DNA from: Gloeomargaritales cyanobacterium VI4D9 | GTDB taxonomy: Bacteria > Cyanobacteriota > Cyanobacteriia > Gloeomargaritales > Gloeomargaritaceae | NCBI GenBank assembly: GCA_927797885.1 | Contig: OV696605.1 | Span: forward strand, 1,711,157-1,775,156 | Reading direction: 5' to 3' | DNA length: 64,000 nt | Shown here: in pieces, positions 1 to 64,000 of the stretch | How positions within the stretch are numbered: position 1 is the first letter of the stretch | Layout of the letters: the number at the start of each line of letters is the position of its first letter | The notes under the pieces: generated by a model | Database searches by the model: none | Seen by the model: the letters and a program-made list of their open reading frames with translations, nothing else | Told to the model about the DNA's origin: nothing | Position numbers and translations under genes: made by a program

Positions 1-251
1 AACCAGTTCTGATGGCATTTTTGGTAATCCTCTAAAAATGGGTTTATTATTGGTTATCCTTGATCCCCATCATAAATAAGCCCATTCATTTTGTGGTTTT
101 CTCTTAATGAATCTTTGGAGATATGTCCCACGTAGTACAGCAAATTTTAGGAATTTATCTGCACGCTCAGCCGGTTGTCCCATGACCCATATTATTGTTT
201 ATTTCATTCAATTTTGAGAAAAAAACCATGATGACAAGACCAGTCACAAAC
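1..251. other. AT-rich intergenic sequence, no gene recognised
   Basis: I see no recognisable gene here. The longest suggestive frame is a 37-codon stretch on the minus strand (183 to 70) beginning with ATG but without a ribosome binding site; it reads like decayed coding sequence rather than a live gene. The AT-rich base composition matches the repeat-filled spacer that follows, not the GC-rich coding regions. Confidence 0.4.
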
Positions 252-533
252 GGGCGCCTCCATCAATTAATCTATGGCTATTGAGAATACCCCCTGCATT
301 ATTGATAATTGTCAAGGAGAGAATGGGGTTTCCGAGCCTGGTGTGCAAGTACAGAAATCAACAAATATAGCCATCCTACTTGATTTGCATTAGCTTGCGT
401 GCCGTAGGCATACAAAAATTTCCTATAGCAATCCTACTTGATTTACAAACAAGAATTTTCCAGAACCAAGGACGGGGGCGGTGTCCCTGCGACCTCTATT
501 CCATTTTCATTTAGGATTGCTATAGAGGTGCCC
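252..533 (+). repeat. R4 repeat (GGGCACCTCTA-type ends) split by a nested R1 element
   Basis: The sequence starts GGGCGCCTC and ends TAGAGGTGCCC, imperfect inverted ends. The internal part (tggctattgagaat ... gagagaatgggg ... aaatcaa) is repeated at 7074-7194 and, inverted, near 51116-51243. An R1 element at 366-524 splits this copy at a TA. Removing R1 joins aaatcaacaaa to TAGAGGTGCCC, which matches the uninterrupted copy at 7074-7194 (aaatcaataag then TAGAGATGTCC). No coding potential seen. Confidence 0.7.
366..524 (-). repeat. R1 MITE-like element, longer composite copy nested in R4
   Basis: Starts TATAGCCATCCTACTTG and ends TTTAGGATTGCTATA, so the ends are inverted repeats. The core (ccagaaccaaggacgggg ... 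ccctgcgacc) is the same as in the copies at 5250, 19626, 44942 and 45044. This copy carries an additional left-end start at about 422 (TATAGCAATCCTACTTG), so it is either two stacked left ends or an insertion of R1 in R1. Confidence 0.7.
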
Positions 534-657
534 TAAGATTGCTATGATTCTATGTTTGGACTCATACACAAAGATGCCAAAATTCTGGAGAAATCAGTCC
601 GGGGGTTATGCCCCTTTGCCCGTTGAATCCGGATTTCCGATTGGTCGAGGTGTCTTC

Positions 658-1473
658 ATGTTGAGATGCCTCTGTTGGCTACTGGTGGTGGTTTTGGGGT
701 GGGGCTTCCTGGGGACTGACCCCGCCTTGGCCTTGGCACCGGATATTCAAGCCATCCAACAGCGGGGTATCCTGCGGGTCGCCATGTTGGGGCAGGACAA
801 TCCCCCCTTTTTTGCTCAGGATGCCCAGGGGCAACTGACGGGGGTGGATGTGGATTTAGCTAGAGACTTGGCGGCGACGCTAGGGGTGAAGCCCAAATTT
901 ATCCGCACGGCGCAGACCTTTGACCAGGTAGCCGAACTGGTGTACACCAACCAGGCAGATGTGGCGATTTCTAAATTGACTGTTACCCTCGGGCGAGCCA
1001 CTAAGGGCTTGTTTTCCCAACCCTATCTGGTGATGCGGGATGCCCTCCTGCTCAATCGTTTGCAACTGGCGCAACAGGGGCTCCAGAATCAGGAAGTTCT
1101 GGTGGACTATATTCGGCACTTTTCCGGGCGGTTGGGGGTGATCACCCAGACGGCTCACGCCCGTATTGCCCGTCGCCGGTTTCCCCAGGCCAAAATTATT
1201 GAATATCCCCGTTGGCGTGACGTGGTGACAGCGGTAGAACAGGGCACCATCATGGCCGCCTTCCGGGATGAATTGGAAGTCCGGCAGTTGGTTCTAAACC
1301 AACCGAAATTAGCCCTATATTTGAAAACGGCGGTATTAAGTGATAGCCTGAATCTGCGGGCGGTGCTTTTGCCCTGGAATAGCTACAATTTGCGGGATTT
1401 AGTGAATCAATATCTAACATTAGAATACGGAACCTTGACAACGGAAAAGTTATTAACAGAATCTAAACCTTAA
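658..1473 (+). CDS. ABC transporter substrate-binding protein, family 3 (amino-acid type)
   Basis: 271 residues. A hydrophobic signal peptide occupies residues 1-26 or so (ends in an ALA-type cleavage site), followed by the family 3 periplasmic binding fold: the opening IQQRGILRVAML, then PPFFAQDAQGQLTGVDVDLA, which is the ligand-binding first lobe. It should bind an amino acid or similar polar solute in the periplasm and hand it to an ABC permease, but no permease or ATPase gene is next to it. The open frame extends upstream to 544, but the ATG at 658 directly precedes the signal peptide and is preferred. Substrate cannot be told. Confidence 0.8.
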   Translation: MLRCLCWLLVVVLGWGFLGTDPALALAPDIQAIQQRGILRVAMLGQDNPPFFAQDAQGQLTGVDVDLARDLAATLGVKPKFIRTAQTFDQVAELVYTNQADVAISKLTVTLGRATKGLFSQPYLVMRDALLLNRLQLAQQGLQNQEVLVDYIRHFSGRLGVITQTAHARIARRRFPQAKIIEYPRWRDVVTAVEQGTIMAAFRDELEVRQLVLNQPKLALYLKTAVLSDSLNLRAVLLPWNSYNLRDLVNQYLTLEYGTLTTEKLLTESKP

Positions 1474-1488
1474 TTCTAAGTGATCTTG

Positions 1489-1627
1489 GGCGCTCCTGAG
1501 TATTTAGTGACACAGCCTGTTCACAGATTAAAGGATACAAAAAGCCTCGATCATCCCAAAGGCTTACCATGATTGACCTACGGCAAGCGGGGTTCAACCG
1601 TATCCCATAACTACTTAAAAGACTATA
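1489..1627. repeat. Repeat cluster: MITE end fragment plus IS630-like MITE
   Basis: The first part (GGCGCTCCTGAGTATTTAG, 1489-1508) resembles the left end of the MITE inside the IS630 at 35293. The rest (about 1510-1627) aligns by eye with 40663-40800: both contain attaaaggatacaaaaag, a central cccaaaggc hairpin half and a terminal tatcccataac...aaaagact-ta. In the better copy the ends are TACAGTCT and AGACTGTA, like those of the IS630 at 34589. It lies right behind the stop of the gene at 1631. Confidence 0.55.
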
Positions 1628-1630
1628 AAT

Positions 1631-1972
1631 CTAAAGGGGAATGCGCCCGGTGGTGAGCAACGTATAGCCCGTTGTTAGCGCCAACAATGAGAGGAATAAT
1701 TGCCACAAACTGGTGGGTTGCAAAACCGCTCGACCACTAGCAATGATCAACACAATTGCCAAAATAATCGGCAAAAGTCCCCAGCTTTTGGCATCCCTAG
1801 GCAGTAAAACCAACATCAACACCCCAGCGGTGAGGGCAAGCACTGACCCATCGGCGGCGATACCCCGCCAAAAATAGGGGAAGGCTTGGGTGGTGAAAAA
1901 GATATTTTCTCCTAGGACATAGATGCCCCAGAGGGTCAAACCCAGACCAATTAATCGCAGTAAAAGATTCAT
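1631..1972 (-). CDS. Small membrane protein of unknown function
   Basis: 113 residues starting MNLLLRLIGLGLTLWGIYVL. I see four hydrophobic segments (about 3-20, 33-50, 56-74 and 80-100), so it is an integral membrane protein. No family recognised. The frame remains open upstream to 2044, but the ATG at 1972 opens directly into the first membrane segment. It is divergent from the acetolactate decarboxylase gene (2059), so the two share the spacer for promoters. Confidence 0.65.
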   Translation of the reverse strand: MNLLLRLIGLGLTLWGIYVLGENIFFTTQAFPYFWRGIAADGSVLALTAGVLMLVLLPRDAKSWGLLPIILAIVLIIASGRAVLQPTSLWQLFLSLLALTTGYTLLTTGRIPL

Positions 1973-2058
1973 ACCCGACAACCGCTGACACGCCCTAGGT
2001 TTCCCTAGAGAACAATTTTCCAGTAATATTAAATTTAATCCCACGCCCTGGCAACCCC

Positions 2059-2874
2059 ATGTACATCAATCTCTCCCCGCCATTACAAGTTGCCCTTAGT
2101 AAACGTAGCCAGGAAACCGGTCAGACCCCCGCAGAAATTGTCACCATTGCCCTGCGGCAGTATTTGGAAATTGACGAAGAAACCCTCTTTCAAACCTCCA
2201 CCATTGGAGCCTTGGTCGAGGGGGTGTATCGGGGGGATTTAACCATCGCTGAATTGAGAAATTATGGGGATTTTGGTCTAGGTACCTTTAATGATTTGGA
2301 TGGGGAAATGGTGGTTTTGGATGGACAGGTTTGGCAGTTGCGTTCCGATGGGCGGGCGTACCCGGTGGCGGATGAGGTGAAAACGCCTTTTGCTACGGTG
2401 ACGTTTTGGCAGGCGGATTGGACAGCGACCCTGGATCAGCCCTTAACCTATGAGGAATTACAGCGTTATCTGGACACCCTTTTGCCCTCGGGCAATATCT
2501 TTTATGCGATTAAAATTTCCGGGCAATTTCGCTCGGTGCGTACCCGTACCATTGAACGGCAAAATCAACCCACCCGTTTGGTGGAAGCCGCCGCCCGTCA
2601 GCCGGTGCATGAATTTTTTGATGTGCAGGGTGACCTAGTGGGTTTTTGGACACCGAGTTACATGAAAACGGTGAATGTACCGGGGTATCATTTTCATTTT
2701 TTGAGTGCGGATCGACAACAGGGGGGTCATGTGTTGGATGTGTGTATTGAGCGGGTAGATATTGGCATTGATGATACGCCCCGGTTACGCATGGCATTAC
2801 CGGACACTGAGGAATTTTTGGGGGCAAATCTTACCCGGGATACGGAGCAGGAATTGCATCAGGCAGAAAAATAA
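2059..2874 (+). CDS. budA: Acetolactate decarboxylase with an N-terminal ribbon-helix-helix-like extension
   Basis: Converts alpha-acetolactate to acetoin and CO2, a fermentative overflow reaction from pyruvate. The catalytic domain spans roughly residues 45-260. The zinc ligands are visible as H211 and H213 (GYHFHFLSADR) and H224 (QGGHVLDV), and the family arginine lies in GQFRSVRTR (158-162). The family usually runs to about 240 residues; this one has 271. The extra N-terminus (residues 1-42) reads like a CopG-type ribbon-helix-helix: strand YINLSP, then two helices with GQTPAEIVTIALRQYLE. No acetolactate synthase or acetoin reductase lies beside it; phosphoketolase and lactate dehydrogenase are 6-8 kb downstream. 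Confidence 0.85.
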   Translation: MYINLSPPLQVALSKRSQETGQTPAEIVTIALRQYLEIDEETLFQTSTIGALVEGVYRGDLTIAELRNYGDFGLGTFNDLDGEMVVLDGQVWQLRSDGRAYPVADEVKTPFATVTFWQADWTATLDQPLTYEELQRYLDTLLPSGNIFYAIKISGQFRSVRTRTIERQNQPTRLVEAAARQPVHEFFDVQGDLVGFWTPSYMKTVNVPGYHFHFLSADRQQGGHVLDVCIERVDIGIDDTPRLRMALPDTEEFLGANLTRDTEQELHQAEK

Positions 2875-2946
2875 AAAATCAAGGGATTTGATGGTGTAAG
2901 TTTTTGGCTATCGTCACCATCCATTCAAGTAGCAATTAACCCAAAA

Positions 2947-3222
2947 ATGAACGCAGAAACCAAACAAGAAATATGGTTGATTCTTAAGTTAATTGCCCTC
3001 ACGGGGGTAATCAGTGCAGGTATTAAAATTTTGGGGCAATTCCTCACCTTGGATACCCCTCCCGCTTGGGTGCCGATTATGGTAGTTAGCGGGACGATGG
3101 GGGGGGCGGGTTTGGTTTTGGCGTGGCAGTCCTGGCGTGATAACCTCCGGCAAACGTCACCACGCAGATCATCTGGGGCTGAGGCACACAAGCGACCCCC
3201 ACCACCCGAAACAGGGGATTGA
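2947..3222 (+). CDS. Small two-helix membrane protein, unknown
   Basis: 91 residues with two hydrophobic segments (about 10-27 and 40-60) and a charged, proline-rich tail. No family recognised. Its 3' end runs 137 bases into the convergent CAP-protein gene on the opposite strand, so either the tail is poorly constrained or one of the two stops is not ancestral. Start ATG at 2947 is the first in frame after the decarboxylase gene. Confidence 0.5.
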   Translation: MNAETKQEIWLILKLIALTGVISAGIKILGQFLTLDTPPAWVPIMVVSGTMGGAGLVLAWQSWRDNLRQTSPRRSSGAEAHKRPPPPETGD

Positions 3223-3760
3223 GCAAGTTGGCACGGTTGGGGCGATGTTTCTGCCCATCATCAATCAACCAGGAAACCACGATGCTACGGGCATCGGTAA
3301 AGCCCTGACTCCGGCAAAAACTGGCCTGACCTTCCCACTGGCCCTGGGCATTCAATTCGGTGGTGAACTGGGTGGCAGTAATGTCCTGGGGAATCAGACG
3401 TAGGGCGACCTGCTCCATGCCTTTGACCGACCGCAGCATCCCCAAGGGTTGCACCTGGTTCAGCCAGGTTTGTGCCTCCCGCAGTCCCTTGACCCCCTCC
3501 CGGGTGCGTTGGCTGGGTTGCCCCGGCGGTTGCCAGCGTTTGCCCTGGTAGTAGGATGCCCAGGCATTTAATTGTGCCCCATACCGGCGGGGATTTTGCC
3601 GCAGTTGATTCAGTTCCGTGAGAATCCCCTGGGCGAGTTTCACCTCCAGTGTGCCCCCTTGGGCAAGGGCAGGGGTGCTAAGGAAAACGGTGAGGATGCC
3701 AATTTTGATACAGTAGAGCCGCAGTAACCCAGCAACCACGATTGGGAAATCCTTCACCAT
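3086..3760 (-). CDS. Secreted CAP-domain (SCP/PR1-like) protein
   Basis: 224 residues. An N-terminal segment (VVAGLLRLY...[13 protein letters not shown]) forms a signal peptide ending in ALAQ. The rest shows the bacterial CAP pattern: [19 protein letters not shown] near the start of the mature protein, and a C-terminal part with [20 protein letters not shown] and [10 protein letters not shown]. Such proteins are extracytoplasmic and mostly of unknown role. The ATG at 3760 overlaps the ATG of surE on the other strand (they share the AT of CATG). The open frame continues further upstream but inside surE, so I reject that extension. Confidence 0.75.
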
Positions 3761-4577
3761 GCGCCTCTTGGTCAGTAATGATGATGGCATTTTTGCGCCG
3801 GGATTGCGTGCCCTGGCCAATACCCTAGCGCAGGCGGGGCATGGGGTGACGGTGGTGGCTCCGGATCGGGAACGTTCGGCTACGGGGCATGGTTTGACGC
3901 TCCATAAACCCATTCGGGTGGAGCCGGTGACGGGTTTTTTTGACCCTACGGTGACCGCTTGGGCCTGTACGGGTACCCCGGCGGACTGCGTGAAACTGGC
4001 TCTGGGGCGTTTGTTGACCCATCCCCCGGATTTGGTCGTCTCTGGGATCAACCAGGGGCAAAATCTGGGTACGGATATTCTCTACTCCGGCACGGTATCG
4101 GCGGCGATGGAAGGGTTGATCGAAAATATCCCTGGAGTGGCCTTGAGCCTGGCCAGCTATACGGAACCGGAATTTGGAGTTGCCAGCCGGTTTGCCGCCG
4201 GGTTGATCCAGCAATTGTCCCGGGAACCTCTGCCCAGCGCAATTTTACTAAATGTGAATATTCCAGCGGTGGCCGCCCAGCAGATTGCCGGGGTTTGCCT
4301 GACCCGCCAGGGGGTACGCCGCTATACGGATCAATTTGACGAACGGACTGACCCCCGGGGACGCACCTACTATTGGTTGGCGGGAACCGCCATTGAGGAT
4401 GAACCGGAACCGGATGAGGGCGGGCACAGCGACCATTGGCCGACGGATGTAGCGACTGTACGAAATCATAAAATTAGCATCACACCCTTGCAGTACAATC
4501 TCACCCATGCCCCTGGGCTGGCGACCCTGGCGAACTGGTCGGGCTTGAACCAAGGTTTATACTGGCTAAAAGATTGA
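3759..4577 (+). CDS. surE: 5'/3'-nucleotidase SurE
   Basis: 272 residues, full length. SurE is a metal-dependent phosphatase acting on nucleoside 5'- and 3'-monophosphates in the cytoplasm. Metal ligands are visible: D8 and D9 in [12 protein letters not shown]40 in [10 protein letters not shown], and the N in GINQGQNLG. The start gives the canonical [10 protein letters not shown]. The stop TGA overlaps the TTG start of the next gene, suggesting translational coupling with the acetyltransferase. Confidence 0.95.
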
Positions 4578-5113
4578 GGTGTCTGCGGGTGTTCTGGAAA
4601 AGTCTGTTCCCTGGCGCACTTGGCTCGGAAACGCCCACCGGCATCGGGGAGCGGGAATTACTGATCACCGAATTGACCACCGCCAACGGGGAACGGGTGC
4701 AGATATACTTCAGCACCACCCGGGAGATTGATGTCTATGCTCTGGAAGCCTTGTGCGATGCGGTGGGCTGGGCAAAACGTCCCCTTCGCAAGGTGCGTAA
4801 GGCTCTGGAATTTAGCTTTTTAGTGGGTTCCCTCTGGCAGGAACGGGGGCAAAATCGGCGGTTGGTGGGCTTTGCCCGGGCAACGTCGGATCATGCCTTC
4901 AATGCCACCCTCTGGGATGTGGTCATCCACCCGGAATTCCAGGGGAAGGGACTGGGGAAAACCCTGATGCGCCAGATGATCCGGGAATTGCGCCGGGAAG
5001 AGATTAGCAACATTACCCTGTTTGCCGACCCCCATGTGGTCACCTTTTATGAGGAATTGGGTTTCCACCCCGACCCCGAGGGCATCAAGGGGATGTTTTG
5101 GTATCCGAATTAG
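4574..5113 (+). CDS. GNAT-family N-acetyltransferase
   Basis: 179 residues. The acetyl-CoA binding signature is clear: [19 protein letters not shown] (about 114-132), followed by [19 protein letters not shown], the end of the GNAT fold. It resembles the cyanobacterial/plastid GNAT group, but the substrate is unknown. The start is TTG at 4574 (overlapping the surE stop as TTGA) or GTG at 4589; both are non-ATG, so the exact N-terminus is uncertain. Confidence 0.8.
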
Positions 5114-5167
5114 ATGGTCAAAGCAGAGAAAATGGTAAGATTATCTAATACTTCACATGAACATAAG

Positions 5168-5510
5168 ATGACTAGCCTGTTGCAAAAAGCATTTACAGAA
5201 ATTCAGAAACTGCCGGACTTTCTTCAGGATCAAATTGCCCAACAGTTACTACAGCAACCCTACTCGATTAACGTTAGCTTGCCTGCCGTAGGCATACCGA
5301 AATTCCCCAAAACCAAGGACGGGAGCGGTGCCCCTGCGGCCCCTATTCCATATCTCATTTAGGATTGCTATAGAAGATAGCGAATTAAAATGGCAAAGTA
5401 GTTTTGCAAGCGATGATATTGAATTGGGAAATTTGCTAATGATGGCGCAGGAAGCCCCCCAAGAAAAGCAAGCGGGGGAAACGGAAGATAAAGGCTTTGG
5501 AGAAGCATGA
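5168..5510 (+). pseudogene. Antitoxin gene of a type II TA pair, split by an R1 MITE
   Basis: The first half begins MTSLLQKAFTEIQKLPDF...QIAQQLL; the second half (after the repeat) reads EDSELKWQSSFASDDIELGN...GFGEA and ends in TGA at 5508-5510. The R1 element at 5250-5372 separates them, brings a stop at 5360 and changes frame. Deleting R1 with one TA copy gives QQLL-EDSELKW in one frame, a typical cyanobacterial antitoxin of RelB/ParD-like length (about 70-75 residues). The stop overlaps the toxin start as ATGA. The ATG at 5168 is chosen because it begins the conserved part. Confidence 0.7.
5250..5372 (-). repeat. R1 MITE-like element inserted in the antitoxin gene
   Basis: Ends TACAGCAACCCTACT and TTTAGGATTGCTATA, imperfect inverted repeats with TA at both tips. 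The core (aaaaccaaggacggg ... cccctgcggcccc) matches other R1 copies. It carries about 20 extra bases (gttagcttgcctgccg), as does the copy at 366. TA as the duplicated target is supported because the host gene becomes continuous when one copy of TA and the element are removed. Confidence 0.85.
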
Positions 5511-5735
5511 AGTCAGCCAGAACCAGGAAGTTTCGAGAATTTTCTGGGTTTGCCGCCAAGGGTACAGGAAACAGCCAAGAAAAACTACGGGATTTGGCAA
5601 GAAAATCCATTCCACCCCAGCCTAGAATTCCAAGAAGTGAAACCAGGAGCAAGAACAGGGTCAGTTTGGGATCGCAATGGCGAGCATGGAGAACCAAATA
5701 CGGGAGTGACCCTCTGTAACCCCTGTCCCAAACTC
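5507..5735 (+). pseudogene. RelE/HigB-like toxin gene, frameshifted
   Basis: Begins MKSARTRKFREF in the first frame; the continuation LPPRVQETAKKNY and IWQENPFHPSLEFQEVKPG lies in another frame from about 5550, so at least one frameshift separates them. That pattern is typical of cyanobacterial RelE/HigB-superfamily mRNA interferases of about 85-90 residues. The C-terminal part after KPG is further scrambled and runs into an R1 right-end fragment at about 5712-5751. The gene overlaps the antitoxin stop (ATGA). It cannot make an active toxin as it stands. Confidence 0.6.
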
Positions 5736-5751
5736 AGTTAGGATTGCTGTA
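5712..5751 (-). repeat. R1 right-end fragment
   Basis: Reads cccctgtcccaaactcagttaggattgctgta in outline, matching the last 40 bases of R1 (cccctgttccattctcatttaggattgctata). The left half is missing. It terminates the toxin relic. Confidence 0.55.
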
Positions 5752-5787
5752 TATTTTTAAGGTCAGTTGCGTAAGCAGGTGCCGGTT

Positions 5788-6996
5788 ATGTGGCGAGAAA
5801 TTCCCGGTGGAGTCACGGCTCCCCAGGGGTATCGGGCTGGGGCAGTCCGGGCGGGGCTGAAACCCTCTGGGGCATTGGATTTGACCTTGATTTACTCGGA
5901 ACAGCCTGCGGTCGCCGCCGGAGCCTTTACCACCTCGCAGGTGCGGGCGGCCTGTGTCACCTATTGCCAGCAACAACTCCAGACTGGCCAACCTATCCAG
6001 GCCATTGTTTGTAATGCGGGGCAGGCCAATGCCGCGACCGGCACTCAGGGTTGGCAGGATACCTGCACAACAGCGGCAGCTTTTGCCAAAGCTCTGGGGA
6101 TCGCTCCCAACCAAGTCTTGGTGGCTTCGACGGGGGTAATTGGCCGGTTGATCCCGATGGATAAACTACTAGGAGCAATTCCCGACTTGTTGGCCGTGAC
6201 CACCAGGGAGGGGGGCGATTTGGCCGCCCAAGGGATTCTCACTACGGATTTGGTGACCAAAACCATTGCCCTGGAAAGCACGGAGTTAAATCCACCCATC
6301 CGGGTCGGGGGCATTGCCAAGGGTTCGGGGATGATTCACCCGGACATGGCGACCCTGTTGGCCTTTGTCACCTGTGATGCCCCGGTGGAGGCGGGTCTGT
6401 GGCGGCGTTTGGTACAGCAGGCGGTGACAGCCAGTTTTAACCAAATCACGGTGGATGGGGACACCAGCACTAATGATATGCTCCTGGCTCTGGCGAATGG
6501 GGCGGCCGGGGGAACGGCAATCCAAGCCGATGACCCGAGGGCGGACACCCTAGCGGCTATGGTGACAGAAGCCTGTATCCAACTGGCTAAAAAAGTCGCC
6601 CGGGACGGGGAAGGGGCAACCTGTTTGATTGAAGTGCAGGTGCGGGGTACGGATACGGATAGGGCGGCGAGAACCATTGCCCGTACCATCAGCGGTTCCC
6701 TGTTGGTCAAATCGGCGGTCTTTGGCCGTGACCCCAATTGGGGGCGGATTGCGGCGGCAGCAGGACGGGCTGGGGTGCCTTTTAACCCGGATGAATTGGC
6801 GATTGACCTGGGGTCGATCCCCCTCATGCGGGCGGGACAACCCCTCCCCTTTGACCGAGAAGCGGGGAAAAATTACCTCCACTCTGACCCGGTGGTGATC
6901 CAAGTGCAGGTCGGTTCGGGGCCAGGGGTCGGGCGTGCCTGGGGCTGTGACCTGAGCTATGACTACGTGCGAATTAACGCCGAATACACCACCTGA
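5788..6996 (+). CDS. argJ: Glutamate N-acetyltransferase / amino-acid N-acetyltransferase ArgJ
   Basis: 402 residues from the ATG at 5788. ArgJ transfers acetyl from N-acetylornithine to glutamate and can also use acetyl-CoA, giving a cyclic arginine pathway. The proenzyme self-cleaves before the nucleophile Thr: here GMIHPDMATLLAFV puts that Thr at about residue 189. KGSGMIHPDMA and the C-terminal DPNWGRI are family signatures. A TTG 21 bases upstream is in frame, but the ATG gives MWREIPGGVTAPQGY, the usual start. It stands alone between repeats. Confidence 0.93.
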   Translation: MWREIPGGVTAPQGYRAGAVRAGLKPSGALDLTLIYSEQPAVAAGAFTTSQVRAACVTYCQQQLQTGQPIQAIVCNAGQANAATGTQGWQDTCTTAAAFAKALGIAPNQVLVASTGVIGRLIPMDKLLGAIPDLLAVTTREGGDLAAQGILTTDLVTKTIALESTELNPPIRVGGIAKGSGMIHPDMATLLAFVTCDAPVEAGLWRRLVQQAVTASFNQITVDGDTSTNDMLLALANGAAGGTAIQADDPRADTLAAMVTEACIQLAKKVARDGEGATCLIEVQVRGTDTDRAARTIARTISGSLLVKSAVFGRDPNWGRIAAAAGRAGVPFNPDELAIDLGSIPLMRAGQPLPFDREAGKNYLHSDPVVIQVQVGSGPGVGRAWGCDLSYDYVRINAEYTT

Positions 6997-7463
6997 GCCA
7001 TCCCAGATACGGCCTCCGCCACCCAATTGCACCAGCAATCCCCAAAGGCTGAGAGTCTCAAGTAAATAATGATGGGCACTTCCATTAATTCATGGCTATT
7101 GAGAATAATACCTGCATTATTGATAATTACCAACGAGAGAATGGGGCTTCCAAGCCTGCCGTGTACATACAAAAATCAATAAGTAGAGATGTCCGATGTT
7201 GGACTGCGACAAACACTTCAAATCCCTTCACAGACAGGGGTTTGTTAAAATTTTGTTAAAATTATGTTCCATGCCATCATTAGTAAATTGAAACTCTCAA
7301 CTCCTGATGGGCTACTGAAACCTCCCCAATCTGAGCAAACGAAAACCATAGCATATGGGGGGTATCTCAGTCGCAGGGCACTGTCCCCACCCATGACCCA
7401 GACCCACATACTGACATAATTAATAAGAACGACCTGCATGATTATCCCGCGAATTATTACCCA
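6997..7463. other. Repeat-bearing spacer before the methyltransferase gene
   Basis: No gene seen. It holds the R4 copy at 7074-7194, then an AT-rich stretch with two direct copies of ttgttaaaattt/ttgttaaaatta at about 7242-7264. The last 150 bases presumably carry the promoter of the gene at 7464. Confidence 0.45.
7074..7194 (+). repeat. R4 repeat, uninterrupted copy
   Basis: Starts GGGCACTTC and ends TAGAGATGTCC. The interior contains tggctattgagaat, cctgcattattgataat and gagagaatgggg, identical or near identical to the copy at 252-365. It serves as the empty-site reference for the R1 insertion at 366. Confidence 0.7.
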
Positions 7464-8222
7464 ATGCGGATTCGCAACGACCTGGACTACTACGACCGGC
7501 ACGCCGACCAATGGTGGCAACCGGGGGGCACCCTTAACCTGTTGCAACACCTCAACCCGGGGCGGTTCCAATTTTTTGACCAGTATGTGCCGGACTGGCG
7601 AGGCATCAAAGTCCTAGATGTGGGCTGTGGGGGCGGCTTGACCTGCGAATTTCTCGCCCAACGGGGAGCCATTGTCTCCGGCGTGGACCCCTCCCCCCGC
7701 TCCCTAGCCACCGCCCGGGAACACGCCCAAGCGCAGGGGTTAACCATTGACTACCGGGAAGGCACCGGCGAAGCCCTCCCCTTTGGGAACCAGCAGTTTC
7801 AGGCGGTGGTGTGTGTGGATGTGCTGGAACACGTGCAGGATGTGGGGCAGGTGGTGCGGGAATGCGGGCGAGTGTTGCAACCGGGGGGGCTGTTTTTATT
7901 TGATACGATTAACCGCACCTGGAAATCCAAAATCCTGATGATTTGGCTGATGGAAGACATTTTGCGGCAAATTCCCCAGGGGATTCACGATTGGGAAAAA
8001 TTCATTACCCCCGCCGAACTCACTGCTTTTTTAGAACAGAGTGGCTTCGGGGACATCACCTGCCGGGGCTTCGACCTCACGGATGGCGGCAATCTAAAAA
8101 CTTTATTTTCCCTTTTGTTGTCTGGGCTACAAAGTGATGCAACCCGCAGGGCATTAAAAGTACAAATTAATGACGACATGGACGTAATTTATATTGGCAA
8201 AGCGGTAAAAATGGCGGTTTAG
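7464..8222 (+). CDS. UbiG-like SAM-dependent methyltransferase
   Basis: 252 residues. The SAM-binding motif I is KVLDVGCGGGLTCEF (49-63), followed by the acidic strand end GVDPSPRSLATAR and motif VVCVDVLEHV. The overall sequence is that of the UbiG group (O-methylation in ubiquinone synthesis). Cyanobacteria make plastoquinone rather than ubiquinone, so the true substrate is probably another quinone or phenolic compound. It is followed by a promoter-sized gap before phosphoketolase. Confidence 0.75.
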   Translation: MRIRNDLDYYDRHADQWWQPGGTLNLLQHLNPGRFQFFDQYVPDWRGIKVLDVGCGGGLTCEFLAQRGAIVSGVDPSPRSLATAREHAQAQGLTIDYREGTGEALPFGNQQFQAVVCVDVLEHVQDVGQVVRECGRVLQPGGLFLFDTINRTWKSKILMIWLMEDILRQIPQGIHDWEKFITPAELTAFLEQSGFGDITCRGFDLTDGGNLKTLFSLLLSGLQSDATRRALKVQINDDMDVIYIGKAVKMAV

Positions 8223-8381
8223 GGGATAGGGGTAATACCCTGGGTGCCGGAAACCTTAAACCCGTATAAATTACGCCTGTGTTCCCTCCAAGCGGGGCTA
8301 GAGTGTTAACAGGGGTAGCTGGTGAGTACAAACATCTAGGCAAAAAAACGGTTACCAAGAAACACTTTTGAGGGATTTGGT

Positions 8382-10820
8382 ATGGTAGCGACACCGACGA
8401 AACCGGAAGTAGGGAATCTCAGTGCCTTTGGGCCTGCCCGCGCCACGATTACGGGTACGCCTTTGTCCCCGACGGAATTGCACCAGATAGATGCCTATTG
8501 GCGGGCATCGAACTATTTGGCGGTGGGGATGATTTATTTGCAGGACAATCCCCTGTTGCGGCAACCCCTGCATAGTGACCATATTAAAAATCGCTTGTTG
8601 GGTCACTGGGGGGCGAGTCCGGGGATTGCGTTTGTCTATACGCACCTAAACCGGATTATCAAAAAATTTGACCAGGATATGCTCTACATGGTCGGGCCGG
8701 GGCATGGGGCACCGGGATTTCTTGGCCCCTGTTACCTGGAGGGGAGCTACAGCGAGTTTTACCCCAATTGCAGCCTGGATGAGGCGGGGATGAAGCGGTT
8801 TTTCAAACAGTTTTCTTTCCCCGGCGGTATTGGCAGTCACTGTACGCCGGAAACCCCCGGTTCCATCCATGAGGGGGGGGAGTTGGGCTACTCCATTTCC
8901 CATGCCTACGGGGCGGCTTTTGACAACCCGAACCTGATTGTGGTGGCGCTGGCTGGGGATGGGGAGGCGGAAACGGGGCCTCTGGCCACCTCCTGGCACA
9001 GCAATAAATTTATCAATCCGATCCGGGACGGGGCGGTACTGCCCATCCTGCACCTGAATGGGTACAAAATTAACAATCCGACGGTCTTGGCGCGCATCAG
9101 CCATGAGGAATTGGAAGCCCTGTTCCGGGGCTATGGTTATACGCCCTACTTTGTGGAAGGCTCCGACCCGGAAAGTATGCACCAGGCGATGGCGGCCACG
9201 ATGGATCACTGTATTACGGAGATTCACCGGATTCAGGCGGAAGCCCGTTCCTCGGGGCAAGTGACCCGGCCCCGCTGGCCGATGATTGTCCTGCGTACCC
9301 CCAAGGGCTGGACCTGTCCTGCCTATGTGGATGGCAAAAAAGTCGAGGGGTTTTGGCGGGCGCACCAGGTGCCGATGGGGGGGATGAAAAATAACCCGGA
9401 GCATTTACGCATCTTAGAAGCATGGATGCGGAGCTACAAACCGGAGGAACTGTTTGATGACCAGGGGGCACCCAAACCGGAGGTGATGGCGGCGGCTCCC
9501 ACGGGCACCAAACGCCTGGGTTCGACCCCCTATGCCAACGGCGGGCTGTTGCGGCGGGAACTGCGGATGCCGGATTTCCGTGACCCGAAATATGCCATGC
9601 ACTTTGACAAACCGGGCACCATCGAGGCGATGAACACCAAGCCCCTGGGGGTATTTCTGCGGGATGTGATGGCTTTGAATATGCACAATTTCCGGGTGTT
9701 TGGCCCCGATGAAAATACCTCGAATAAGCTGGATGCGATTTATGAGGTCAGTAAAAAGTTCTGGATTGCCGAGTATTTCCCGGAGGATGCGGATGGGGGC
9801 GAGTTGGCCACCGACGGGCGGGTGATGGAATACCTGAGTGAACACACCTTAGAGGGGTGGTTGGAAGGGTATTTGTTGACCGGGCGGCACGGGTTTTTCT
9901 CCACCTACGAGGCGTTTGTCCATGTGATTGATTCCATGTTCAACCAACACGCCAAATGGTTGGATATTTGCCATGACATTGCTTGGCGGCAGTCCATTTC
10001 TTCGTTGAATTTGTTGATCACCTCTACGGTTTGGCGGCAGGATCATAATGGGTTTACCCACCAAGACCCGGGCTTCCTGGATGTGGTGGTGAATAAGAGT
10101 TCACGGGTCACCCGGATTTATTTGCCCCCGGATGTGAATTCCCTGCTTTCTTGTGCGGATCACTGCCTGCGGAGTAAGGATTACGTGAATGTGATCGTCT
10201 CCGATAAGCAAATGCACCTGCAATATATGAATATGGACGATGCCATTCGGCACTGTACCAAGGGGCTGGGCATTTGGGATTGGGCCAGCAATGACCAGGG
10301 CAGTGAACCGGATGTGGTGATGGTGGGGTGTGGGGATATTCCCACCCAGGAAGCCTTGGCCGCCACCGATCTTCTGCGCCGGGAGTTTCCCGATTTGAAA
10401 ATCCGGTTTATCAATGTGGTGGATTTGTTCCGGCTGCAACCGGATACGGAGCATCCCCACGGCATGAGCGACCATGATTTTGACAGTTTATTCACCCTGG
10501 ATAAACCGATCATTTTCAATTTCCACGGCTATCCTTGGTTGATTCACCGCTTAGCCTATCGGCGGCATAACCACAACAATCTGCACGTGCGGGGCTACAA
10601 GGAAGAGGGGAATATCAACACGCCGATGGAGTTGGCGATTGCCAATAACATTGACCGGTTTACCCTGGCGATGGATGTGATCAATCGGGTGCCCAAACTC
10701 AAGGTGGCGGGTGCCCATGCGAAGGAGAAATTCCTGAATATGCAGATTGATTGCCGCAACTATGCCTACAAATACGGGGTGGATATTCCCGAGGTCATTA
10801 ACTGGCGTTGGCCCTACTAG
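8382..10820 (+). CDS. xfp: Phosphoketolase (xylulose 5-phosphate/fructose 6-phosphate)
   Basis: 812 residues, full length. A thiamine-diphosphate enzyme that splits xylulose 5-P or fructose 6-P with phosphate to acetyl-phosphate plus glyceraldehyde 3-P or erythrose 4-P. Visible signatures: [37 protein letters not shown], and the ThDP-binding [23 protein letters not shown]; the C-terminal half has [14 protein letters not shown]. In cyanobacteria this route supplies acetyl-phosphate when carbon is in excess or in the dark. A lactate dehydrogenase follows in the same orientation, and a hairpin with a T run separates the two. Confidence 0.95.
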
Positions 10821-10834
10821 GGTTCAGTAACATT

Positions 10835-10869
10835 GGGGGAGGAGGCTCAGGGCTAACTCCCCTGTTTTT
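10835..10869 (+). terminator. Probable intrinsic terminator after xfp
   Basis: GGGGGAG (10835-10841) can pair with CTCCCCT (10857-10863), and GTTTTTA follows. It lies 15 bases behind the phosphoketolase stop and before the lactate dehydrogenase start, so the two genes may be only partly co-transcribed. Confidence 0.55.
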
Positions 10870-10896
10870 ATGATTGTTTTGGGGAGAACATCAGGC

Positions 10897-11904
10897 ATGA
10901 AAGTGGCGGTATTTAGTAGCAAATCCTACGACAAAACGTTCCTCAATGCGGCCAACGAGGCGGTGGGGCATGAGTTGGTATATTACGACTCTAAATTAGA
11001 TGCTAGTACGGCACCTTTGGCGGGGGATGCCCCGGCGGTGTGCGTGTTTGTAAATGATGTTTTGGATCGAGCTACGTTAGAAATTCTCCACCAATGCGGG
11101 GTCAAATTAATCGCCCTGCGGTGTACGGGGTTTAATCATGTGGATTTACAAGCCGCTGGGGAATTGGGGTTGACGGTGGTGCGGGTGACCGCCTATTCTC
11201 CCTACTCGGTGGCGGAACACGCTGTGGGTTTGATTTTATGTTTGAGTCGCAAATACCATCGGGCCTTTAACCGGGTACGGGAGGGAAATTTTTCCCTGGA
11301 TGGGTTGTTGGGTTTTGACCTGCACGCCCGCACGGTGGGGATCATTGGCACGGGTAAAATTGGCATGGTCTTGGCGGAAATTTTGCAGGGATTTGGCTGT
11401 CGTTTGTTGGGGTATGATGCCTATCCCAATCCCAATTTTCCTAAGTTTAACCGGGCTAAATACGTTACCTTGGATGAACTTTACGCCCAGGCGGATATTA
11501 TTTCGCTCCACTGCCCATTGCTCCCGGAAACCCATCACTTGATCAATGCGTCTGCCCTGGAAAAAATGAAACCGGGGGTGATTTTAATCAATGTGAGTCG
11601 GGGGGCTTTAATTGATACAGAGGCGATGATTGAGGGGTTAAAATCCCAAAAAATTGGGGCTTTGGGGTTAGATGTCTATGAGGAGGAGGAAGACTTGTTT
11701 TTCCAAGATTTATCCTTCAAAATTATCCAGGATGATATATTCCAACGCTTGCTGACCTTTCCGAATGTTTTGGTCACGGGGCATCAGGCGTTTTTTACCC
11801 AGGAAGCCCTCACGGATATTGCTACAACAACCATTAGTAATATCAGTGATTTTGCGGCGGGTCGCCCTTGCCCCCACGAGATTCGTTACACCCCCAAACC
11901 CTAA
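10897..11904 (+). CDS. ldhA: D-2-hydroxyacid dehydrogenase, D-lactate dehydrogenase type
   Basis: 335 residues. NAD-dependent reduction of pyruvate to D-lactate is the likely reaction. Signatures: the dinucleotide motif GIIGTGKIGMVLAEIL, catalytic Arg in INVSRGALID, catalytic Glu in GLDVYEEEEDLFFQD, and catalytic His in VLVTGHQAFFTQEAL; the paired glutamates and LFFQDLS are typical of the D-LDH branch. The frame opens at 10870, but the ATG at 10897 has GGGGAGAA 9-16 bases ahead and gives the conserved MKVAVFSSKSYD. It follows xfp, as expected for fermentation genes. Confidence 0.9.
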   Translation: MKVAVFSSKSYDKTFLNAANEAVGHELVYYDSKLDASTAPLAGDAPAVCVFVNDVLDRATLEILHQCGVKLIALRCTGFNHVDLQAAGELGLTVVRVTAYSPYSVAEHAVGLILCLSRKYHRAFNRVREGNFSLDGLLGFDLHARTVGIIGTGKIGMVLAEILQGFGCRLLGYDAYPNPNFPKFNRAKYVTLDELYAQADIISLHCPLLPETHHLINASALEKMKPGVILINVSRGALIDTEAMIEGLKSQKIGALGLDVYEEEEDLFFQDLSFKIIQDDIFQRLLTFPNVLVTGHQAFFTQEALTDIATTTISNISDFAAGRPCPHEIRYTPKP

Positions 11905-11922
11905 ATTCATGTGAGGTACTGA

Positions 11923-13560
<1,638 letters not shown>

Positions 13561-13697
13561 TCAAGAGGGTGACTGGGCGTAAGTCCAAAATCGGGTTTTG
13601 TTGCCTATTCCGGCGATGATTGTCTGGGGTTGCTGTCCCAGAATATTGTGTGTAGGCTGTGAAGTAACATTTCCTACTTTCAGCTATTAGTTGCGTC

Positions 13698-14414
13698 ATG
13701 AAATTAGCGATCTTGAGACCCTATCGTTATCTGGTCTTGGGAATTTTTTTGGTGATCCTAGTAGGCTGTTCCCAGGTCACTCGTCAGGTGGTTCAACTGG
13801 GGGCACCCAATGTGACTGCCCAACTGACTCAACCTTTAGTTGCCGGGGTGGGTTGGGGAGATTTACGCCTCAATCAGACAACCTTGGCAGACTTCCTGAA
13901 ACAATTTCCCGAAGAAAACTTTCCCATCAATTGGAGACAAGGGCGATATATTCCAGTTAGCTTCCGCTCTGAAACGACCGACCACATCCAAATCTACCAA
14001 TCCGAAGAACTAGCGTTTTTCCAAGCTTCTGACTCCGAATGCACCAGTGATCCCCTCGAAGCGGACAGTAGGGCAAATCAGAATTTGCGAGCTTGGGTGA
14101 CCCGCTTCCCCGCCTGTGGCAAACTCCCTTTGGTTTATATTGGAGCGGTCGTTACGTACAGCCAAGAAGACATAGGGGAATTGCCCTATCCGATGCGGAC
14201 AGATCAAGGGGTCACCTTACTTGATCCAGAAACGGCTCTTGAGGTGTACGGCTCCAATTTACTCCCTGACGATGCCACCCGGGGCTTGTATCTGGGGGGC
14301 ACGGGATACCGAGAACGGGATCAGGTGAGAAAATATGTGTACCCAGATGGGATTATGTTTGTGGTGAAAAACGACCGGATTGTCGAAATGGGTATCTTTC
14401 CCCCTGTGGAATAA
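13698..14414 (+). CDS. Predicted lipoprotein of unknown function
   Basis: 238 residues. The N-terminal hydrophobic stretch ends in a lipobox LVGC with Cys at residue 24, so it should be lipid-anchored and face the periplasm. The remainder has no motif I recognise; it contains two Cys pairs (SECTSD, FPACGK) and a C-terminal domain with YVYPDGIMFVVKNDRIVEMG. Separate from pgm by 137 bases and followed by a MITE. Confidence 0.65.
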   Translation: MKLAILRPYRYLVLGIFLVILVGCSQVTRQVVQLGAPNVTAQLTQPLVAGVGWGDLRLNQTTLADFLKQFPEENFPINWRQGRYIPVSFRSETTDHIQIYQSEELAFFQASDSECTSDPLEADSRANQNLRAWVTRFPACGKLPLVYIGAVVTYSQEDIGELPYPMRTDQGVTLLDPETALEVYGSNLLPDDATRGLYLGGTGYRERDQVRKYVYPDGIMFVVKNDRIVEMGIFPPVE

Positions 14415-14418
14415 AATC

Positions 14419-14510
14419 GCAACTCTAGGTTGTAACGATACGCTTTTTCTCGCTAGGGTAGCCGAAACCCTTGTCAGGCTTCTGCTTATTAACAAATACT
14501 CGAGAGAACC
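14419..14510 (-). repeat. R2 MITE-like element (GG-TCTCC ends), diverged copy
   Basis: Read on the minus strand it starts GGTTCTCTCGAGTATTTG, continues ttaataagcag...agcctgacaagggtttcggct...gcgtatcgt, and so aligns with the element at 35293-35415. The far end is degraded. It lies between the lipoprotein stop and the hemF promoter. Confidence 0.65.
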
Positions 14511-14658
14511 GTTTTACTCGTATTAATTGTTTTTATCAATAAAAAAATTCGACTGTGAAACTGTAAAAATGCGGCGTGGGCATCGGGATGCAATTCTCTT
14601 CTCACATTTTGCAACGATTCTTAGTGATGGGGGTGGGCAGAGGTTGCTAAATTAAAGA

Positions 14659-14672
14659 TTGATGTTTATCAA
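14659..14672. promoter_or_regulatory. Perfect FNR/CRP-type palindrome before hemF
   Basis: TTGATGTTTATCAA fits TTGAT-N4-ATCAA exactly. It ends 14 bases before the hemF ATG, so a bound regulator would sit on the leader and act as a repressor rather than an activator. Whether an FNR-type regulator exists in this organism is not known from the window. Confidence 0.4.
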
Positions 14673-14686
14673 AATCTCTGACCGTT

Positions 14687-15682
14687 ATGCCTATTCCTGG
14701 ATTGCCACCTACGGATTCCCGCCTGCGGGTCAGTACGTTTTTACAACAAATCCAAGAGGATATTTGCCGGGAATTGCAAGCGACCGACGGTAAGGGCACA
14801 TTTAAGGAAGACCGTTGGGAGCGTCCAGAAGGGGGTGGGGGTCGCTCCCGGGTGATGGAAGGGGGTGCCTTGCTAGAACGGGGCGGGGTGAATTTCTCCG
14901 AGGTGTGGGGGAAACAACTGCCCCCTGCGATTATTGAGCAACGCCCGGAGGCGAAAGGCCATGAATTTTATGCCACGGGAACATCCTTGGTACTCCATCC
15001 CCGTAATCCCTATGTGCCAACCGTACATTTGAATTATCGGTATTTTGAAGCGGGTCCCGTGTGGTGGTTTGGTGGCGGGGCTGATTTAACGCCCTACTAT
15101 CCCTTGCGGGAAGATGCAGTGCATTTCCACCAAACCCATAAAACAGCGTTGGATGCCCATCACCCGGAGTATTATCCGGTGTTCAAACGCTGGTGTGATG
15201 AGTATTTTTACCTCAAACATCGCCAGGAAATGCGGGGAGTTGGTGGCATTTTTTTAGATTACCAAGATGGGGTAGGTTTACTATATCGGGGGAGCAATTC
15301 CCAGGGAAATGCGGCCATTTATAGCAATAAAGTGGGTGAACTACCGCCCCGGAGTTGGGAGGATATTTTTGCCATGATCCAAAGTTGTGCCCAGGCGTTT
15401 TTGCCCGCTTATTTACCAATTGTGGAAAAGCGGCGGGGCATGATTTATGGGGAACGAGAACGGCAATTTCAACTCTATCGCCGGGGACGGTATGTGGAAT
15501 TTAATTTGATTTATGACCGGGGGACGATTTTTGGGTTGCAAACCAACGGTCGCACCGAGTCCATTCTCATGTCCATGCCACCGTTGTGCCGTTGGGAATA
15601 CTGCTACACCCCAGAACCGGGAAGCCCGGAGGCCGCCCTGACGGAGGAATTTCTCAAACCCCAGGATTGGCTGGCCGGGTGA
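14687..15682 (+). CDS. hemF: Oxygen-dependent coproporphyrinogen III oxidase
   Basis: 331 residues. Converts coproporphyrinogen III to protoporphyrinogen IX using oxygen, on the way to haem and chlorophyll. Signatures: [47 protein letters not shown] and [19 protein letters not shown]. Length and start ([15 protein letters not shown]) are normal for cyanobacteria. An FNR-like palindrome sits just ahead of the start. Confidence 0.97.
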
Positions 15683-15685
15683 AGG

Positions 15686-16642
15686 TCAAGGGCTACGGCG
15701 GTAGCGGCTGACAAACTGCCAAACCATCTGGCTACCATCAAAATCCTGGCTGACCCGGCCAATGAAGGATTTAGGCAAGTACTGGGAACCCCCCGGCCAG
15801 GTATGCCCACCGCCATCAATGGTAATTAAACTGACCGCCAACTGCCCCCTCTGATAGGTTATCTGTCGGGCGGTGGTTTGGTCGTTGACCCGATCTGGCA
15901 GGGCGATTTCCTGAGGCCTAGCTGGAAGCTGGTAGCGGTTGCGCCAATAGTCCAGCGATGCGTGGGCGGAATACACAACCCCTTGACGTCCTTTCCTACC
16001 CCGGATGACCCCACCCTCGTAGGGGATCAGGGGGTCCTGTGTTCCCAAAATGTAAAGAATGGGTACGGGTTGGGTCGCCGGACAATCCGCCGCTAAGGCT
16101 TGGGGTAAATTGGAAGCGACAACGGCGACAGCGGCAAGACGATGGCTGAGGTCGCAGACAAGGGTTTGGCTGAAAAACCCCCCATTGGAAATACCGGTGG
16201 CATAAATCCGTTGTGGGTCAATGTCATATTCTTGTTGCACCGCATCAAGCAATTGGTTGATAAACAGGATGTCCTCCACCGATGCTTGCGGGAGAAAACG
16301 GGGGTCACGGCGGTCGTGCCAATGGCGATTGTGTCCATCGGGATAAATGACCACAAAACCCATCTGACGGGCAAGGCGAGAAAACTGGGTCAATCGCTCC
16401 ATCCCGGCTCCACTGCCGCCCCCTCCATGCAAGGCAATCAATAACGGCAATCGCCTATTCCCCCTGCGGGCAGGTACGTAAATGCGATAGGTGCGGGGAA
16501 ACCCATTGACCACCAAGGTTTTGGGGGTTGCAACTTCACCCTGGGATTGCGCCATAACGGGAGCCAATCCAACACCGAGTCCGCAGGTTATCAAAGCTAC
16601 CGCTAGCCAGCAGAACCGACCAACCATAACTATTGCTTTCAA
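15686..16642 (-). CDS. Secreted PHB-depolymerase-family esterase (alpha/beta hydrolase)
   Basis: 318 residues. Signal peptide at 1-31 (ends VMAQ). The alpha/beta hydrolase core shows the oxyanion loop LLIALHGGGGSGAG, nucleophile GISNGG (Ser in G-x-S-x-G), acid in LGTQDPLIPYEGG, and catalytic His in DGGGHTWPGG. This is the LpqC/feruloyl-esterase-like group of secreted hydrolases; the substrate is unknown. Convergent with hemF with only 3 bases between the stops. Confidence 0.8.
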   Translation of the reverse strand: MKAIVMVGRFCWLAVALITCGLGVGLAPVMAQSQGEVATPKTLVVNGFPRTYRIYVPARRGNRRLPLLIALHGGGGSGAGMERLTQFSRLARQMGFVVIYPDGHNRHWHDRRDPRFLPQASVEDILFINQLLDAVQQEYDIDPQRIYATGISNGGFFSQTLVCDLSHRLAAVAVVASNLPQALAADCPATQPVPILYILGTQDPLIPYEGGVIRGRKGRQGVVYSAHASLDYWRNRYQLPARPQEIALPDRVNDQTTARQITYQRGQLAVSLITIDGGGHTWPGGSQYLPKSFIGRVSQDFDGSQMVWQFVSRYRRSP

Positions 16643-16749
16643 TAACTATGAGAATAGACCCCCATACCGAGCGTCCAGTTCAATAGTCAGCATAAAAAAA
16701 TCAGAAAATTAGGGTCTTGGATTGCCCTTCAGAACTAGCCATGTTCACC

Positions 16750-16929
16750 TCAAAATAACTTCTTTAACTCAATAAAGATTGCCTCTAGAAGAATGCCAAC
16801 TAACCAACCTAAAGGTGAAAGAACTAAAGCTCCTATAGCAGTAATGAAAACATCCGCTCTATTAAGCAGGCGCAACGCAACAATTATTGCAACTAGTGAT
16901 CCCATCACCCCCCAGAAATTTTTTCCCAC
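16750..16929 (-). CDS. Small two-helix membrane protein (59 residues)
   Basis: Starts with GTG at 16929, preceded by a perfect AGGAGG five bases upstream, which strongly supports translation. The protein has hydrophobic segments at about 8-22 and 28-52 (FITAIGALVLSPLGWLVGIL) and a basic/acidic tail ending ELKKLF. No family recognised. It lies 28 bases behind the dapL stop on the same strand, so it is probably read from the dapL transcript. Confidence 0.65.
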   Translation of the reverse strand: MGKNFWGVMGSLVAIIVALRLLNRADVFITAIGALVLSPLGWLVGILLEAIFIELKKLF

Positions 16930-16957
16930 CTAAACCTCCTTTTTTTCAATCTAAGAA

Positions 16958-18127
16958 TTAAGCATAGCGAATCCCCGCTTCGCGCATCCGTTCCAGAGCC
17001 AATTCCATCCGTGCTTCTGGGACCGTGAGGGCAATGCGGAAAAACCCTTCCCCAGCGGCACCGTAGCCCACCCCCGGCGGGACAATAATGCCGCATTTTT
17101 CTAATAAGAGGGTGACAAATTCGGTGGAAGTGTAGCCCTGGGGAACCGGTGCCCAGACGTACAATGTGGCTTTGGGGGGTACCAGCGGCCAGCCCAAGGA
17201 TTGCAACCCCCTCACGATCAAATCCCGCCGCCGTTGGTACACCTGCATTAAATCCTGTAAGGCTTCGTCAGTGGTTTGAAACGCCGCCATCGCCGCCCGT
17301 TGAATTGCCTTGAACACCCCGGAGTCCACATTGGTTTTCACCTGCCCCAACCCCTGAATCCCCAAGGCTGACCCGCAGACAAACCCCACCCGCCAGCCGG
17401 TCATGTTGTAGGACTTGGACAGGCTGTGAAACTCAATCGCCACCTCCTTCGCCCCCGGCACTTCCAGCACGCTGGGGGGTTTGTAGCCGTCGTAGGCCAT
17501 TTCCGAATAGGCGTGGTCATGGCAAAGGAGAATGTCGTACTGGCGACAAAAATCCACCACTTCTGCAAAAAATTCTCGACTGGCCACCGCCCCCGTCGGA
17601 TTATTGGGGTAGTTCAACCAGAGTAATTTCGCCCCCTGCGCCACCTCGGTGGGAATAGCGGTCAAATCCGGCAAAAATCCCCGCTCTTTCAGTAAAGGCA
17701 TCGTCCAGGATTTCCCCCCCGCAAAAATCGTCGAAGTCCGGTACACCGGGTAGGCTGGGTCGGGGATCAGCACATAGTCCCCCGCTTCCACAAACGCCAA
17801 AAACGTATTGTGAATCGCCTCTTTGGAACCAATCGAGGACACCACCTCCCGCTGGGGGTCAACCGTCACCCCAAACCGACGTTGCATCCAGTCCGCCGCC
17901 GCCTGGCGGTACTCCTTCGTGCCCTGATAGGGCGGGTAATTGTGGGTGCTAGGGTCATCAATGGCTGTATGCATCGCCTGAACCACATGGGCGGGCGTGG
18001 GTTGATCCGGGTCGCCGATGCCCATATTGATCACATCCACCCCCTGTGCCACCAGTTCATCCCGCTTGCGGTCAATTTCGGCAAAGAGGTACGGGGGAAT
18101 CTGTTGCAAACGGCTGGCTAATTGCAT
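16958..18127 (-). CDS. dapL: LL-diaminopimelate aminotransferase
   Basis: 389 residues. PLP enzyme that makes LL-diaminopimelate from tetrahydrodipicolinate in one step, the lysine/peptidoglycan route used by cyanobacteria and plants. PLP lysine is K238 in HSLSKSYNMTGWRVGF; NPNNPTG-like LNYPNNPTGA, and INMGIGDPDQPTP at the N-terminus. It belongs to the shorter DapL branch, which is close to aspartate aminotransferases, so a broader aminotransferase role is possible. Confidence 0.85.
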   Translation of the reverse strand: MQLASRLQQIPPYLFAEIDRKRDELVAQGVDVINMGIGDPDQPTPAHVVQAMHTAIDDPSTHNYPPYQGTKEYRQAAADWMQRRFGVTVDPQREVVSSIGSKEAIHNTFLAFVEAGDYVLIPDPAYPVYRTSTIFAGGKSWTMPLLKERGFLPDLTAIPTEVAQGAKLLWLNYPNNPTGAVASREFFAEVVDFCRQYDILLCHDHAYSEMAYDGYKPPSVLEVPGAKEVAIEFHSLSKSYNMTGWRVGFVCGSALGIQGLGQVKTNVDSGVFKAIQRAAMAAFQTTDEALQDLMQVYQRRRDLIVRGLQSLGWPLVPPKATLYVWAPVPQGYTSTEFVTLLLEKCGIIVPPGVGYGAAGEGFFRIALTVPEARMELALERMREAGIRYA

Positions 18128-18204
18128 CGGGGAAGCTCAATGGGAACTGCTCTTTTATGATAAATCCTACAGCGGCCAATGCAACCCTACCGGCAAGCAA
18201 TTTT

Positions 18205-19044
18205 TCAAAAATCAGCGGATTTGGGGGTAATAAAAATCGCTTCTTTTGTCCAATAAGTTTCCATGTCTGCGAAGAATTTTTCCTGCCGACCATAGAGGGG
18301 ATTCCCAATAATAACTTTTTGTTGTTTAGGTTCTATAGCCAGCAACACCACTGCGTGTAAAATGGTTTGCCCTGCCCCCACTGCTTCATGCACATGGAGC
18401 AGAGCGGGTCGGTTCACCTTGATCAGGTCAGCTAGGGTTAAATTACTGCGATATTCGGGGCGCAAACCCAAATGAAATAATGCCCACCACTCCCGGAATG
18501 AACTCGTTCCCTGGCGACTGGTAGCTGTGAGGGCAATCACCTCCCGTTCCCCAATTTCCGGCATTTGACCATAGAGGCGTGCCAACGTTGCCACACTCGC
18601 CGCGGCACAGCTATAGGAAGTGCTTTGTAAAACCACTTGTTGACGGGTTACGGATGGCGTTTGCACCCAATGGGTAATCGGCCAATACCGATGAATTTGC
18701 CAACTCAAAACCATACTTAATAGTCCCACCAATATTAAGCCTTGCCGCTGATTTGCCAGGGATAATTTTACTAAAATACCCACCACTAACCAACCGAAAA
18801 ATAGCATCAAAATTGGCAATTCACCAAGCACTAATAGGAACCAAACCGGCAACCAATGGGTTAAATGCAATCGCCCGATTAAAGCCATAATGATTCCCAT
18901 GCCTGCCAACCAAGCTAAAAGTAAATATATTTGTTTTTGATAGGGACTTAAATCCATGTTCCAGGTTATGCCCCGGCGCAATAAATTTTGCCCCAAAAAT
19001 AATCCTAGGACAAATCCCAGACCAGCGATTACCAGTAAGTACAT
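18205..19044 (-). CDS. Membrane protein with C39-like cysteine peptidase domain
   Basis: 279 residues. About four hydrophobic segments (3-19, 38-57, 67-94, 103-117) precede a soluble domain from about 130. That domain has the C39 pattern: Q140 and C146 in LQSTSYSCAAASVATLARL, H230 in ILHAVVLLAI, and N248 in IIGNPLYG. C39 domains usually cut double-glycine leaders, but no ABC exporter or peptide precursor is nearby, so the substrate is unknown. It precedes dapL by 77 bases on the same strand. Confidence 0.75.
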   Translation of the reverse strand: MYLLVIAGLGFVLGLFLGQNLLRRGITWNMDLSPYQKQIYLLLAWLAGMGIIMALIGRLHLTHWLPVWFLLVLGELPILMLFFGWLVVGILVKLSLANQRQGLILVGLLSMVLSWQIHRYWPITHWVQTPSVTRQQVVLQSTSYSCAAASVATLARLYGQMPEIGEREVIALTATSRQGTSSFREWWALFHLGLRPEYRSNLTLADLIKVNRPALLHVHEAVGAGQTILHAVVLLAIEPKQQKVIIGNPLYGRQEKFFADMETYWTKEAIFITPKSADF

Positions 19045-19085
19045 TCGGTGTGCTTTCCCCCCTAGCGAGTATTTTATCCTTAATT

Positions 19086-19454
19086 TTAAGGCTTGATTTT
19101 ATATTCAGAAAGATCGCAGGGTTCCACCCCGTCCTGATTCTGATCGCCTGCACCATGTAGCCATGTAATTTTGTTATTTGCACCAACATCTCTATGAGCG
19201 TCGAGTTCCACCAGTACCGTGTTGATACCTCGTCGCGCCAACAGATCAAAGTCTTCAATTTCTGGATAACATACCAGATGGATGAGGTCGCTGGCATCAG
19301 GCTTATCGGATCCAATCCTTGAGGCGGTGGATGCAGGTGTTGATGTCGGCGCGAAAGTAGGCGCACAGGCGGATAGTCCCAAGCTCGCTCCGGCTAGACG
19401 TGCTAACTTGAAGAACTCTCTGCGCGTGAGTTTTTTGGATTGGCTACTTACCAT
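19086..19454 (-). CDS. Short Tat-exported predicted lipoprotein, unknown
   Basis: 122 residues. A twin-arginine motif TRREFFKLA (R11, R12) is followed by a hydrophobic stretch ending in LSAC, lipobox Cys at residue 30, then a Thr/Ser/Pro-rich linker. The remaining 80 residues contain DLIHLVCYPEIEDFDLLARRG and no fold I recognise. Upstream (19484-19570) is an attC-like hairpin region, which suggests a gene-cassette origin. Confidence 0.6.
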   Translation of the reverse strand: MVSSQSKKLTRREFFKLARLAGASLGLSACAPTFAPTSTPASTASRIGSDKPDASDLIHLVCYPEIEDFDLLARRGINTVLVELDAHRDVGANNKITWLHGAGDQNQDGVEPCDLSEYKIKP

Positions 19455-19483
19455 AGCATACCTCCAGCTTCAAGAGCTTGGCC

Positions 19484-19570
19484 GCCCAACGACCAAGTTG
19501 AGCCGCCGCCGCTAACTTTTGATTCCTACAGATAACCTCTCAGCGTTCGGCTCCAACGACTTGTTAGCCC
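19484..19570. other. attC-like imperfect hairpin
   Basis: GCCCAAC at 19484 fits the RYYYAAC half of an integron attC. GTTGAGCCG (19497-19505) pairs with CGGCTCCAAC (19548-19557) leaving one unpaired base, as in attC inner arms. The outer right half GTTAGCC deviates by one base from GTTRRRY. No integrase gene is in the window. Confidence 0.35.
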
Positions 19571-19625
19571 TTCGAGATCGCCCGTAATACCTCAAAATTC
19601 AAAATCAGAGTAAATCCTTCTCAGA

Positions 19626-19726
19626 TATAGCAATCCTAAATAAGAATGGAACAGGGGTCGCAGGGGCACCGCCCCCGTCCCTGATTCTGGGAGATTTTTG
19701 TTCGTTAATCAAATAGGATTGCTATA
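19626..19726 (+). repeat. R1 MITE-like element inserted in the 3' end of hicA
   Basis: 101 bases from TATAGCAATCCTAAATAAG to AATAGGATTGCTATA; the 13-base tips are perfect inverted repeats. The core has caggggtcgcaggggcacc and gccccCGTCC. Removing it with one TA restores the usual hicA C-terminus (see the hicA entry). Confidence 0.85.
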
Positions 19727-19913
19727 GCTGGGCTATTTTCATCAAAGCTTTCAGTGTTCCAACTTTCAGATCTTGATTACGATGAACAGGAATTGACAGA
19801 ATTTGTCCTGTTTCAGGGCGTTCGTAGATGTGATAACTACCAGTAATTCTTTGCAAAACCCAACCTTTTTGCTCCGCAATCTTGCACAAGCGCTTGCCAG
19901 AAATAGATTTCAT
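19722..19913 (-). pseudogene. hicA: HicA toxin gene, C-terminus cut by R1
   Basis: 63 residues. HicA is a small mRNA interferase with a double-stranded-RNA-binding fold; the catalytic His is in ITGSYHIYERP, and VHRNQDLKVGTLKALMKIAQL is the family C-terminus. The stop TAG is supplied by the R1 tip. Beyond R1 the original ending is still readable on the minus strand (S-E-K-D-L-L-stop). Only about six residues are lost, so the protein might retain activity, but its partner hicB is a stump. ATG overlaps the hicB stop as ATGA. Confidence 0.75.
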
Positions 19914-19993
19914 ACAGCAATTTCGACAACTTGATCTGCCGACTCAATTGCGTTACGACTGTTGGCAACATCGAGTCAACCTTCAATCGCATC
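19910..19993 (-). pseudogene. hicB: hicB antitoxin 3' remnant
   Basis: Only the C-terminal codons remain: D-A-I-E-G, an in-frame TGA where a Trp codon is usual, then LDVANSRNAIESADQVVEIAV and the stop overlapping hicA. Everything upstream has been replaced by the end of the IS4-type element. An intact antitoxin cannot be made. Confidence 0.65.
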
Positions 19994-20047
19994 GGCGCTC
20001 CTGGGTTTATGGTGTAAAGCACAAGTGTTGAATCCTGCAACAAAACT

Positions 20048-20961
20048 TTACATATTGAGGCGTGGGACGACTCGATTGAGCCAATGGACAAAATTCCACT
20101 CCTGCCGTATTAAAATTTGTATATATCGCAACTTATCTACTAATTTACTTCCATACATCCGTGGAGTTTTTAATAGTTGCAATATCAAATAAACTATGAG
20201 AATTACGTCAATTTGAATCATAATTCCGTTCAAATTTTTACTCATCATTTTATCGAGTTTCAAGTGCGTCTTGAGAAACTTCCATAGTACCTCTATCGCC
20301 CAGCGTTGTCTGTAGGCTTCCCCTATCTCTTCATTACTCATTACATCCTCAGGAATATTGGTAGCTAAATAATAATCTACTTTCCCGAAACAGACCACCC
20401 TCACGTGACCCCGTTCGGTGCTGATACGATAGTTTTCATCCCATTTCCAATTCGACTTAATACGGATAATGAAAAGAGCGTCATTTTCGATAAACTCATC
20501 AAATATAGCTAAGTACGGTTAGGTTGTCGCCTCAAAAATTCTGGAGAACCAGCGCGTGGCTACGCCCTGCGACCCATATCTATGTCAACCTTTGCGTGTT
20601 TAGCTATACTTTGTGACTGCAAAACCCTCTATCCCCGGCTGTGACTCCATTTTCCGGCAATATTTTCACAATATCTTCACCAAAATTAATCTCATGTGCC
20701 TGTCCAGGACTAACGATTAAATGACCAGTGGATTTCGTATCTTGATTCAAATTAGTTATTAACTTCACTTGACGATAGCCTTGGAGCCAGAATAATTTAC
20801 TCATCAGCGGTATTACGGTAGCATCAAAAGGACACCAACCTCTTTTCAGGATGAACTTCCTCAATATAATGCAATAATTTATGATAAAGATGCATTTGTG
20901 GGTCTCTTGTCTTGTTCGCCTTAGAAAATGTGGATAAGTCAACCTTAATGCCTGCATGATT
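20048..20961 (-). pseudogene. IS4-family transposase, interrupted and frameshifted
   Basis: N-terminal part reads AGIKVDLSTFSKANKTRDPQ and HLYHKLLHYIEEVHPEKRL in one frame, then shifts at about 20830 into FDATVIPLMSKLFWLQGYRQ (first catalytic Asp) and ENGVTAGDRGFCSHK (second Asp). The MITE at 20504-20608 follows. The remainder includes DEFIENDALFIIRIKSNWKW and the YREK signature YRQRWAIEVLWKFLK with catalytic Glu. All three acidic residues were once present. With at least one frameshift and an insertion, it is inactive. Confidence 0.75.
20504..20608 (-). repeat. R5 MITE-like element (TATAGCTAA ends) inside the transposase
   Basis: 105 bases from TATAGCTAAGTACGG to GTGTTTAGCTATA; the first nine bases are the inverted repeat of the last nine. 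Removing it with one TA joins FCSHKV to FDEFIENDA in a single frame, so the insertion site was a TA. The interior shares the phrase gggtcgcagggcgtagcc, on its minus strand, with other repeats in the window. Confidence 0.75.
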
Positions 20962-21079
20962 TATAGTCATTTCAAACAAGTTTGCAACATTCGCCTTCAC
21001 CTACAAACCCTCTCCTGGAAAAGAATAGAGCGGTTGCAAATACCTAAAAAGTGTCGCATTCTAAAACGGAATGACTATA
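20962..21079 (-). repeat. R6 MITE-like element (TATAGTCATT ends)
   Basis: 118 bases beginning TATAGTCATTTCAAACAAG and ending CGGAATGACTATA; tips are a 10-base inverted repeat with one flanking TA pair. A fragment of the same family (tttcaaacaagtttgcgac) lies at 54705-54725. It separates the transposase 5' end from the restriction endonuclease 3' end. Confidence 0.65.
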
Positions 21080-21083
21080 AATC

Positions 21084-21662
21084 CTAGGAGCTTTTGGTAA
21101 CACCTAAAATCAGTACTGGAATATCAATGTCGGCAACACCTCGATGTTCCAAATCCCATACAAACTGTTCAAAGTAAGAAACACCTGTGGACATTTGCTC
21201 AGCAAACTCTTTAATCGGAACAATTTCTATACCAACATTAATGGCTTTCAGATTGCTAAAAATAGTCATCTTTGCACACACATTATAAACCATAAAAGCG
21301 TACTTGCCAAACTGGACTTCTACCCCCACCTTATTCTTAATAAAATCCATTTCTCTAAATGGGCTTTTAGAAGACTGCATCCTACTTTGATATTCAGCAG
21401 TATAGTATTCTTGAGAATAGTTACAGGGAATTCGGTGTTTTTGCCAGTGTCTTGCCACGAATGCACTTCTAAATAACTTATTGAGTTTAGATGGTTGATA
21501 GAGTAACCGTCCTGGCATCGTTTTCTCTTTACTAATTTTTGTCTTGCATATTTCACTATCAATTGAACGAATAATTTCCTGGACTTCTCGAAGTTCTTGA
21601 GTATAATTTTCTTCGATAACTTCTCGACCATTGTTAAAAGAATAGATACCAGCAATGATCAT
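21084..21662 (-). CDS. Type II restriction endonuclease, BglII/BstYI-like
   Basis: 192 residues from the ATG at 21662. The catalytic pattern of BglII/BstYI is present: D106, E115 and Q117 in REMDFIKNKVGVEVQFGKYA, that is D-x8-E-x-Q instead of the usual E-x-K. Other matching segments are CKTKISKEKTMPGRLLYQP and STGVSYFEQFVWDLEHRG. Known relatives cut AGATCT or RGATCY, so a GATC-centred palindrome is inferred as the target. It begins 7 bases after the methyltransferase stop and is AT-rich relative to the housekeeping genes, suggesting transfer. Confidence 0.8.
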   Translation of the reverse strand: MIIAGIYSFNNGREVIEENYTQELREVQEIIRSIDSEICKTKISKEKTMPGRLLYQPSKLNKLFRSAFVARHWQKHRIPCNYSQEYYTAEYQSRMQSSKSPFREMDFIKNKVGVEVQFGKYAFMVYNVCAKMTIFSNLKAINVGIEIVPIKEFAEQMSTGVSYFEQFVWDLEHRGVADIDIPVLILGVTKSS

Positions 21663-21669
21663 CTTTCTT

Positions 21670-22650
21670 TTACTCAGTATCTTTAGGTTTGATATGAGAC
21701 TTGGCTTGCCATTCATCTGGAATTTGAGCCACCTTTTCCCTGCCGGTAGGTTGATGTACAGGTTTACCCAAAGGACGGATTTTTAGCGACCCATCCCAGT
21801 AACGGTGAATTCTATCTCTAGCAATTTCAATATAACTTTCTTCTTTTTCACTTCCTATCGCTCTCCGAGAGTGCATGATAGCGGCGATTAAGGAACTCCC
21901 AACTCCTGCATAGGGATCAAACACCCAGTCTCCCTCATCGGTCATGGCTAAAATGCACCGTTCTACTAATTCTATCGGGTACTGGCAGGGATGAATCGTC
22001 TTTTCGGGATGATTTGATTTAACATTAGGAATATCCCATAGTAGCTCATCCCATTCTCTCGCCATTAACTCCCAAACATCCGATGGATTTTTCCCAAGCG
22101 GATTGCCGGAAGGCTCACCAATTTTCTTTCCCTTATAATGCCGCTTGCCAGGATATTTAGATGGGACTCTCACGGCATCAAGATTAAACTTATACTCATT
22201 GGTTTTGCTGAACCACAAAATTGTCTCGTAGCGACCAGAAAACCGTTTAGAAGCGTGTAATCCGTGCCCAAAGTACCAAATAATTCGATTTCTCAAGTAA
22301 AATCCCAATTCCTTAAAAATGGGATAATAGAGAATATCTAAGGGGTAAACTTCACCATTTTGAATGAAATTTCCAACTTGCCAGCAAATACTGCCGTCAT
22401 CTTTTAAGATTCGTTGCAATTCTTTGATGATATTTGCCTGAGATTGCAGATAGGTATCTATTGAGGTTTTATTTTCATAAATTTTACCGATATTATAGGG
22501 GGGAGAAGTAATAATTAAGGCAATACTTTTAGCGGGTATTTCTTGGATTAAATGACTCGCATCCCCCGGATAAAGAATGACCTGAGCATCGGGTTGATAG
22601 TGATTAACAATCTTGGGAGGAACATCTGCAAATAAAGGTAGATTAAACAT
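21670..22650 (-). CDS. Type II DNA methyltransferase, probably N4-cytosine
   Basis: 326 residues. The catalytic motif IV is ITSPPYNIGKIYEN (about 47-60); TSPPY suggests N4-cytosine methylation. The SAM-binding motif I (VFDPYAGVGSSLIAAI, 243-258) comes after it, giving the beta-class order. Relatives paired with BglII-like enzymes also make N4-methylcytosine. It is upstream of the nuclease in the same operon, protecting the host before the nuclease is made. Confidence 0.85.
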   Translation of the reverse strand: MFNLPLFADVPPKIVNHYQPDAQVILYPGDASHLIQEIPAKSIALIITSPPYNIGKIYENKTSIDTYLQSQANIIKELQRILKDDGSICWQVGNFIQNGEVYPLDILYYPIFKELGFYLRNRIIWYFGHGLHASKRFSGRYETILWFSKTNEYKFNLDAVRVPSKYPGKRHYKGKKIGEPSGNPLGKNPSDVWELMAREWDELLWDIPNVKSNHPEKTIHPCQYPIELVERCILAMTDEGDWVFDPYAGVGSSLIAAIMHSRRAIGSEKEESYIEIARDRIHRYWDGSLKIRPLGKPVHQPTGREKVAQIPDEWQAKSHIKPKDTE

Positions 22651-22697
22651 CGGTTAATAAAGGTATTAAAAGCTATTGATTTGTGGGTTTGACTGCT

Positions 22698-24146
22698 TCA
22701 TGATTCCATCGGTTCCACACTACGCCCCTGGGCTAACCGGAGTGCCGCTTGTAACCGGGGTTGGTCGTACCGACGTTGGTGCAAAATTAACCAGGATTGC
22801 ATGAGATCAGGGCCGTGCATGGCTCCCATTAACGCCGCCCGTAAGGTTTTCATCACGGCTCCCTTTTTCACCCCACACTGCTGCACCACCGTTTGCACCA
22901 TTTGCTTCGCCGTATCCATATCCCCTGGACTGGTTTGTTGGATCAGGGCGCTTAAAATTGCTTGGCTTTCAGGCTGTTGCAATTGAGCAATTGCTTCCGG
23001 GTCATAATCCGGCAATTCACTCATATAAAATCGGGCTAATTCTACCCCATGTTTGAGGGTGACTAAACTGGGGGCAATTAACTCCGTAAGTTGCTGTAAC
23101 CACGACTGATCCACTTCGGGATCAAATAGATAACCCGCCTGTTGCCAAAAAGGGATCAATTCACTGCACAACTGCTCTGGGGATAATTGGCGGATATAAT
23201 GACTATTAATCCAATTCAGTTTATCCCAATCAAATTTGCTACCCGCTTTGTTCACCCGCTCTAGGGAAAATAAGGGTATGGCTTCCGCTAGGGTAAATAG
23301 TTCTTCGCCCGCCGGGGGAGACCATCCTAAAAGGGTCATATAATTAGTTAAAGCTGGAGCTAGATAACCCATATTCCGAAAGTCGGAAATGGAAGTGACC
23401 CCATCCCGTTTGGAGAGTTTCCGTCCTTCTGAATTGAGAATTAAAGGGGTGTGGGCAAAGTAGGGAATCGGGGCGTTTAAGGCTTCATAAATTAAAATCT
23501 GTTTCGCCGTATTGGCTAAATGGTCTTCCCCGCGGATCACATGGGAAATTTGCATATCCACGTCATCCACCACCACCGCAAAATTGTACAAGGGTTGCCC
23601 ATCGGCACGGGCAATCACCATATCTCCGCCTAAATCACTCCCCTGCCAACGCATTTCTCCCCGGATGAGATCGTGCCAGCGGATTTCCCGGTGGTCGTCA
23701 ATGCGAAACCGAATCACGGGTTGCCGCCCCTCGGCTAAAAATGCCGCTTCCTGTTCAGGGGTTAAATCCCGGTGCTGATTATTATAGCGGGGGGCTTGTT
23801 TTTGGGCTTCCTGTGCCTGCCGCATCGCCTGTAATTCCGCTTCGGTTTCGTAACTGCGGTAGGCGAGTTTTTGCGCTAGTAATTGCTCAATGACTTCTTG
23901 ATAACGATGGCGGCGTTGGGTTTGCCAAATCGGACCAATATCCCAATTCAAGCCCAACCAGCGTAAACCGGTGATAATATTTTCGGTAAATTCCGGGCGG
24001 GAACGCTCCTGATCCGTGTCCTCAATTCGTAAAATAAATTCGCCGCCGTGATGCCGGGCAAATAGCCAGTTGAATAGGGCGGTGCGGGCAGTACCGATAT
24101 GTAAATTCCCCGTCGGGCTGGGGGCGATGCGGACACGAACGGTCAC
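22698..24146 (-). CDS. gltX: Glutamyl-tRNA synthetase
   Basis: 482 residues. Charges tRNA-Glu; glutamyl-tRNA also feeds tetrapyrrole synthesis in cyanobacteria. Class I signatures: HIGH box in [19 protein letters not shown] and KMSKS-type box in [13 protein letters not shown]. Length and [14 protein letters not shown] start are standard. Divergent from futA with 177 bases between. Confidence 0.97.
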
Positions 24147-24323
24147 GGTGGTTCTCTATCCTTGGCAAAAGGAACAATCCCCATCTTAGCCCAGCGGGTT
24201 GGTGCGCCCACGACCCCCGCTTCAGTTACAAAAATTTATTTTCAGCTTGACCTAGTTTTATTGCTATCAAGTTGCATTAATTCTAATATGGATGAGGAAC
24301 TTTGTTAGGAACTATTAGCGATT

Positions 24324-25376
24324 ATGAGGATTTCACGGCGTTCGCTTTTGTGGGGAGGTAGTTCCCTGGTAACGGTAATGACGGTGGGGCGTTTAACCGA
24401 CTCTGAACGGGTTTTGGCGCAAACCAATGTGGTCAATGTGTACTCATCTCGGCATTACGATAGTGATAAGGAGTTGTTCCGGCGGTTTACCCAAGCGACG
24501 GGGATTCGGGTGAATGTGCTAGAAGGACCGGATGACCAGTTGATTGAGCGGATTCGCAGTGAGGGGAATAATTCCCCGGCGGATATTCTATTTACGGTAG
24601 ATGCGGGACGGTTATGGCGGGCGCAGGAGGCGGGGTTGTTTCAGCCGGTCAATTCGCCGATTTTGACCCGTTCCATTCCCAGTGCGGTGCGGGAACCGGG
24701 GAATCATTGGTTTGGCTTTACCCGCCGGGCACGGGTGATCATGTACCACAAGGACCGGGTGAAACCGAATGAAATTTCCACCTATGAGGAGTTGGCGGAC
24801 CCCAAGTGGCGGGGGCAAATCCTGGTGCGTTCTTCCCGGCACGTGTACAATCAGTCCCTGGTGGGGGCGTTGATCCGCCATATTGGTCAAGCCCGGACGG
24901 AGAAGTGGGCGCAGGGGGTGGTGCAAAATTTGGCACGTCCGCCGCAAGGGGGGGATACGGATCAAATCCGGGCGGTGGCGGCGGGTGCGGGTAATTTGGC
25001 GGTGAGCAATACCTATTACCTGGCACGGTTGTTGAAATCCCCCAAACCGGAGGATCGGGAGGCGGCGCAGAAAATTGGCATTATTTTCCCGAACCAAAAT
25101 TCCTGGGGTACCCATGTGAATGTCAGTGGGGCAGGGCTGGTGAAAACGGCTCCCAACCAGCGCAATGCCCAGCGGTTTTTGGAATTTCTCGCCAGCCGGG
25201 AAGCCCAGGAGGCGCTGGCGAAGGGCAACAATGAATACCCGGTGGTGGCGGGGGTGCCCATTGACTCGGTGGTGGCGAGTTTTGGAACGTTTAAGTCCGA
25301 CCCGATCAATGCCAGTGTGTTTGGGCGCAACAATGCCCTGGCGTTGAAAATTACCGACCGGGCGGGCTGGGCATAG
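24324..25376 (+). CDS. futA: Iron(III) ABC transporter substrate-binding protein FutA
   Basis: 350 residues. Twin-arginine-like start RISRRSLLWGG followed by a hydrophobic stretch and cleavage near VLAQ. The mature protein begins VVNVYSSRHYDSDKELFRRF, typical of FutA/IdiA ferric-binding proteins. Iron-binding tyrosines are expected in SSRHYDSD, HVYNQSLVG and SNTYYLARLL. No permease or ATPase gene is adjacent, as is common for futA in cyanobacteria. Confidence 0.92.
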   Translation: MRISRRSLLWGGSSLVTVMTVGRLTDSERVLAQTNVVNVYSSRHYDSDKELFRRFTQATGIRVNVLEGPDDQLIERIRSEGNNSPADILFTVDAGRLWRAQEAGLFQPVNSPILTRSIPSAVREPGNHWFGFTRRARVIMYHKDRVKPNEISTYEELADPKWRGQILVRSSRHVYNQSLVGALIRHIGQARTEKWAQGVVQNLARPPQGGDTDQIRAVAAGAGNLAVSNTYYLARLLKSPKPEDREAAQKIGIIFPNQNSWGTHVNVSGAGLVKTAPNQRNAQRFLEFLASREAQEALAKGNNEYPVVAGVPIDSVVASFGTFKSDPINASVFGRNNALALKITDRAGWA

Positions 25377-25445
25377 GGGAGTGGCTGACCCATTGGTGGC
25401 ACAATAGGTTTAATTTAAGTTTTCTGTGCCTGAGGTGGGTTAGCC

Positions 25446-27611
25446 ATGCAATCTTGTGAGCCAGTTGCGACCTTGGAACAGCGTTTGCCCCAAGAGTTAA
25501 AGCCCTTGGCGACTTTGGCGTTTAATTATTGGTGGACGTGGTCGGGTCAGCAGTTGCGACTTTTTAGCACGATTGACCATCAACTCTGGGAGGAGTGTCA
25601 CCACAATCCGGTGCTGTTTTTGCAAAAGGTGTGCCGGGAGCGGTTGGATGAGGTGGCGACGGATCCGGACTATGTGCAGATGGTGCAAACCCTGATGGTG
25701 CGGTTCCGGCAGTATATGCAACCCCGGGATTGTCCCTTGGCACCCCGGATCAGCCCGCAACGACCGGTGGCGTATTTTTGTGCGGAGTTTGGCTTGCACG
25801 AGTCCCTGCCGATCTATTCCGGGGGGTTGGGGATTTTGGCGGGGGACCACCTCAAGTCGGCTTCGGATTTGGCATTGCCGCTGGTGGGGGTGGGCTTGCT
25901 CTACCGGCAGGGCTATTTTCGCCAACGGTTGAACCGGCAGGGTTGGCAGGAGGATTATTACATTGACAATCAGTTTACCGAATTGCCCCTGGCGTTGATG
26001 CGCGCTCCGGCGGGGCAACCCCTGACGGTGACGGTGGAGATTCGGGGGCGCCAGGTGGTGGCGCAAATCTGGCGGGTGCGGGTGGGACGCACTGACCTCT
26101 ATCTCATGGATTCGGATGTGCCGGAGAATGACCCGATTGACCGCTGGTTGACTGGGCATCTGTACGGGGGGAACCAGGAAACTCGGATTGCCCAAGAAAT
26201 TTTGCTGGGGATCGGCGGGGTGCGATTGCTACAAACCCTGGGGCTGGAGCCGGGGGTGTACCACCTGAATGAGGGTCATGCGGCGTTTGCCCTGTTGGAG
26301 GTAGCCAGGCTGGAAATGGCACGCACGGGGCAGTCCTTTTATGCGGTGGAAGCGCAGGTGCGGCAAAAATGTGTGTTTACCACCCATACGCCGGTGCCAG
26401 CGGGGCATGATGCGTTTTCGCCGGATTTGATGGATTCGTTTTTCGCCAGCTATTGGCCCCAGTTACAGTTGTCCCGGGAGCAGTTTTTGGCGCTGGGGGC
26501 CCGTCGGTTGGGGGATCCCTGGGAGCCGTTTAATATGACGGTGCTGGCGTTGCGCTTGACCCGGGCGGCGAATGGGGTGAGCGAGTTGCATGGGGAGGTG
26601 TCCCGGCAAATGTGGTCCATCCTGTACCCGGATCGACCCGTGGCGCAGGTGCCGATTGGGGCGATTACCAACGGGGTTCATGCCCAGACCTGGACGGCAC
26701 CCCTCATGAGTGAATTGTTCCGTACCTATGTGCATCCCGAGTGGGAAACCCATCTGCCCGACCCGGAACTGTGGGAGCGGGTGAACCAGATTCCCGACCG
26801 GGAACTGTGGCAGCGGCATCAAACCCTGAAGCAACGGCTGATTAGCTATACCCGCACCCGTTTGTTTGCCAGCCGGGAGCAACGGGGGGAAACCCCGGAT
26901 CAATTGGCGGCGATTGCCCACTGGCTGGATCCCCAGGTGTTGACCATTGGCTTTGCCCGTCGGTTTAGTCCCTACAAGCGGGGGCATTTGATCATACGTG
27001 ACCCGGCGCGGGCGAAACGGTTGCTCACAAACCCGGAACGCCCGGTACAGTTGATTTTTGCCGGGAAAGCCCACCCCGCCGATGAGGAGGGCAAACGGAT
27101 TATCCAACGGCTGATGGAATGGTGCCATGACCCGGAGGTGCAACAGCGGGTGGCGTTTATCGAGGACTACGATATGCACACGGCGCGCTGTTTGGTGCAG
27201 GGGGTGGATTTGTGGCTGAATAATCCCCGCCGTCCCCTGGAGGCTTCCGGCACCAGCGGTCAAAAGGTCTGTTTCAACGGGGGGATCAATTTCAGTGTTT
27301 TAGACGGTTGGTGGTGCGAGGGCTACCAGGCGGGGGTGAATGGCTGGGCGATTGGGGAGGATTTGCACACCAGTAACCAGGAATTGCAGGACCAACTGGA
27401 CAGCGAGTCCCTGTACCGTTTGCTGGAAACGGAAATCGTCCCCATGTACTACGACCGGGATGAGGAAGGCTTACCCCGGCAATGGTTACAGCGGATGAAG
27501 GCTTCCATTCGCACCAATGCGCCCCGGTTTAATACCGCCCGGATGCTCCAGGACTATATTGACCAAATCTATGCCCCCAGCCCGGAATTAGCCTTGAGCG
27601 GTCGGGGGTAA
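25446..27611 (+). CDS. glgP: Alpha-glucan (glycogen) phosphorylase, short bacterial type
   Basis: 721 residues. Releases glucose 1-P from glycogen or maltodextrin. Signatures: AYFCAEFGLHESLPIYSGGLGILAGDH near residue 110, HLNEGHAAFALLEVARLE, FTTHTPVPAGHD, and the PLP lysine in EASGTSGQKVCFNGG. It is the TIGR02094-type phosphorylase, shorter than the roughly 850 residues usual for that group. Product enters the phosphoglucomutase reaction encoded at 11926. The next gene starts 4 bases after its stop codon. Confidence 0.92.
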   Translation: MQSCEPVATLEQRLPQELKPLATLAFNYWWTWSGQQLRLFSTIDHQLWEECHHNPVLFLQKVCRERLDEVATDPDYVQMVQTLMVRFRQYMQPRDCPLAPRISPQRPVAYFCAEFGLHESLPIYSGGLGILAGDHLKSASDLALPLVGVGLLYRQGYFRQRLNRQGWQEDYYIDNQFTELPLALMRAPAGQPLTVTVEIRGRQVVAQIWRVRVGRTDLYLMDSDVPENDPIDRWLTGHLYGGNQETRIAQEILLGIGGVRLLQTLGLEPGVYHLNEGHAAFALLEVARLEMARTGQSFYAVEAQVRQKCVFTTHTPVPAGHDAFSPDLMDSFFASYWPQLQLSREQFLALGARRLGDPWEPFNMTVLALRLTRAANGVSELHGEVSRQMWSILYPDRPVAQVPIGAITNGVHAQTWTAPLMSELFRTYVHPEWETHLPDPELWERVNQIPDRELWQRHQTLKQRLISYTRTRLFASREQRGETPDQLAAIAHWLDPQVLTIGFARRFSPYKRGHLIIRDPARAKRLLTNPERPVQLIFAGKAHPADEEGKRIIQRLMEWCHDPEVQQRVAFIEDYDMHTARCLVQGVDLWLNNPRRPLEASGTSGQKVCFNGGINFSVLDGWWCEGYQAGVNGWAIGEDLHTSNQELQDQLDSESLYRLLETEIVPMYYDRDEEGLPRQWLQRMKASIRTNAPRFNTARMLQDYIDQIYAPSPELALSGRG

Positions 27612-27614
27612 GGG

Positions 27615-28427
27615 ATGGCCCGGGTGATTTGGGAGGTGGATTTCTATTCCCGCCCGGTGCTGGATGACCAGGGCAAAAAACTCTGGGAACTGCTCCTGTG
27701 CGACCCCCAGGGGACGGAGTGCTTTGCCCAACCCTGCCCCCCGGATCAGGTGAATAGCCAATGGTTGCGGGATGCCCTGGCTCCCTGGGTGCGGGACAAT
27801 GCCATTACCCACCTGCGCTCGTTTCGTGTCCCCATGCTCCCCATGCTCACCCGAGCCTGTGAGGGGTTGCAGGTGACGGTTCTGCCCAGTCGGCGGGTGG
27901 TGGCTTTGGCCCATTGGCTCAACCACCGCTGGCAAACGGTTTATAGGCAAATGCCGGGCTTTCAACCCCTAGCCGCTCCCCCGCCCGCAGGGGTACCCAT
28001 GACCCCCCAGCCCCTGCCGGAAGCCCTGCGGGGGCAGAAATGGGCCTGGGCAAACTTACTTTGGGGGCAAATTCGCCGGGAGGGGGCGGCGTGGGCAAAC
28101 TTTGGGGAGTTATTACCTTGGCAATACATTCCCCTGTCTGATGACACGGTCATCCCTGGGTTAATCCTGTACTCACCCCGTGCCCAAGCCCTGGCCGCCT
28201 GGATGAGTGGGTGGGAATTGGCACAGGTACAGGTGGAGGGACAGCGGGTGATTTTGGAAACGGGGATTGAGGAGCGGTGGTTGTTTGCCGCCCAAAATTT
28301 CGGGGCAGTGGATTTTCAAACCGCCCAAACCCAGGCGCAGGGGGTGCATTTCCTCGCCATTCAAACCGACCCGGAAGCCGAAACTCTCGAGGGTTTTTGG
28401 CTGATGCAGTCCCTGGCTTTGGGGTAG
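27615..28427 (+). CDS. Tab2/Atab2-family RNA-binding protein
   Basis: 270 residues of the DUF1092 family. Members in algae and plants bind the psaB leader and promote translation of photosystem I; a similar role in cyanobacteria is inferred. Recognisable segments: VIWEVDFYSRPVLDDQGKKLWELLLC at the start and ILETGIEERWLFA at the end. It follows glgP closely on the same strand and converges with phoU, whose stop directly abuts it. Confidence 0.85.
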   Translation: MARVIWEVDFYSRPVLDDQGKKLWELLLCDPQGTECFAQPCPPDQVNSQWLRDALAPWVRDNAITHLRSFRVPMLPMLTRACEGLQVTVLPSRRVVALAHWLNHRWQTVYRQMPGFQPLAAPPPAGVPMTPQPLPEALRGQKWAWANLLWGQIRREGAAWANFGELLPWQYIPLSDDTVIPGLILYSPRAQALAAWMSGWELAQVQVEGQRVILETGIEERWLFAAQNFGAVDFQTAQTQAQGVHFLAIQTDPEAETLEGFWLMQSLALG

Positions 28428-29111
28428 CTAACGCTGGCCGGTGATGATAAACGCCACCCGTTGGCCGATATTCGTGGCGTGGTCGGCCATCCGTTCCAAA
28501 TGGCGGATCGCCAAGGCCAGCAGGAGATAGGGTTCTAAGCGGGACTGATACTGGTCTGGGGAAGCCAACGCCTGCAAAGGGGTTTCCGCCAACCGCCGAT
28601 ACACCTTGGCGTAGAGTTCATCCACCACCTCGTCCATTTCTTTAATGTATTGCCCGACCGTGGCATCCAAATCCGCCAGTGCCACCAGACTGGTCGCCAA
28701 CATCCGCTGGGAGTGGGTGGACATGGCTTGGATGTCCGATAAACAGGGATGCACCGGGTAGGGAAACAGACCAATGGCAATTTCCCCCAGGTCTTCGGCG
28801 TAGTCACCGATGCGTTCCAAATCCCGCACCAATTGCATAAACGCCCCCAACATCCGGGTATCCTGGGCTTCCAGGGGGGGCAGGGTCATCATCCGCAGAC
28901 AGTCCACCTCAATTTGGCGGTAAAAGCGGTCAATCTGCTGATCCATCAGGGGAATTTCTTCGGCGGCGGCGAGATTGCGATGAAATAAGGCTTGATGGCA
29001 AAGCCGAAAGGAATGCTCCACCAACGCCCCCATGCGGAGTACATTTTGCTCTAGCTGGCGCACCTGCCGCCGAAAGGAGGTGCTGTTGGCCGGGGAGGGG
29101 GTCGCTGTCAA
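28428..29111 (-). CDS. phoU: Phosphate-transport regulator PhoU
   Basis: 227 residues. Two PhoU helical repeats: SFRRQVRQLEQNVLRMGALVE and the metal-binding E/D-rich helices with LVRDLERIGDYAEDLGEIA and IRHLERMADHATNIGQRV. It links the Pst transporter to the PhoR/PhoB-type sensor; neither is in this window. The frame is open to 29210, but a TTG at 29111 with AGGA ahead gives the normal length; the start is therefore uncertain. Confidence 0.85.
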   Translation of the reverse strand: MTATPSPANSTSFRRQVRQLEQNVLRMGALVEHSFRLCHQALFHRNLAAAEEIPLMDQQIDRFYRQIEVDCLRMMTLPPLEAQDTRMLGAFMQLVRDLERIGDYAEDLGEIAIGLFPYPVHPCLSDIQAMSTHSQRMLATSLVALADLDATVGQYIKEMDEVVDELYAKVYRRLAETPLQALASPDQYQSRLEPYLLLALAIRHLERMADHATNIGQRVAFIITGQR

Positions 29112-29286
29112 GTGGGGTGTTCCTAAATGGGTAGATTTATCACATCCTCTATCTGTAGCGTAATTCCTGGGGGTAAAGTTTGCGTTAAGGTTGGGCGGGC
29201 ATGGGCACAATCAAAACTCCCAGCCAACTGGCGTGAACCGGTGGCGTAAACTGGGATCATTCACGCTTGCTCCCGCTAACGAACGT

Positions 29287-30063
29287 ATGGTTCGCACCGT
29301 ATTGACATTACAAGCGTACAAACAACAGCATCGCAAAATCGTGGCGGTGACCGCTTGGGATTACCTGTTGGCGGAAATTTTAGACCAGGCGGGGGTAGAT
29401 ATGATCCTGGTGGGGGACTCCCTGGGAATGGTGGCGTTGGGGTATGAAACCACCCTGCCAGTCACCTTAGCGGAGATGATCCACCACGCCAAGGCGGTGC
29501 GGCGGGGAGTCAAGTCGGCGTTTCTGGTGGTTGATTTGCCCTTTTTGAGCTATCACATCAGCCCGGAACAAGCCCTCCAGAGTGCGGGGCAAATGCTCAA
29601 GGAAGCGGGGGTGCAGGCGGTGAAACTGGAAGGGGGGAACCCGGCTTTGGTGACAACGGTGGGGCGGCTGGTTCAGGCGGGGATTCCGGTGATGGGTCAT
29701 CTGGGCTTACTGCCCCAGGCGGTGCATCGGTTGGGGGGCTACCGGCAACAGGGCACCACCCCAGACACTGCGGCTCAAGTGCTGGCACAAGCCCTGGCGC
29801 TCCAAGAGGCGGGCATTTTTGCCCTGCTGTTGGAACACATCCCTGGGGAATTGGCTCGAGACCTGACCCAAAAATTAACCATTCCCACCATCGGCATCGG
29901 GGCGGGCGCAGATTGCGATGGACAAATTTTGGTCACGGCGGACCTATTGGGGTTGACCGCCCATCCTCCCCCGTTTGCCCCAGCCTACGCCAATCTCCGG
30001 GCGCAGATCACCCAAGCGGTGACCGCCTACAGCCAAGCGGTGCGGGGAGCAACGTTGCCCTAG
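29287..30063 (+). CDS. panB: 3-methyl-2-oxobutanoate hydroxymethyltransferase
   Basis: 258 residues from the ATG at 29287. First step of pantothenate (coenzyme A) synthesis: adds hydroxymethyl from 5,10-methylene-THF to ketoisovalerate. Signatures: [34 protein letters not shown] (metal-binding Asp), AVKLEGG and TIGIGAG. The upstream in-frame ATG at 29191 adds 32 residues with no family support. Confidence 0.95.
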
Positions 30064-30116
30064 CCTGCCCCGATTCGCTATAGTAAACAAAACGTTAACA
30101 TTCTGTAATAATTCCC

Positions 30117-30716
30117 ATGTCCTTGGTTTCGGTTGCCCCCTGGTTCCGGTTGGATTGTGTTTGGGAGGGGGAGGAGGCGGATGTGCCGCCGGGGATGCTG
30201 TCCCCCTGGTGGCGGTTGCTCCTGCTCAGTGATGGTTCTTTGACCCGGCATTTGCACTTTATCACCGGGCAGGAGGTGTCCGTGCAGGTGATTGATATGT
30301 CGCCGGTAGGATGGGATCAGGAGGGTGCCCCGGCGGAACTGAGCCAAATCCCAGGGCCTTGGGTACGGCGGCAGGTATGGTTGCAAACCGGGAGCGGGGA
30401 ACGCTTGGTCTATGCCACCTCCTGGTGGCCGGCGGGGCTGGTGGATCAGTATTTGCAAAACCGGGATTGGCCGATTTGGACCAGTCTGCGGGAGTTGCGC
30501 CTGGAACTGTACCGGGACATTCGCCGCCTGTACTATGGGCATTCCGAGGTCTTGGCACGGGAATTTGCCAGCGGTGAGCCGCTTTGGGGGCGGCATTATC
30601 TCTTCTGGCACCAGGGACGGCCTTTGACCCTGATTTATGAGGTTTTATCCTCCCGGTTGAGTACCTATCTGGGAGCCTCAAGCCCCGCCGAAGAACTGCT
30701 GAATCTGCGCCCGTAG
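30117..30716 (+). CDS. Chorismate-pyruvate lyase, DUF98 type
   Basis: 199 residues. Cyanobacterial DUF98 proteins make 4-hydroxybenzoate from chorismate, the head group precursor for plastoquinone. Recognisable parts: LLLSDGSLTRHLHFITGQEV, VRRQVWL and YATSWWPAGLVDQYL. Its last 39 bases overlap the convergent TerB-like gene. The start ATG at 30117 is preceded by an AT-rich promoter-like stretch. Confidence 0.75.
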   Translation: MSLVSVAPWFRLDCVWEGEEADVPPGMLSPWWRLLLLSDGSLTRHLHFITGQEVSVQVIDMSPVGWDQEGAPAELSQIPGPWVRRQVWLQTGSGERLVYATSWWPAGLVDQYLQNRDWPIWTSLRELRLELYRDIRRLYYGHSEVLAREFASGEPLWGRHYLFWHQGRPLTLIYEVLSSRLSTYLGASSPAEELLNLRP

Positions 30717-31139
30717 TGCCGCCAGGGGTTGCCCTTGGTGGAAAATCACATCGGCTTGGGCGGTCTGTTCAATTTGGTCCACCACCTCAGGGGGCAGGTT
30801 TAACCATTCTACCAGGCGGCGGTAGGCTTGTTGCTCGGCGGGGACGATAGCGGTTTCCCCTGGGCTGGCACCGGCTTGGATGAGTAAATAGCTCAGCCGC
30901 AACAGCCACTCCCGGTGATGGTCGGGGGGGGATTTTTGGAGCAATTCCTCCAGGTCGTAGTCGGCAAACAGGCGGTCGTAGAGTTCGCTCCACAGGTGAT
31001 CCTGGCTCACCACATCTTGACCGGCAAATTCCGGCACCAGCTGATCCAACAGCAGGCGAATTTCCTGGCGGGTCAGGCGGCCATCACTCCAGGCGACAGC
31101 AGCTAAGATTTGTAATAACAATTCCTGTTCAGGAGTCAT
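30678..31139 (-). CDS. TerB-like helical protein
   Basis: 153 residues. The helix bundle start ELLLQILAAVAWSDGRLTRQEIRLLL matches the TerB/DUF533 pattern, where the acidic residue in SDG binds metal. Function unknown in cyanobacteria. The ATG overlaps the TGA of the upstream fusion gene (TGATG), so translation is coupled with that cell-wall enzyme. Confidence 0.6.
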   Translation of the reverse strand: MTPEQELLLQILAAVAWSDGRLTRQEIRLLLDQLVPEFAGQDVVSQDHLWSELYDRLFADYDLEELLQKSPPDHHREWLLRLSYLLIQAGASPGETAIVPAEQQAYRRLVEWLNLPPEVVDQIEQTAQADVIFHQGQPLAALRAQIQQFFGGA

Positions 31140-33448
31140 CAGGATTTTGGGGGTTTGGGTGGGGGTTCCGGGGTGGCCAGCAGTTGGGCGACGGTCACCA
31201 ATTCTAAGCCCTTGGCGCGCAGGGTACCAATTACCCCCGGCAGGGCATCGGCAGTACTGCCGTAAATGTCGTGCATCAGGATAATCGAGCCAGCCCGGGC
31301 CTGATCCTGTACCGTCTGGATAATCCGTTGGGGGTTGCGGTGTTGCCAATCCCGGGTATCCACATCCCAGATGACCAACGATAGCCCCAATTCGGCGGCC
31401 AAACGGATGGTGGTGCGGTCAAAACTGCCGTAGGGCGGTCGAAAATACTGGGGACGTAGCCCCGCCGTTTCGCAGACCAAAGCCTGGGTGGTGTGAATTT
31501 CCTGGTACACCCTGGCATCGTTCAGGGCGGTCAGGGTCGGGTGGTTGGTGGTGTGGTTGGCGACCTCATGCCCCTCGGCACGCATCCGCCAGAGCAATTG
31601 AGGGGATCGGCGAACCATCCGTCCCTGGACGAAAAAGGTGGCTGGTACCCCCTCCTGGTGGAGAATATCCAGAATCCGCCGGGTCTGTTTGGCATCCGGG
31701 CCATCGTCAAAGGAGAGGGCGACCCGGGGGGTATGGGTGGGGCCCCGGTAGATCACCCGGTTATGGACTGGGGTCGGGGGAGTGGTGCAAGCGGTGGTGG
31801 GTTCTGTAAGCGTCACTTTTTGGCTTTGGTAAGCCACCACCTGATCGCCCTGCCACACCTGTACCCGCAGGAGTCGTTCCCCGCCCTTGGTGATCCGGGT
31901 CAGCCAGCGGTATTCCGGTCCAACACCGGTTTGCTCCCCCAAGGACTCCTGATCCAGCCAGACCACCACCCGATCCGCCCCCGTCACCCGCACGACTACC
32001 TCGTACACCCCATTGCGGGACAGCAGTTGCGCCTGCAGTGGCAGACCCCGATTCGGTTGGTGGGTCATCCCGCCCAGGGGAGCCGTCCGCAAGGCGGTCA
32101 AGACCTGCTGTGCCACCTGGGACAACCCCTGGCAATTGTCCCCGGCTCGGTAAGCAGGCATCGCCACCGCCAATAGATACCGTTCCGTCCCCGCCAGCAC
32201 CACCCCACTGTCCACGCAATCCCGGCTGAGTACCCACCCCGGTTTGTGGCAAATGCGGGGGGTACGCCCCAACGCCGCCCTCGCCCCCGGCGCAAAAAAC
32301 GACGGCTCCGCCCGACACAGGGACTCGGTTAAACGCACCGCATCCTCCGGGGAAATGCGAAATTGCTCCTGCGGCTCCAACTCCCCATGCAAGACCACCC
32401 GCCGCACCGCCTCCGTCATTTCAAACAAATTGGCGCAATTTCCCTGGGCTGGACATTTCTCACCCCCCTGGGAACTTCGGGGTGGAATGTACTTCTGCCG
32501 ATTCCCCTCCCGCAGGATCAGCCCCGGACTGGCATAGATGTTCACCGCCCCACTGTACCCCCGTTGCAACTGAGTAGTGGGAAAGCCCCGCTCCGGAGTG
32601 AGAAATTTTTGGTTCAGCCAATCCAGCCCCACCAACTGCACCGTCAGGTCATAGTCCAAATTGGAACTTTCCCGAATCGAACGGTCAACGATCCGCTCCA
32701 GCCGGTCCCGCATCCGGGGCAATTCCACCGTCGCTTGGCCGGTAAATCCTTGGGTATGCACCCATTCCAACGCCGCCACCGCTGGCAAAACTTTCACCGT
32801 CGAAGCGGGCCAAAACCCCTGACTAAACGCCCCCAACCCCGCCTCGTAAAACCGATAGGCTGGCCGCCCACCCACCCCCGGTTCAATCTGCACCGCATAC
32901 ACCGCTGTCCCCGCTGGTAGCCGCACCCCCTTGCGCCCCAGGGTTTGGGGGAGAAACTGCCGATCCATCACCCGTCGCACCCCCCATTCCCAGGGCACCG
33001 GCGGCACAACCGGCTGTGGCTCCACCGGGGCAAGGGATTCCGACTCCGGGGGTTCCTGAGCGTGGGAATCATGGAAACGGTGCCACCCCCACCCCAACCC
33101 GCTGACCGCCAACAGAAGTCCCAGGGGTAACGCCCAGGCAAATCGCCGCTGGGGGGCAATAATTTCCGTCTGCCAAAGCACCTGCGCCGTCTCCTGCGCC
33201 ACCCGTAGATGGATTCGGGCAAACCCAAAGGAACCCCCACCCACCAGCCGCCCCAGCCGACGCTTCAACCGCCGCTGTTGTTGGGGTGGGAATGCCTGTC
33301 CCGCCCAGGTCAGTGCTACCTGCAAAACCGGCGGATGTTGGGCATAGACCGCCCGCACCAAATCTTTACCCAGCACCGAATGCACCACCCGTTGCACCCG
33401 ATGAATATCCCCCTGGCCAGCTGACTCAGGCCACCGTTGAGCCACCAT
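31139..33448 (-). CDS. Serine hydrolase (class A beta-lactamase/PBP-like) fused to polysaccharide deacetylase
   Basis: 769 residues. A cytoplasmic N-terminus (1-100), a membrane helix at about 103-120, then a serine-hydrolase domain with SxxK in WPASTVKVLPA (S216, K219), SxN in ESSNLDYD (S261, N263) and a KTG-like HKPGW (K402). After a beta-rich linker (about 465-555), a NodB deacetylase domain follows: SFDDGPD (D581, D582), H632 and H636 in NHTTNHPTL, RPPYGS (670-675) and LMHDIYG (H726). The protein could trim peptides and deacetylate glycan of peptidoglycan in the periplasm. The open frame reaches 33478; ATG 33448 is preferred. Each half is well supported, but the fusion's substrate is inferred. 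Confidence 0.8.
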   Translation of the reverse strand: MVAQRWPESAGQGDIHRVQRVVHSVLGKDLVRAVYAQHPPVLQVALTWAGQAFPPQQQRRLKRRLGRLVGGGSFGFARIHLRVAQETAQVLWQTEIIAPQRRFAWALPLGLLLAVSGLGWGWHRFHDSHAQEPPESESLAPVEPQPVVPPVPWEWGVRRVMDRQFLPQTLGRKGVRLPAGTAVYAVQIEPGVGGRPAYRFYEAGLGAFSQGFWPASTVKVLPAVAALEWVHTQGFTGQATVELPRMRDRLERIVDRSIRESSNLDYDLTVQLVGLDWLNQKFLTPERGFPTTQLQRGYSGAVNIYASPGLILREGNRQKYIPPRSSQGGEKCPAQGNCANLFEMTEAVRRVVLHGELEPQEQFRISPEDAVRLTESLCRAEPSFFAPGARAALGRTPRICHKPGWVLSRDCVDSGVVLAGTERYLLAVAMPAYRAGDNCQGLSQVAQQVLTALRTAPLGGMTHQPNRGLPLQAQLLSRNGVYEVVVRVTGADRVVVWLDQESLGEQTGVGPEYRWLTRITKGGERLLRVQVWQGDQVVAYQSQKVTLTEPTTACTTPPTPVHNRVIYRGPTHTPRVALSFDDGPDAKQTRRILDILHQEGVPATFFVQGRMVRRSPQLLWRMRAEGHEVANHTTNHPTLTALNDARVYQEIHTTQALVCETAGLRPQYFRPPYGSFDRTTIRLAAELGLSLVIWDVDTRDWQHRNPQRIIQTVQDQARAGSIILMHDIYGSTADALPGVIGTLRAKGLELVTVAQLLATPEPPPKPPKS

Positions 33449-33598
33449 ACGCCTCACTCCCACACCGTTGGGACACACGTCACTAGGATAATCGCTGATA
33501 ACGATGGCTGTGGGTGAGGTAATTTCGGTCAGAAACCATCAAGATATTTACAAAATTAACACCCGTTTCCCAGAGGTGCAAGGGCTTCAATTTGATTG

Positions 33599-33910
33599 TT
33601 AAACTTGACTTTGGAATGAAGCCGCATCCTCTAACAATTGGGGTAAACCAATCTGGGCACTCACCCGCACTTGGGGGTGTTGCACCGTGACCAAGACCTG
33701 CGCCGCAAAGGGACTCGGCCAGACATTGGGGTTACAAAATAATTCCAGATAGACTGGGTCGGTATGCACAAAATTCCATTCTGGGCGCGGGATGGGACTC
33801 TGCCAACTCTGTTTAAGGGCATGGAGTTGTTGTACCAATTCATAGACAGCGGCGGGGGGAACATCCACCCCCAGGGAACCCTCCGGCAAATGCAAGACCA
33901 GCATGACCAT
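33599..33910 (-). CDS. Conserved small hypothetical protein
   Basis: 103 residues: MVMLVLHLPEGSLGVDVPPA at the start, then NFVHTDPVYLELFCNP, which reads like a conserved cyanobacterial protein with no known function. No membrane segment or motif recognised. Divergent from pyrE with a 59-base gap between the starts. Confidence 0.55.
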   Translation of the reverse strand: MVMLVLHLPEGSLGVDVPPAAVYELVQQLHALKQSWQSPIPRPEWNFVHTDPVYLELFCNPNVWPSPFAAQVLVTVQHPQVRVSAQIGLPQLLEDAASFQSQV

Positions 33911-33969
33911 CCCCAGAAATCAATGATGGACTTAGCGTACAATGCAAAGGCTAGATTTGATCCACGCCC

Positions 33970-34530
33970 ATGTCCCCCAACCCCCGCCAAGACCTGCTGG
34001 AACTGATTACCGGGTTAGCCTATCAGGAAGGGGACTTTGTACTCAGTTCTGGGGTGAAAAGTTCCTACTACATCAACTGCAAGACCGTCACCCTCCATCC
34101 CCAGGGGGCTTATCTGGTGGGGCACCTGTGCCGAGCCTTACTTAGCCCGGATACGGTAGCGGTGGGGGGCTTGACCCTGGGTGCCGACCCGATGGTGACC
34201 GCCATCAGCCTGGTTTCTGCCACCACCCCCCAACCCGTCAGCGGTCTGATCATCCGCAAAGAACCCAAAGGACACGGGGCACGCAGTCAAATCGAAGGCC
34301 CCCTACCGCCAGCGGGAAGTCAGGTTACGGCCGTAGAAGATGTGGTGACGACGGGGCAATCCTTGGGATTAGCGGTGCAGGTGCTACGGGCGGCGGGCTA
34401 TCGGGTGTCCGCGGGAATCACGCTGGTGGATCGTTTGCAGGGCGGGCAGGCGTACTTGGCGGCGATGGGGGTGCATTTAACGGCCTTATTTACCCTAGCT
34501 GAAATTCAAGCCCATTACCGACGGGGTTAA
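33970..34530 (+). CDS. pyrE: Orotate phosphoribosyltransferase
   Basis: 186 residues. Makes orotidine 5'-phosphate from orotate and PRPP in pyrimidine synthesis. PRPP-binding motif is VTAVEDVVTTGQSLG; also SYYINCKTVTLHP and IIRKEPKGHGARSQIEG. The ATG at 33970 gives MSPNPRQDLLELI. A dead IS630 lies directly downstream. Confidence 0.95.
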   Translation: MSPNPRQDLLELITGLAYQEGDFVLSSGVKSSYYINCKTVTLHPQGAYLVGHLCRALLSPDTVAVGGLTLGADPMVTAISLVSATTPQPVSGLIIRKEPKGHGARSQIEGPLPPAGSQVTAVEDVVTTGQSLGLAVQVLRAAGYRVSAGITLVDRLQGGQAYLAAMGVHLTALFTLAEIQAHYRRG

Positions 34531-34555
34531 ATGTACAGTCATGACTCAGAGCCAC

Positions 34556-34588
34556 CACAAGTGTTGAATCCTGCAACAAAACTTTATA
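34556..34588 (-). repeat. Solo IS4-end fragment
   Basis: The sequence cacaagtgttgaatcctgca... continues to aaaacttta exactly as at 20020-20050, the 3' end of the IS4-type transposase. Here it is alone and abuts the left end of the IS630. Confidence 0.6.
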
Positions 34589-34644
34589 TACAGTCTTTTG
34601 CGCTATTATAGGATACAAGCCATAGAAATAATGAGGACAACGAG

Positions 34645-35727
34645 ATGCCTACACATTCCTTAGATTTACGGCAAAGAATCGTAGTTGCATACCAAGCGGG
34701 AGAACAATCCGGGAAGTAGCTAAGCGGTTTATAGCGAAGCGTGGCGAAGCCATTGGTAACTAAAAGGACAGTACATCGCCTGGTACAACAGTATAAACAG
34801 ACTCAAGACTTAACACCTAAAAAAGTAGGGACAAAACGAGTTGGAATTTTAGAACAAAATAAAGTTGCGATTTTAGCCATTGTTGAAGAGTATCCAGATA
34901 AGTGTTTGTGGCAATATGTTGAGATAATCGGAGAAAGGCTAGGAAGTGAGTATTAGCACATTGCATTCTTTCTTGAAAAAGCATAAAATCACTCTAAAAA
35001 AAAAGACATTCCGCAGTGAAAAAGTCAAGAGTGAAGTTGTGCAGAACGCTTAGGATACTGGCATAAGATTGGAAGCGTTCCAGCCAAAGATATAGTTGCT
35101 GTAGATGAAACAGAAGGGAGGGGATGGAGAGGAAAGTTGCACGGAGTTTACAAGGGAAAAAAGTTTATAGTTATCGCCAGAAAAACAAGGGTCAGAAATA
35201 CACGTTAATTGGTGCTATATCTGTGGATGGTATTGTTTGTCATAAAATCATTAAAGGCTCAATGAAGAAACAGGATTTTTTAGAATTTGTGAGGTTCTCC
35301 TGAGTATTTGGTGATAAGCAGAGTTTATACTTAAGCCTGACAGGGGTTTCAGCCCCCCTAGCGACAGAAAAGCGTATCGTCCTATACAATTCCCACCACA
35401 AATCTAGGAGAGCCATTTGTGAAAACAGAATTATGCCCAAAATCAAATGAAAAGAAGGTGGTAATTATGGACAACTTGAATAGTCATAAAGCCATAGAAG
35501 TACAACAGATGATTAGCCAGACCGGTGCTCGTTTCTTGGTTCTCCCTGTGTATTCACCAGAATTTAATCCAATGGAAATGATGTGGTCAGTCCTAAAGAA
35601 TTTTATTCGACAGTTTCATGATTCACCAGTAAAAAATATACAGTCAATTATCCAAGCATCTTTGTTATTGATTAATCCTTCTTCTTTTGCAAATTGGTTT
35701 GCCAAATGTTGCTACTGTACCCCATAA
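34645..35727 (+). pseudogene. IS630-family transposase, decayed
   Basis: Starts MPTHSLDLRQRIVVAYQAGE, then a one-base loss leads to a stop (tag at 34717). A 22-base insertion with a GGCGAAGCC core restores the frame, giving VTKRTVHRLVQQYKQTQDL. More stops follow; later pieces show VAVDETEGRG (first Asp region), and after the R2 element VVIMDNLNSHKA (second Asp) and YSPEFNPMEMMWSVLK (DDE catalytic Glu region). Inactive. Confidence 0.75.
35293..35415 (+). repeat. R2 MITE-like element with perfect 8-base target duplication
   Basis: Starts GGTTCTCCTGAGTATTTG and ends CAAATCTAGGAGAGCC. It is flanked on both sides by ATTTGTGA (35285-35292 and 35416-35423). GG-TCTCC tips and 8-base duplications resemble ISL3-family elements, which is an inference. 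Centre has gacaggggtttcagccccc, a strong hairpin. Confidence 0.85.
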
Positions 35728-35744
35728 TAAAAGAAAAGACTGTA

Positions 35745-35829
35745 TGTAAGCCCGATGAGGGTTTCAGCTTCCTTAGAGACAAAAAAGTGTGTTCTTCTAT
35801 ACAGTTTCAACCGTAAATCGAGGAGAGCC
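35745..35829 (+). repeat. R2 right-hand fragment
   Basis: Runs from tgtaagcccgatgagggtttc to gaggagagcc, matching the right two thirds of the element at 35293-35415 with several changes. It starts exactly where the IS630 ends. Confidence 0.65.
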
Positions 35830-35866
35830 TATTCCCCCAAAGCAATTATTCTCGGAGATGTCTAAT

Positions 35867-36364
35867 TTAGTGGCGATGGGTTCCCCCCCATTTGACCAAT
35901 TTCACCCGGGTTTTGGCGTAGGTGGATAGGAGGGTGGTGCGAGCCACGGTTTTTTCCTTGTAGGCTGTGTACTTATCCCAGAGTTCCAAGCCCAACTTTT
36001 GCATGGTCTGGGGTTTGAGGTATTCCCGCCAGTCGAACGACCGCTCCTGCAATGCCACCCCCAGCCGTCGGGCTTCTTCGCCGCACTGACCCCCAACCGG
36101 GTTAGCACGGATACCCAAATAGCCCAAGGAAATTTCTTGCTGGTGGGCGGAGGTTCGCAGACAACCGGGTTTGGGGGGTAACGTCCCCCGCAGGTACAAG
36201 CGTTGATTGCGTATCAAGATAGATAATAGATAGTCCCACGTTGGCACAGGCGACCGTTGGCCTGGGTGAGCTTGGCGACGCTGTCCGAATTCTTTCACTA
36301 ACGGCTTCACCAAAATTGTAGGGTGATCCGTCCGCAAATGTCCGTTTTTGTCCCAATCACTCAA
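35867..36364 (-). pseudogene. Tyrosine-integrase N-terminal stump beside tRNA-Met
   Basis: 165 residues. The segment NQRLYLRGTLPPKPG, HQQEISLG, IRANPVG and ERSFDWREYL matches the arm-type DNA-binding N-terminus of cyanobacterial phage-type integrases, and WDKYTAYKEKTVARTTLLSTYAKTR the start of the core-binding region. The catalytic domain (R-H-R-Y) is missing; the frame stops after KLVKWGGTHRH. It lies 78 bases from the 3' end of tRNA-Met, a classical attachment location. Probably the relic of an integrated element. Confidence 0.55.
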
Positions 36365-36442
36365 CCCGTACTACTGGGCAGGAAATCGCTGAAACCCGTA
36401 AGCCGTCGGGGATATACCGCACTCGAACGCACTCACAAGGAA

Positions 36443-36514
36443 TGGCTCAGGCGTGATTTGAACACGCGACCAAGGGCTTATGAGTCCCCTGCTCTACCGC
36501 TGAGCTACTGAGCC
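36443..36514 (-). tRNA. tRNA-Met (anticodon CAT)
   Basis: 72 bases on the minus strand, beginning GGCTCAGTAGCTCAGCGG and ending GCCTGAGCCA with CCA encoded. Acceptor stem GGCTCAG/CTGAGCC, D-arm TAGCTCAGCGGTAGAGCA, anticodon stem-loop with CTCATAA, T-arm GCGTGTTCAAATCACGC all fold normally. G1-C72 rules out the usual initiator; elongator Met is most likely, although a CAT-anticodon tRNA-Ile2 cannot be fully excluded. Confidence 0.9.
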
Positions 36515-36538
36515 ACACGCACAGATTCTTATATTAGC

Positions 36539-37201
36539 TTAACCTTGGGCGGCGGTGACACCCACGGGGCAAGCAATCCCCGTACCCCCCAACCCGCAGT
36601 AGCCCCCAGGATTTTTTGCCAGGTACTGCTGGTGGTAGGCTTCGGCGTAGTAAAATTCCGGCGCATCCAAAATTTCCGTGGTGATGGTGCCATAGCCAGC
36701 GGCACTCAGTACCTTTTGGTAAGCATCCCGAGATTGCTCCGCCAATTGCCGTTGTTGGGGAGAGTACACATAAATCCCCGAACGGTATTGCGTTCCCACA
36801 TCATTACCTTGGCGCATCCCCTGGGTGGGATTGTGGTTTTCCCAGAAGGTTTTGAGTAAATCGCTATAACTCACCTGTTGGGGGTCAAACACTACCCGCA
36901 CCACCTCGTTGTGCCCCGTCATCCCCGTACACACTTCCTGATAGGTGGGGTTGGGCGTAAACCCAGCCGCATAGCCCACCGCCGTACTGTACACCCCCGG
37001 CATTTGCCAAAACTTCCGTTCCGCCCCCCAAAAACAGCCCATGCCAAACATTGCCAGTTCCATACCCTCAGGAAACGGCGGGGTTAAGCGAGCACCATTC
37101 ACATAGTGCTTTTCCGGCACCGGCATGGGGGTGCTACGACCGGGTAACGCCTCCTCCGGCTGGGGAAGCATCACTTTTTTGCCAAATCCAAAGATCGCCA
37201 T
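36539..37201 (-). CDS. msrA: Peptide-methionine (S)-S-oxide reductase
   Basis: 220 residues. Repairs oxidised methionine. Catalytic motif [13 protein letters not shown]; also [26 protein letters not shown] and [19 protein letters not shown]. The 40-residue N-terminal extension is common in cyanobacteria. It follows hli on the same strand, a sensible stress-protection neighbourhood. Confidence 0.95.
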
Positions 37202-37300
37202 CCGGGTATCCTATTCCCAACACTTTAATTACGTTAACAGCAAAGCCCTGGTTTTCATAAAATAGGGGACTCTCAAACACAAGAATCCCCAGAAGAAAAA

Positions 37301-37453
37301 CTACATCAAGCCCAAAAAGTGCAGTACACCTTGACCGCTAATGGCTTCCACAATCAAAGCGGAAACAAAACCCAGCATTGCCAAACGACCATTCCAGTTT
37401 TCCGCACCGGCGGTAAAACCCCAACTCCAAACGTTACGATCTTGGTTATCCAT
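37301..37453 (-). CDS. hli: High-light-inducible protein (one-helix LHC-like)
   Basis: 50 residues. Single membrane helix carrying the chlorophyll-binding motif GAENWNGRLAMLGFVSALIV (E18, N21, R23), the signature of Hli/Scp proteins that bind chlorophyll and carotenoid and protect photosystem II assembly. It lies between crtH (carotenoid isomerase) upstream and msrA downstream, all on the minus strand. Confidence 0.92.
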   Translation of the reverse strand: MDNQDRNVWSWGFTAGAENWNGRLAMLGFVSALIVEAISGQGVLHFLGLM

Positions 37454-37531
37454 GATTGACTCCTGCGTTGTCTATGGTTGAACCCTTACCTTCACAATGT
37501 AACTAAAATTTTACATTTCCGCAACATTGCT

Positions 37532-39019
37532 TCAAAGATGCAAATCCGTGGCGACCCGGTGGGCGCAGGCAAAGCCGGAAAAAGCCACCGCATTCAAGCC
37601 TTGACCGGGAAAGGTACTGTCCCCCACGCAGTACAGTCCTGGGACACTGGTGCGATTAAACGGCATGGTGAGCAGTCCGGGGAGGGGTCGCCGGGGCATG
37701 GGACCATAGGAGCCGTCCATCCGTCCTAAAAACCGCCGGTGGGTGCGGGGGGTACCCACTTCCATATAGTCCAAATCCTGATCCAAACGGGGAAATAAGG
37801 TCATCAACCGGGTAATCATTTGCCCCGCCATTGCCTCTTTTTTTTGCTCATATTCTGTGGGATTTAACTGTTCCCAATCCCTCAACCAACAGGGGGTAAA
37901 GGCATGGATAATATGGTGTCCCTTGGGGGCTAAATCCGGGTCAAGTAGGGTGGGAATGGAAACAAAAAGGGTTTGGTAGGGGGCTTCCATCTGCACCCAA
38001 TCCTCTAATAAAACATGATGGCAATCGGTATTTTCAGGAATGGCTGATGCTCGTACCCCTAAATGTAAACTGAGGAAACTTGGGGATAGTTGATACCATT
38101 GGCGCCAGCGCTGTTCAGAGCGGGGAATATCTGATAATAAATTACCAAAGGTATCCCAACGGGTGGCATTGGAAATGACCCGTTTGCCTCGATAGGTTTG
38201 CCCGGTCGCCAATTCCACCCCCACCGCTTTTCCCTGTTCAATAAGGATGCGGGTCACCCGGCTTTTATAGCGAATTTCACCGCCGTACTTTTGCAGACCA
38301 GCGACTAATTTTTGGGCAATTTGTCCCACCCCACCTTTGGGATAACTGATCCCCCCGTAATGCCGGTCGGAAAAGACCATCCCCGCATTGATCATGGGGG
38401 TTTGATTCGCAGGCACCACCGACCAGATATAACATTCTAAATCTATAAATTTCAGTAATTCTGGGTCACGGATATATTTGCGGGCAATGGTGCCCACATT
38501 CCAGGGTAAATAGGCGGCAAGTCCCAAACAAGCCAAGGGATTTTGGGCAAAAACCCGCAGAAGATACCGGGGTTCTTCTAGGGATAAAAGTTCAATAGAA
38601 TTCAAACAGTTAAATACCCGCCAACATTCATCATAAAAGCGGCGAATCCCTTGCTTTTCTTGGGGAAAAATCTGGGTTAATGCTTGGATAAATTGCTCAT
38701 AATCCCGATGCACCCGCACCTCTCGATGACCCGGCAAATGGTAATGGACTTGTACCGGATCGGGGATGGTTTCTAACTTTTGATCCACCGCGGCGAGGGC
38801 ACGGGTGAGGAGATTGGTCGTTCCCTGGGTGCCAAACCCAAAAATCATGGAAGCGCCCACATCAAACCGATAGCCCGACCGCTCAAAATAACCCGCACTC
38901 CCTCCGGGGATCAGATATTTTTCCAACACCAAAACCTTGGCACCCCGCCGGGCAAGTTGGCTGGCTGTTACCAAACCGCCGATGCCCGCCCCAATCACAA
39001 TCGCATCCCAGTTGGTCAC
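37532..39019 (-). CDS. crtH: Prolycopene isomerase CrtH (CrtISO)
   Basis: 495 residues. Isomerises poly-cis lycopene to all-trans lycopene. FAD-binding motif [22 protein letters not shown] at the N-terminus; C-terminal [22 protein letters not shown]. Start is GTG at 39019, preceded by AGGGAAATCAAA, which fits the family length; the frame is open further upstream without support. Divergent from comM. Confidence 0.9.
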
Positions 39020-39094
39020 TTTGATTTCCCTTGACTCCGTTTTTTTAGTGTAATCCGCCCGGATTAAACTGGAGGCAGGGGATGGGAGGTGACC

Positions 39095-40642
39095 ATGCAC
39101 ACCCGGGTCTGGAGTGCCGCCCTGCTGGGCATCGAAGCGGTGAAAGTCGGTGTGGAGGTGGACATTGCCGGGGGACTGCCGGGGCTGGTGATCGTGGGTC
39201 TGCCGGATAGTGCGGTGCAGGAATCCCGGGAGCGGGTGCGGGTGGCGTTGAAAAATTCCGGGTTTGCCATGCCCCAGCGGAAGGTGGTGGTGAACCTCAC
39301 CCCGGCGGATTTACGCAAGGAGGGACCGGGGTTTGACCTGCCCATTGCCGTAGCGATTTTGCTGGCTTCCGAACAGGCACCGGCAGATGGGGTGGAGACG
39401 ACTTTGTTTCTGGGGGAATTGTCTCTGGATGGTGCCCTCAGGGGCGTGGCGGGGGTTTTGCCAATGGCGGCAACGGCGGCGAAATTGGGCATTACCCGGC
39501 TGATTGTGCCTGCGGCGAATGTGCGGGAAGCGGCTTTGATCCAAGGACTGCGGGTGTATGGGTGCGCCCATCTGCGGGAGGTGGCGGAACTGCTCCAAGC
39601 CCCGGAACGTTTTACCCCCGCCCAGGTGGACCCATTGCAGGAATTGCACCAACAGGCGGGGCAGATGGGGCTGGATTTGCGGGATGTGAAGGGGCAACAC
39701 CTGGCTCGACGGGCATTGGAAATCGCCGCCGCCGGGGGACATAACCTTTTGCTGGTGGGACCACCGGGAAGCGGCAAAACCATGCTGGCACGGCGTTTAC
39801 CCGGGATTTTGCCCACCCTGACCCTGCAGGAAGCCCTAGAGGTCACGCAAATCTATTCCGTCGCCGGTTTACTGCCGGAACGGGGGGCATTGGTGAATCA
39901 GCGTCCGTTTCGTAGCCCGCACCACTCCGCCTCTGGACCCGCCTTGGTGGGAGGGGGCAGTATTCCCAAACCGGGGGAGGTGTCCCTGGCGCATCACGGG
40001 ATTTTGTACTGCGATGAACTGACGGAATTTAAGCGGGATGTGCTGGAATTTCTGCGCCAACCCCTGGAGGATGGACTGGTCACGGTCTCCCGGGCACGGC
40101 AGACGGTCACATTTCCGGCTCGCTTTACCCTGGTGGCTTCCACCAACCCCTGCGCCTGTGGGTATTATGGGGATTCAGTGCAAGCCTGTGTTTGTACACC
40201 GCATCAACGTCAGCAGTACTGGGGCAAATTATCAGGACCGTTGCTGGATCGGATTGATTTACAGGTGCAGGTGGGTCGGCTCAAACCGGCAGAAATGGTG
40301 CAGCAACCGACCGGCGAAGATTCAGCGACCGTGCGAGAACGGGTGCAAAAAGCGCGTCAATTGGCGAGGGAGCGATTTGCTCAAACATTACACATTCAGC
40401 ACAATGCCCAGATGCAGTCCGCCCAGATTCGCCAGTGGTGTCAATTGTCCCCAGAGAATCGCAGTAAATTGGAAATGGTGATTCGCAGGCTGGGATTATC
40501 GGTGCGGGGGATGGACCGATTGCTGAAAGTCGCCCGGACGATTGCGGATTTGCGAGGGCAAACCAGCCCTTACCTGGATTGGGAGGATATAAAGGAAGCA
40601 GTGCAGTATCGCTCCTTAGAACGTCTGACCGGATTGCAGTAA
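39095..40642 (+). CDS. comM: ComM/YifB-family Mg-chelatase-like ATPase
   Basis: 515 residues. A hexameric helicase-type AAA+ protein which in transformable bacteria drives branch migration during natural transformation. N-terminal Lon-substrate-like domain, Walker A in [16 protein letters not shown], Walker B in [10 protein letters not shown], and the CxxC zinc-type motifs [17 protein letters not shown] 39095 preceded by GGGAGG gives [15 protein letters not shown]; a GTG at 39089 is an alternative. Confidence 0.93.
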
Positions 40643-40662
40643 CTTTAATTTTAGGGCACCTC

Positions 40663-40800
40663 TACAGTCTATTTGTCAATTAAAGGATACAAAAAGTGTC
40701 CATTATTCCAAAGGCATAGCTCCGCTACACAGGCTATCAAGATGATTGGCTTACAGAAAGTGGAATTTAATTATATCCCATAACCACTGAAAAGACTGTA
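40663..40800. repeat. IS630-like MITE
   Basis: Ends TACAGTCT and AGACTGTA are inverted and resemble those of the IS630 at 34589. The interior (attaaaggatacaaaaag ... tatcccataacc) matches 1512-1627. It abuts the truncated IS630 fragment at 40801, so it inserted at a TA inside that IS copy. Confidence 0.65.
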
Positions 40801-41153
40801 TCTCAAGATATTGCCGCAAACACTTGTTTGGATACTCTTGAACAATGCCTAAAATCTCCACTTGATTTTGTTCTAAAATTCCAACTCGCTATGCCTCCGG
40901 CACGGCACGGCCTAACGTCTCTGCTTTCGTTAAGTCTTAAGTCTGTTTATACTGTTGTACGAGGCAATGTACCGTCCGTTTAGTTACCAATGGCTTCGCC
41001 ACGCTTCGCTATAAACCGCTTAGCTACTTCCCGGATTGTTCTCCCGCTTGGTATGTAGCTACAATTCTCTGCCGCAAATCTAAGAAATGTGTAGGCATCC
41101 CTTTGTCCTCTCAGTTCAATGGTCGGTATCCTATAATAACCCAAAAGATTGTA
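40801..41153 (-). mobile_element. IS630 5' fragment (second copy)
   Basis: Reverse complement of the first third of the IS at 34589: right tip caaaagattgta, the MPTHFLDLRQRIVVA start codon region, the same one-base loss and stop, and the same 22-base insertion (tagcgaagcgtggcgaagcc). An extra GC-rich insert at 40891-40916 (atgcctccggcacggc...) is unique to this copy. Confidence 0.75.
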
Positions 41154-41364
41154 TCTTTTTCCAAAAACTTAGAAAATCACATTCGTATCATCTTCAATTT
41201 CATCCATCACTATAACGAAGCATTACTTGGATAGCACTACCGAAGGTTCAGCAAGGGCTTGATAAGTCCCTGAATTTGTCGTCTCATAAAAATACTGTTA
41301 CTCGTGGTTTCTGCCAATCCAAAATACCATTTTTAGTCTCCCTTTTCCACCCTTTCGTTAACAT

Positions 41365-41886
41365 TCAACACTTCTGACTCTTGGCTTTTTCCTTTCGCGC
41401 AACGACTGGCCCCAATACCCGCAACACGGTTCTGTAACTGGGAGGGTTAGCATCCCCTATCTCACCCGCTTTCGCCTGTACTCTAAGGGCAACTTGCTTG
41501 GAGTTCATACGCCTACTACCCTCGTTGCCCGCCTCGTAAGTTTTGATGATAAAGTTTTGGCAGAACTCGGAGATTCGATGTTTACCCTGGTCGGCCCTAC
41601 CAGAGGTCATCAAGGCAGAAACTCCCTCTACTTCCCAGCGTTTAACTGACCGCTGTACAGTTCGGACAGAACACCCTAATTTAAGAGTAGCTTCCCGTAG
41701 CTTTTGCCCATAAGTGGTACGGTCACATGGCTCTAGCAAGGACTGAATTACCTCCAGCTTGTGCTGAACCTCTTCGTCTAACTGCTCAACAATCCTCATG
41801 TTTTCCATTTGGCCAATGTCTCTTTCACCAGAAAGAACCATTTTTTGAGGCTGATCCAGTTCCTCCTGGAATATCTCCAAAACCAC
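41365..41886 (-). pseudogene. tnsB: TnsB N-terminal fragment of a type V-K CAST-like transposon
   Basis: 173 residues. Segments QHKLEVIQSLLEPCDRTTYG, KLREATLKLGCSVRTVQRSV, RADQGKHRISEFCQNFIIKT and SKQVALRVQAKA closely follow what I remember of Scytonema-type TnsB of type V-K CRISPR-associated transposons (helix-turn-helix region). Full-length TnsB is about 580 residues; the DDE catalytic domain is gone, the frame ending after KEKAKSQKC. The transposon end with TnsB-type motifs lies upstream (to 42215). No tnsC, tniQ or cas12k is present. Confidence 0.7.
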
Positions 41887-41889
41887 TGA

Positions 41890-42215
41890 GCTAACCCTCT
41901 CTCTAAAAAAGCTAACCGCTCTTCAGCAAAGTTCAATCCCTACAACAAGTAGGCAGACTGAATAATTCTTTACGTACATTATAAGCCATTTGGTCACAAA
42001 GCGACACCCATTCTGTCAGTCACCCAGTTTTGGCTTTCAAGAAAAACGACAAGGTGTATGTCATTGCTGAAGAACACAACAGGCTATTTGTCATTTCTGT
42101 ATAATTACCATAAGCAATAAACTGCCTGATAAAATACTCGGAGATGCCTAAAAATAAAGGGGGTCAGGCTGACGACGTTAATTTGACTCGACGACAAATA
42201 CTGTGGCACTGTACA
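41890..42215 (-). mobile_element. Left end of a CAST-type (Tn7-like) transposon
   Basis: Read on the minus strand, the outermost bases are TGTACAGTGCCACAGT, followed by ATTTGTCGTCG (42189-42199), AACGTCGTCA (42170-42179), and further in AATGACAAAT (42086-42095), AATGACATA (about 42058-42066), TTGTCGTTTT (about 42043-42052) and further GTCGC/TGTGAC-type sites near 41992-42005. This arrangement of TGTACAGTG tip plus repeated TGACA/TGTCG boxes upstream of tnsB is the pattern of type V-K transposon left ends. Confidence 0.65.
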
Positions 42216-42525
42216 AGGGTGGGTGGTGTTGCCCAGTCACCTGAATTGTAAGTACAGATTTGATATTTGACCATGTCTAATAAGTATGTTTAGCAGGTTA
42301 GGGATTGTAGCGGATTGCCCCGCCTTTGTTTTTAATAACCTCGACAGATTTCATAAATTATAGGGCACTTCTAAAACCAGGTCGTAGTTTGGTTCTGGGA
42401 AGTTTCTATTCGCTAATCAAGTGGGATTGCTATAGGAGAGGTACTCTTAAAATTTTGAGCAATCACACATGGATTTAGGCTCCCCCAATCATCTCAATTG
42501 AACGCCCCGCCTGAGAGTTCCTGCC
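42216..42525. other. Spacer outside the CAST left end
   Basis: No gene. It contains a fragment of R4 (GGGCACTTCTA at 42363) joined to the right half of R1 (42373-42434, ending gggattgctata). The remainder before purA has no recognisable structure. Confidence 0.4.
42373..42434 (+). repeat. R1 half copy
   Basis: Reads ggttctgggaagtttctat, cgctaatcaagtgggattgc and the tip tata; matches the right half of R1 in the orientation of 44942. The left half is missing. Confidence 0.6.
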
Positions 42526-43854
<1,329 letters not shown>

Positions 43855-43900
43855 TCAAGAAACCACAAGCTTCTGATTGTAACATAAGGGTCGCTCCCCA

Positions 43901-44740
43901 TCAAGAATTGCCCTTGAAGTCCTTAAGGTTAAACAAAAAGGGGACACCGGTGGTATTGCCGCCCCCCATGACCAAAACCTGGGGCATTTGGGCACCCCCG
44001 GATTTCCAGGCTTCGATGGCCTCTTTTTGCAGTACCAATTCCCCCCCTTGGGCCCGCAGGGTTTCGGCGAGCAACCGCTGGGCTTCCGCTTTCCCCCGAG
44101 CCCGGTTAATTTCCGCCTGGGCTTCCTGTTCCGCCGCTTGGGCCACATACACCGCCCGTTGGGCCTGCTGTTCGGCGATTTGTTTTTCTTCCACCGCCCG
44201 GGCAAATTCCGGTGAGAAATTCAAATCCACCACACTCGTATCCAGGACGATGATGCCGTATTTTTCCAAGCGACCTTGCAGGGCACTGTCAAAATCATTT
44301 TTGAGCAATTCCCGCTGGGTAATGGATTCCTCGGCGGTGCGGCGGGCGGCGGCCACCTTGAAGGATTCCTGGGTCTGGGGGGCAATGATTTTGGCCACGA
44401 TATTGGCTAGGGAACCCTGGGTACGGCGGATTTCCACCACCCGTTCCGGGTCTAGTCGGAAGTTGATGGCAAACCGCCCGGTCAAGTCCTGCAAATCCTT
44501 GGTAGCACTTTGCGCCGGGACTTCAAATTTTTGCACCGTCACATCATAGACATCCACCTGGGAAATCAAGGGGGGTTTGAGGTGTATCCCCTCCAGGAGT
44601 GCCCCGTCCTGGGATTTACCCAAAATACTCAGCACCCCCGCTTCCCCTGGATTGATGATCACATAGGAACTGAGACCCAGGAATAAAACCAGGGCGAGAA
44701 TCACACCGCTGAATAGGTTGGATACATTTGGGGTTTTCAC
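43901..44740 (-). CDS. Prohibitin-family SPFH protein
   Basis: 279 residues. One N-terminal membrane helix (about 10-28), the SPFH domain YVIINPGEAGVLSILGKSQD...LTGRFAINFRLDPERV, and a long coiled coil (EEKQIAEQQAQRAVYVAQAAEQEAQAEINRARGKAEAQ, given in parts). Such proteins form membrane ring cages that chaperone membrane proteins, with FtsH as known partner elsewhere. Upstream is a 500-base repeat-filled spacer. Confidence 0.88.
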   Translation of the reverse strand: MKTPNVSNLFSGVILALVLFLGLSSYVIINPGEAGVLSILGKSQDGALLEGIHLKPPLISQVDVYDVTVQKFEVPAQSATKDLQDLTGRFAINFRLDPERVVEIRRTQGSLANIVAKIIAPQTQESFKVAAARRTAEESITQRELLKNDFDSALQGRLEKYGIIVLDTSVVDLNFSPEFARAVEEKQIAEQQAQRAVYVAQAAEQEAQAEINRARGKAEAQRLLAETLRAQGGELVLQKEAIEAWKSGGAQMPQVLVMGGGNTTGVPFLFNLKDFKGNS

Positions 44741-44941
44741 GGGGCAATCCCTCCGCAGATGACGTTCCTATTATTCCCCACTGGGAGCAGGTGAGGCAAC
44801 CAAAGCCGGAACGTGTACTGCATTTGAACAGTCGCTTCGGTTCAGAAACAAGGGTTTTTTCTGGCTCTCCTCAATTTAGAGTGATAAGTTTATCTTGTCC
44901 GTTTGAGCCGTTAGGCTAAGGTTCCTGTTGAGAAACGTATC

Positions 44942-45043
44942 TATAGCAATCCTAAATGAGAATGAAACAGGCGGTCGCAGGGACACCGCCCCCGTCCTTG
45001 GTTCTGGGGAATCTCTGTTCACTAATCAAGTAGGATTGCCATA
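44942..45043 (+). repeat. R1 MITE-like element, tandem copy 1
   Basis: TATAGCAATCCTAAATGAG to AAGTAGGATTGCCATA. Core tggttctggggaatctc and ttcactaatcaagtaggatt is identical to copy 2. The end has one base changed (gccata). Confidence 0.85.
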
Positions 45044-45144
45044 TATAGCAATCCTAAATGAGAATGAAACAAGGGGTCGCAGGGGCACCGTCCCCGTCCT
45101 TGGTTCTGGGGAATCTCTGTTCACTAATCAAGTAGGATTGCTAC
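45044..45144 (+). repeat. R1 MITE-like element, tandem copy 2
   Basis: Starts directly at the end of copy 1 with TATAGCAATCCTAAATGAG and ends GTAGGATTGCTACA. The copies are near identical, so either the duplication is recent or one inserted at the terminal TA of the other. Confidence 0.85.
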
Positions 45145-45249
45145 ATTTATCAAAAATGAAAAATCAGGATTTTGTGCTGGATTCGTTTCTGGTCGAGAAC
45201 GTCAGCCCAACTATCCGATAAAATAACCTAAATTTATCCCCTTTTTTAT

Positions 45250-45834
45250 TTATAAATAACCATTCATCAGCAGGAAACTCTGCCGTTCTTGGTCGGTTAA
45301 TTCTCGCCAACACCCCGGCGCTAAGTTTTGCAAATGTAATGCACCGATAGCCACCCGCACCAATCGCAAAGTGGGATACCCCACCGCTGCCGTCATGCGG
45401 CGTACCTGGCGATTCCGTCCCTCCCGCAGGGTCAGGCTCAGCCACGTGGTGGGGATATGACGGCGAAACCGAATCGGTGGGTTTCGGGGCGGCAGGTTCG
45501 GCTCCTGGGGCAACACGCTGACCACCGCCGGTCGGGTGAGGTAGTCTTGAATCCGCACACCCTGGCGCAATGTGGCTAATGCCTCAGGGGTCGGACAGCC
45601 TTCCACCTGCACCCAGTAGGTACGGGGATGACCGTAGCGGGGGTCGGTCAACCGATGTTGCAAACGCCCGTCATTTGTTAACAGCACCAACCCTTCACTG
45701 TCATAATCCAACCGCCCAGCGGCATAGACCCCTGGCACTGGCACGAAATCCTTGAGTGTCGGTCGCCCCTGGGCATCCTGAAATTGACACAACACCCGAT
45801 AGGGCTTGTTGAGAAGTAAATAGCGGTATTTCAT
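45250..45834 (-). CDS. rluE: 23S rRNA pseudouridine synthase, RluE type
   Basis: 194 residues. Single catalytic domain without S4 domain. Catalytic Asp in [19 protein letters not shown]; also [25 protein letters not shown]. The RluE type modifies one uridine of 23S rRNA. It lies 3 bases behind anmK, so it closes the murQ-anmK operon. Confidence 0.88.
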
Positions 45835-45837
45835 GCC

Positions 45838-46977
45838 CTACAATTCAGTAATTTTTCCTAATAAAACCGGTCGTTCAGCACCCGTAACCGCTGGAATATT
45901 TGTGGGTTTATGGTCAATTCGTTCCGATGCCAAAATAGCAAATGCTAAGGCTTCTTTACTATCTGGATTAACCCCGTAATTAGCACTCGTAGATACAGGA
46001 ATTGGGTGAAATATTTGAGTTAATTCTCGCATCAAAACCGGGTTATGTACGCCACCGCCGCTGACAATCACTTCAGTAACAGGTTGCTCAGGTTGAATCC
46101 ACCGTTCGTAGTGGTAAAAAATCGCCATTGCCGTAAAGCGAGTCACCGTCGCAAATAGGTCATACCAAGAATGAGCAGAACCGGGATTGGTATGGTTAAC
46201 TAATTCCTGCACAAATGGGCTACCAAACTGTTCCCTTCCTGCGGATTTTGGGGGGCTTTGGTGAATAAAAGGATGTGCCATTAAATCATCCAACCAATCT
46301 GGTCGAACCTGACCTTGAGCCGCCCAAACCCCATCCTGATCCACCCGCATTTGTCCCCGGCTAAAGAGACTCGCCAATTCATCCAGAACCATATTCGCTG
46401 GACCACAATCAAACGCCGTAGGCACTTGCCCATGAGCCACTAAAGTAACATTGGCAATTCCCCCCAAATTCAAAGCCAATACCGGGCGCTGTAAATCGCT
46501 GAATAACCGGGCATCCACATAGGGAATTAACGGGGCACCACTCCCCCCCACCGCCACATCATGAATGCGAAAATCGGACACCACTGGACAGCCAAATGCC
46601 GCCGCCAAAAAAGCCACTTCGCCTAACTGCAATGTCATGTTTTGATGCTCATGATACACCGTTTGCCCGTGACTGCCAATTAAATGCAATTCGGTTGGAA
46701 AATCAGCTAAAACCTTGGCTAAAGCATCTCGAAATGCCTCCCCGATCTGACGATGCCAATGGGCAATTTGGGCTAAATTAGCTTGGTTCTGCACTAGGGA
46801 AGATCGCAGGGATTCAGGATAGGGAATGGTTTGCGCCGTAAGCCACCGACATTGCCAAGGATGGGTTTGAATTTCACACAAACACACATCAATTCCATCC
46901 ATAGACGTACCAGACATTAAGCCTGCTACCCGTCGTTTGGTTAACTGTTGCACCTCAGTCAATCGCCACATCGCCAA
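45838..46977 (-). CDS. anmK: Anhydro-N-acetylmuramic acid kinase
   Basis: 379 residues. Phosphorylates 1,6-anhydro-MurNAc released in peptidoglycan turnover to MurNAc 6-P, the substrate of MurQ encoded just upstream. ATP-binding AGLMSGTSMDGIDVCL; LIGSHGQTVYHEH; ALNLGGIANVTLV; ISGGGVHNPVLM. Its start overlaps the murQ end by 23 bases (or 17 from the ATG at 46971). Confidence 0.93.
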   Translation of the reverse strand: MAMWRLTEVQQLTKRRVAGLMSGTSMDGIDVCLCEIQTHPWQCRWLTAQTIPYPESLRSSLVQNQANLAQIAHWHRQIGEAFRDALAKVLADFPTELHLIGSHGQTVYHEHQNMTLQLGEVAFLAAAFGCPVVSDFRIHDVAVGGSGAPLIPYVDARLFSDLQRPVLALNLGGIANVTLVAHGQVPTAFDCGPANMVLDELASLFSRGQMRVDQDGVWAAQGQVRPDWLDDLMAHPFIHQSPPKSAGREQFGSPFVQELVNHTNPGSAHSWYDLFATVTRFTAMAIFYHYERWIQPEQPVTEVIVSGGGVHNPVLMRELTQIFHPIPVSTSANYGVNPDSKEALAFAILASERIDHKPTNIPAVTGAERPVLLGKITEL

Positions 46978-47875
46978 TCACCCGCCGTAAATGCCCTTGT
47001 GCATCTTGAAGTAACTGTTGAGCTGTCGCAAAATCTACGCCCCGATGATACATTACCACTGCTGTTTTAACTTGCCCTTGGGCTGTCACTAATAATTCCC
47101 GTGCCGCTGATAATTCTAACCCGGTTAAATACTGCACAAACCGAGTACCCCGTTCCCACAATTTGCTATTGGTTGCCCGCAAATCTACCATTAAATTTCC
47201 ATAGACTTTACCCAATTTTACCATCACCGATGTACTCAACATATTTAAGACTAACTTAGTAGCTGTACCTGCCTTCATCCGCGTTGAACCGGTGAGAATT
47301 TCTGCCCCTACCGGCAACACAATAGTTTGATCAACAGTTATGAGTTTTGCACCTTCAGGATTACACGTAATGAAAATCGTAGGACTGCCCAAATTGCGCG
47401 CATATTCTAAACCGGCTAACACATAGGGCGTGGTAGAGCCAGCGGCAATACCGCACAGCACATCCCCGGTTTGAAATCCCCGTTTTTGCAAATCCTGCAC
47501 CGCCTGTTCCCGGTCGTCTTCCGCCCCCTCAACTGCTTGAATCAAAGCTAATTCTCCCCCAGCAATAACCCCCTGCACCCGGCGGGGATCAGTGGAAAAA
47601 GTAGGGGGGCATTCGGTGGCATCCAACACCCCCAAACGCCCACTCGTACCCGCTCCCAAATAAAACAAGCAATAGCCTTGGGCAAGTTGTTGCCAAATTA
47701 ATTCAGCGGCGGCAGCAATCGCAGGAATTGCTTGTCCAACAACCACCGGGACTTGCTGGTCTGCCTGATTGATGATATGCAAAATTTCTGCCAGCGAATG
47801 TTGATCCAGATTGGCACTGGCAGGGTTGCTTTGTTCGGTTAACAAATGCCCTCGATAGGTAAAAGACATGGGCAA
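46955..47875 (-). CDS. murQ: N-acetylmuramic acid 6-phosphate etherase
   Basis: 306 residues. Cleaves the lactyl ether of MurNAc 6-P to GlcNAc 6-P and D-lactate; works with AnmK. SIS-domain signatures: YLGAGTSGRLGVLDATECPPTF and GIAAGSTTPYV; C-terminal TGSTRMKAGTATKLVLNMLST. D-lactate released here could also be a product pool shared with the D-LDH at 10897. Confidence 0.95.
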   Translation of the reverse strand: MPMSFTYRGHLLTEQSNPASANLDQHSLAEILHIINQADQQVPVVVGQAIPAIAAAAELIWQQLAQGYCLFYLGAGTSGRLGVLDATECPPTFSTDPRRVQGVIAGGELALIQAVEGAEDDREQAVQDLQKRGFQTGDVLCGIAAGSTTPYVLAGLEYARNLGSPTIFITCNPEGAKLITVDQTIVLPVGAEILTGSTRMKAGTATKLVLNMLSTSVMVKLGKVYGNLMVDLRATNSKLWERGTRFVQYLTGLELSAARELLVTAQGQVKTAVVMYHRGVDFATAQQLLQDAQGHLRRVIGDVAID

Positions 47876-48030
47876 CCTAAAATGAGTAAAAATAGACTAT
47901 ATACTTTTTATTAAACCATTGTTTGTACTAAGTTGCACCCGTTGACTGCCCGTTACTTGCACACACCTTGAGGATAACCTAGTAAAATTGTTCATAAGTC
48001 AGACTTCACCCCCACATATTCATCAATCCG

Positions 48031-49605
48031 ATGCAAAAAATTCATTGTGCGTGGTTTCGTCGGGATTTACGGCTGAGGGATAATGAAATGCTCTGGCGTG
48101 CCAGTGCGGGTGATGTTCTACCCTTTTTTATTGTTGACCCTTGGTTCTATCAGCAACCAGAACTTAGCCACCAGCGGGTAAATTTTTTGTGGGAATCCCT
48201 AGCAGAATTAGCACAGGCGATTCAACAACGAGGGGGTAAACTGTTACTATTTCATGGAGATAGTGTGACTATTGTGCGGCAATTAACTCAGGAATTGTTA
48301 GCCCAAAATTACATTCCTCACCTACTTTTTAATCGGGATATACAGGTCATCTACGGATTAGAACGGGATCAAAAAATTATTCAACTTTACCAAGACCAGA
48401 ATTTGCCAGTCACCCCATGTACCAATTATTACCTATCCCCTGCTGGACATGGCGACAATTGGCTAGAAGAATACTACCATTACCAAAACCAACCCTTGCA
48501 TCCCATTCCTGAGCGTATTTATACCCCTGATATATGCTTAAAAACTCCCCAAATTTCCCTGACCGATTTTAAGCAAAACTATGGCATAAATCATATTAAA
48601 AACCCTTGGTTTACTGGGGGTGAATCTGTGGCGCAAAGCACCCTAAACACATTTTTAGCTGGACGTTTTCATGGGTATCATTGGAAGATTTCCCGCCCTT
48701 GGTTAGCGCAACAAAAAGCGACATCCCATTTGTCTCCCCATCTGACGTTTGGTACGATAAGTGGGCGAGAAGTGTATCAAAAAGTGCAAAAAAAACGCCA
48801 AGAATATCCAGATCATGACCGAGCAGTTTTATCCCTGCGCGCATTTCGGGATCGCCTGCGATGGCGGGATTCAGCCAGTCAGCGACTTTATGATCAGCCC
48901 AATTTGGTGCATCAAAATGTCTATCCAGAATTTGACGAATGGTATAATTACAAGCCTTTAACACCAGAGCAACAAATGTATTTTAGCCGTTGGCAACATG
49001 GCATGACGGGATTCCCCTTAGTTGATGCGAGTATGCGCCAATTACAACAGATGGGCTGGATGAATTTCCGGATGCGGGCGATGTGTGCCACGTTTTTAAC
49101 CATTAACTGTGGTATTTCTTGGCATTATGGGGCGCAACATTATATGCAACATTTGATTGATGGGGATTTAGCCATTGACCATTGGCAGTGGCAAATGCAA
49201 GCGGGAATTACCAATCCCTTATCCAGCAGTTTTCGGATTTACAACCCGGAACGTAATGCCCGGGAGCGGGATCAAAATTGGCAGTTTATTCACTATTGGG
49301 TGCCGGAATTGCGTGGAATACAACCCCAAGATTGGGGGAAGGTAATCGTCCATTCCTATCCCCAACCGATGTTAGATTGGGCGGAAACCCGTCGTCAACA
49401 TGGGGCAATCATTCAAGGCCTAAGGGAGCGAGTCCGCCAGCGGCTTTATCGGGAACAGGGGCAGGAATTGACCATAGCCCAGCAGGCACAAAACACGCTA
49501 AAACGTTATCATCAACGTTGGTGTCAATACTATCGACAGGCGGCGTCCCATCACGGTCAACAACTATCCCTAGATTTAGGTGATTTACATTCCTCAATGA
49601 ACTAA
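48031..49605 (+). CDS. phr: Deoxyribodipyrimidine photolyase (cryptochrome/photolyase family)
   Basis: 524 residues. N-terminal antenna domain (IHCAWFRRDLRLRDNEML), C-terminal FAD domain with SHLSPHLTFGTISGREV, LRAFRDRLRWRDSASQ, and GFPLVDASMRQLQQMGWMNFRMR. It repairs UV-induced pyrimidine dimers using blue light; the precise class is not certain from sequence alone. Divergent from murQ across 155 bases. Confidence 0.9.
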   Translation: MQKIHCAWFRRDLRLRDNEMLWRASAGDVLPFFIVDPWFYQQPELSHQRVNFLWESLAELAQAIQQRGGKLLLFHGDSVTIVRQLTQELLAQNYIPHLLFNRDIQVIYGLERDQKIIQLYQDQNLPVTPCTNYYLSPAGHGDNWLEEYYHYQNQPLHPIPERIYTPDICLKTPQISLTDFKQNYGINHIKNPWFTGGESVAQSTLNTFLAGRFHGYHWKISRPWLAQQKATSHLSPHLTFGTISGREVYQKVQKKRQEYPDHDRAVLSLRAFRDRLRWRDSASQRLYDQPNLVHQNVYPEFDEWYNYKPLTPEQQMYFSRWQHGMTGFPLVDASMRQLQQMGWMNFRMRAMCATFLTINCGISWHYGAQHYMQHLIDGDLAIDHWQWQMQAGITNPLSSSFRIYNPERNARERDQNWQFIHYWVPELRGIQPQDWGKVIVHSYPQPMLDWAETRRQHGAIIQGLRERVRQRLYREQGQELTIAQQAQNTLKRYHQRWCQYYRQAASHHGQQLSLDLGDLHSSMN

Positions 49606-49606
49606 A

Positions 49607-49722
49607 GGACATCTTGGTAGTGCGATAGCAAACCTAAATCACAAGGGTTGCAGGAGCATCGCCCCTGTACTTGATGCTGGAGAATTTCGAGTCTTTAGTG
49701 GGATGGCTCATAGAGATGTCCC
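49607..49722 (+). repeat. GGACATCT-ended repeat with an R1-like interior
   Basis: Ends GGACATCTTGG and TAGAGATGTCC are inverted. The interior (gcgatagcaaacctaaatc, gcatcgcccctgtacttg, gtgggatggctcata) is a diverged R1, so this is again R1 within an R4-type element, with most of the R4 interior missing. It lies between the photolyase stop and the RNase D stop. Confidence 0.55.
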
Positions 49723-50348
49723 TAGTGTTCAAAAATTCCCTGATAATTTAACAGGTCTAAACTCACCATAGTCGGTACACATTGGAAACACTGTTGCGCC
49801 AATTCCCAACGACCTTCCCGTTGCAACATGGCAGTTAACTGCTCAGCAATTTGGGGTAAGTAAATCACGTCATTAGCGGCGTAGGCTAATTGCTCTGGCC
49901 GCAAGGCATCCGGTCGCCCCCAATCTGAGGATTGAGCTTGCTTATCTAATTCAATGCCCAATAGTTCTTGTACGACTTCTTTGAGCCCGTGTTTGGGGGA
50001 ATAGGTTCGGGCAATTTTACTGGCAATTTTGGTACAGAAAATCGGTTGTACTTGGATATTTAAGTGATAACGTAAGGTGGCTAAATCAAAGCGAGCGTAG
50101 TGAAAAATTTTCAGAATGTGGGGAGCTTCCAACAGGGTTTGCAAATGGGGGGCTTGGGTTTGTCCCGGCAGAATTTTTACCAAAGTCGTCTGTCCGGTGG
50201 CATCGCTCACCTGAACCAAACACAACCGATCCCGGGCGGGGATCAACCCCATCGTTTCCGTATCCACACCTAATACGGATTGTTGTTGATAATGGGCGAA
50301 GAGTTGGGGGGACAAATCCTGTTCGCAAAAATGGGATTGGGCAACCAT
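49722..50348 (-). CDS. rnd: Ribonuclease D-like 3'-5' exonuclease
   Basis: 208 residues. DEDD exonuclease: VLGVDTETMGLIPARDRLCLVQVSD (first D and E), IFHYARFDLATLRYHL (third D), and AYAANDVIYLPQIAEQL (Y...D). It lacks HRDC domains, so it is the short form. Its ATG is one base behind the STAS stop, so it is translated with that gene. Confidence 0.85.
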   Translation of the reverse strand: MVAQSHFCEQDLSPQLFAHYQQQSVLGVDTETMGLIPARDRLCLVQVSDATGQTTLVKILPGQTQAPHLQTLLEAPHILKIFHYARFDLATLRYHLNIQVQPIFCTKIASKIARTYSPKHGLKEVVQELLGIELDKQAQSSDWGRPDALRPEQLAYAANDVIYLPQIAEQLTAMLQREGRWELAQQCFQCVPTMVSLDLLNYQGIFEH

Positions 50349-50349
50349 A

Positions 50350-50673
50350 CTACTTCCCGTATTCCTGATCAAAAACCTCTCGATTCGGGTAAATCTTAAT
50401 AATCCGCTCTAGGCCGGTAATCTCTAACAGGGTTTTCACCTGCTCAGAGGGCTGGCAGAGTGCCAATTCCCCTCCCACCGAGCGTAAACTTTTCAAGGCC
50501 GCCACCATCGCCCCCAACCCGGAACTGTCCACAAATTCTACTTGACTGAAATCTAGCAACACCAGAGTGGCCTTTTGACTGGCAATCTGCTTCACCTGTT
50601 GGGTTAATCCGTCTTTTGTGGTGGTATCTAAGCGCACTGGCGGCACGACCACCTCTAAGGGCAACTGATTCAT
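50350..50673 (-). CDS. STAS-domain anti-sigma factor antagonist
   Basis: 107 residues, a single STAS domain. LLDFSQVEFVDSSGLGAMVAA contains the serine that partner kinases phosphorylate in SpoIIAA-like proteins. No anti-sigma kinase or PP2C phosphatase is adjacent. Operon: small membrane protein, STAS protein, RNase D. Confidence 0.88.
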   Translation of the reverse strand: MNQLPLEVVVPPVRLDTTTKDGLTQQVKQIASQKATLVLLDFSQVEFVDSSGLGAMVAALKSLRSVGGELALCQPSEQVKTLLEITGLERIIKIYPNREVFDQEYGK

Positions 50674-50700
50674 AATTATTCGACTGACAGCTTTCCTAGA

Positions 50701-50952
50701 CTACCATAGACTAAATTGCGTCAGAAATAAATGCGTTACAGACGGCCACCATTTCTGCCATAGCTCCCAGGTACGGGTCAGTAGGGCACGGGGGCCAAAG
50801 CCAAAGCCAAACTGCAAAATTCCCAGGATCAGCCCAATGGTCAGCAGGGTTTTGCCCGTATTCACTGTCACTTTGATGACCCAATTCAGCACCAACCAGA
50901 CCAACACCAGCATTAAAGCGATTAAAATAATGTCCCCAATGGTCGCTCTCAT
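50701..50952 (-). CDS. Small two-helix membrane protein, unknown
   Basis: 83 residues. Hydrophobic segments at about 5-26 and 33-53. No family recognised. It is the first gene of the operon with the STAS protein (28-base gap), and an R1 copy lies immediately upstream of its start, probably inside or beside its promoter. Confidence 0.6.
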   Translation of the reverse strand: MRATIGDIILIALMLVLVWLVLNWVIKVTVNTGKTLLTIGLILGILQFGFGFGPRALLTRTWELWQKWWPSVTHLFLTQFSLW

Positions 50953-50958
50953 CAGATG

Positions 50959-51052
50959 TATAGCAATCCTAAATGAGAATAGAACAGGGGTCGCAGGGGC
51001 ACCGCCCCCGTCAAAGAAGCACCTGCGGTGTAGGTTCTCGGTAGCCTGCGTG
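50959..51052 (+). repeat. R1 subtype copy, right end lost
   Basis: TATAGCAATCCTAAATGAG, then caggggtcgcaggggcacc, then the insert aaagaagcacctgcggtgta, which is shared only with the copy at 54563. The normal right end is replaced by a gcctgcgtggcgtagcc palindrome. Confidence 0.65.
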
Positions 51053-51115
51053 GCGTAGCCATTGATATGGGTATTTTAGCAAAATAATCTCCCAGTGGTG
51101 GCAATAAATAGAGGT

Positions 51116-51243
51116 GGCCTTATTTGTTATTTTGTTTATTGATTTTTGTACTTACACAGCAGACCTGGAAGTCCCATTCTTTCCTTGGCAATTATTACTA
51201 ACACAGGGGTCATTCTCAATAGCCGTGAATTAATAGAGGTGCC
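51116..51243 (-). repeat. R4 repeat, third copy (inverted)
   Basis: Reverse complement contains ggcacctctattaattc, tattgagaatgacccctg, gagaatgggacttccag and acaaaaatcaataaaca; compare 252-365 and 7074-7194. The end at 51116 is less well preserved. Confidence 0.6.
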
Positions 51244-51398
51244 TATTGGTATCATCTTTAACTTCATCCATCACTATTATGAAGCATCACTTGGATAGCA
51301 TTAGGAAAAAAACCAGGCTTATCCGCTTCCCTCCATCAATAATCCCTTCTGTCTTACATAAGATTAACACGACCTAAATCCAATTAGGATTGCTACGG

Positions 51399-52718
51399 TC
51401 AAGAACCGTTGCCCATTAGTTGAAATTTGACCCGCAACCCATCACGGGGATGGGGGGTCGGTATGGTCACCAAACTTAAGTCTTGGTTGGGTACGATTTC
51501 CCACTGAGCGTGGCGGAGGAGATGGCTGGCAAAAATTTTCATCTCTAATCGGGCAAATTCTTTACCTAAACACTCTCGGATGCCGCCACCAAAAGGGATA
51601 TAGCCATATTTCGGCACCGGTGTTTGTTGGGATTCATGAAACCGATCAGGGTCAAATTTTTGTGGTGTTGGGTACAGTTCTTCATCCGTATGGGTCAGAC
51701 CAATTTGGTATAAAACATTCCAACCGGTTGGGATTTGATACCCTTGAAATTCACAGGTTTGTAATACTTTGCGGAACCCACCGCCGACCGGAGGTATTTT
51801 ACGCATGACTTCTTTTAATACCTGTTCTAAATAGGTCATTTGTTTGAGGGTTTCTAAGCTCAAAATTGCAGAATGGAATTGTTCTTGTTCCTGCCTCAGT
51901 CGTTCTAAAATAATTGGATGTTGGCCGACAAGTAAACAGAAAGAAGCAATGGCGGAGGTAAGCGTTTCATGACCTGCAAATAAGAGCAATAACACCTGGT
52001 CTTTGAGTTCGGCTAATTCTAAATGATTCCCGGCTTCATCCACCGCATTGATCAATAGGTCTAGGGCATTATCCCCGGCAACAGACGGGTTTTGTTGTCT
52101 GGCTTGGATGATATTGGTTAATTCTTCTAGTAGGAGTTGACGTGCCCGTTGGGCTTTACCAAAGCGCGTCCAAGGTAAATGGATGGGGAGGGAAAATAGT
52201 CCCTGGCACCAGATTTCAAACAGTTGTCCCAAACGGGTTTGTGAACCGTTATCCACCCCCACCAACAATTTACACGCCACATCTAGGGTGTAATTGCGAA
52301 GTTCGGGATACCAAACCAATTCCCCCATCTGATGCCAGGTTTGACAATAGGTATGGGTAATGGCCTCGATGGTCGAGATGTAGCCACTGAGGGCACGGGG
52401 CATGAAGGCCTGGACAAGCATTTTCCGCCGGGATTGATGGGCGGCTCCCGTTTGGAGTGCTAGGGAAAGATGACCCAACAGGCGGCGGGTACTCGGCGGC
52501 CAGGTAACTTGAAAATAGCGATTTTCATTTTCAAGGATGAATTGATTGGCGGCAATCCCTTGCATAAAAATTGTATTTTGACCAAGTAAATGGGTGCGGA
52601 AAATCGCTCCAAATTTCTGATGACGCTTGCGGGAAAAATCCGGGTCAGTAAAAAAGTCAATGGTTTCACCAAGGATGGGCAAACCAGAATGACCGGGGGG
52701 GAGGGGATTCATCATCAA
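51399..52718 (-). CDS. Cytochrome P450, CYP120-like
   Basis: 439 residues. Haem-ligand loop FGGGIRECLGKEFARLEMKIF, I-helix LLLFAGHETLTSAIASF, and ExxR in EVMRKIPPVGGGFRK. Start PLPPGHSGLPILGETIDFF resembles CYP120/CYP26. Synechocystis CYP120A1 hydroxylates retinoids, so a retinoid or apocarotenoid is a likely substrate. No dedicated ferredoxin or reductase is adjacent. Confidence 0.85.
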   Translation of the reverse strand: MMMNPLPPGHSGLPILGETIDFFTDPDFSRKRHQKFGAIFRTHLLGQNTIFMQGIAANQFILENENRYFQVTWPPSTRRLLGHLSLALQTGAAHQSRRKMLVQAFMPRALSGYISTIEAITHTYCQTWHQMGELVWYPELRNYTLDVACKLLVGVDNGSQTRLGQLFEIWCQGLFSLPIHLPWTRFGKAQRARQLLLEELTNIIQARQQNPSVAGDNALDLLINAVDEAGNHLELAELKDQVLLLLFAGHETLTSAIASFCLLVGQHPIILERLRQEQEQFHSAILSLETLKQMTYLEQVLKEVMRKIPPVGGGFRKVLQTCEFQGYQIPTGWNVLYQIGLTHTDEELYPTPQKFDPDRFHESQQTPVPKYGYIPFGGGIRECLGKEFARLEMKIFASHLLRHAQWEIVPNQDLSLVTIPTPHPRDGLRVKFQLMGNGS

Positions 52719-52966
52719 TCAGTAAAATAGGCAAACATCTTCTTTACAATTATAGCAATTGCGGTTGGGTATGACCGAATTGGCTAACTGGCCATTGGGG
52801 CTACAATTATGGAATATGTTTAACGATAATGGCATTTCTGAAATTACGTTGCGATTTAGGTTGCGATAACATGGGCATTTGAAGGAGATGACTTTTTAGC
52901 GGTGTCAGGGGATAAAGATGTCCATCATTCTCTATAATTGCGATCCAATACGGGTGTCCTCATGCC
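52719..52966. promoter_or_regulatory. Divergent control region of the P450 and dacB genes
   Basis: A TATAAT at 52933-52938, 29 bases ahead of the dacB frame, is a good minus-10 box; no convincing minus-35 is present at the right spacing. No gene or repeat is recognised in the rest of this stretch. Confidence 0.35.
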
Positions 52967-54484
52967 TTGATTGGCCGTCACGTTTTATCTGTTGAGTTGA
53001 TTGCTATGTTTCTCGCCAATCCACCCACACCAGTGCAATTATGTCGCACGTCTCTGACCAATACACTGGATCAAATCCGTCAGCAACCGGAGTACCAGAA
53101 AGCGCACTGGGGAATTTTGATTCAAACACAAGAAAATCCACCCCGTACTTTGTATGATTACCAAAGCCAGCGGTTTTTTTTACCCGCTTCTACGATAAAA
53201 CTCCTGACCACGGCCGGGGCTTTTGTCCATTTGGGGGGAGAGCATCGTCTGCGAACGGTGTTTTATCAACAGGGGCGGCAGTTGCATTTAGTAGGACAGG
53301 GGGATCCGACTTTAACAACGGTTAAATTGCAACAATTGGCGCAAAAAATTAGCCCCAAACAACGGCAAACGTTTGATACGGTGGTGATTCAAACCGGTTA
53401 TTTTCAAGGGCCTAATTTTAATGACCAATGGGAGTGGCAGGATATTCTCAATACGGATATGGTGCCGATTAATAATTTAATTTTGAATCGTAATGAGAGT
53501 CAGTTGCAACTGGTGGCACAAACCCCCGGCAAACCGGCACGGGTTTTTTGGTCTGACCCGGATGCGGGGCGTTACTGGCAAATTATCAACACTACCCGCA
53601 GTACCACTAGTCCCACACAGCCGGTGAACATTTGGATTCCGCCGGGGTTACCCCAATTGCATCTGCGGGGGGATGTGACCCCTCAGCCCCTCAGTTTTAC
53701 CGTGCCCATTCTAGATACGGATCAGTATCTTATCCAGACATTGACCCGGCTGTTCCCTGGCAAAAAAGTGGTCTTGCGACGAACGGTACTGCCAGCCAAT
53801 TTGGGGACAGAGGTGGCGGCGGTGGCATCGGTGCCGGTGGCGCAGCTGGTGGCTCGGATCAATCAAGCCAGTGATAACCTCTATGCGGAGGCTCTGTTGC
53901 GGCATTTGGGGGCGGTCAGCAATCCCCGGATGCCCAGTGATTTGGCGGGGATTCAGGTGGTACAAAAAGTGTTAGCGGGTCTGGGGGTCAGCCCTGGGGG
54001 GGTACTCCAAAGTGATGGCTCCGGGTTATCCCGCCACAACCGGGTTACGCCCCTGGCTTTGGTACAGATGTTGCAGGGAATGGCGGTTGCCCATCCCAGT
54101 TACGCTAACTCTTTGGCGGTTCCGGGACTGCCAGGCACCCTACGCAGGCGGTTTACCCAGACGGACATTGACCTACAGGCGAAAACAGGTACCCTATCGG
54201 GGGTTGCGGCTCTATCGGGCTATCTACAGCCCCGCAATCGTCCCAGATTAGTGTTTGCGATTGTGATCAACCTATCGGAACAACCAGCGGCGAGCCTACG
54301 GCGGGGCATTGACCAGATGGTAATGGCGGTAAATGATTGGGCGGAAAACTCCCCTCCTGACCAATGGGGAAATTGTACCCAGGCCGCCTATGGGCAGGGG
54401 GGCTCGGCGTTGCTCATCCCGAAATATCGCAGTCCTTACCGAGGATGGCTACGCCCTGCCATGCTGGTCACATTTGATTTATGA
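52967..54484 (+). CDS. dacB: D-Ala-D-Ala carboxypeptidase/endopeptidase, PBP4 type
   Basis: 505 residues. SxxK in RFFLPASTIKLLTTAG, SxN in QASDNLYAEALLRH, KTG in LQAKTGTLSGVAALSGY. It trims or cleaves peptidoglycan cross-links in the periplasm. The start is unclear: TTG at 52967 gives a short hydrophobic leader, whereas ATG at 53006 would remove most of it. No ATG gives a proper signal peptide, so either the TTG is used or the leader is damaged. The C-terminal 40 residues (GGSALLIPKYRSPYRGWLRP) look unrelated to the family. Confidence 0.85.
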   Translation: MIGRHVLSVELIAMFLANPPTPVQLCRTSLTNTLDQIRQQPEYQKAHWGILIQTQENPPRTLYDYQSQRFFLPASTIKLLTTAGAFVHLGGEHRLRTVFYQQGRQLHLVGQGDPTLTTVKLQQLAQKISPKQRQTFDTVVIQTGYFQGPNFNDQWEWQDILNTDMVPINNLILNRNESQLQLVAQTPGKPARVFWSDPDAGRYWQIINTTRSTTSPTQPVNIWIPPGLPQLHLRGDVTPQPLSFTVPILDTDQYLIQTLTRLFPGKKVVLRRTVLPANLGTEVAAVASVPVAQLVARINQASDNLYAEALLRHLGAVSNPRMPSDLAGIQVVQKVLAGLGVSPGGVLQSDGSGLSRHNRVTPLALVQMLQGMAVAHPSYANSLAVPGLPGTLRRRFTQTDIDLQAKTGTLSGVAALSGYLQPRNRPRLVFAIVINLSEQPAASLRRGIDQMVMAVNDWAENSPPDQWGNCTQAAYGQGGSALLIPKYRSPYRGWLRPAMLVTFDL

Positions 54485-54889
54485 GCAAAAATTTATACTC
54501 ATAATCATTTCCCCAAAAAAATGCAACACCTTTGAGGCACCTGTAATTGCTCTATTCCTTTCGATAGCAATCCCAAATGAGTTTAGAACGGGGTCGCAGG
54601 GGCACCGCCCCCGTCAAAGAAGCACCTGCGGTGTATGGTTCTGGAAAATTTTTGTATGCCTACAGCACGTAAGCTAATGTAAATCAAGTAGGATGGCTAT
54701 AGTAGTTTCAAACAAGTTTGCGACATTGCAGGGCATCAGCTTGGTCTAATTTGCATGAATTGTAAGCAAAGAAATTTATTGATACTTCAAAAATCATGGG
54801 TCGCAGGGCGTAGCCCCGTTTTGGTTCTCATTGACTTTTTTATTCACACAAATCGTCTGAGATTTTCATATCAAAAAAATGTATCAACA
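54485..54889. other. Repeat-filled spacer
   Basis: No gene. It contains the R1 subtype at 54563-54701, an R6 fragment at about 54702-54733, then an AT-rich stretch with one more phrase shared with other repeats (gggtcgcagggcgtagcccc, about 54798). Confidence 0.45.
54563..54701 (+). repeat. R1 subtype copy with insert
   Basis: Starts GATAGCAATCCCAAATGAG and ends AAGTAGGATGGCTATA. Shares the insert aaagaagcacctgcggtgta with 50959-51052 and has an additional gcctacagcacgtaagcta block related to the extra block in the copies at 366 and 5250. Confidence 0.7.
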
Positions 54890-55486
54890 TCACCAATACT
54901 GGGTAAGGTCATAACCGAGTTGGGACATCATCTCCCGGAATAGGGGCAAACTCAAGCCAATCACATTGCTATGACAACCGGTGATCCGTTCCACCCAGAT
55001 ACCGCCTTTTCCCTCCAGCGCAAAAGCCCCTGCACATTGTAAGGGTTCCCCCGTATGAATATAAGCCTGCATTTGTTCTGACGTTAATCGGCTAAAAAAT
55101 ACCTGGGTGGTGGCGACGCGGGTGAGGGTTTCGCCGGTGGTTAGGTCAATGAGGGTGTGGCCGGTGTGCAATTGCCCCTGTCTCCCACTGAGGTGTTGCA
55201 GTTGCGCTAGGGCGGTCGCCGCATCCCTAGGTTTGCCATAAATCACCCCCCCCAATTCAAACAGGGAATCACAGCCCAACACCACCGCTGGCGGGGTAAA
55301 CCTGGTCGCCACGTTCGTTGCCTTTGCCTCGGCGAGGGTTGCCACCAAGGCCACCGGGTCGGAGTTCTGAAATTGTCCCTCATCCACCCCACTGGGGCAC
55401 ACCAGGGGTTCCAGCCCAATCTGGCGCAGGAGTTGCAACCGGGCGGGGGAAGCGGAAGCTAAAATCAGCCGGGGGAGGTTAGGCAT
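54890..55486 (-). CDS. maf: Maf-family nucleoside triphosphate pyrophosphatase
   Basis: 198 residues from the ATG at 55486. Removes non-canonical or excess nucleotides (dTTP/UTP or modified); linked to septation control. Signature LILASASPARLQLLRQIGL, then VVLGCDSLFELGG and SGRQGQLHTGHTL. The frame overlaps the thioesterase end, as the last gene of the kinase-FHA-thioesterase-maf operon. Confidence 0.9.
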   Translation of the reverse strand: MPNLPRLILASASPARLQLLRQIGLEPLVCPSGVDEGQFQNSDPVALVATLAEAKATNVATRFTPPAVVLGCDSLFELGGVIYGKPRDAATALAQLQHLSGRQGQLHTGHTLIDLTTGETLTRVATTQVFFSRLTSEQMQAYIHTGEPLQCAGAFALEGKGGIWVERITGCHSNVIGLSLPLFREMMSQLGYDLTQYW

Positions 55487-55883
55487 CCAGGGCTTGGGCA
55501 AGCAGGGGGGGTAAACGGCGGAAAAGTTTACCAGTACGGCGTTCTAGGGGCGCCAACGCCACCATTGCGGTGCAAACGATTTCCCCTTGACGGGTCAGTT
55601 CGTAATCCCAGACCAACCGCACTCCCTGGCGGGGACGGGGACGGGCTTTGACCAGGATTTCCTCCCCTAGAAAAATGGGTTTCTGGTAGCGGATGGACAA
55701 ATCCACCACGGGTAAATCGCAACCAGCGGCCACCAAATCCCCAAAATTCAAGCCCCGCCCCTGCAACCAGGCCACCCGTGCCTGCTCCAGCCAATGCACA
55801 TAACTCCCGTGCCACGCCACCCCCGCATAGTCCGTGTCCTGGGGATAGACCTGCACCGGGTACACAAACCAGTCTGCCCTCAT
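55479..55883 (-). CDS. Hotdog-fold acyl-CoA thioesterase (4HBT)
   Basis: 134 residues. 4-hydroxybenzoyl-CoA thioesterase-type fold: VYPQDTDYAGVAWHGSYVHWLEQAR, with the catalytic Asp in QDTDYAG. In cyanobacteria a close type hydrolyses 1,4-dihydroxy-2-naphthoyl-CoA for phylloquinone, which is a reasonable but unproven guess here. Start overlaps the FHA gene's stop as ATGA. Confidence 0.78.
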   Translation of the reverse strand: MRADWFVYPVQVYPQDTDYAGVAWHGSYVHWLEQARVAWLQGRGLNFGDLVAAGCDLPVVDLSIRYQKPIFLGEEILVKARPRPRQGVRLVWDYELTRQGEIVCTAMVALAPLERRTGKLFRRLPPLLAQALDA

Positions 55884-56449
55884 ACGCCCCCGACCGGCTG
55901 GGATGGGACATGGGACGTACTGGGGGTTTTGGGGCGATACTGTTCCAACACCATACTCACCAATCCCCAGGTGGCCGCCGCCGCCGCCACGATCAAAATC
56001 AAGGCTAAGACAATCATCATGCCCGAATTACTCCGCCCCCGTTTGGCTGCCACCATGGCTGGGGTGGCCGTGGTGGGGGCAGTAATCTGGGTGGCATTGG
56101 GGTCGCCGGTGGTCAGCAGGGTCACGGTAATCCGGTGGCTCCCCAGCCGGATCACATCCTGGTCGTGCAAAACCCGGCTGGTTTGATGTAGGGTTTCCCC
56201 ATTCAGCCCCGTCCCATTGGCACTGCGGTCGGTCAAAATCACCTGGTCGCCGCTACTGCTGATCAAAGCGTGGTAACGGGAGACTTGCTTATCCGGCAGA
56301 ACCACCCGGTTCACGGGTTTCCCCCCCAAGCGACTGGGCATTTGTTCATATTCCCGGCCAAACGCTATCGGTGGCGCATAATGATGCTGGGTCGCCGCCC
56401 CCGTCGCCGGGTCATTCCAACTCAACTGGACATAGATGGGTTCATCCAT
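55880..56449 (-). CDS. FHA-domain membrane protein
   Basis: 189 residues. FHA domain at about 25-110: AFGREYEQ, VNRVVLPDKQVSRYHALISS (phosphothreonine-binding S-R-x-H) and LTDRSANGTGLNGE. A Thr/Pro/Ala linker precedes a C-terminal membrane helix (about 144-165) and a short tail. It follows the CHASE2 kinase gene by 34 bases, so a phospho-Thr on that kinase or its targets is a likely ligand. Confidence 0.88.
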   Translation of the reverse strand: MDEPIYVQLSWNDPATGAATQHHYAPPIAFGREYEQMPSRLGGKPVNRVVLPDKQVSRYHALISSSGDQVILTDRSANGTGLNGETLHQTSRVLHDQDVIRLGSHRITVTLLTTGDPNATQITAPTTATPAMVAAKRGRSNSGMMIVLALILIVAAAAATWGLVSMVLEQYRPKTPSTSHVPSQPVGGV

Positions 56450-56483
56450 CACATCTCACCCCCCATGCCTCCCATCATAACCC

Positions 56484-58676
56484 CTAGAGCAGGGGCTTCA
56501 AATCCCGCAGTACCTCCAACGCCGTTTGGTAGCGTTCCGTGTAGAAATAGGCCACCATTTTGTCCAAAATATCCGCCAAGGTACGGCTCACCTGCGCCCG
56601 GTCTCGCCAGATGGGCAACCCCGTATCCTGGTCTAAATTCAAATCCCGGGGTGGGGTACCGGTCAAGCATTGAATGCCAATCATTCCCACAGCGTAAATA
56701 TCACTGTTCAACTGGGGTCGCCCCCCCATCTGCTCACTAGGGGCATACCCCCGGGTGCCCACCGCCACCGTATAATCGGCTTCCGTTCCTTCCTCTTTGG
56801 GTCGCATCTGCTTCACTGCCCCAAAATCAATCAAAACCAACCGCTGGTCCTTCTGACGGCGAATGATATTGGCCGGTTTCAAATCCCGGTGAATCACCTT
56901 ATGCTCATGCACAAAGGCCAAGACCTCTAAAATGCCCCGCAAAAAATGTACCGTGTAGGCCTCATCCCGTTTTTGCCCCGGCACCAACTCCTTATCCAAA
57001 GGCGTGCCCTGGATAAATTCCTGTACCAGGTAAAATTCTTGATTTTCTTCAAAGTAGGCCAACAACTGGGGAATTTGCCGATGCCGCCCCAGGATTTCCA
57101 AAATTTCCGCCTCCGTATTGAACAACCGGCGTGCCAATTGCAAAAACTGACTGTCGGAACGCCCCGGTTTTAACTGCTTCACCACGCAGGTGGGTCGTCC
57201 CGGGCGTTGGGTGTCCTGGGCTAAATAGGTACGGCCAAACCCCCCCTCCCCCAACACCTTGACCACCTGATAGCGCCTGGCCAGCAGCCCATCCTCCCGG
57301 CGGCTTGGTTGGGTCGGACGCACCCCCAAATTCCCCGCCGCCGTCGCCTGAGTGGACTCCAGCAGGTTTTGCAAAATGGTGATCTGCTGTTCCTGTTGCG
57401 CCGCTTTCGCCGCCACCAGCCGGTGCTGACGATCCGTCTCATAGGCAATGTAGGCCACCACCCCCATGCCGGTGCCCACCACCCCCAAGACCGGCGGCAC
57501 CAGAGGAATCCAGCCCCCCAAAGCAAACAGCACCACAGCGGTACCCACCGCCCCCACCACCGCCCCGGTTAACCCTAGTACCAAGCCCAGGGGATGGCGC
57601 AACCGCCAGGCCAAGATGCCCCCCACCCAACACCAGAGAAAGACCCACAGAATTTCCAGCCCCTCGCCCCAATACCAAATTTGCGTCCGCCCATCCAGGG
57701 CACTGCTGATGATTTGACTGGCAATCTGGCCGTGGATTACCACCCCCGCCATCTTCTGGTCTTCTTTCAACCCGGCACTGTAGGGGGTATAAAAATCATC
57801 CTTGGCACTGGCCGCCGTCACCCCCACCAACACCAACCGACCCTCCACCAAGCGGGGGGGTACCTGTTGCGCCAGCACCTCCCCCAGGGTGACCTGCTCC
57901 ACCGCCCGCCGTGCCCCCCGGTAATTCAACAACACCTGATACCCCCGGTCATCCACCCCTTGGTAGGGGCCAGCGTTGGCCGTCAACCGGGGAAATACCC
58001 CCCGCCCCAATAGAATCGTCCCGTCCGCCGTCTGCTGGGGTTCAATCCCCTGGGGTTGCAAAAACCGCAGAGCCATCTGCACCCCGAGGGCATTGGGCGT
58101 GGGACAGGGAGATTGGGGATCCACCTGCCCACCCAATAACGCCCGCCGCACCGTGCCCCCAGCGTCCACCACCATATCCGCAAACCCGACTCGCTGGGGA
58201 GCCTCTGCCCGGGGAATCGCCGGTGGGGGTTTAATACCAGGGCTATTGCTATCCCCCAGTTTGCACACGGTGATCACCCTTGCTTCCTTAGCAAAAAGGT
58301 CATTCAGGGCTTGACTGCCCGGTTCCTGGGGAATATCCCGATAAAAATCCACCCCAATCGCCCGGGGGTTATGCGCCAACAACAACCGCAGGGCTTCCGC
58401 CAGGATTTTATCCCGGAGCGGCCATTGCCCCAGTTTTTGAATATCTGCTTCCGTCACTTCCACCACCAACACCCGTTTATCCGGGGGTTCATCCGGTCGC
58501 CACCGGATCATTTGGTCGTAGAGTGCCAATTCCACCCCCTGCAAGCCCCCGGTCGCCCGCACCCCAGTAATGACGATTCCCACAATCAACCCACCCAACA
58601 GGGCAGGCCAGCCTAACCAAATGCCAACTTTCTGCACTGGCGGCCAGGACTGGAGACGTTTCAAGAAAGCAGGCAT
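56484..58676 (-). CDS. CHASE2-domain serine/threonine protein kinase
   Basis: 730 residues. Membrane helix (about 20-38), periplasmic CHASE2 sensor (about 45-325), two or three membrane helices (about 340-410), then kinase domain from about 467 with GEGGFGRTYLAQD (Gly loop), VVKQL (Lys500), HRDLKPANI and IDFGAVKQ. An extracytoplasmic signal is sensed and passed to a cytoplasmic Ser/Thr kinase. First gene of the operon with the FHA protein. Start ATG at 58676 gives MPAFLKRLQSW; upstream extension to 58784 is rejected. Confidence 0.9.
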   Translation of the reverse strand: MPAFLKRLQSWPPVQKVGIWLGWPALLGGLIVGIVITGVRATGGLQGVELALYDQMIRWRPDEPPDKRVLVVEVTEADIQKLGQWPLRDKILAEALRLLLAHNPRAIGVDFYRDIPQEPGSQALNDLFAKEARVITVCKLGDSNSPGIKPPPAIPRAEAPQRVGFADMVVDAGGTVRRALLGGQVDPQSPCPTPNALGVQMALRFLQPQGIEPQQTADGTILLGRGVFPRLTANAGPYQGVDDRGYQVLLNYRGARRAVEQVTLGEVLAQQVPPRLVEGRLVLVGVTAASAKDDFYTPYSAGLKEDQKMAGVVIHGQIASQIISSALDGRTQIWYWGEGLEILWVFLWCWVGGILAWRLRHPLGLVLGLTGAVVGAVGTAVVLFALGGWIPLVPPVLGVVGTGMGVVAYIAYETDRQHRLVAAKAAQQEQQITILQNLLESTQATAAGNLGVRPTQPSRREDGLLARRYQVVKVLGEGGFGRTYLAQDTQRPGRPTCVVKQLKPGRSDSQFLQLARRLFNTEAEILEILGRHRQIPQLLAYFEENQEFYLVQEFIQGTPLDKELVPGQKRDEAYTVHFLRGILEVLAFVHEHKVIHRDLKPANIIRRQKDQRLVLIDFGAVKQMRPKEEGTEADYTVAVGTRGYAPSEQMGGRPQLNSDIYAVGMIGIQCLTGTPPRDLNLDQDTGLPIWRDRAQVSRTLADILDKMVAYFYTERYQTALEVLRDLKPLL

Positions 58677-58941
58677 AGGGGTCAGATGTGTACTAGTGAT
58701 GCAATATTTTTTGTACCCAATCGGTTCGCCATGCCTAAACCACAGATTTAACCTGATAACTCCCTGGATGCGAACTGCTCCCACCCACCATTGTTACCAG
58801 TTTACCACAGGGCTAGGGGGGCAATCGGTTTCTCTGGTCATTGATTCACCCGCTGACTGCAGCAATCATTTTTAAACAATTGTGAGCAAAAATTTCAAGG
58901 GTCGCAGGGCGTTGCCCCATTCTTGGGTTTAAGTAACCTTG

Positions 58942-59952
58942 CTATTGGCAGGAATCTTCTGGGATTGCCCTATGCCTAGGTGGGCGGGGCGTTAACCCCA
59001 ATTGGGTCAACAAATCCTGATCTTCTTGATAACTCGGACAGGGGGTGGTGCGGGTGAGCATCTGCCCATCATCGCTGGAAAAAATGGAATTCACCCCCGC
59101 CAGAAAACACCATGCCTGTTCTGAGGCACTCAGTTGGGTGCGTCCGGCAGCCAGCCGCAGATCGCTCTTGGGCATGAGAATCCGGGCGGTTGCCAGCACC
59201 CGCAGGACTTCCCAAAAGGGCACCGGTTCCTGGTTCTCCAAGGGCGTACCCGCTACCCGGGAGAGGATATTGATCGGGACGGATTCCGGGTGGGGGCGCA
59301 GGTTCGCCAAGGTCGTCAAGAGTTCAATCCGATCCGCATGGGTTTCCCCCAGTCCCAAAATGCCGCCACAACAGACGGTGATCCCGGTGTGCCGCACCTG
59401 TGCCAGGGTAGCCAGGCGGTCATCATAGGTGCGGGTGGTGATGATGTGAGGGTAATAGCGACGGGACGTATCCAGGTTGTGGTTGTAGGCGTATAAACCC
59501 GCTTCCCTCAGTCGTTGCGCCTGGGTTTTGGTGAGCATTCCCAAAGTACAGCAAACTTCCAGACCCAAGGCAGTGACCTGGCGAATCATTTCCAAAACCT
59601 GATCGAAGGCGTGCCCCGGTCGGGCTTCCCGCCAAGCCGCCCCCAAACAGACCCGGCTCACCCCCTGGGCTTGGGCACGCTGGGCAATCGCCACCACCTC
59701 CTCCACGGTCATCAAGGGCTGGGGGGCAATCCCGGTATCATAATGGGCGGATTGGGCGCAATAGCCGCAGTCTTCGGGGCAACCCCCGGTTTTGATAGAA
59801 ACCAAACGACACACCTGGATTTCCCTGCGGGGGTGGTACTGGCGATGCACCGCAGCGGCTTGGTACACCAAATCCAGCAAAGGTTGCTCGTAAATGGCTT
59901 GCACTTGCTCGGTTTGCCAATCCCACCGACAAATCCCAACCTCTGTGATCAT
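58942..59952 (-). CDS. bioB: Biotin synthase
   Basis: 336 residues. Radical-SAM enzyme inserting sulfur in dethiobiotin. The 4Fe-4S motif [17 protein letters not shown] has CxxxCxxC; also [19 protein letters not shown] and [13 protein letters not shown]. Normal length. It stands between two kinase genes on the same strand. Confidence 0.97.
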
Positions 59953-60004
59953 GAATAACGTCTGACCCGAAAAACCTGGTTACCACTTTGCCCGGAAACG
60001 GACA

Positions 60005-61546
60005 CTAACGCAACCAATCCGTGAGGGGATAGAGGGCTTCCATCACCTCCCCTGCCGTGCGATAGCGGTGCATCCAGTCCCGCCGCACCATTTTCGTCAG
60101 GATGGCTGCGAACGGCTCGCTGACCCACTGGGGTCGCCACTGCCATTCCCCCGTCCGCTCGTTCACCGTCAACATCTGGGGGGGATTGCCGGTCAGGGCT
60201 TGGATCGCCACCATTCCCGCCGCATACAGGTCACTCCCCCACACCGGTTGCCCCAGACATTGCTCCAGGGGGGTGTAGCCCTGGGTGCCCACTGCCACCG
60301 TGCGTGCCTCCGTCGGTGCCTGTCCAATATGCTTCACCGCCCCAAAATCAATCAACACCAGCTTGTTATCCTCCCGGCGACGGATGATATTGGTGGGTTT
60401 AATATCCCGGTGAATCACCCCCTGCCCATGCACAAAGGCTAAAATTTCCAGCAATTCCCACAACAACTGCACCACGTCTTGCTCCGGTAGGGCTTCGCCG
60501 GGGATCAATTTTTCGTGGAGCAAATCCCCCTGGATGTATTCCTGGACAAGGTAAAAATCCCCCCCCTGCTCGAAATAGGCTAACAGACGGGGGATTTGGG
60601 GATGTTGACCCAATTTTTCGAGGGTTTCCGCCTCCGCCCGAAACAACCGGCGGGCAATTGCCAAATGCTGGGCATCCTCATGGCTAGGGCGCAACTGTTT
60701 GACCACACATTGGGGGTGACCCGGACGCTGGACATCCTGCGCCAACAAGGTTTGGCAAAACCCTCCCACCCCCAAGGGATAGAGAATTTGGTAGCGTCCC
60801 CCTAAAAGATGGCGCAATCGGGGCGGGGGCGGTGGGGGAGCTACCCGGCGGGGGGGATCGGGATGCTCCGACGGGGGCAAGGTGATTTCCTTTTCCTGGC
60901 GGGGCGGGGACACTTCCACCCCCCGATAGCGAATCCCTAGTCCAGAAGGGCTGGGTTTATCCGGCGGAGCGGCTTCCTCTGGAATGGGTACACCCCGATA
61001 ACGCCGCACCGGGGGATTGGGCTTGGACGGTGGGGGGGACAGGGCAGGACGGGATGCCTGCTTATGGGTCGTCGGAGCGGGTGCATCCAGGTTTAATTCC
61101 GCCAGAGCCACCAATACGGGCACCAACCGGGCTTTATCCAAATCCGGCATCCCCAACCAGGTCAACACCTGCCGTAAATTTGCCGCCACGGAGCGGGTCA
61201 GATGCTTCCGGTCAAACCCCGGTAGAAGCCCCAAGCCACCCCACCGTTGCACCTGCATTTGTTGCGCCTCGGTCACCTGAAGTTGGCGAGAATCCATTAA
61301 CCCCAGGGGAATGTGGGCGCAATGGTCATGCCACCATTCACAACAAACCCCTAACTCCACCCCCGCCACCGCCACATCCAGCAACCACAACCGGGGCGCA
61401 TTCGTCCACGACCGCCGCCATTCCCCCTCCGACTGCCACTGTACCGCCACATTTTGCGATGCCAAAGCCTTTTGCCAAACCGTAGCTTGCCAGGGACAAA
61501 TCTGCGTCAACCACACGGGTGCATCATCAGCCACGAGGAACCGCAA
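60005..61546 (-). CDS. Serine/threonine kinase with an N-terminal receiver-like domain
   Basis: 513 residues. Residues 1-130 resemble a response-regulator receiver: acidic pair in LVADDAPV (D7, D8) and candidate acceptor D57 in RLWLLDVAVAG, but the later Thr/Lys positions are not clear. A long Pro-rich linker (about 150-250) follows. The kinase domain has LGVGGFCQTLLAQDVQ (Gly loop with Cys), VVKQLRP, HRDIKPTNII and LIDFGAVKH. No membrane segment. Likely cytoplasmic, possibly taking a two-component signal. Confidence 0.8.
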   Translation of the reverse strand: MRFLVADDAPVWLTQICPWQATVWQKALASQNVAVQWQSEGEWRRSWTNAPRLWLLDVAVAGVELGVCCEWWHDHCAHIPLGLMDSRQLQVTEAQQMQVQRWGGLGLLPGFDRKHLTRSVAANLRQVLTWLGMPDLDKARLVPVLVALAELNLDAPAPTTHKQASRPALSPPPSKPNPPVRRYRGVPIPEEAAPPDKPSPSGLGIRYRGVEVSPPRQEKEITLPPSEHPDPPRRVAPPPPPPRLRHLLGGRYQILYPLGVGGFCQTLLAQDVQRPGHPQCVVKQLRPSHEDAQHLAIARRLFRAEAETLEKLGQHPQIPRLLAYFEQGGDFYLVQEYIQGDLLHEKLIPGEALPEQDVVQLLWELLEILAFVHGQGVIHRDIKPTNIIRRREDNKLVLIDFGAVKHIGQAPTEARTVAVGTQGYTPLEQCLGQPVWGSDLYAAGMVAIQALTGNPPQMLTVNERTGEWQWRPQWVSEPFAAILTKMVRRDWMHRYRTAGEVMEALYPLTDWLR

Positions 61547-61645
61547 CCCTACCGAACGGAATTACCAAAATTCTGGATGCTAATTCAAGATAACCGAAAA
61601 CAGTCTGTAAAAACCGCTACAAAAGATACCATTTGCCCTTACCTC

Positions 61646-62197
61646 TTACCTGCTGGGCAGACGGACAGGGCGTTTCATCCGTGCCACTTCCATAAATTCT
61701 AAGGTTTTCCCCTCGCTACTTTGCATCAAATAACGCAGAGGACGCTCTTGCATAATCTTGCAGGGGAGGGCGTGCATCTGCCCCCGCAGGAGGAGCCAAT
61801 CCAAGCAATCCCGGTCAAAACACACCAGGCGCACCCATCCCTGCCCCGGGGGTTTCGCCCCCCCAATCAGATGCAACTGGGTATTTCTGCGCAGTTGGTA
61901 CCAAAACCCCGCCGGTAAGGCTCCCCCCGGTCGGTGCGGGGAAATTAAGGGGTCGGTCAACCCCAAAACCTGTTCATAATTGTAATAATAATGTAATGGC
62001 ACTTCTGCCCGTTCCAAGCCCAAATCTTGTTCGCAGAGCCAGCGGGCGGCTTCCACATCTGAAGCCATCAGCGTGTAAATTTTGGGGGCACTCCGCAAAA
62101 ACAGCCACAGAGCCGTTCCATATCCTACCAACAGGAGTACCATCACCCCTTGGGCAGACAGGAGGCTATCGGGCAACCATTCCCAGGCAAACACCAT
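61646..62197 (-). CDS. Membrane-anchored glyoxalase-like protein, unconfirmed
   Basis: 183 residues. One N-terminal membrane helix (about 13-32), then KIYTLMASDVEAARWLCEQD and EVPLHYYYNYEQVLG, which resembles cyanobacterial proteins annotated as glyoxalase-like; metal ligands cannot be assigned. ATG overlaps the TGA of the RodZ-like gene, so they are translated together. Confidence 0.5.
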   Translation of the reverse strand: MVFAWEWLPDSLLSAQGVMVLLLVGYGTALWLFLRSAPKIYTLMASDVEAARWLCEQDLGLERAEVPLHYYYNYEQVLGLTDPLISPHRPGGALPAGFWYQLRRNTQLHLIGGAKPPGQGWVRLVCFDRDCLDWLLLRGQMHALPCKIMQERPLRYLMQSSEGKTLEFMEVARMKRPVRLPSR

Positions 62198-62955
62198 CAT
62201 GGGGTCGGGGTGGGCAAGGTGGGATTGTCCGGGGTAAGGGTCACTTCCTTGACTTCCCCCGGTTTGCCCAGGGGTTGGGGGGAGCCGTCATTCACCCGGA
62301 CTTGCACCGCTCCCGCATTCCCAGCGGCTAAGACCAGGGTTTGCTTGGCGGTCCAAGTCTCAGTTGCCCCTGGGTTCAAAATCCCCTCAAACACCACCTG
62401 CCCATCCACCACCACCTGCAACCAGGATTGCCCCGTCAATTCCACTTGCGCCCGTAATTCTGCAGGCTTGGGCGTGACCTGGGGGGAGGGGGAAACCGCT
62501 ACGGGGGGCGATGGGCTGGTCGGGGTAACGCTGGTGGGACTGGGTGCCGGTGGAACCGAATTGGACGGGCGTAACACATAGGAGAGCACCGCAATCGCGC
62601 CCAAAATCAAGGCAAAGTAGGTGACATAGAGATGGAAGGGTCGCAGGGGTGTGCCCGCCTGTCCCCGCACCGTTGGGGTTTTGGTCAGGGGAGGCGCCAA
62701 GTCCAACTCGCTTAAATCCAAGTCCCCCAACTCCAGGAGGGTGGCGTACTGCCGCAAAAATCCCTGCACATAAATGGGTTCCGGCAATTCCGCCACATCC
62801 CCTGCCTCCAACGCCCTCAGTAATCGGGTTTGAATCCGGGTACGGGCAGACACCTCCTCCAAGGACATCTGCCGTTCCTCCCGTACCCGTTGTAGGTACT
62901 GCCCAATTTCTCGTAAACGTTCCACCTGGGTGGCATTGTAGGCACTCACGGGCAT
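62197..62955 (-). CDS. RodZ-like helix-turn-helix membrane protein
   Basis: 252 residues. XRE-type helix-turn-helix (about 15-75: LQRVREERQMSLEEVSARTRI), membrane helix at about 110-128, a Pro/Ser/Thr linker and a C-terminal DUF4115 beta domain (QSWLQVVVDGQVVFEGIL). This is the RodZ architecture, a cell-shape protein that binds MreB; MreB is not in the window, so the assignment is by architecture. Confidence 0.8.
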   Translation of the reverse strand: MPVSAYNATQVERLREIGQYLQRVREERQMSLEEVSARTRIQTRLLRALEAGDVAELPEPIYVQGFLRQYATLLELGDLDLSELDLAPPLTKTPTVRGQAGTPLRPFHLYVTYFALILGAIAVLSYVLRPSNSVPPAPSPTSVTPTSPSPPVAVSPSPQVTPKPAELRAQVELTGQSWLQVVVDGQVVFEGILNPGATETWTAKQTLVLAAGNAGAVQVRVNDGSPQPLGKPGEVKEVTLTPDNPTLPTPTP

Positions 62956-63022
62956 ATCCTGATCACCGTCAATCCCAATGACTTTAACCGTTGCACAAAA
63001 GTTACTTTTAATAGTTTCCAGT

Positions 63023-63745
63023 CTAAAGGATATGGGAGCGCACTGCTTGACAAAACGCCTGTTCCTGGGATGTCAGGGGGCGCAGATGCCCTACGGGTAA
63101 CTTCCCCAATTGGATGTCCCCAATCGCCTGGCGATGCAACCGCAGTACCGGATAGCCCAATTGCGCCGCCACCCGTCGAATTTGCCGATTGCGTCCCTCC
63201 CGCAACTGGATTTCCAAAAGGGTCTGGTGCGCCGTTGTCTGTAAAATTCGCACCTGGGCAGGGAGGGTTTTCTGCCCATCTAAATTCACCCCTGCCCGCC
63301 ACTGCGCCAATACCCTGGGCGGCGGCTGTCCCTGCACCCAAACCTGGTAGGTCTTCCACACCGGATGGCGGGGGTGGGTCAACGCCAGGGTCAGTGCCCC
63401 GTCATTGGTCAACAGCAACGCCCCACTGCTGTCGTAATCCAGGCGACCCACGGGATAGAGCGGGGGCAGGTCAGGGGGCAAGAAATCCCGCACGGTGGGT
63501 CGTCCCTGGGGGTCGGCACAGGTACTCACCACCCCCACCGGTTTGTGGAGCAGGTAGTACCAATGCGCCGGAGCGGGGGGGAGGGGTTGCCCCCGGATGG
63601 TAATTTCATCCACCTGGGGGTCACATTTTTGCCCCAATTGCGCCGGTCGCCCATTCACCCACACCTGCCCGGCTCGGATCAATGCCTCCGCCTGCCGCCG
63701 CGCCGCCACCCCCCGGTGCGCCAGAATTTTCTGCAACCGCTCCAT
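63023..63745 (-). CDS. rluB: Pseudouridine synthase, RsuA/RluB family
   Basis: 240 residues. S4 RNA-binding domain at the N-terminus (RLQKILAHRGVAARRQAEALI), then catalytic GRLDYDSSGALLLTNDG and REGRNRQIRRVAAQLGYPVL. Acts on rRNA; RluB (23S) and RsuA (16S) cannot be separated with certainty, but length favours RluB. 3 bases before the peroxiredoxin stop. Confidence 0.85.
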   Translation of the reverse strand: MERLQKILAHRGVAARRQAEALIRAGQVWVNGRPAQLGQKCDPQVDEITIRGQPLPPAPAHWYYLLHKPVGVVSTCADPQGRPTVRDFLPPDLPPLYPVGRLDYDSSGALLLTNDGALTLALTHPRHPVWKTYQVWVQGQPPPRVLAQWRAGVNLDGQKTLPAQVRILQTTAHQTLLEIQLREGRNRQIRRVAAQLGYPVLRLHRQAIGDIQLGKLPVGHLRPLTSQEQAFCQAVRSHIL

Positions 63746-63748
63746 CCC

Positions 63749-64000
63749 CTAGTCCAAGCCCAAGTCCAGCAGGATGTCCTGGGCATGGGTCTCGGCTTTG
63801 ACATTGGTGTACACCCGCTCGATCTGCCCCTGGGGGCTAATCACATAGGTGACCCGTTTGCTGTAGCCCCCCCCATCCACGTCGTAGGCTTTGGTAATCG
63901 CCCCGTCCGTATCCACCAGCAGGGGAAAGGGCAGGTTGTACTTTTGGGTGAAGGCTTGATGGGTCGCCTGGTCATCCCGACTCACCCCCAAGACCACCAA
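63749..64000 (-). CDS. bcp: Thioredoxin-dependent peroxiredoxin (Bcp/PrxQ), C-terminal part only
   Basis: 83 residues to the window edge; the N-terminal half with the peroxidatic Cys lies beyond 64000. The visible part (VLGVSRDDQATHQAFTQKYN, LPFPLLVDTDGAITKAYDV, VTYVISPQGQIERVYTNV) is typical of BCP/PrxQ. Its stop is 3 bases upstream of the pseudouridine synthase start. Confidence 0.85.
   Translation of the reverse strand: MVVLGVSRDDQATHQAFTQKYNLPFPLLVDTDGAITKAYDVDGGGYSKRVTYVISPQGQIERVYTNVKAETHAQDILLDLGLD

Follow-up and report, generated by a model that had tools for sequence, protein, structure and literature searches.

Gene organization at the locus

We found a single open reading frame of 769 codons on the minus strand of the window (the whole 64,000-nucleotide stretch of DNA analysed here, from the 3.16-Mb, single-contig genome of a Gloeomargarita cyanobacterium), which runs open from an ATG at 33448 to a stop at 31139. 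An alternative GTG start 30 bases upstream of this ATG would give a protein of 779 amino acids. The encoded protein carries a serine hydrolase domain with a predicted class A fold and a CE4/NodB deacetylase domain in one chain with a predicted membrane anchor, and this fusion architecture is confirmed. The features of the gene and of the gene behind it are listed in Table 1.

Table 1. Positions, in the window, of the fusion gene, its domains and motifs, and the downstream gene
Feature	Residues	Position	Strand	Basis or remark
Whole fusion gene, 769 aa: N-domain, membrane segment, serine hydrolase, beta domain, NodB deacetylase		31139..33448	(-)	
N-terminal domain, predicted cytoplasmic	1-102	33143..33448	(-)	no Pfam match
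Membrane segment	about 103-121	33086..33142	(-)	hydropathy peak
Serine hydrolase domain, class A beta-lactamase/PBP-A fold	151-457	32078..32998	(-)	alignments, model
STVK (SxxK box): nucleophile serine, general-base lysine	216-219	32792..32803	(-)	
SSN (SxN box)	261-263	32660..32668	(-)	
HKPG (KPG 402-404), KPG variant of the KTG box	401-404	32237..32248	(-)	
Beta-strand domain, common to close Myxococcota relatives	471-547	31808..32038	(-)	alignment, model
NodB/CE4 deacetylase	566-757	31178..31753	(-)	Pfam, sequence matches, model
Motif 1, FDDGPD	from 580	31694..31711	(-)	
Motif 2, HTTNH	from 632	31541..31555	(-)	
Motif 3, RPPYG	from 670	31427..31441	(-)	
Motif 4, DVDTRDW	from 695	31346..31366	(-)	
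Motif 5, ILMHD	from 723	31268..31282	(-)	
TerB-like protein, 153 aa		30678..31139	(-)	start overlaps fusion stop by one base (TGATG)

For the entire chain, AlphaFold gave a model with a mean pLDDT of 86.1 and a pTM of 0.67; the serine and beta domains modelled alone reach 89.9 and 0.90. The N-domain, for which no family was found in Pfam, is modelled as alpha-beta-beta-alpha-beta-beta with a pLDDT of about 90. The single hydrophobic segment that follows has a modest mean hydropathy (1.55 over 19 residues) and lies in the low-confidence part of the model (pLDDT below 50 at residues 102-146). Two arginines precede this segment, and the N-terminus is therefore predicted to be inside.

The TerB-like protein scores below the Pfam cut-offs for both TerB (PF05099; 18.9 bits of 24.4) and DUF533 (18.6 of 29.6). 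Its gene lies directly behind the fusion gene in all seven Gloeomargarita genomes, and the TGATG stop/start overlap recurs in G003 and G004. In G007, of the sister genus, the region behind NodB showed no TerB-like gene.

The C-terminal NodB domain

The NodB identity of the C-terminal domain is certain. Residues 569-691 match Polysacc_deac_1 (PF01522) with an E-value of 7.5e-37 (126.5 bits, cut-off 23.1), and all five CE4 motifs are present in the alignment to ArCE4A. We take FDDGPD to hold the catalytic base and metal-binding aspartates, and HTTNH the metal-binding histidines. The best sequence match overall is ArCE4A (E 8.8e-45), which is not labelled as a peptidoglycan enzyme, and CE4 enzymes on chitin and xylan are also among the sequence matches; the best NCBIfam match, below threshold, is streptococcal PgdA. 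Peptidoglycan deacetylases and an acetylxylan esterase head the structural matches of the NodB model, with Z-scores of 30.9 over 199 residues for Bc1960, 30.2 for 7FBW, and 28.4 over 186 residues (39% identity) for SpPgdA. A viral fold search returned weak matches only, some of them to phage NodB-like proteins.

Streptococcus PgdA (2C1G), Bacillus Bc1960 (4L1G) and PdaC (6H8L) thus share the NodB fold and the five motifs with the fusion protein at 35-39% identity over 186-199 residues, but in the fusion a serine hydrolase precedes NodB, and to our knowledge none of these three deacetylases has such a domain. NodB also occurs inside multi-domain cyanobacterial proteins of the GH18-NodB-GT2 type (L169 and L171), but its partners there, presumably of glycosidase and glycosyltransferase types, are not a serine hydrolase. 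Each of the eight Gloeomargaritaceae genomes has a second PF01522 match. In the window's genome this second NodB protein has 610 amino acids, is of the FDDGY type and has a different C-terminal half. Some NodB proteins are inactive, as described for BA0330 and BA0331 (PMC4505593).

The serine hydrolase domain

In the serine half, the SxxK and SxN boxes are present in all 29 aligned rows, and a KxG box in 28 of them, the remaining row being without the lysine. The third box is KPG in 20 rows, KGG in five, KTG in two (the near rows L121 and L122) and KAG in one; K[T/S]G is absent from the seven Gloeomargaritaceae rows of this alignment, which all have KPG. The stretches WPASTVK, SSNxDYD and ICHKPGWV are unchanged across nine aligned sequences. 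The initial annotation had regarded the active-site motifs of both halves as intact in the 769-residue chain; this holds for the five NodB motifs and for SxxK and SxN, but not for the third box, which is KPG and not KTG. In class A enzymes, the threonine of KTG binds the substrate carboxylate. The proline in its place points to beta-lactams being weakly bound and possibly to a substrate that lacks a free carboxylate, and strong penicillin binding is doubtful with a KPG box.

Against Beta-lactamase2 (PF13354; cut-off 22 bits), the window's domain reaches 16.4 bits (E 0.006), or 18.4 bits when the serine part is scanned alone. The cut-off is passed by two of the eight orthologous Gloeomargaritaceae domains, G007 (L033; 29.1-30.4 bits) and G002 (24.4 bits, with neighbouring pieces), and by the Myxococcota relative L036 (23.7 bits), while L035 (21.9), L006 (21.6) and L005 (16.0) fall below it and the Myxococcota protein L034 has no PF13354 match. 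When the serine part was compared with solved structures by sequence alone, nothing convincing emerged (best E 0.1, in an alignment search).

The initial annotation had named the lack of a catalytic fold in models as evidence that would count against it, and a class A beta-lactamase/PBP-A fold was found. In VIA-align, PBP-A comes first, tied with class A beta-lactamases: the serine part of the full model superposes on PBP-A with Z 22.6 (3.0 Å over 239 residues), and the part modelled without NodB with Z 23.1 (2.8 Å over 237 residues, 18% identity). Foldseek's top match is the class A beta-lactamase LRA-5, with PBP-A in tenth place. Because of this tie and this order, the fold alone does not indicate a peptidase. 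An hhalign comparison of the 29 serine-domain rows with five PBP-A-like proteins of Gloeomargaritaceae gave a probability of 97.2 (E 3.7e-11) and paired the boxes STVK with STIK, SSN with SDN, and KPG with KTG. Ahead of the third box lies an enlarged stretch that could not be aligned with PBP-A in hhalign, and no omega-loop glutamate (Glu166) was assignable in it.

The PBP-A of Thermosynechococcus elongatus (TLL2115; 2J7V and 2J8Y) resembles the fusion serine domain in its class A-type fold, its SxxK and SxN boxes and its occurrence in a cyanobacterium, but the two share only about 18% identity, and the PBP-A proteins of Gloeomargaritaceae have KTG where the fusion domain has KPG. PBP-A is reported to be a DD-carboxypeptidase and DD-endopeptidase without the omega-loop glutamate of beta-lactamases (PMC11189452). 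A separate gene in the window's genome matches 2J7V with an E-value of 5.4e-71 (next, LRA-5, 1.2e-17), so that, judged from sequence, the genome carries a true PBP-A besides the fusion protein. The presence of this separate gene and the grouping of the fusion domain with Myxococcota indicate that the fusion domain is not orthologous to the cyanobacterial PBP-A gene.

Conservation and selection in Gloeomargaritaceae

Orthologues of the fusion gene occur at 63 and 71% identity in Gloeomargarita sp. SKYG116 (L032) and an uncultured cyanobacterium (L031), and on two contigs (L033 and L049) in Gloeomargaritaceae C42_A2020_066. The gene is present in seven of seven genus genomes, one of them frame-broken (G004, by a frameshift at a ten-G run). 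G006 has a TGA within the first few codons, ahead of a downstream ATG that is the likely start. In G002 the match begins at residue 104, and this frame yielded no N-domain. In G007, of the sister genus, NodB is spread over two contigs: one breaks off shortly after the domain begins, and the other carries the remainder. Splitting of the gene in relatives had been put forward as a sign against the fusion; the gene is not split in most of them, and five of the seven genus genomes have no stop inside the matched part.

The whole fusion query (P0001) matches 89 of 116 relatives, and its serine part, among the matches listed, only the genus and the sister genus G007. In a search of 386 cyanobacterial genomes with the serine profile (at most four best candidates each; G001, G002, G005 and G006 were not among its rows), at least three match, all of them Gloeomargarita. 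Six pairwise comparisons among six genomes, with G002 and G007 left out, gave dN/dS ratios of 0.11-0.18 for the serine half and 0.12-0.16 for NodB; by this measure both catalytic halves are under purifying selection. The N-domain has higher values (0.35-0.54 in the five of six pairs that were computable), and the linker value of 2.4 in the pair G000/G003, on a dS of 0.03, reflects too few changes to read. The basic proposal of two catalytic-type domains in one membrane protein, with a coupled TerB-like gene, is thus backed by profiles, structure models, orthologues and selection.

Origin of the two halves

Outside the cyanobacteria, we found the serine domain in Myxococcota, where the profile matches 50 of 282 genomes (six candidates per genome scored). 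The depth search of this subfamily covered Cyanobacteria and Myxococcota, and the scan of all contigs reaches close relatives only. The Gloeomargaritaceae rows form a clade (support 100/99) nested in a 12-row clade (100/99) that they share with five Myxococcota rows; a topology uniting these five rows in a single clade is not rejected (p-AU 0.115, on 28 of the 29 rows, one long branch dropped). The stand-alone Myxococcota proteins L034, L035, L036 and L120 have the same serine and beta domains, with WPASTVK, SSN and HKPGWV (38-41% identity to the fusion for L034-L036), but unlike the fusion they have no NodB in frame or nearby; the starts of L034 and L120 look lipoprotein-like by eye. No NodB was found near the Myxococcota serine genes at 22 distinct places (25 loci, 3 repeats), mostly within about 1.5 kb of flank. 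That the nearest relatives are NodB-less Myxococcota proteins suggests horizontal transfer, and the simplest reading is that the serine domain was probably acquired from Myxococcota in this way.

In a quick NodB tree of 139 rows, the Gloeomargaritaceae fall outside the main cyanobacterial NodB group. Holding them with that group is not rejected (p-AU 0.48, on 84 of the 139 rows, with long branches, near-copies and most Clostridia rows dropped), and a foreign origin of NodB is thus unsupported. We also considered that the serine domain had been inserted into an older cyanobacterial protein consisting of an N-domain and NodB. Comparison of the fusion N-domain with the N-domains of other cyanobacterial NodB proteins gave hhalign probabilities of 0.2 and 0.6 in shallow alignments, which leaves homology unsupported. 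The insertion idea was rejected on this ground, and the quick NodB tree, too, places the Gloeomargaritaceae outside the main cyanobacterial group.

A reversed fusion in another cyanobacterial family

The initial annotation had suggested a search of other cyanobacteria for proteins with this order of domains. Among the matches listed, this order is confined to Gloeomargaritaceae, and the reversed order exists in two genomes of another family (f26). The protein of G072 (P0003, 823 amino acids) begins with an N-domain followed by NodB (PF01522, 4.1e-36); a coiled-coil-like region then leads to the serine domain at the C-terminus (PF13354, 1.3e-26), which has the boxes SLIK, SSN and KTG. A protein of 822 amino acids with the same architecture and 43% identity is found in G760. 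Among the matches listed, these two are the only ones in the 29 genomes of the family; G102, G762, G765, G111 and G062 match over the N-domain, NodB and coil but not over the serine domain. In 292 sampled cyanobacteria (three candidates per genome scored), the whole query is spanned only in G072, again among the matches listed.

Both kinds of fusion combine NodB with a class A-type serine domain in a single protein, and the two serine subfamilies share a fold family (hhalign 97.5). They differ in the order of the domains, the third box (KTG in f26), the serine subfamily and the N-domain, which is not detectably related. The serine domain of G072 resembles separate cyanobacterial proteins, the relatives of the f26-type subfamily being mostly stand-alone proteins of cyanobacteria. 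The NodB of G072 falls within the main cyanobacterial group. No NodB was found at 10 stand-alone loci of the f26-type subfamily (frames of at least 250 amino acids). The different order and the different nearest relatives argue for two separate fusions, and by these sequence comparisons the f26 fusion is apparently independent of that in Gloeomargarita. That G072 and G760 carry a reversed fusion supports the view that the two activities are functionally linked.

Possible functions of the fusion protein

The reading that we propose, and to which we give an even chance, is that the fusion protein is a bifunctional, inner-membrane-anchored periplasmic peptidoglycan editor with two predicted active sites. 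Both catalytic domains are predicted to face the periplasm. By analogy with PBP-A, S216, K219, S261, N263 and K402 would form an acyl-enzyme on the D-Ala end of a stem peptide or on a cross-link. With KPG as the third box, a free terminal carboxylate would probably be bound only weakly, which would make an endopeptidase-like activity or an unusual acyl substrate likelier than a classical carboxypeptidase. NodB, with its metal predicted to be held by an Asp-His-His triad, would strip N-acetyl groups from GlcNAc (or MurNAc). Joined in one chain, the two would modify the same patch of newly made or remodelled wall. The N-domain and the TerB-like protein translated along with it probably control or position the editor from the cytoplasmic side. 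Several observations weigh against this reading: the window's serine domain falls short of the Pfam cut-off and of any convincing sequence match among solved structures, its third box is KPG, its fold ties with beta-lactamases, CE4 domains also act on chitin or xylan, some NodB proteins are inactive, and the two domains did not turn up as neighbouring separate genes at the 10 f26-type loci and the 22 Myxococcota places covered. Peptide-bond attack and peptidoglycan deacetylation, both suggested in the initial annotation, are thus putative activities of this protein, and lysozyme resistance is a possible role.

Only NodB might be catalytic, with the serine domain a peptidoglycan- or peptide-binding module that retains its fold and binds through the KPG box. 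The prevalence of KPG over KTG (20 of 29 rows, including all seven of Gloeomargaritaceae) and the weak Pfam score of the window's serine sequence would fit this, but the serine, the lysine and SxN are kept in every one of the 29 rows, which is hard to explain without catalysis, the dN/dS of the serine half is as low as that of NodB, and the near rows L121 and L122 have KTG; we find this explanation unlikely. The target might instead be an exopolysaccharide or the sheath, NodB deacetylating the polymer and the serine domain acting as its esterase or amidase. The predicted inner-membrane anchor speaks against this, as do the top-ranked VIA-align structures (a peptidoglycan deacetylase for one half, PBP-A for the other), the best, sub-threshold NCBIfam match to streptococcal PgdA, and the presence of another NodB protein, of the FDDGY type, in the genome. 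The CE4 enzymes on chitin and xylan among the matches, and the best match ArCE4A with its lack of a peptidoglycan label, keep such a target conceivable, but we consider it improbable.

That the serine domain is a beta-lactamase or a beta-lactam sensor, its fusion to NodB being incidental, we regard as very improbable. The tie with class A beta-lactamases in the fold comparison and the first rows of the Foldseek search are what it would explain, but that fold is common to PBP-A, no omega-loop glutamate is assignable, KPG replaces KTG, and the fusion is kept across the genus; nor do we know of NodB as a resistance partner.

The peptidoglycan editor reading can be extended, more tentatively and to a point that we think rather doubtful, to cyanobacteria having built a single-chain wall editor from an acyl-serine peptidase and an N-deacetylase at least twice, once with a serine domain from Myxococcota, in which the two edits would be obligately coupled and controlled from the cytoplasm through the N-domain and the TerB-like partner. 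Both parts are of known kinds, and we found no description of a fusion of NodB with such a serine domain in the literature as far as it was accessible to our search, so that the combination appears to be undescribed within those sources. Both activities are known as separate proteins, and among known free-living organisms Gloeomargarita is the one most closely related to plastids. If the extended reading is true, coupled trimming and deacetylation would mark or protect a wall segment in a way that separate enzymes cannot. One chain with both activities, in two lineages and in opposite orders, would be strong evidence for joint peptide editing and glycan deacetylation in cyanobacterial walls.

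Paralogues of the two genes and a broken orthologue

A second match to PF01522, the NodB deacetylase profile, is present in all eight Gloeomargaritaceae searched. In the member encoded by the genome of the window, the one whose sequence was read, the NodB domain is followed by a distinct C-terminal part. The TerB-like gene likewise has a second paralogue (36–39% identity), found in each of the seven Gloeomargarita genomes.

Additional NodB and TerB-like genes in the genome of the window (G000)
Feature	Locus and positions	Genomic region	Type
Second NodB protein	L180 497-2329	G000:C1, 2628300-2631000	FDDGY-type
Second TerB-like paralogue	L181 1665-2171	G000:C1, 2012500-2016500	

The fusion-gene orthologue of one Gloeomargarita genome (G004; one contig of 3,049,282 bases) is broken at a run of ten G (locus L007, about position 1540). 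The break may come from an error in the sequencing, from a gene that has lately decayed or from phase variation, none of which we prefer. In the window itself, a short frame at 35419-35727 lies within a lower-GC stretch and resembles the end of an IS630-type transposase.

NodB domains in other cyanobacterial proteins

In two cyanobacterial frames of 881 and 1141 residues (L169 and L171, respectively), NodB is central and flanked by two other parts, which we take to be one glycosidase-like and the other glycosyltransferase-like. Upstream of the G072 gene for the reversed fusion, in which NodB precedes the serine domain, a TerB-like profile weakly matches L172 8622-9071 (E 0.0057). Proteins from genomes of genus g29 (L173, L174 and L175) keep the N-domain, NodB and the coil, and are without the serine domain of the reversed fusions in G072 and G760. 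Either the serine domain was lost from the g29 proteins, or the fusion is of later origin.

Follow-up and report, generated by a model that had tools for sequence, protein, structure and literature searches.

A probable right-end remnant of a type V-K CRISPR-associated transposon in a Gloeomargaritales cyanobacterium

We analysed a 64,000-nucleotide stretch of the Gloeomargaritales cyanobacterium VI4D9 genome (contig OV696605.1, positions 1,711,157 to 1,775,156; hereafter the window) and found at 41365-42215 a truncated tnsB gene with a transposon end in front of it, very probably the right-end remnant of a type V-K CRISPR-associated Tn7-like transposon (CAST). An initial annotation had read the locus as a type V-K relic, and this reading is borne out by a V-K TnsB model, by the TnsB of ShCAST and by 91% and 96% DNA identity to a near-complete element of the same genome, CAST-1. 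At least five CAST loci, the relic included, are present in the genome. The same chromosome carries two cas12k-bearing copies and two further end fragments; the earlier view that such elements have been in this lineage is therefore correct, but not for the past only. Cas12k, TnsC and TniQ are absent at the relic locus, and no other CAST parts were found in the window. Likewise, the annotated absence of the catalytic domain, tnsC, tniQ and cas12k holds for the locus and the window but not for the genome, where tnsC, tniQ, cas12k and CRISPR arrays are present elsewhere.

A type V-K tnsB stump with its own right end

The open reading frame that contains the stump spans 41365-41886 on the minus strand (173 codons, GTG start), with no internal stops in its frame. 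Comparison with CAST-1 and with an insertion sequence of the sister species shows that its last ~13 bases (41365-41377) are insertion sequence and not tnsB, leaving a tnsB 5' stump at 41378-41886 (minus strand) that encodes residues 1 to about 170. A gap-free PDB match pairs stump residues 26-171 with ShCAST TnsB residues 28-173 (E = 1.7e-55), and TnsB_0_V-K is the sole PADLOC family that matches the stump (E = 3.3e-46), placing the fragment in the V-K clade as the N-terminal part of its TnsB. Both DNA-binding domains are included, and the stump breaks off short of the DDE catalytic domain. ShTnsB has D205, D287 and E321 as its catalytic residues (PMC9527255); their equivalents are absent from the stump, the alignment ending at ShTnsB residue 173, ~30 residues before the first of them. 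The likeness to Scytonema-type TnsB proposed earlier is supported by the gap-free ShCAST alignment, yet the nearest relative is CAST-1 of the same genome, whose TnsB is 85% identical over residues 2-81 and 91% over residues 77-171.

The region immediately upstream of the stump, 41887-42215 (minus strand), is a transposon end that terminates in TGTACAGTGCC, carries TnsB-type TGTC/GACA boxes and is 91% identical to L005:9989-10314 of CAST-1. Its outer tip, TGTACAGTGCCA, was located at 42204-42215 (minus strand) by pattern match and end alignment. The exact pattern occurs once in the window, with no second copy found there, although the pattern alone is weak: allowing up to two mismatches gives 5 window matches against 4.0 expected. 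The boxes number six in 329 bp against 2.4 expected, a count reached by 2.5% of shuffles. The same end of CAST-1 has eight, six of which are intact in the relic; the two damaged ones lie at end positions 39 (ATGTCG to ACGTCG) and 135 (CTGTCG to CTGTTG). The tip and repeated boxes noticed initially are thus real, and the boxes are conserved in aligned ends, TGTCG boxes occurring also in Nodosilinea-type right ends. A TGTACA tip with TnsB-type boxes therefore stands in front of tnsB, and the two parts have the correct relative orientation, as annotated, with the DNA alignment to CAST-1 starting at the tip. The tip and first boxes are common to the array-side ends of both large elements of the genome and to end fragments of the sister species.

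Which end this is follows from convention. In V-K elements the right end is the one beside tnsB, tnsC and tniQ, and the left end the one beside the array, anchor spacer and tRNA (PMC9938897); the same usage is found in PMC11406308, and CAST-1 fits it. The relic end, first labelled a left end, is therefore a right end. A second, array-side end is absent from the window, where an array-side end query matches the same relic tip only.

A near-complete relative on the same chromosome

The window lies inside a single 3.16-Mb contig that also carries CAST-1, a near-complete V-K element (C1:155988-179872; L005/L006). CAST-1 contains tnsB, tnsC (TniB; V-K TnsC model), tniQ, type I restriction cargo, a CvkR-like MerR regulator at the CvkR position, a Cas12k of 601 aa and a CRISPR array, and each of its ends bears a TGTACA tip. 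Its right end and tnsB start align to the relic in two blocks, of 573 bp (91%) and 269 bp (96%), starting exactly at the tip; unlike the relic, CAST-1 keeps tnsC, tniQ, cas12k, the array and both ends. A genome-wide search for Cas12k, TniQ, the other end and an array thus found all of them in CAST-1, and the searches for TniQ and TnsC gave one match each, both in this element.

Between the two blocks that match the relic, CAST-1 tnsB carries an insert of ~177 bp (L005:10559-10735) that the relic lacks. The insert contains an in-frame stop and cuts the first DNA-binding domain off from the remainder of TnsB; since it splits CAST-1 tnsB, no tnsB was found intact in the genome. Rfam gave no matches on the CAST-1 region, leaving an intron unsupported as an identity for the insert, and no second copy was present in the loci compared.

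The first 17 nt of the last regular CAST-1 spacer, TTTCTATTATGAATCTG, have a perfect match immediately beyond the array-side end, next to a GGTA (NGTN) PAM, the PAM-side edge of the match lying about 64 bp from the tip. This 17-nt anchor guide sits within the regular array, and its target lies beside cheW, not a tRNA gene (L006:13602-13673, 13874-13940). A 10-bp direct repeat, ATTTCAGTTA, is flush with both CAST-1 tips (L005:9979-9988, L006:13874-13883); the target duplications described for Tn7-like elements are 5 bp long.

The second large element (C1:1550045-1560526; L007:10046-20000 plus L011:1-527) has a Cas12k 96% identical to that of CAST-1 and a tRNA-Met adjoining its array-side end; tnsC and tniQ were not found in it. 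Its TnsB, encoded in two overlapping frames, is much more distant (42% over relic residues 30-132). Judged by these sequences, the element looks chimeric: it shares about 91% identity with CAST-1 over 3.5 kb on the side of MerR, Cas12k and the array, and its tnsB and right end are of a different branch. End queries also matched a solo right-end fragment split by a repeat (L029:5783-6046; C1:350.8 kb) and a solo left-end fragment without a tip (L030:6040-6139; C1:577.0 kb).

Relic DNA has matches in two of the seven genus genomes searched, the source genome and its closest relative. The latter carries a truncated Cas12k, a MerR gene and an array-side end beside cheW (L133:8072-8135), with the same 17-nt protospacer and PAM as CAST-1. 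The spacing to the protospacer is shorter (about 53 vs about 64 bp), which suggests that these remains represent a separate insertion at the same site. The closest relative also has a solitary right-end-like tip between chromosomal genes (L152:6876-6937; C1:1551875-1551936).

How the remnant may have formed

The inner boundary of the stump is marked by a second mobile element. The 5' end of a DDE_Tnp_1 insertion sequence occupies 41242-41376 (minus strand; 135 bp, 97.8% identical to sister-species L152:716-850 and 9239-9373), its end at 41376 flush with the last tnsB base, 41378. The closest relative holds two copies of this insertion sequence, with a DDE_Tnp_1 transposase at L152:775-1755. 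Beyond it lie a 59-bp short repeat fragment (41181-41239; 88% to window 51245-51303), a 356-bp mobile-element fragment (40799-41154; 83% to window 34588-34926) and a MITE-like repeat (40663-40803; ACAGTC...GACTGT) with several copies in the source genome and the sister species. Flanking the right end on its outer side is a short dispersed repeat at 42387-42435 (GGTTCTGGGAA...AATCAAGTGGGATTGCTATAG), which is abundant across the source genome and its relatives.

The flanking genes are comM-like (39089-40642, plus strand) and purA (42526-43842, minus strand), and collinearity with the sister species stops at 40652 and 42501, respectively. The closest relative has a TPR gene after comM and a NUDIX gene after purA, two genes that the source genome carries at C1:2.52 Mb and 0.09 Mb; the relic is therefore at a rearranged junction. 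None of six relatives has comM next to purA, and none of the six offers a clean empty site. As an attachment site, the tRNA-Met at 36442-36515 (minus strand) was rejected: it points away from the relic, with intact housekeeping genes between. No spacer of either array matches the window within two mismatches over the first 17 nt.

Homology shows that an element of the CAST-1 family once occupied this place, its right end lying at 42215 and its tnsB running toward lower coordinates. The flush junction and the debris beside it suggest that tnsB was hit by a DDE insertion sequence at about codon 170, and that deletion or recombination may then have removed the rest of tnsB, tnsC, tniQ, cargo, cas12k, the array, the left end and most of the insertion sequence. 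This order, insertion sequence before deletion, would be the simplest account. In the intact element, by analogy with ShCAST, for which both steps are established, TnsB would bind the boxes of both ends, and Cas12k with its crRNA would pick the target through TniQ and TnsC. The remnant, with one end only and no catalytic residues, is immobile.

Probable neutral drift and alternative readings

Substitutions were polarised with V-K relatives as outgroups, leaving out the codon at the insertion-sequence junction. The relic branch has 3 synonymous and 9 nonsynonymous changes against a site ratio of 117:396, and the CAST-1 side 3 and 2; the polarised relic changes are few (n = 12), with 18 further changes unassignable. 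Several altered positions are conserved in the outgroups, including a Leu to Ser at residue 80, beside a base-contacting arginine, and two changes further along, Trp to Cys and Lys to Glu. The stump looks to be drifting neutrally, with no sign of selection in these small numbers. Because its substitutions fall at the neutral ratio and two of eight boxes are damaged, the relic looks dead, not repurposed; together with the single end and the missing catalytic residues, this agrees with the original description of a dead end rather than a working system.

The same data weigh on the idea that the stump is kept as a TnsB that only binds DNA, a trans-dominant repressor acting on transposon ends to silence the other Cas12k elements of the genome. 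In its favour, the frame is open, begins with a start codon and has an upstream region of its own; the stump keeps both DNA-binding domains and arginines equivalent to the base-contacting R77, R81, R99 and R106 of ShTnsB, and related ends occur elsewhere in the genome. However, the 3:9 neutral ratio, changes at conserved positions such as residue 80 and the decayed boxes of the stump's own end speak against it, and we consider it very unlikely. Mobilisation of the relic in trans by CAST-1, as a non-autonomous mini-element, could draw on one good tip and six remaining boxes, but the missing second tip in the window refutes it for the source strain and CAST-1 tnsB is itself interrupted by about 177 bp, which makes this reading extremely improbable. 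Nor is there appreciable probability left for a piece of another TnsB-type or DDE transposon (Tn7, Tn5053, IS481-like) unrelated to Cas12k: Pfam and NCBIfam give generic helix-turn-helix similarity only, and although the NCBIfam ISNCY, IS630 and IS481 models match weakly over the helix-turn-helix, far below their cut-offs, alignment of 41365-41886 favours V-K TnsB over other transposase families by far, and the V-K TnsB model, the ShCAST TnsB structures and the same-genome Cas12k element refute such an origin. A dead V-K right-end remnant is the reading that we retain.

A decay series and its known counterparts

Degraded V-K loci are on record, with 169 regulators described beside cas12k or degenerated cas12k (PMC9938897). 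To these the relic contributes one more host and one more stage of decay but no mechanism; taken alone, it is the scar of a transposon and an ordinary, degraded type V-K CAST. The genome as a whole presents a small decay series on one chromosome, of near-complete, partly lost and solo-end CASTs. The genus is probably Gloeomargarita, the cyanobacterial lineage closest to plastids, and our literature search found no paper linking Gloeomargarita with Cas12k; host lineage and decay series are mildly interesting. The cheW site, with V-K elements or remains that differ in spacing between two species, allows repeated RNA-guided homing to a non-tRNA site to be examined directly.

In other hosts, V-K elements of Nodosilinea and relatives (L032-L034) encode TnsB 82-83% identical to that of CAST-1, and their right end, starting TGTACAGTGAC and carrying TTTGTCAT, GGGTCAAATT and TGTCG boxes, is recognisably like that of the relic; in L032 and L034 tnsB is open across the whole matched region. 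Nodosilinea sp. FACHB-131 shows several tips in a row before tnsB (L034:4376-4440), as would arise if an element had landed next to the end of another. Compared with ShCAST (Tn7747, Scytonema hofmannii), the relic keeps only the first ~170 TnsB residues and is without the catalytic domain, partner genes, array and left end; in both, however, tnsB adjoins the right end, and the TnsB N-terminal domains align gap-free.
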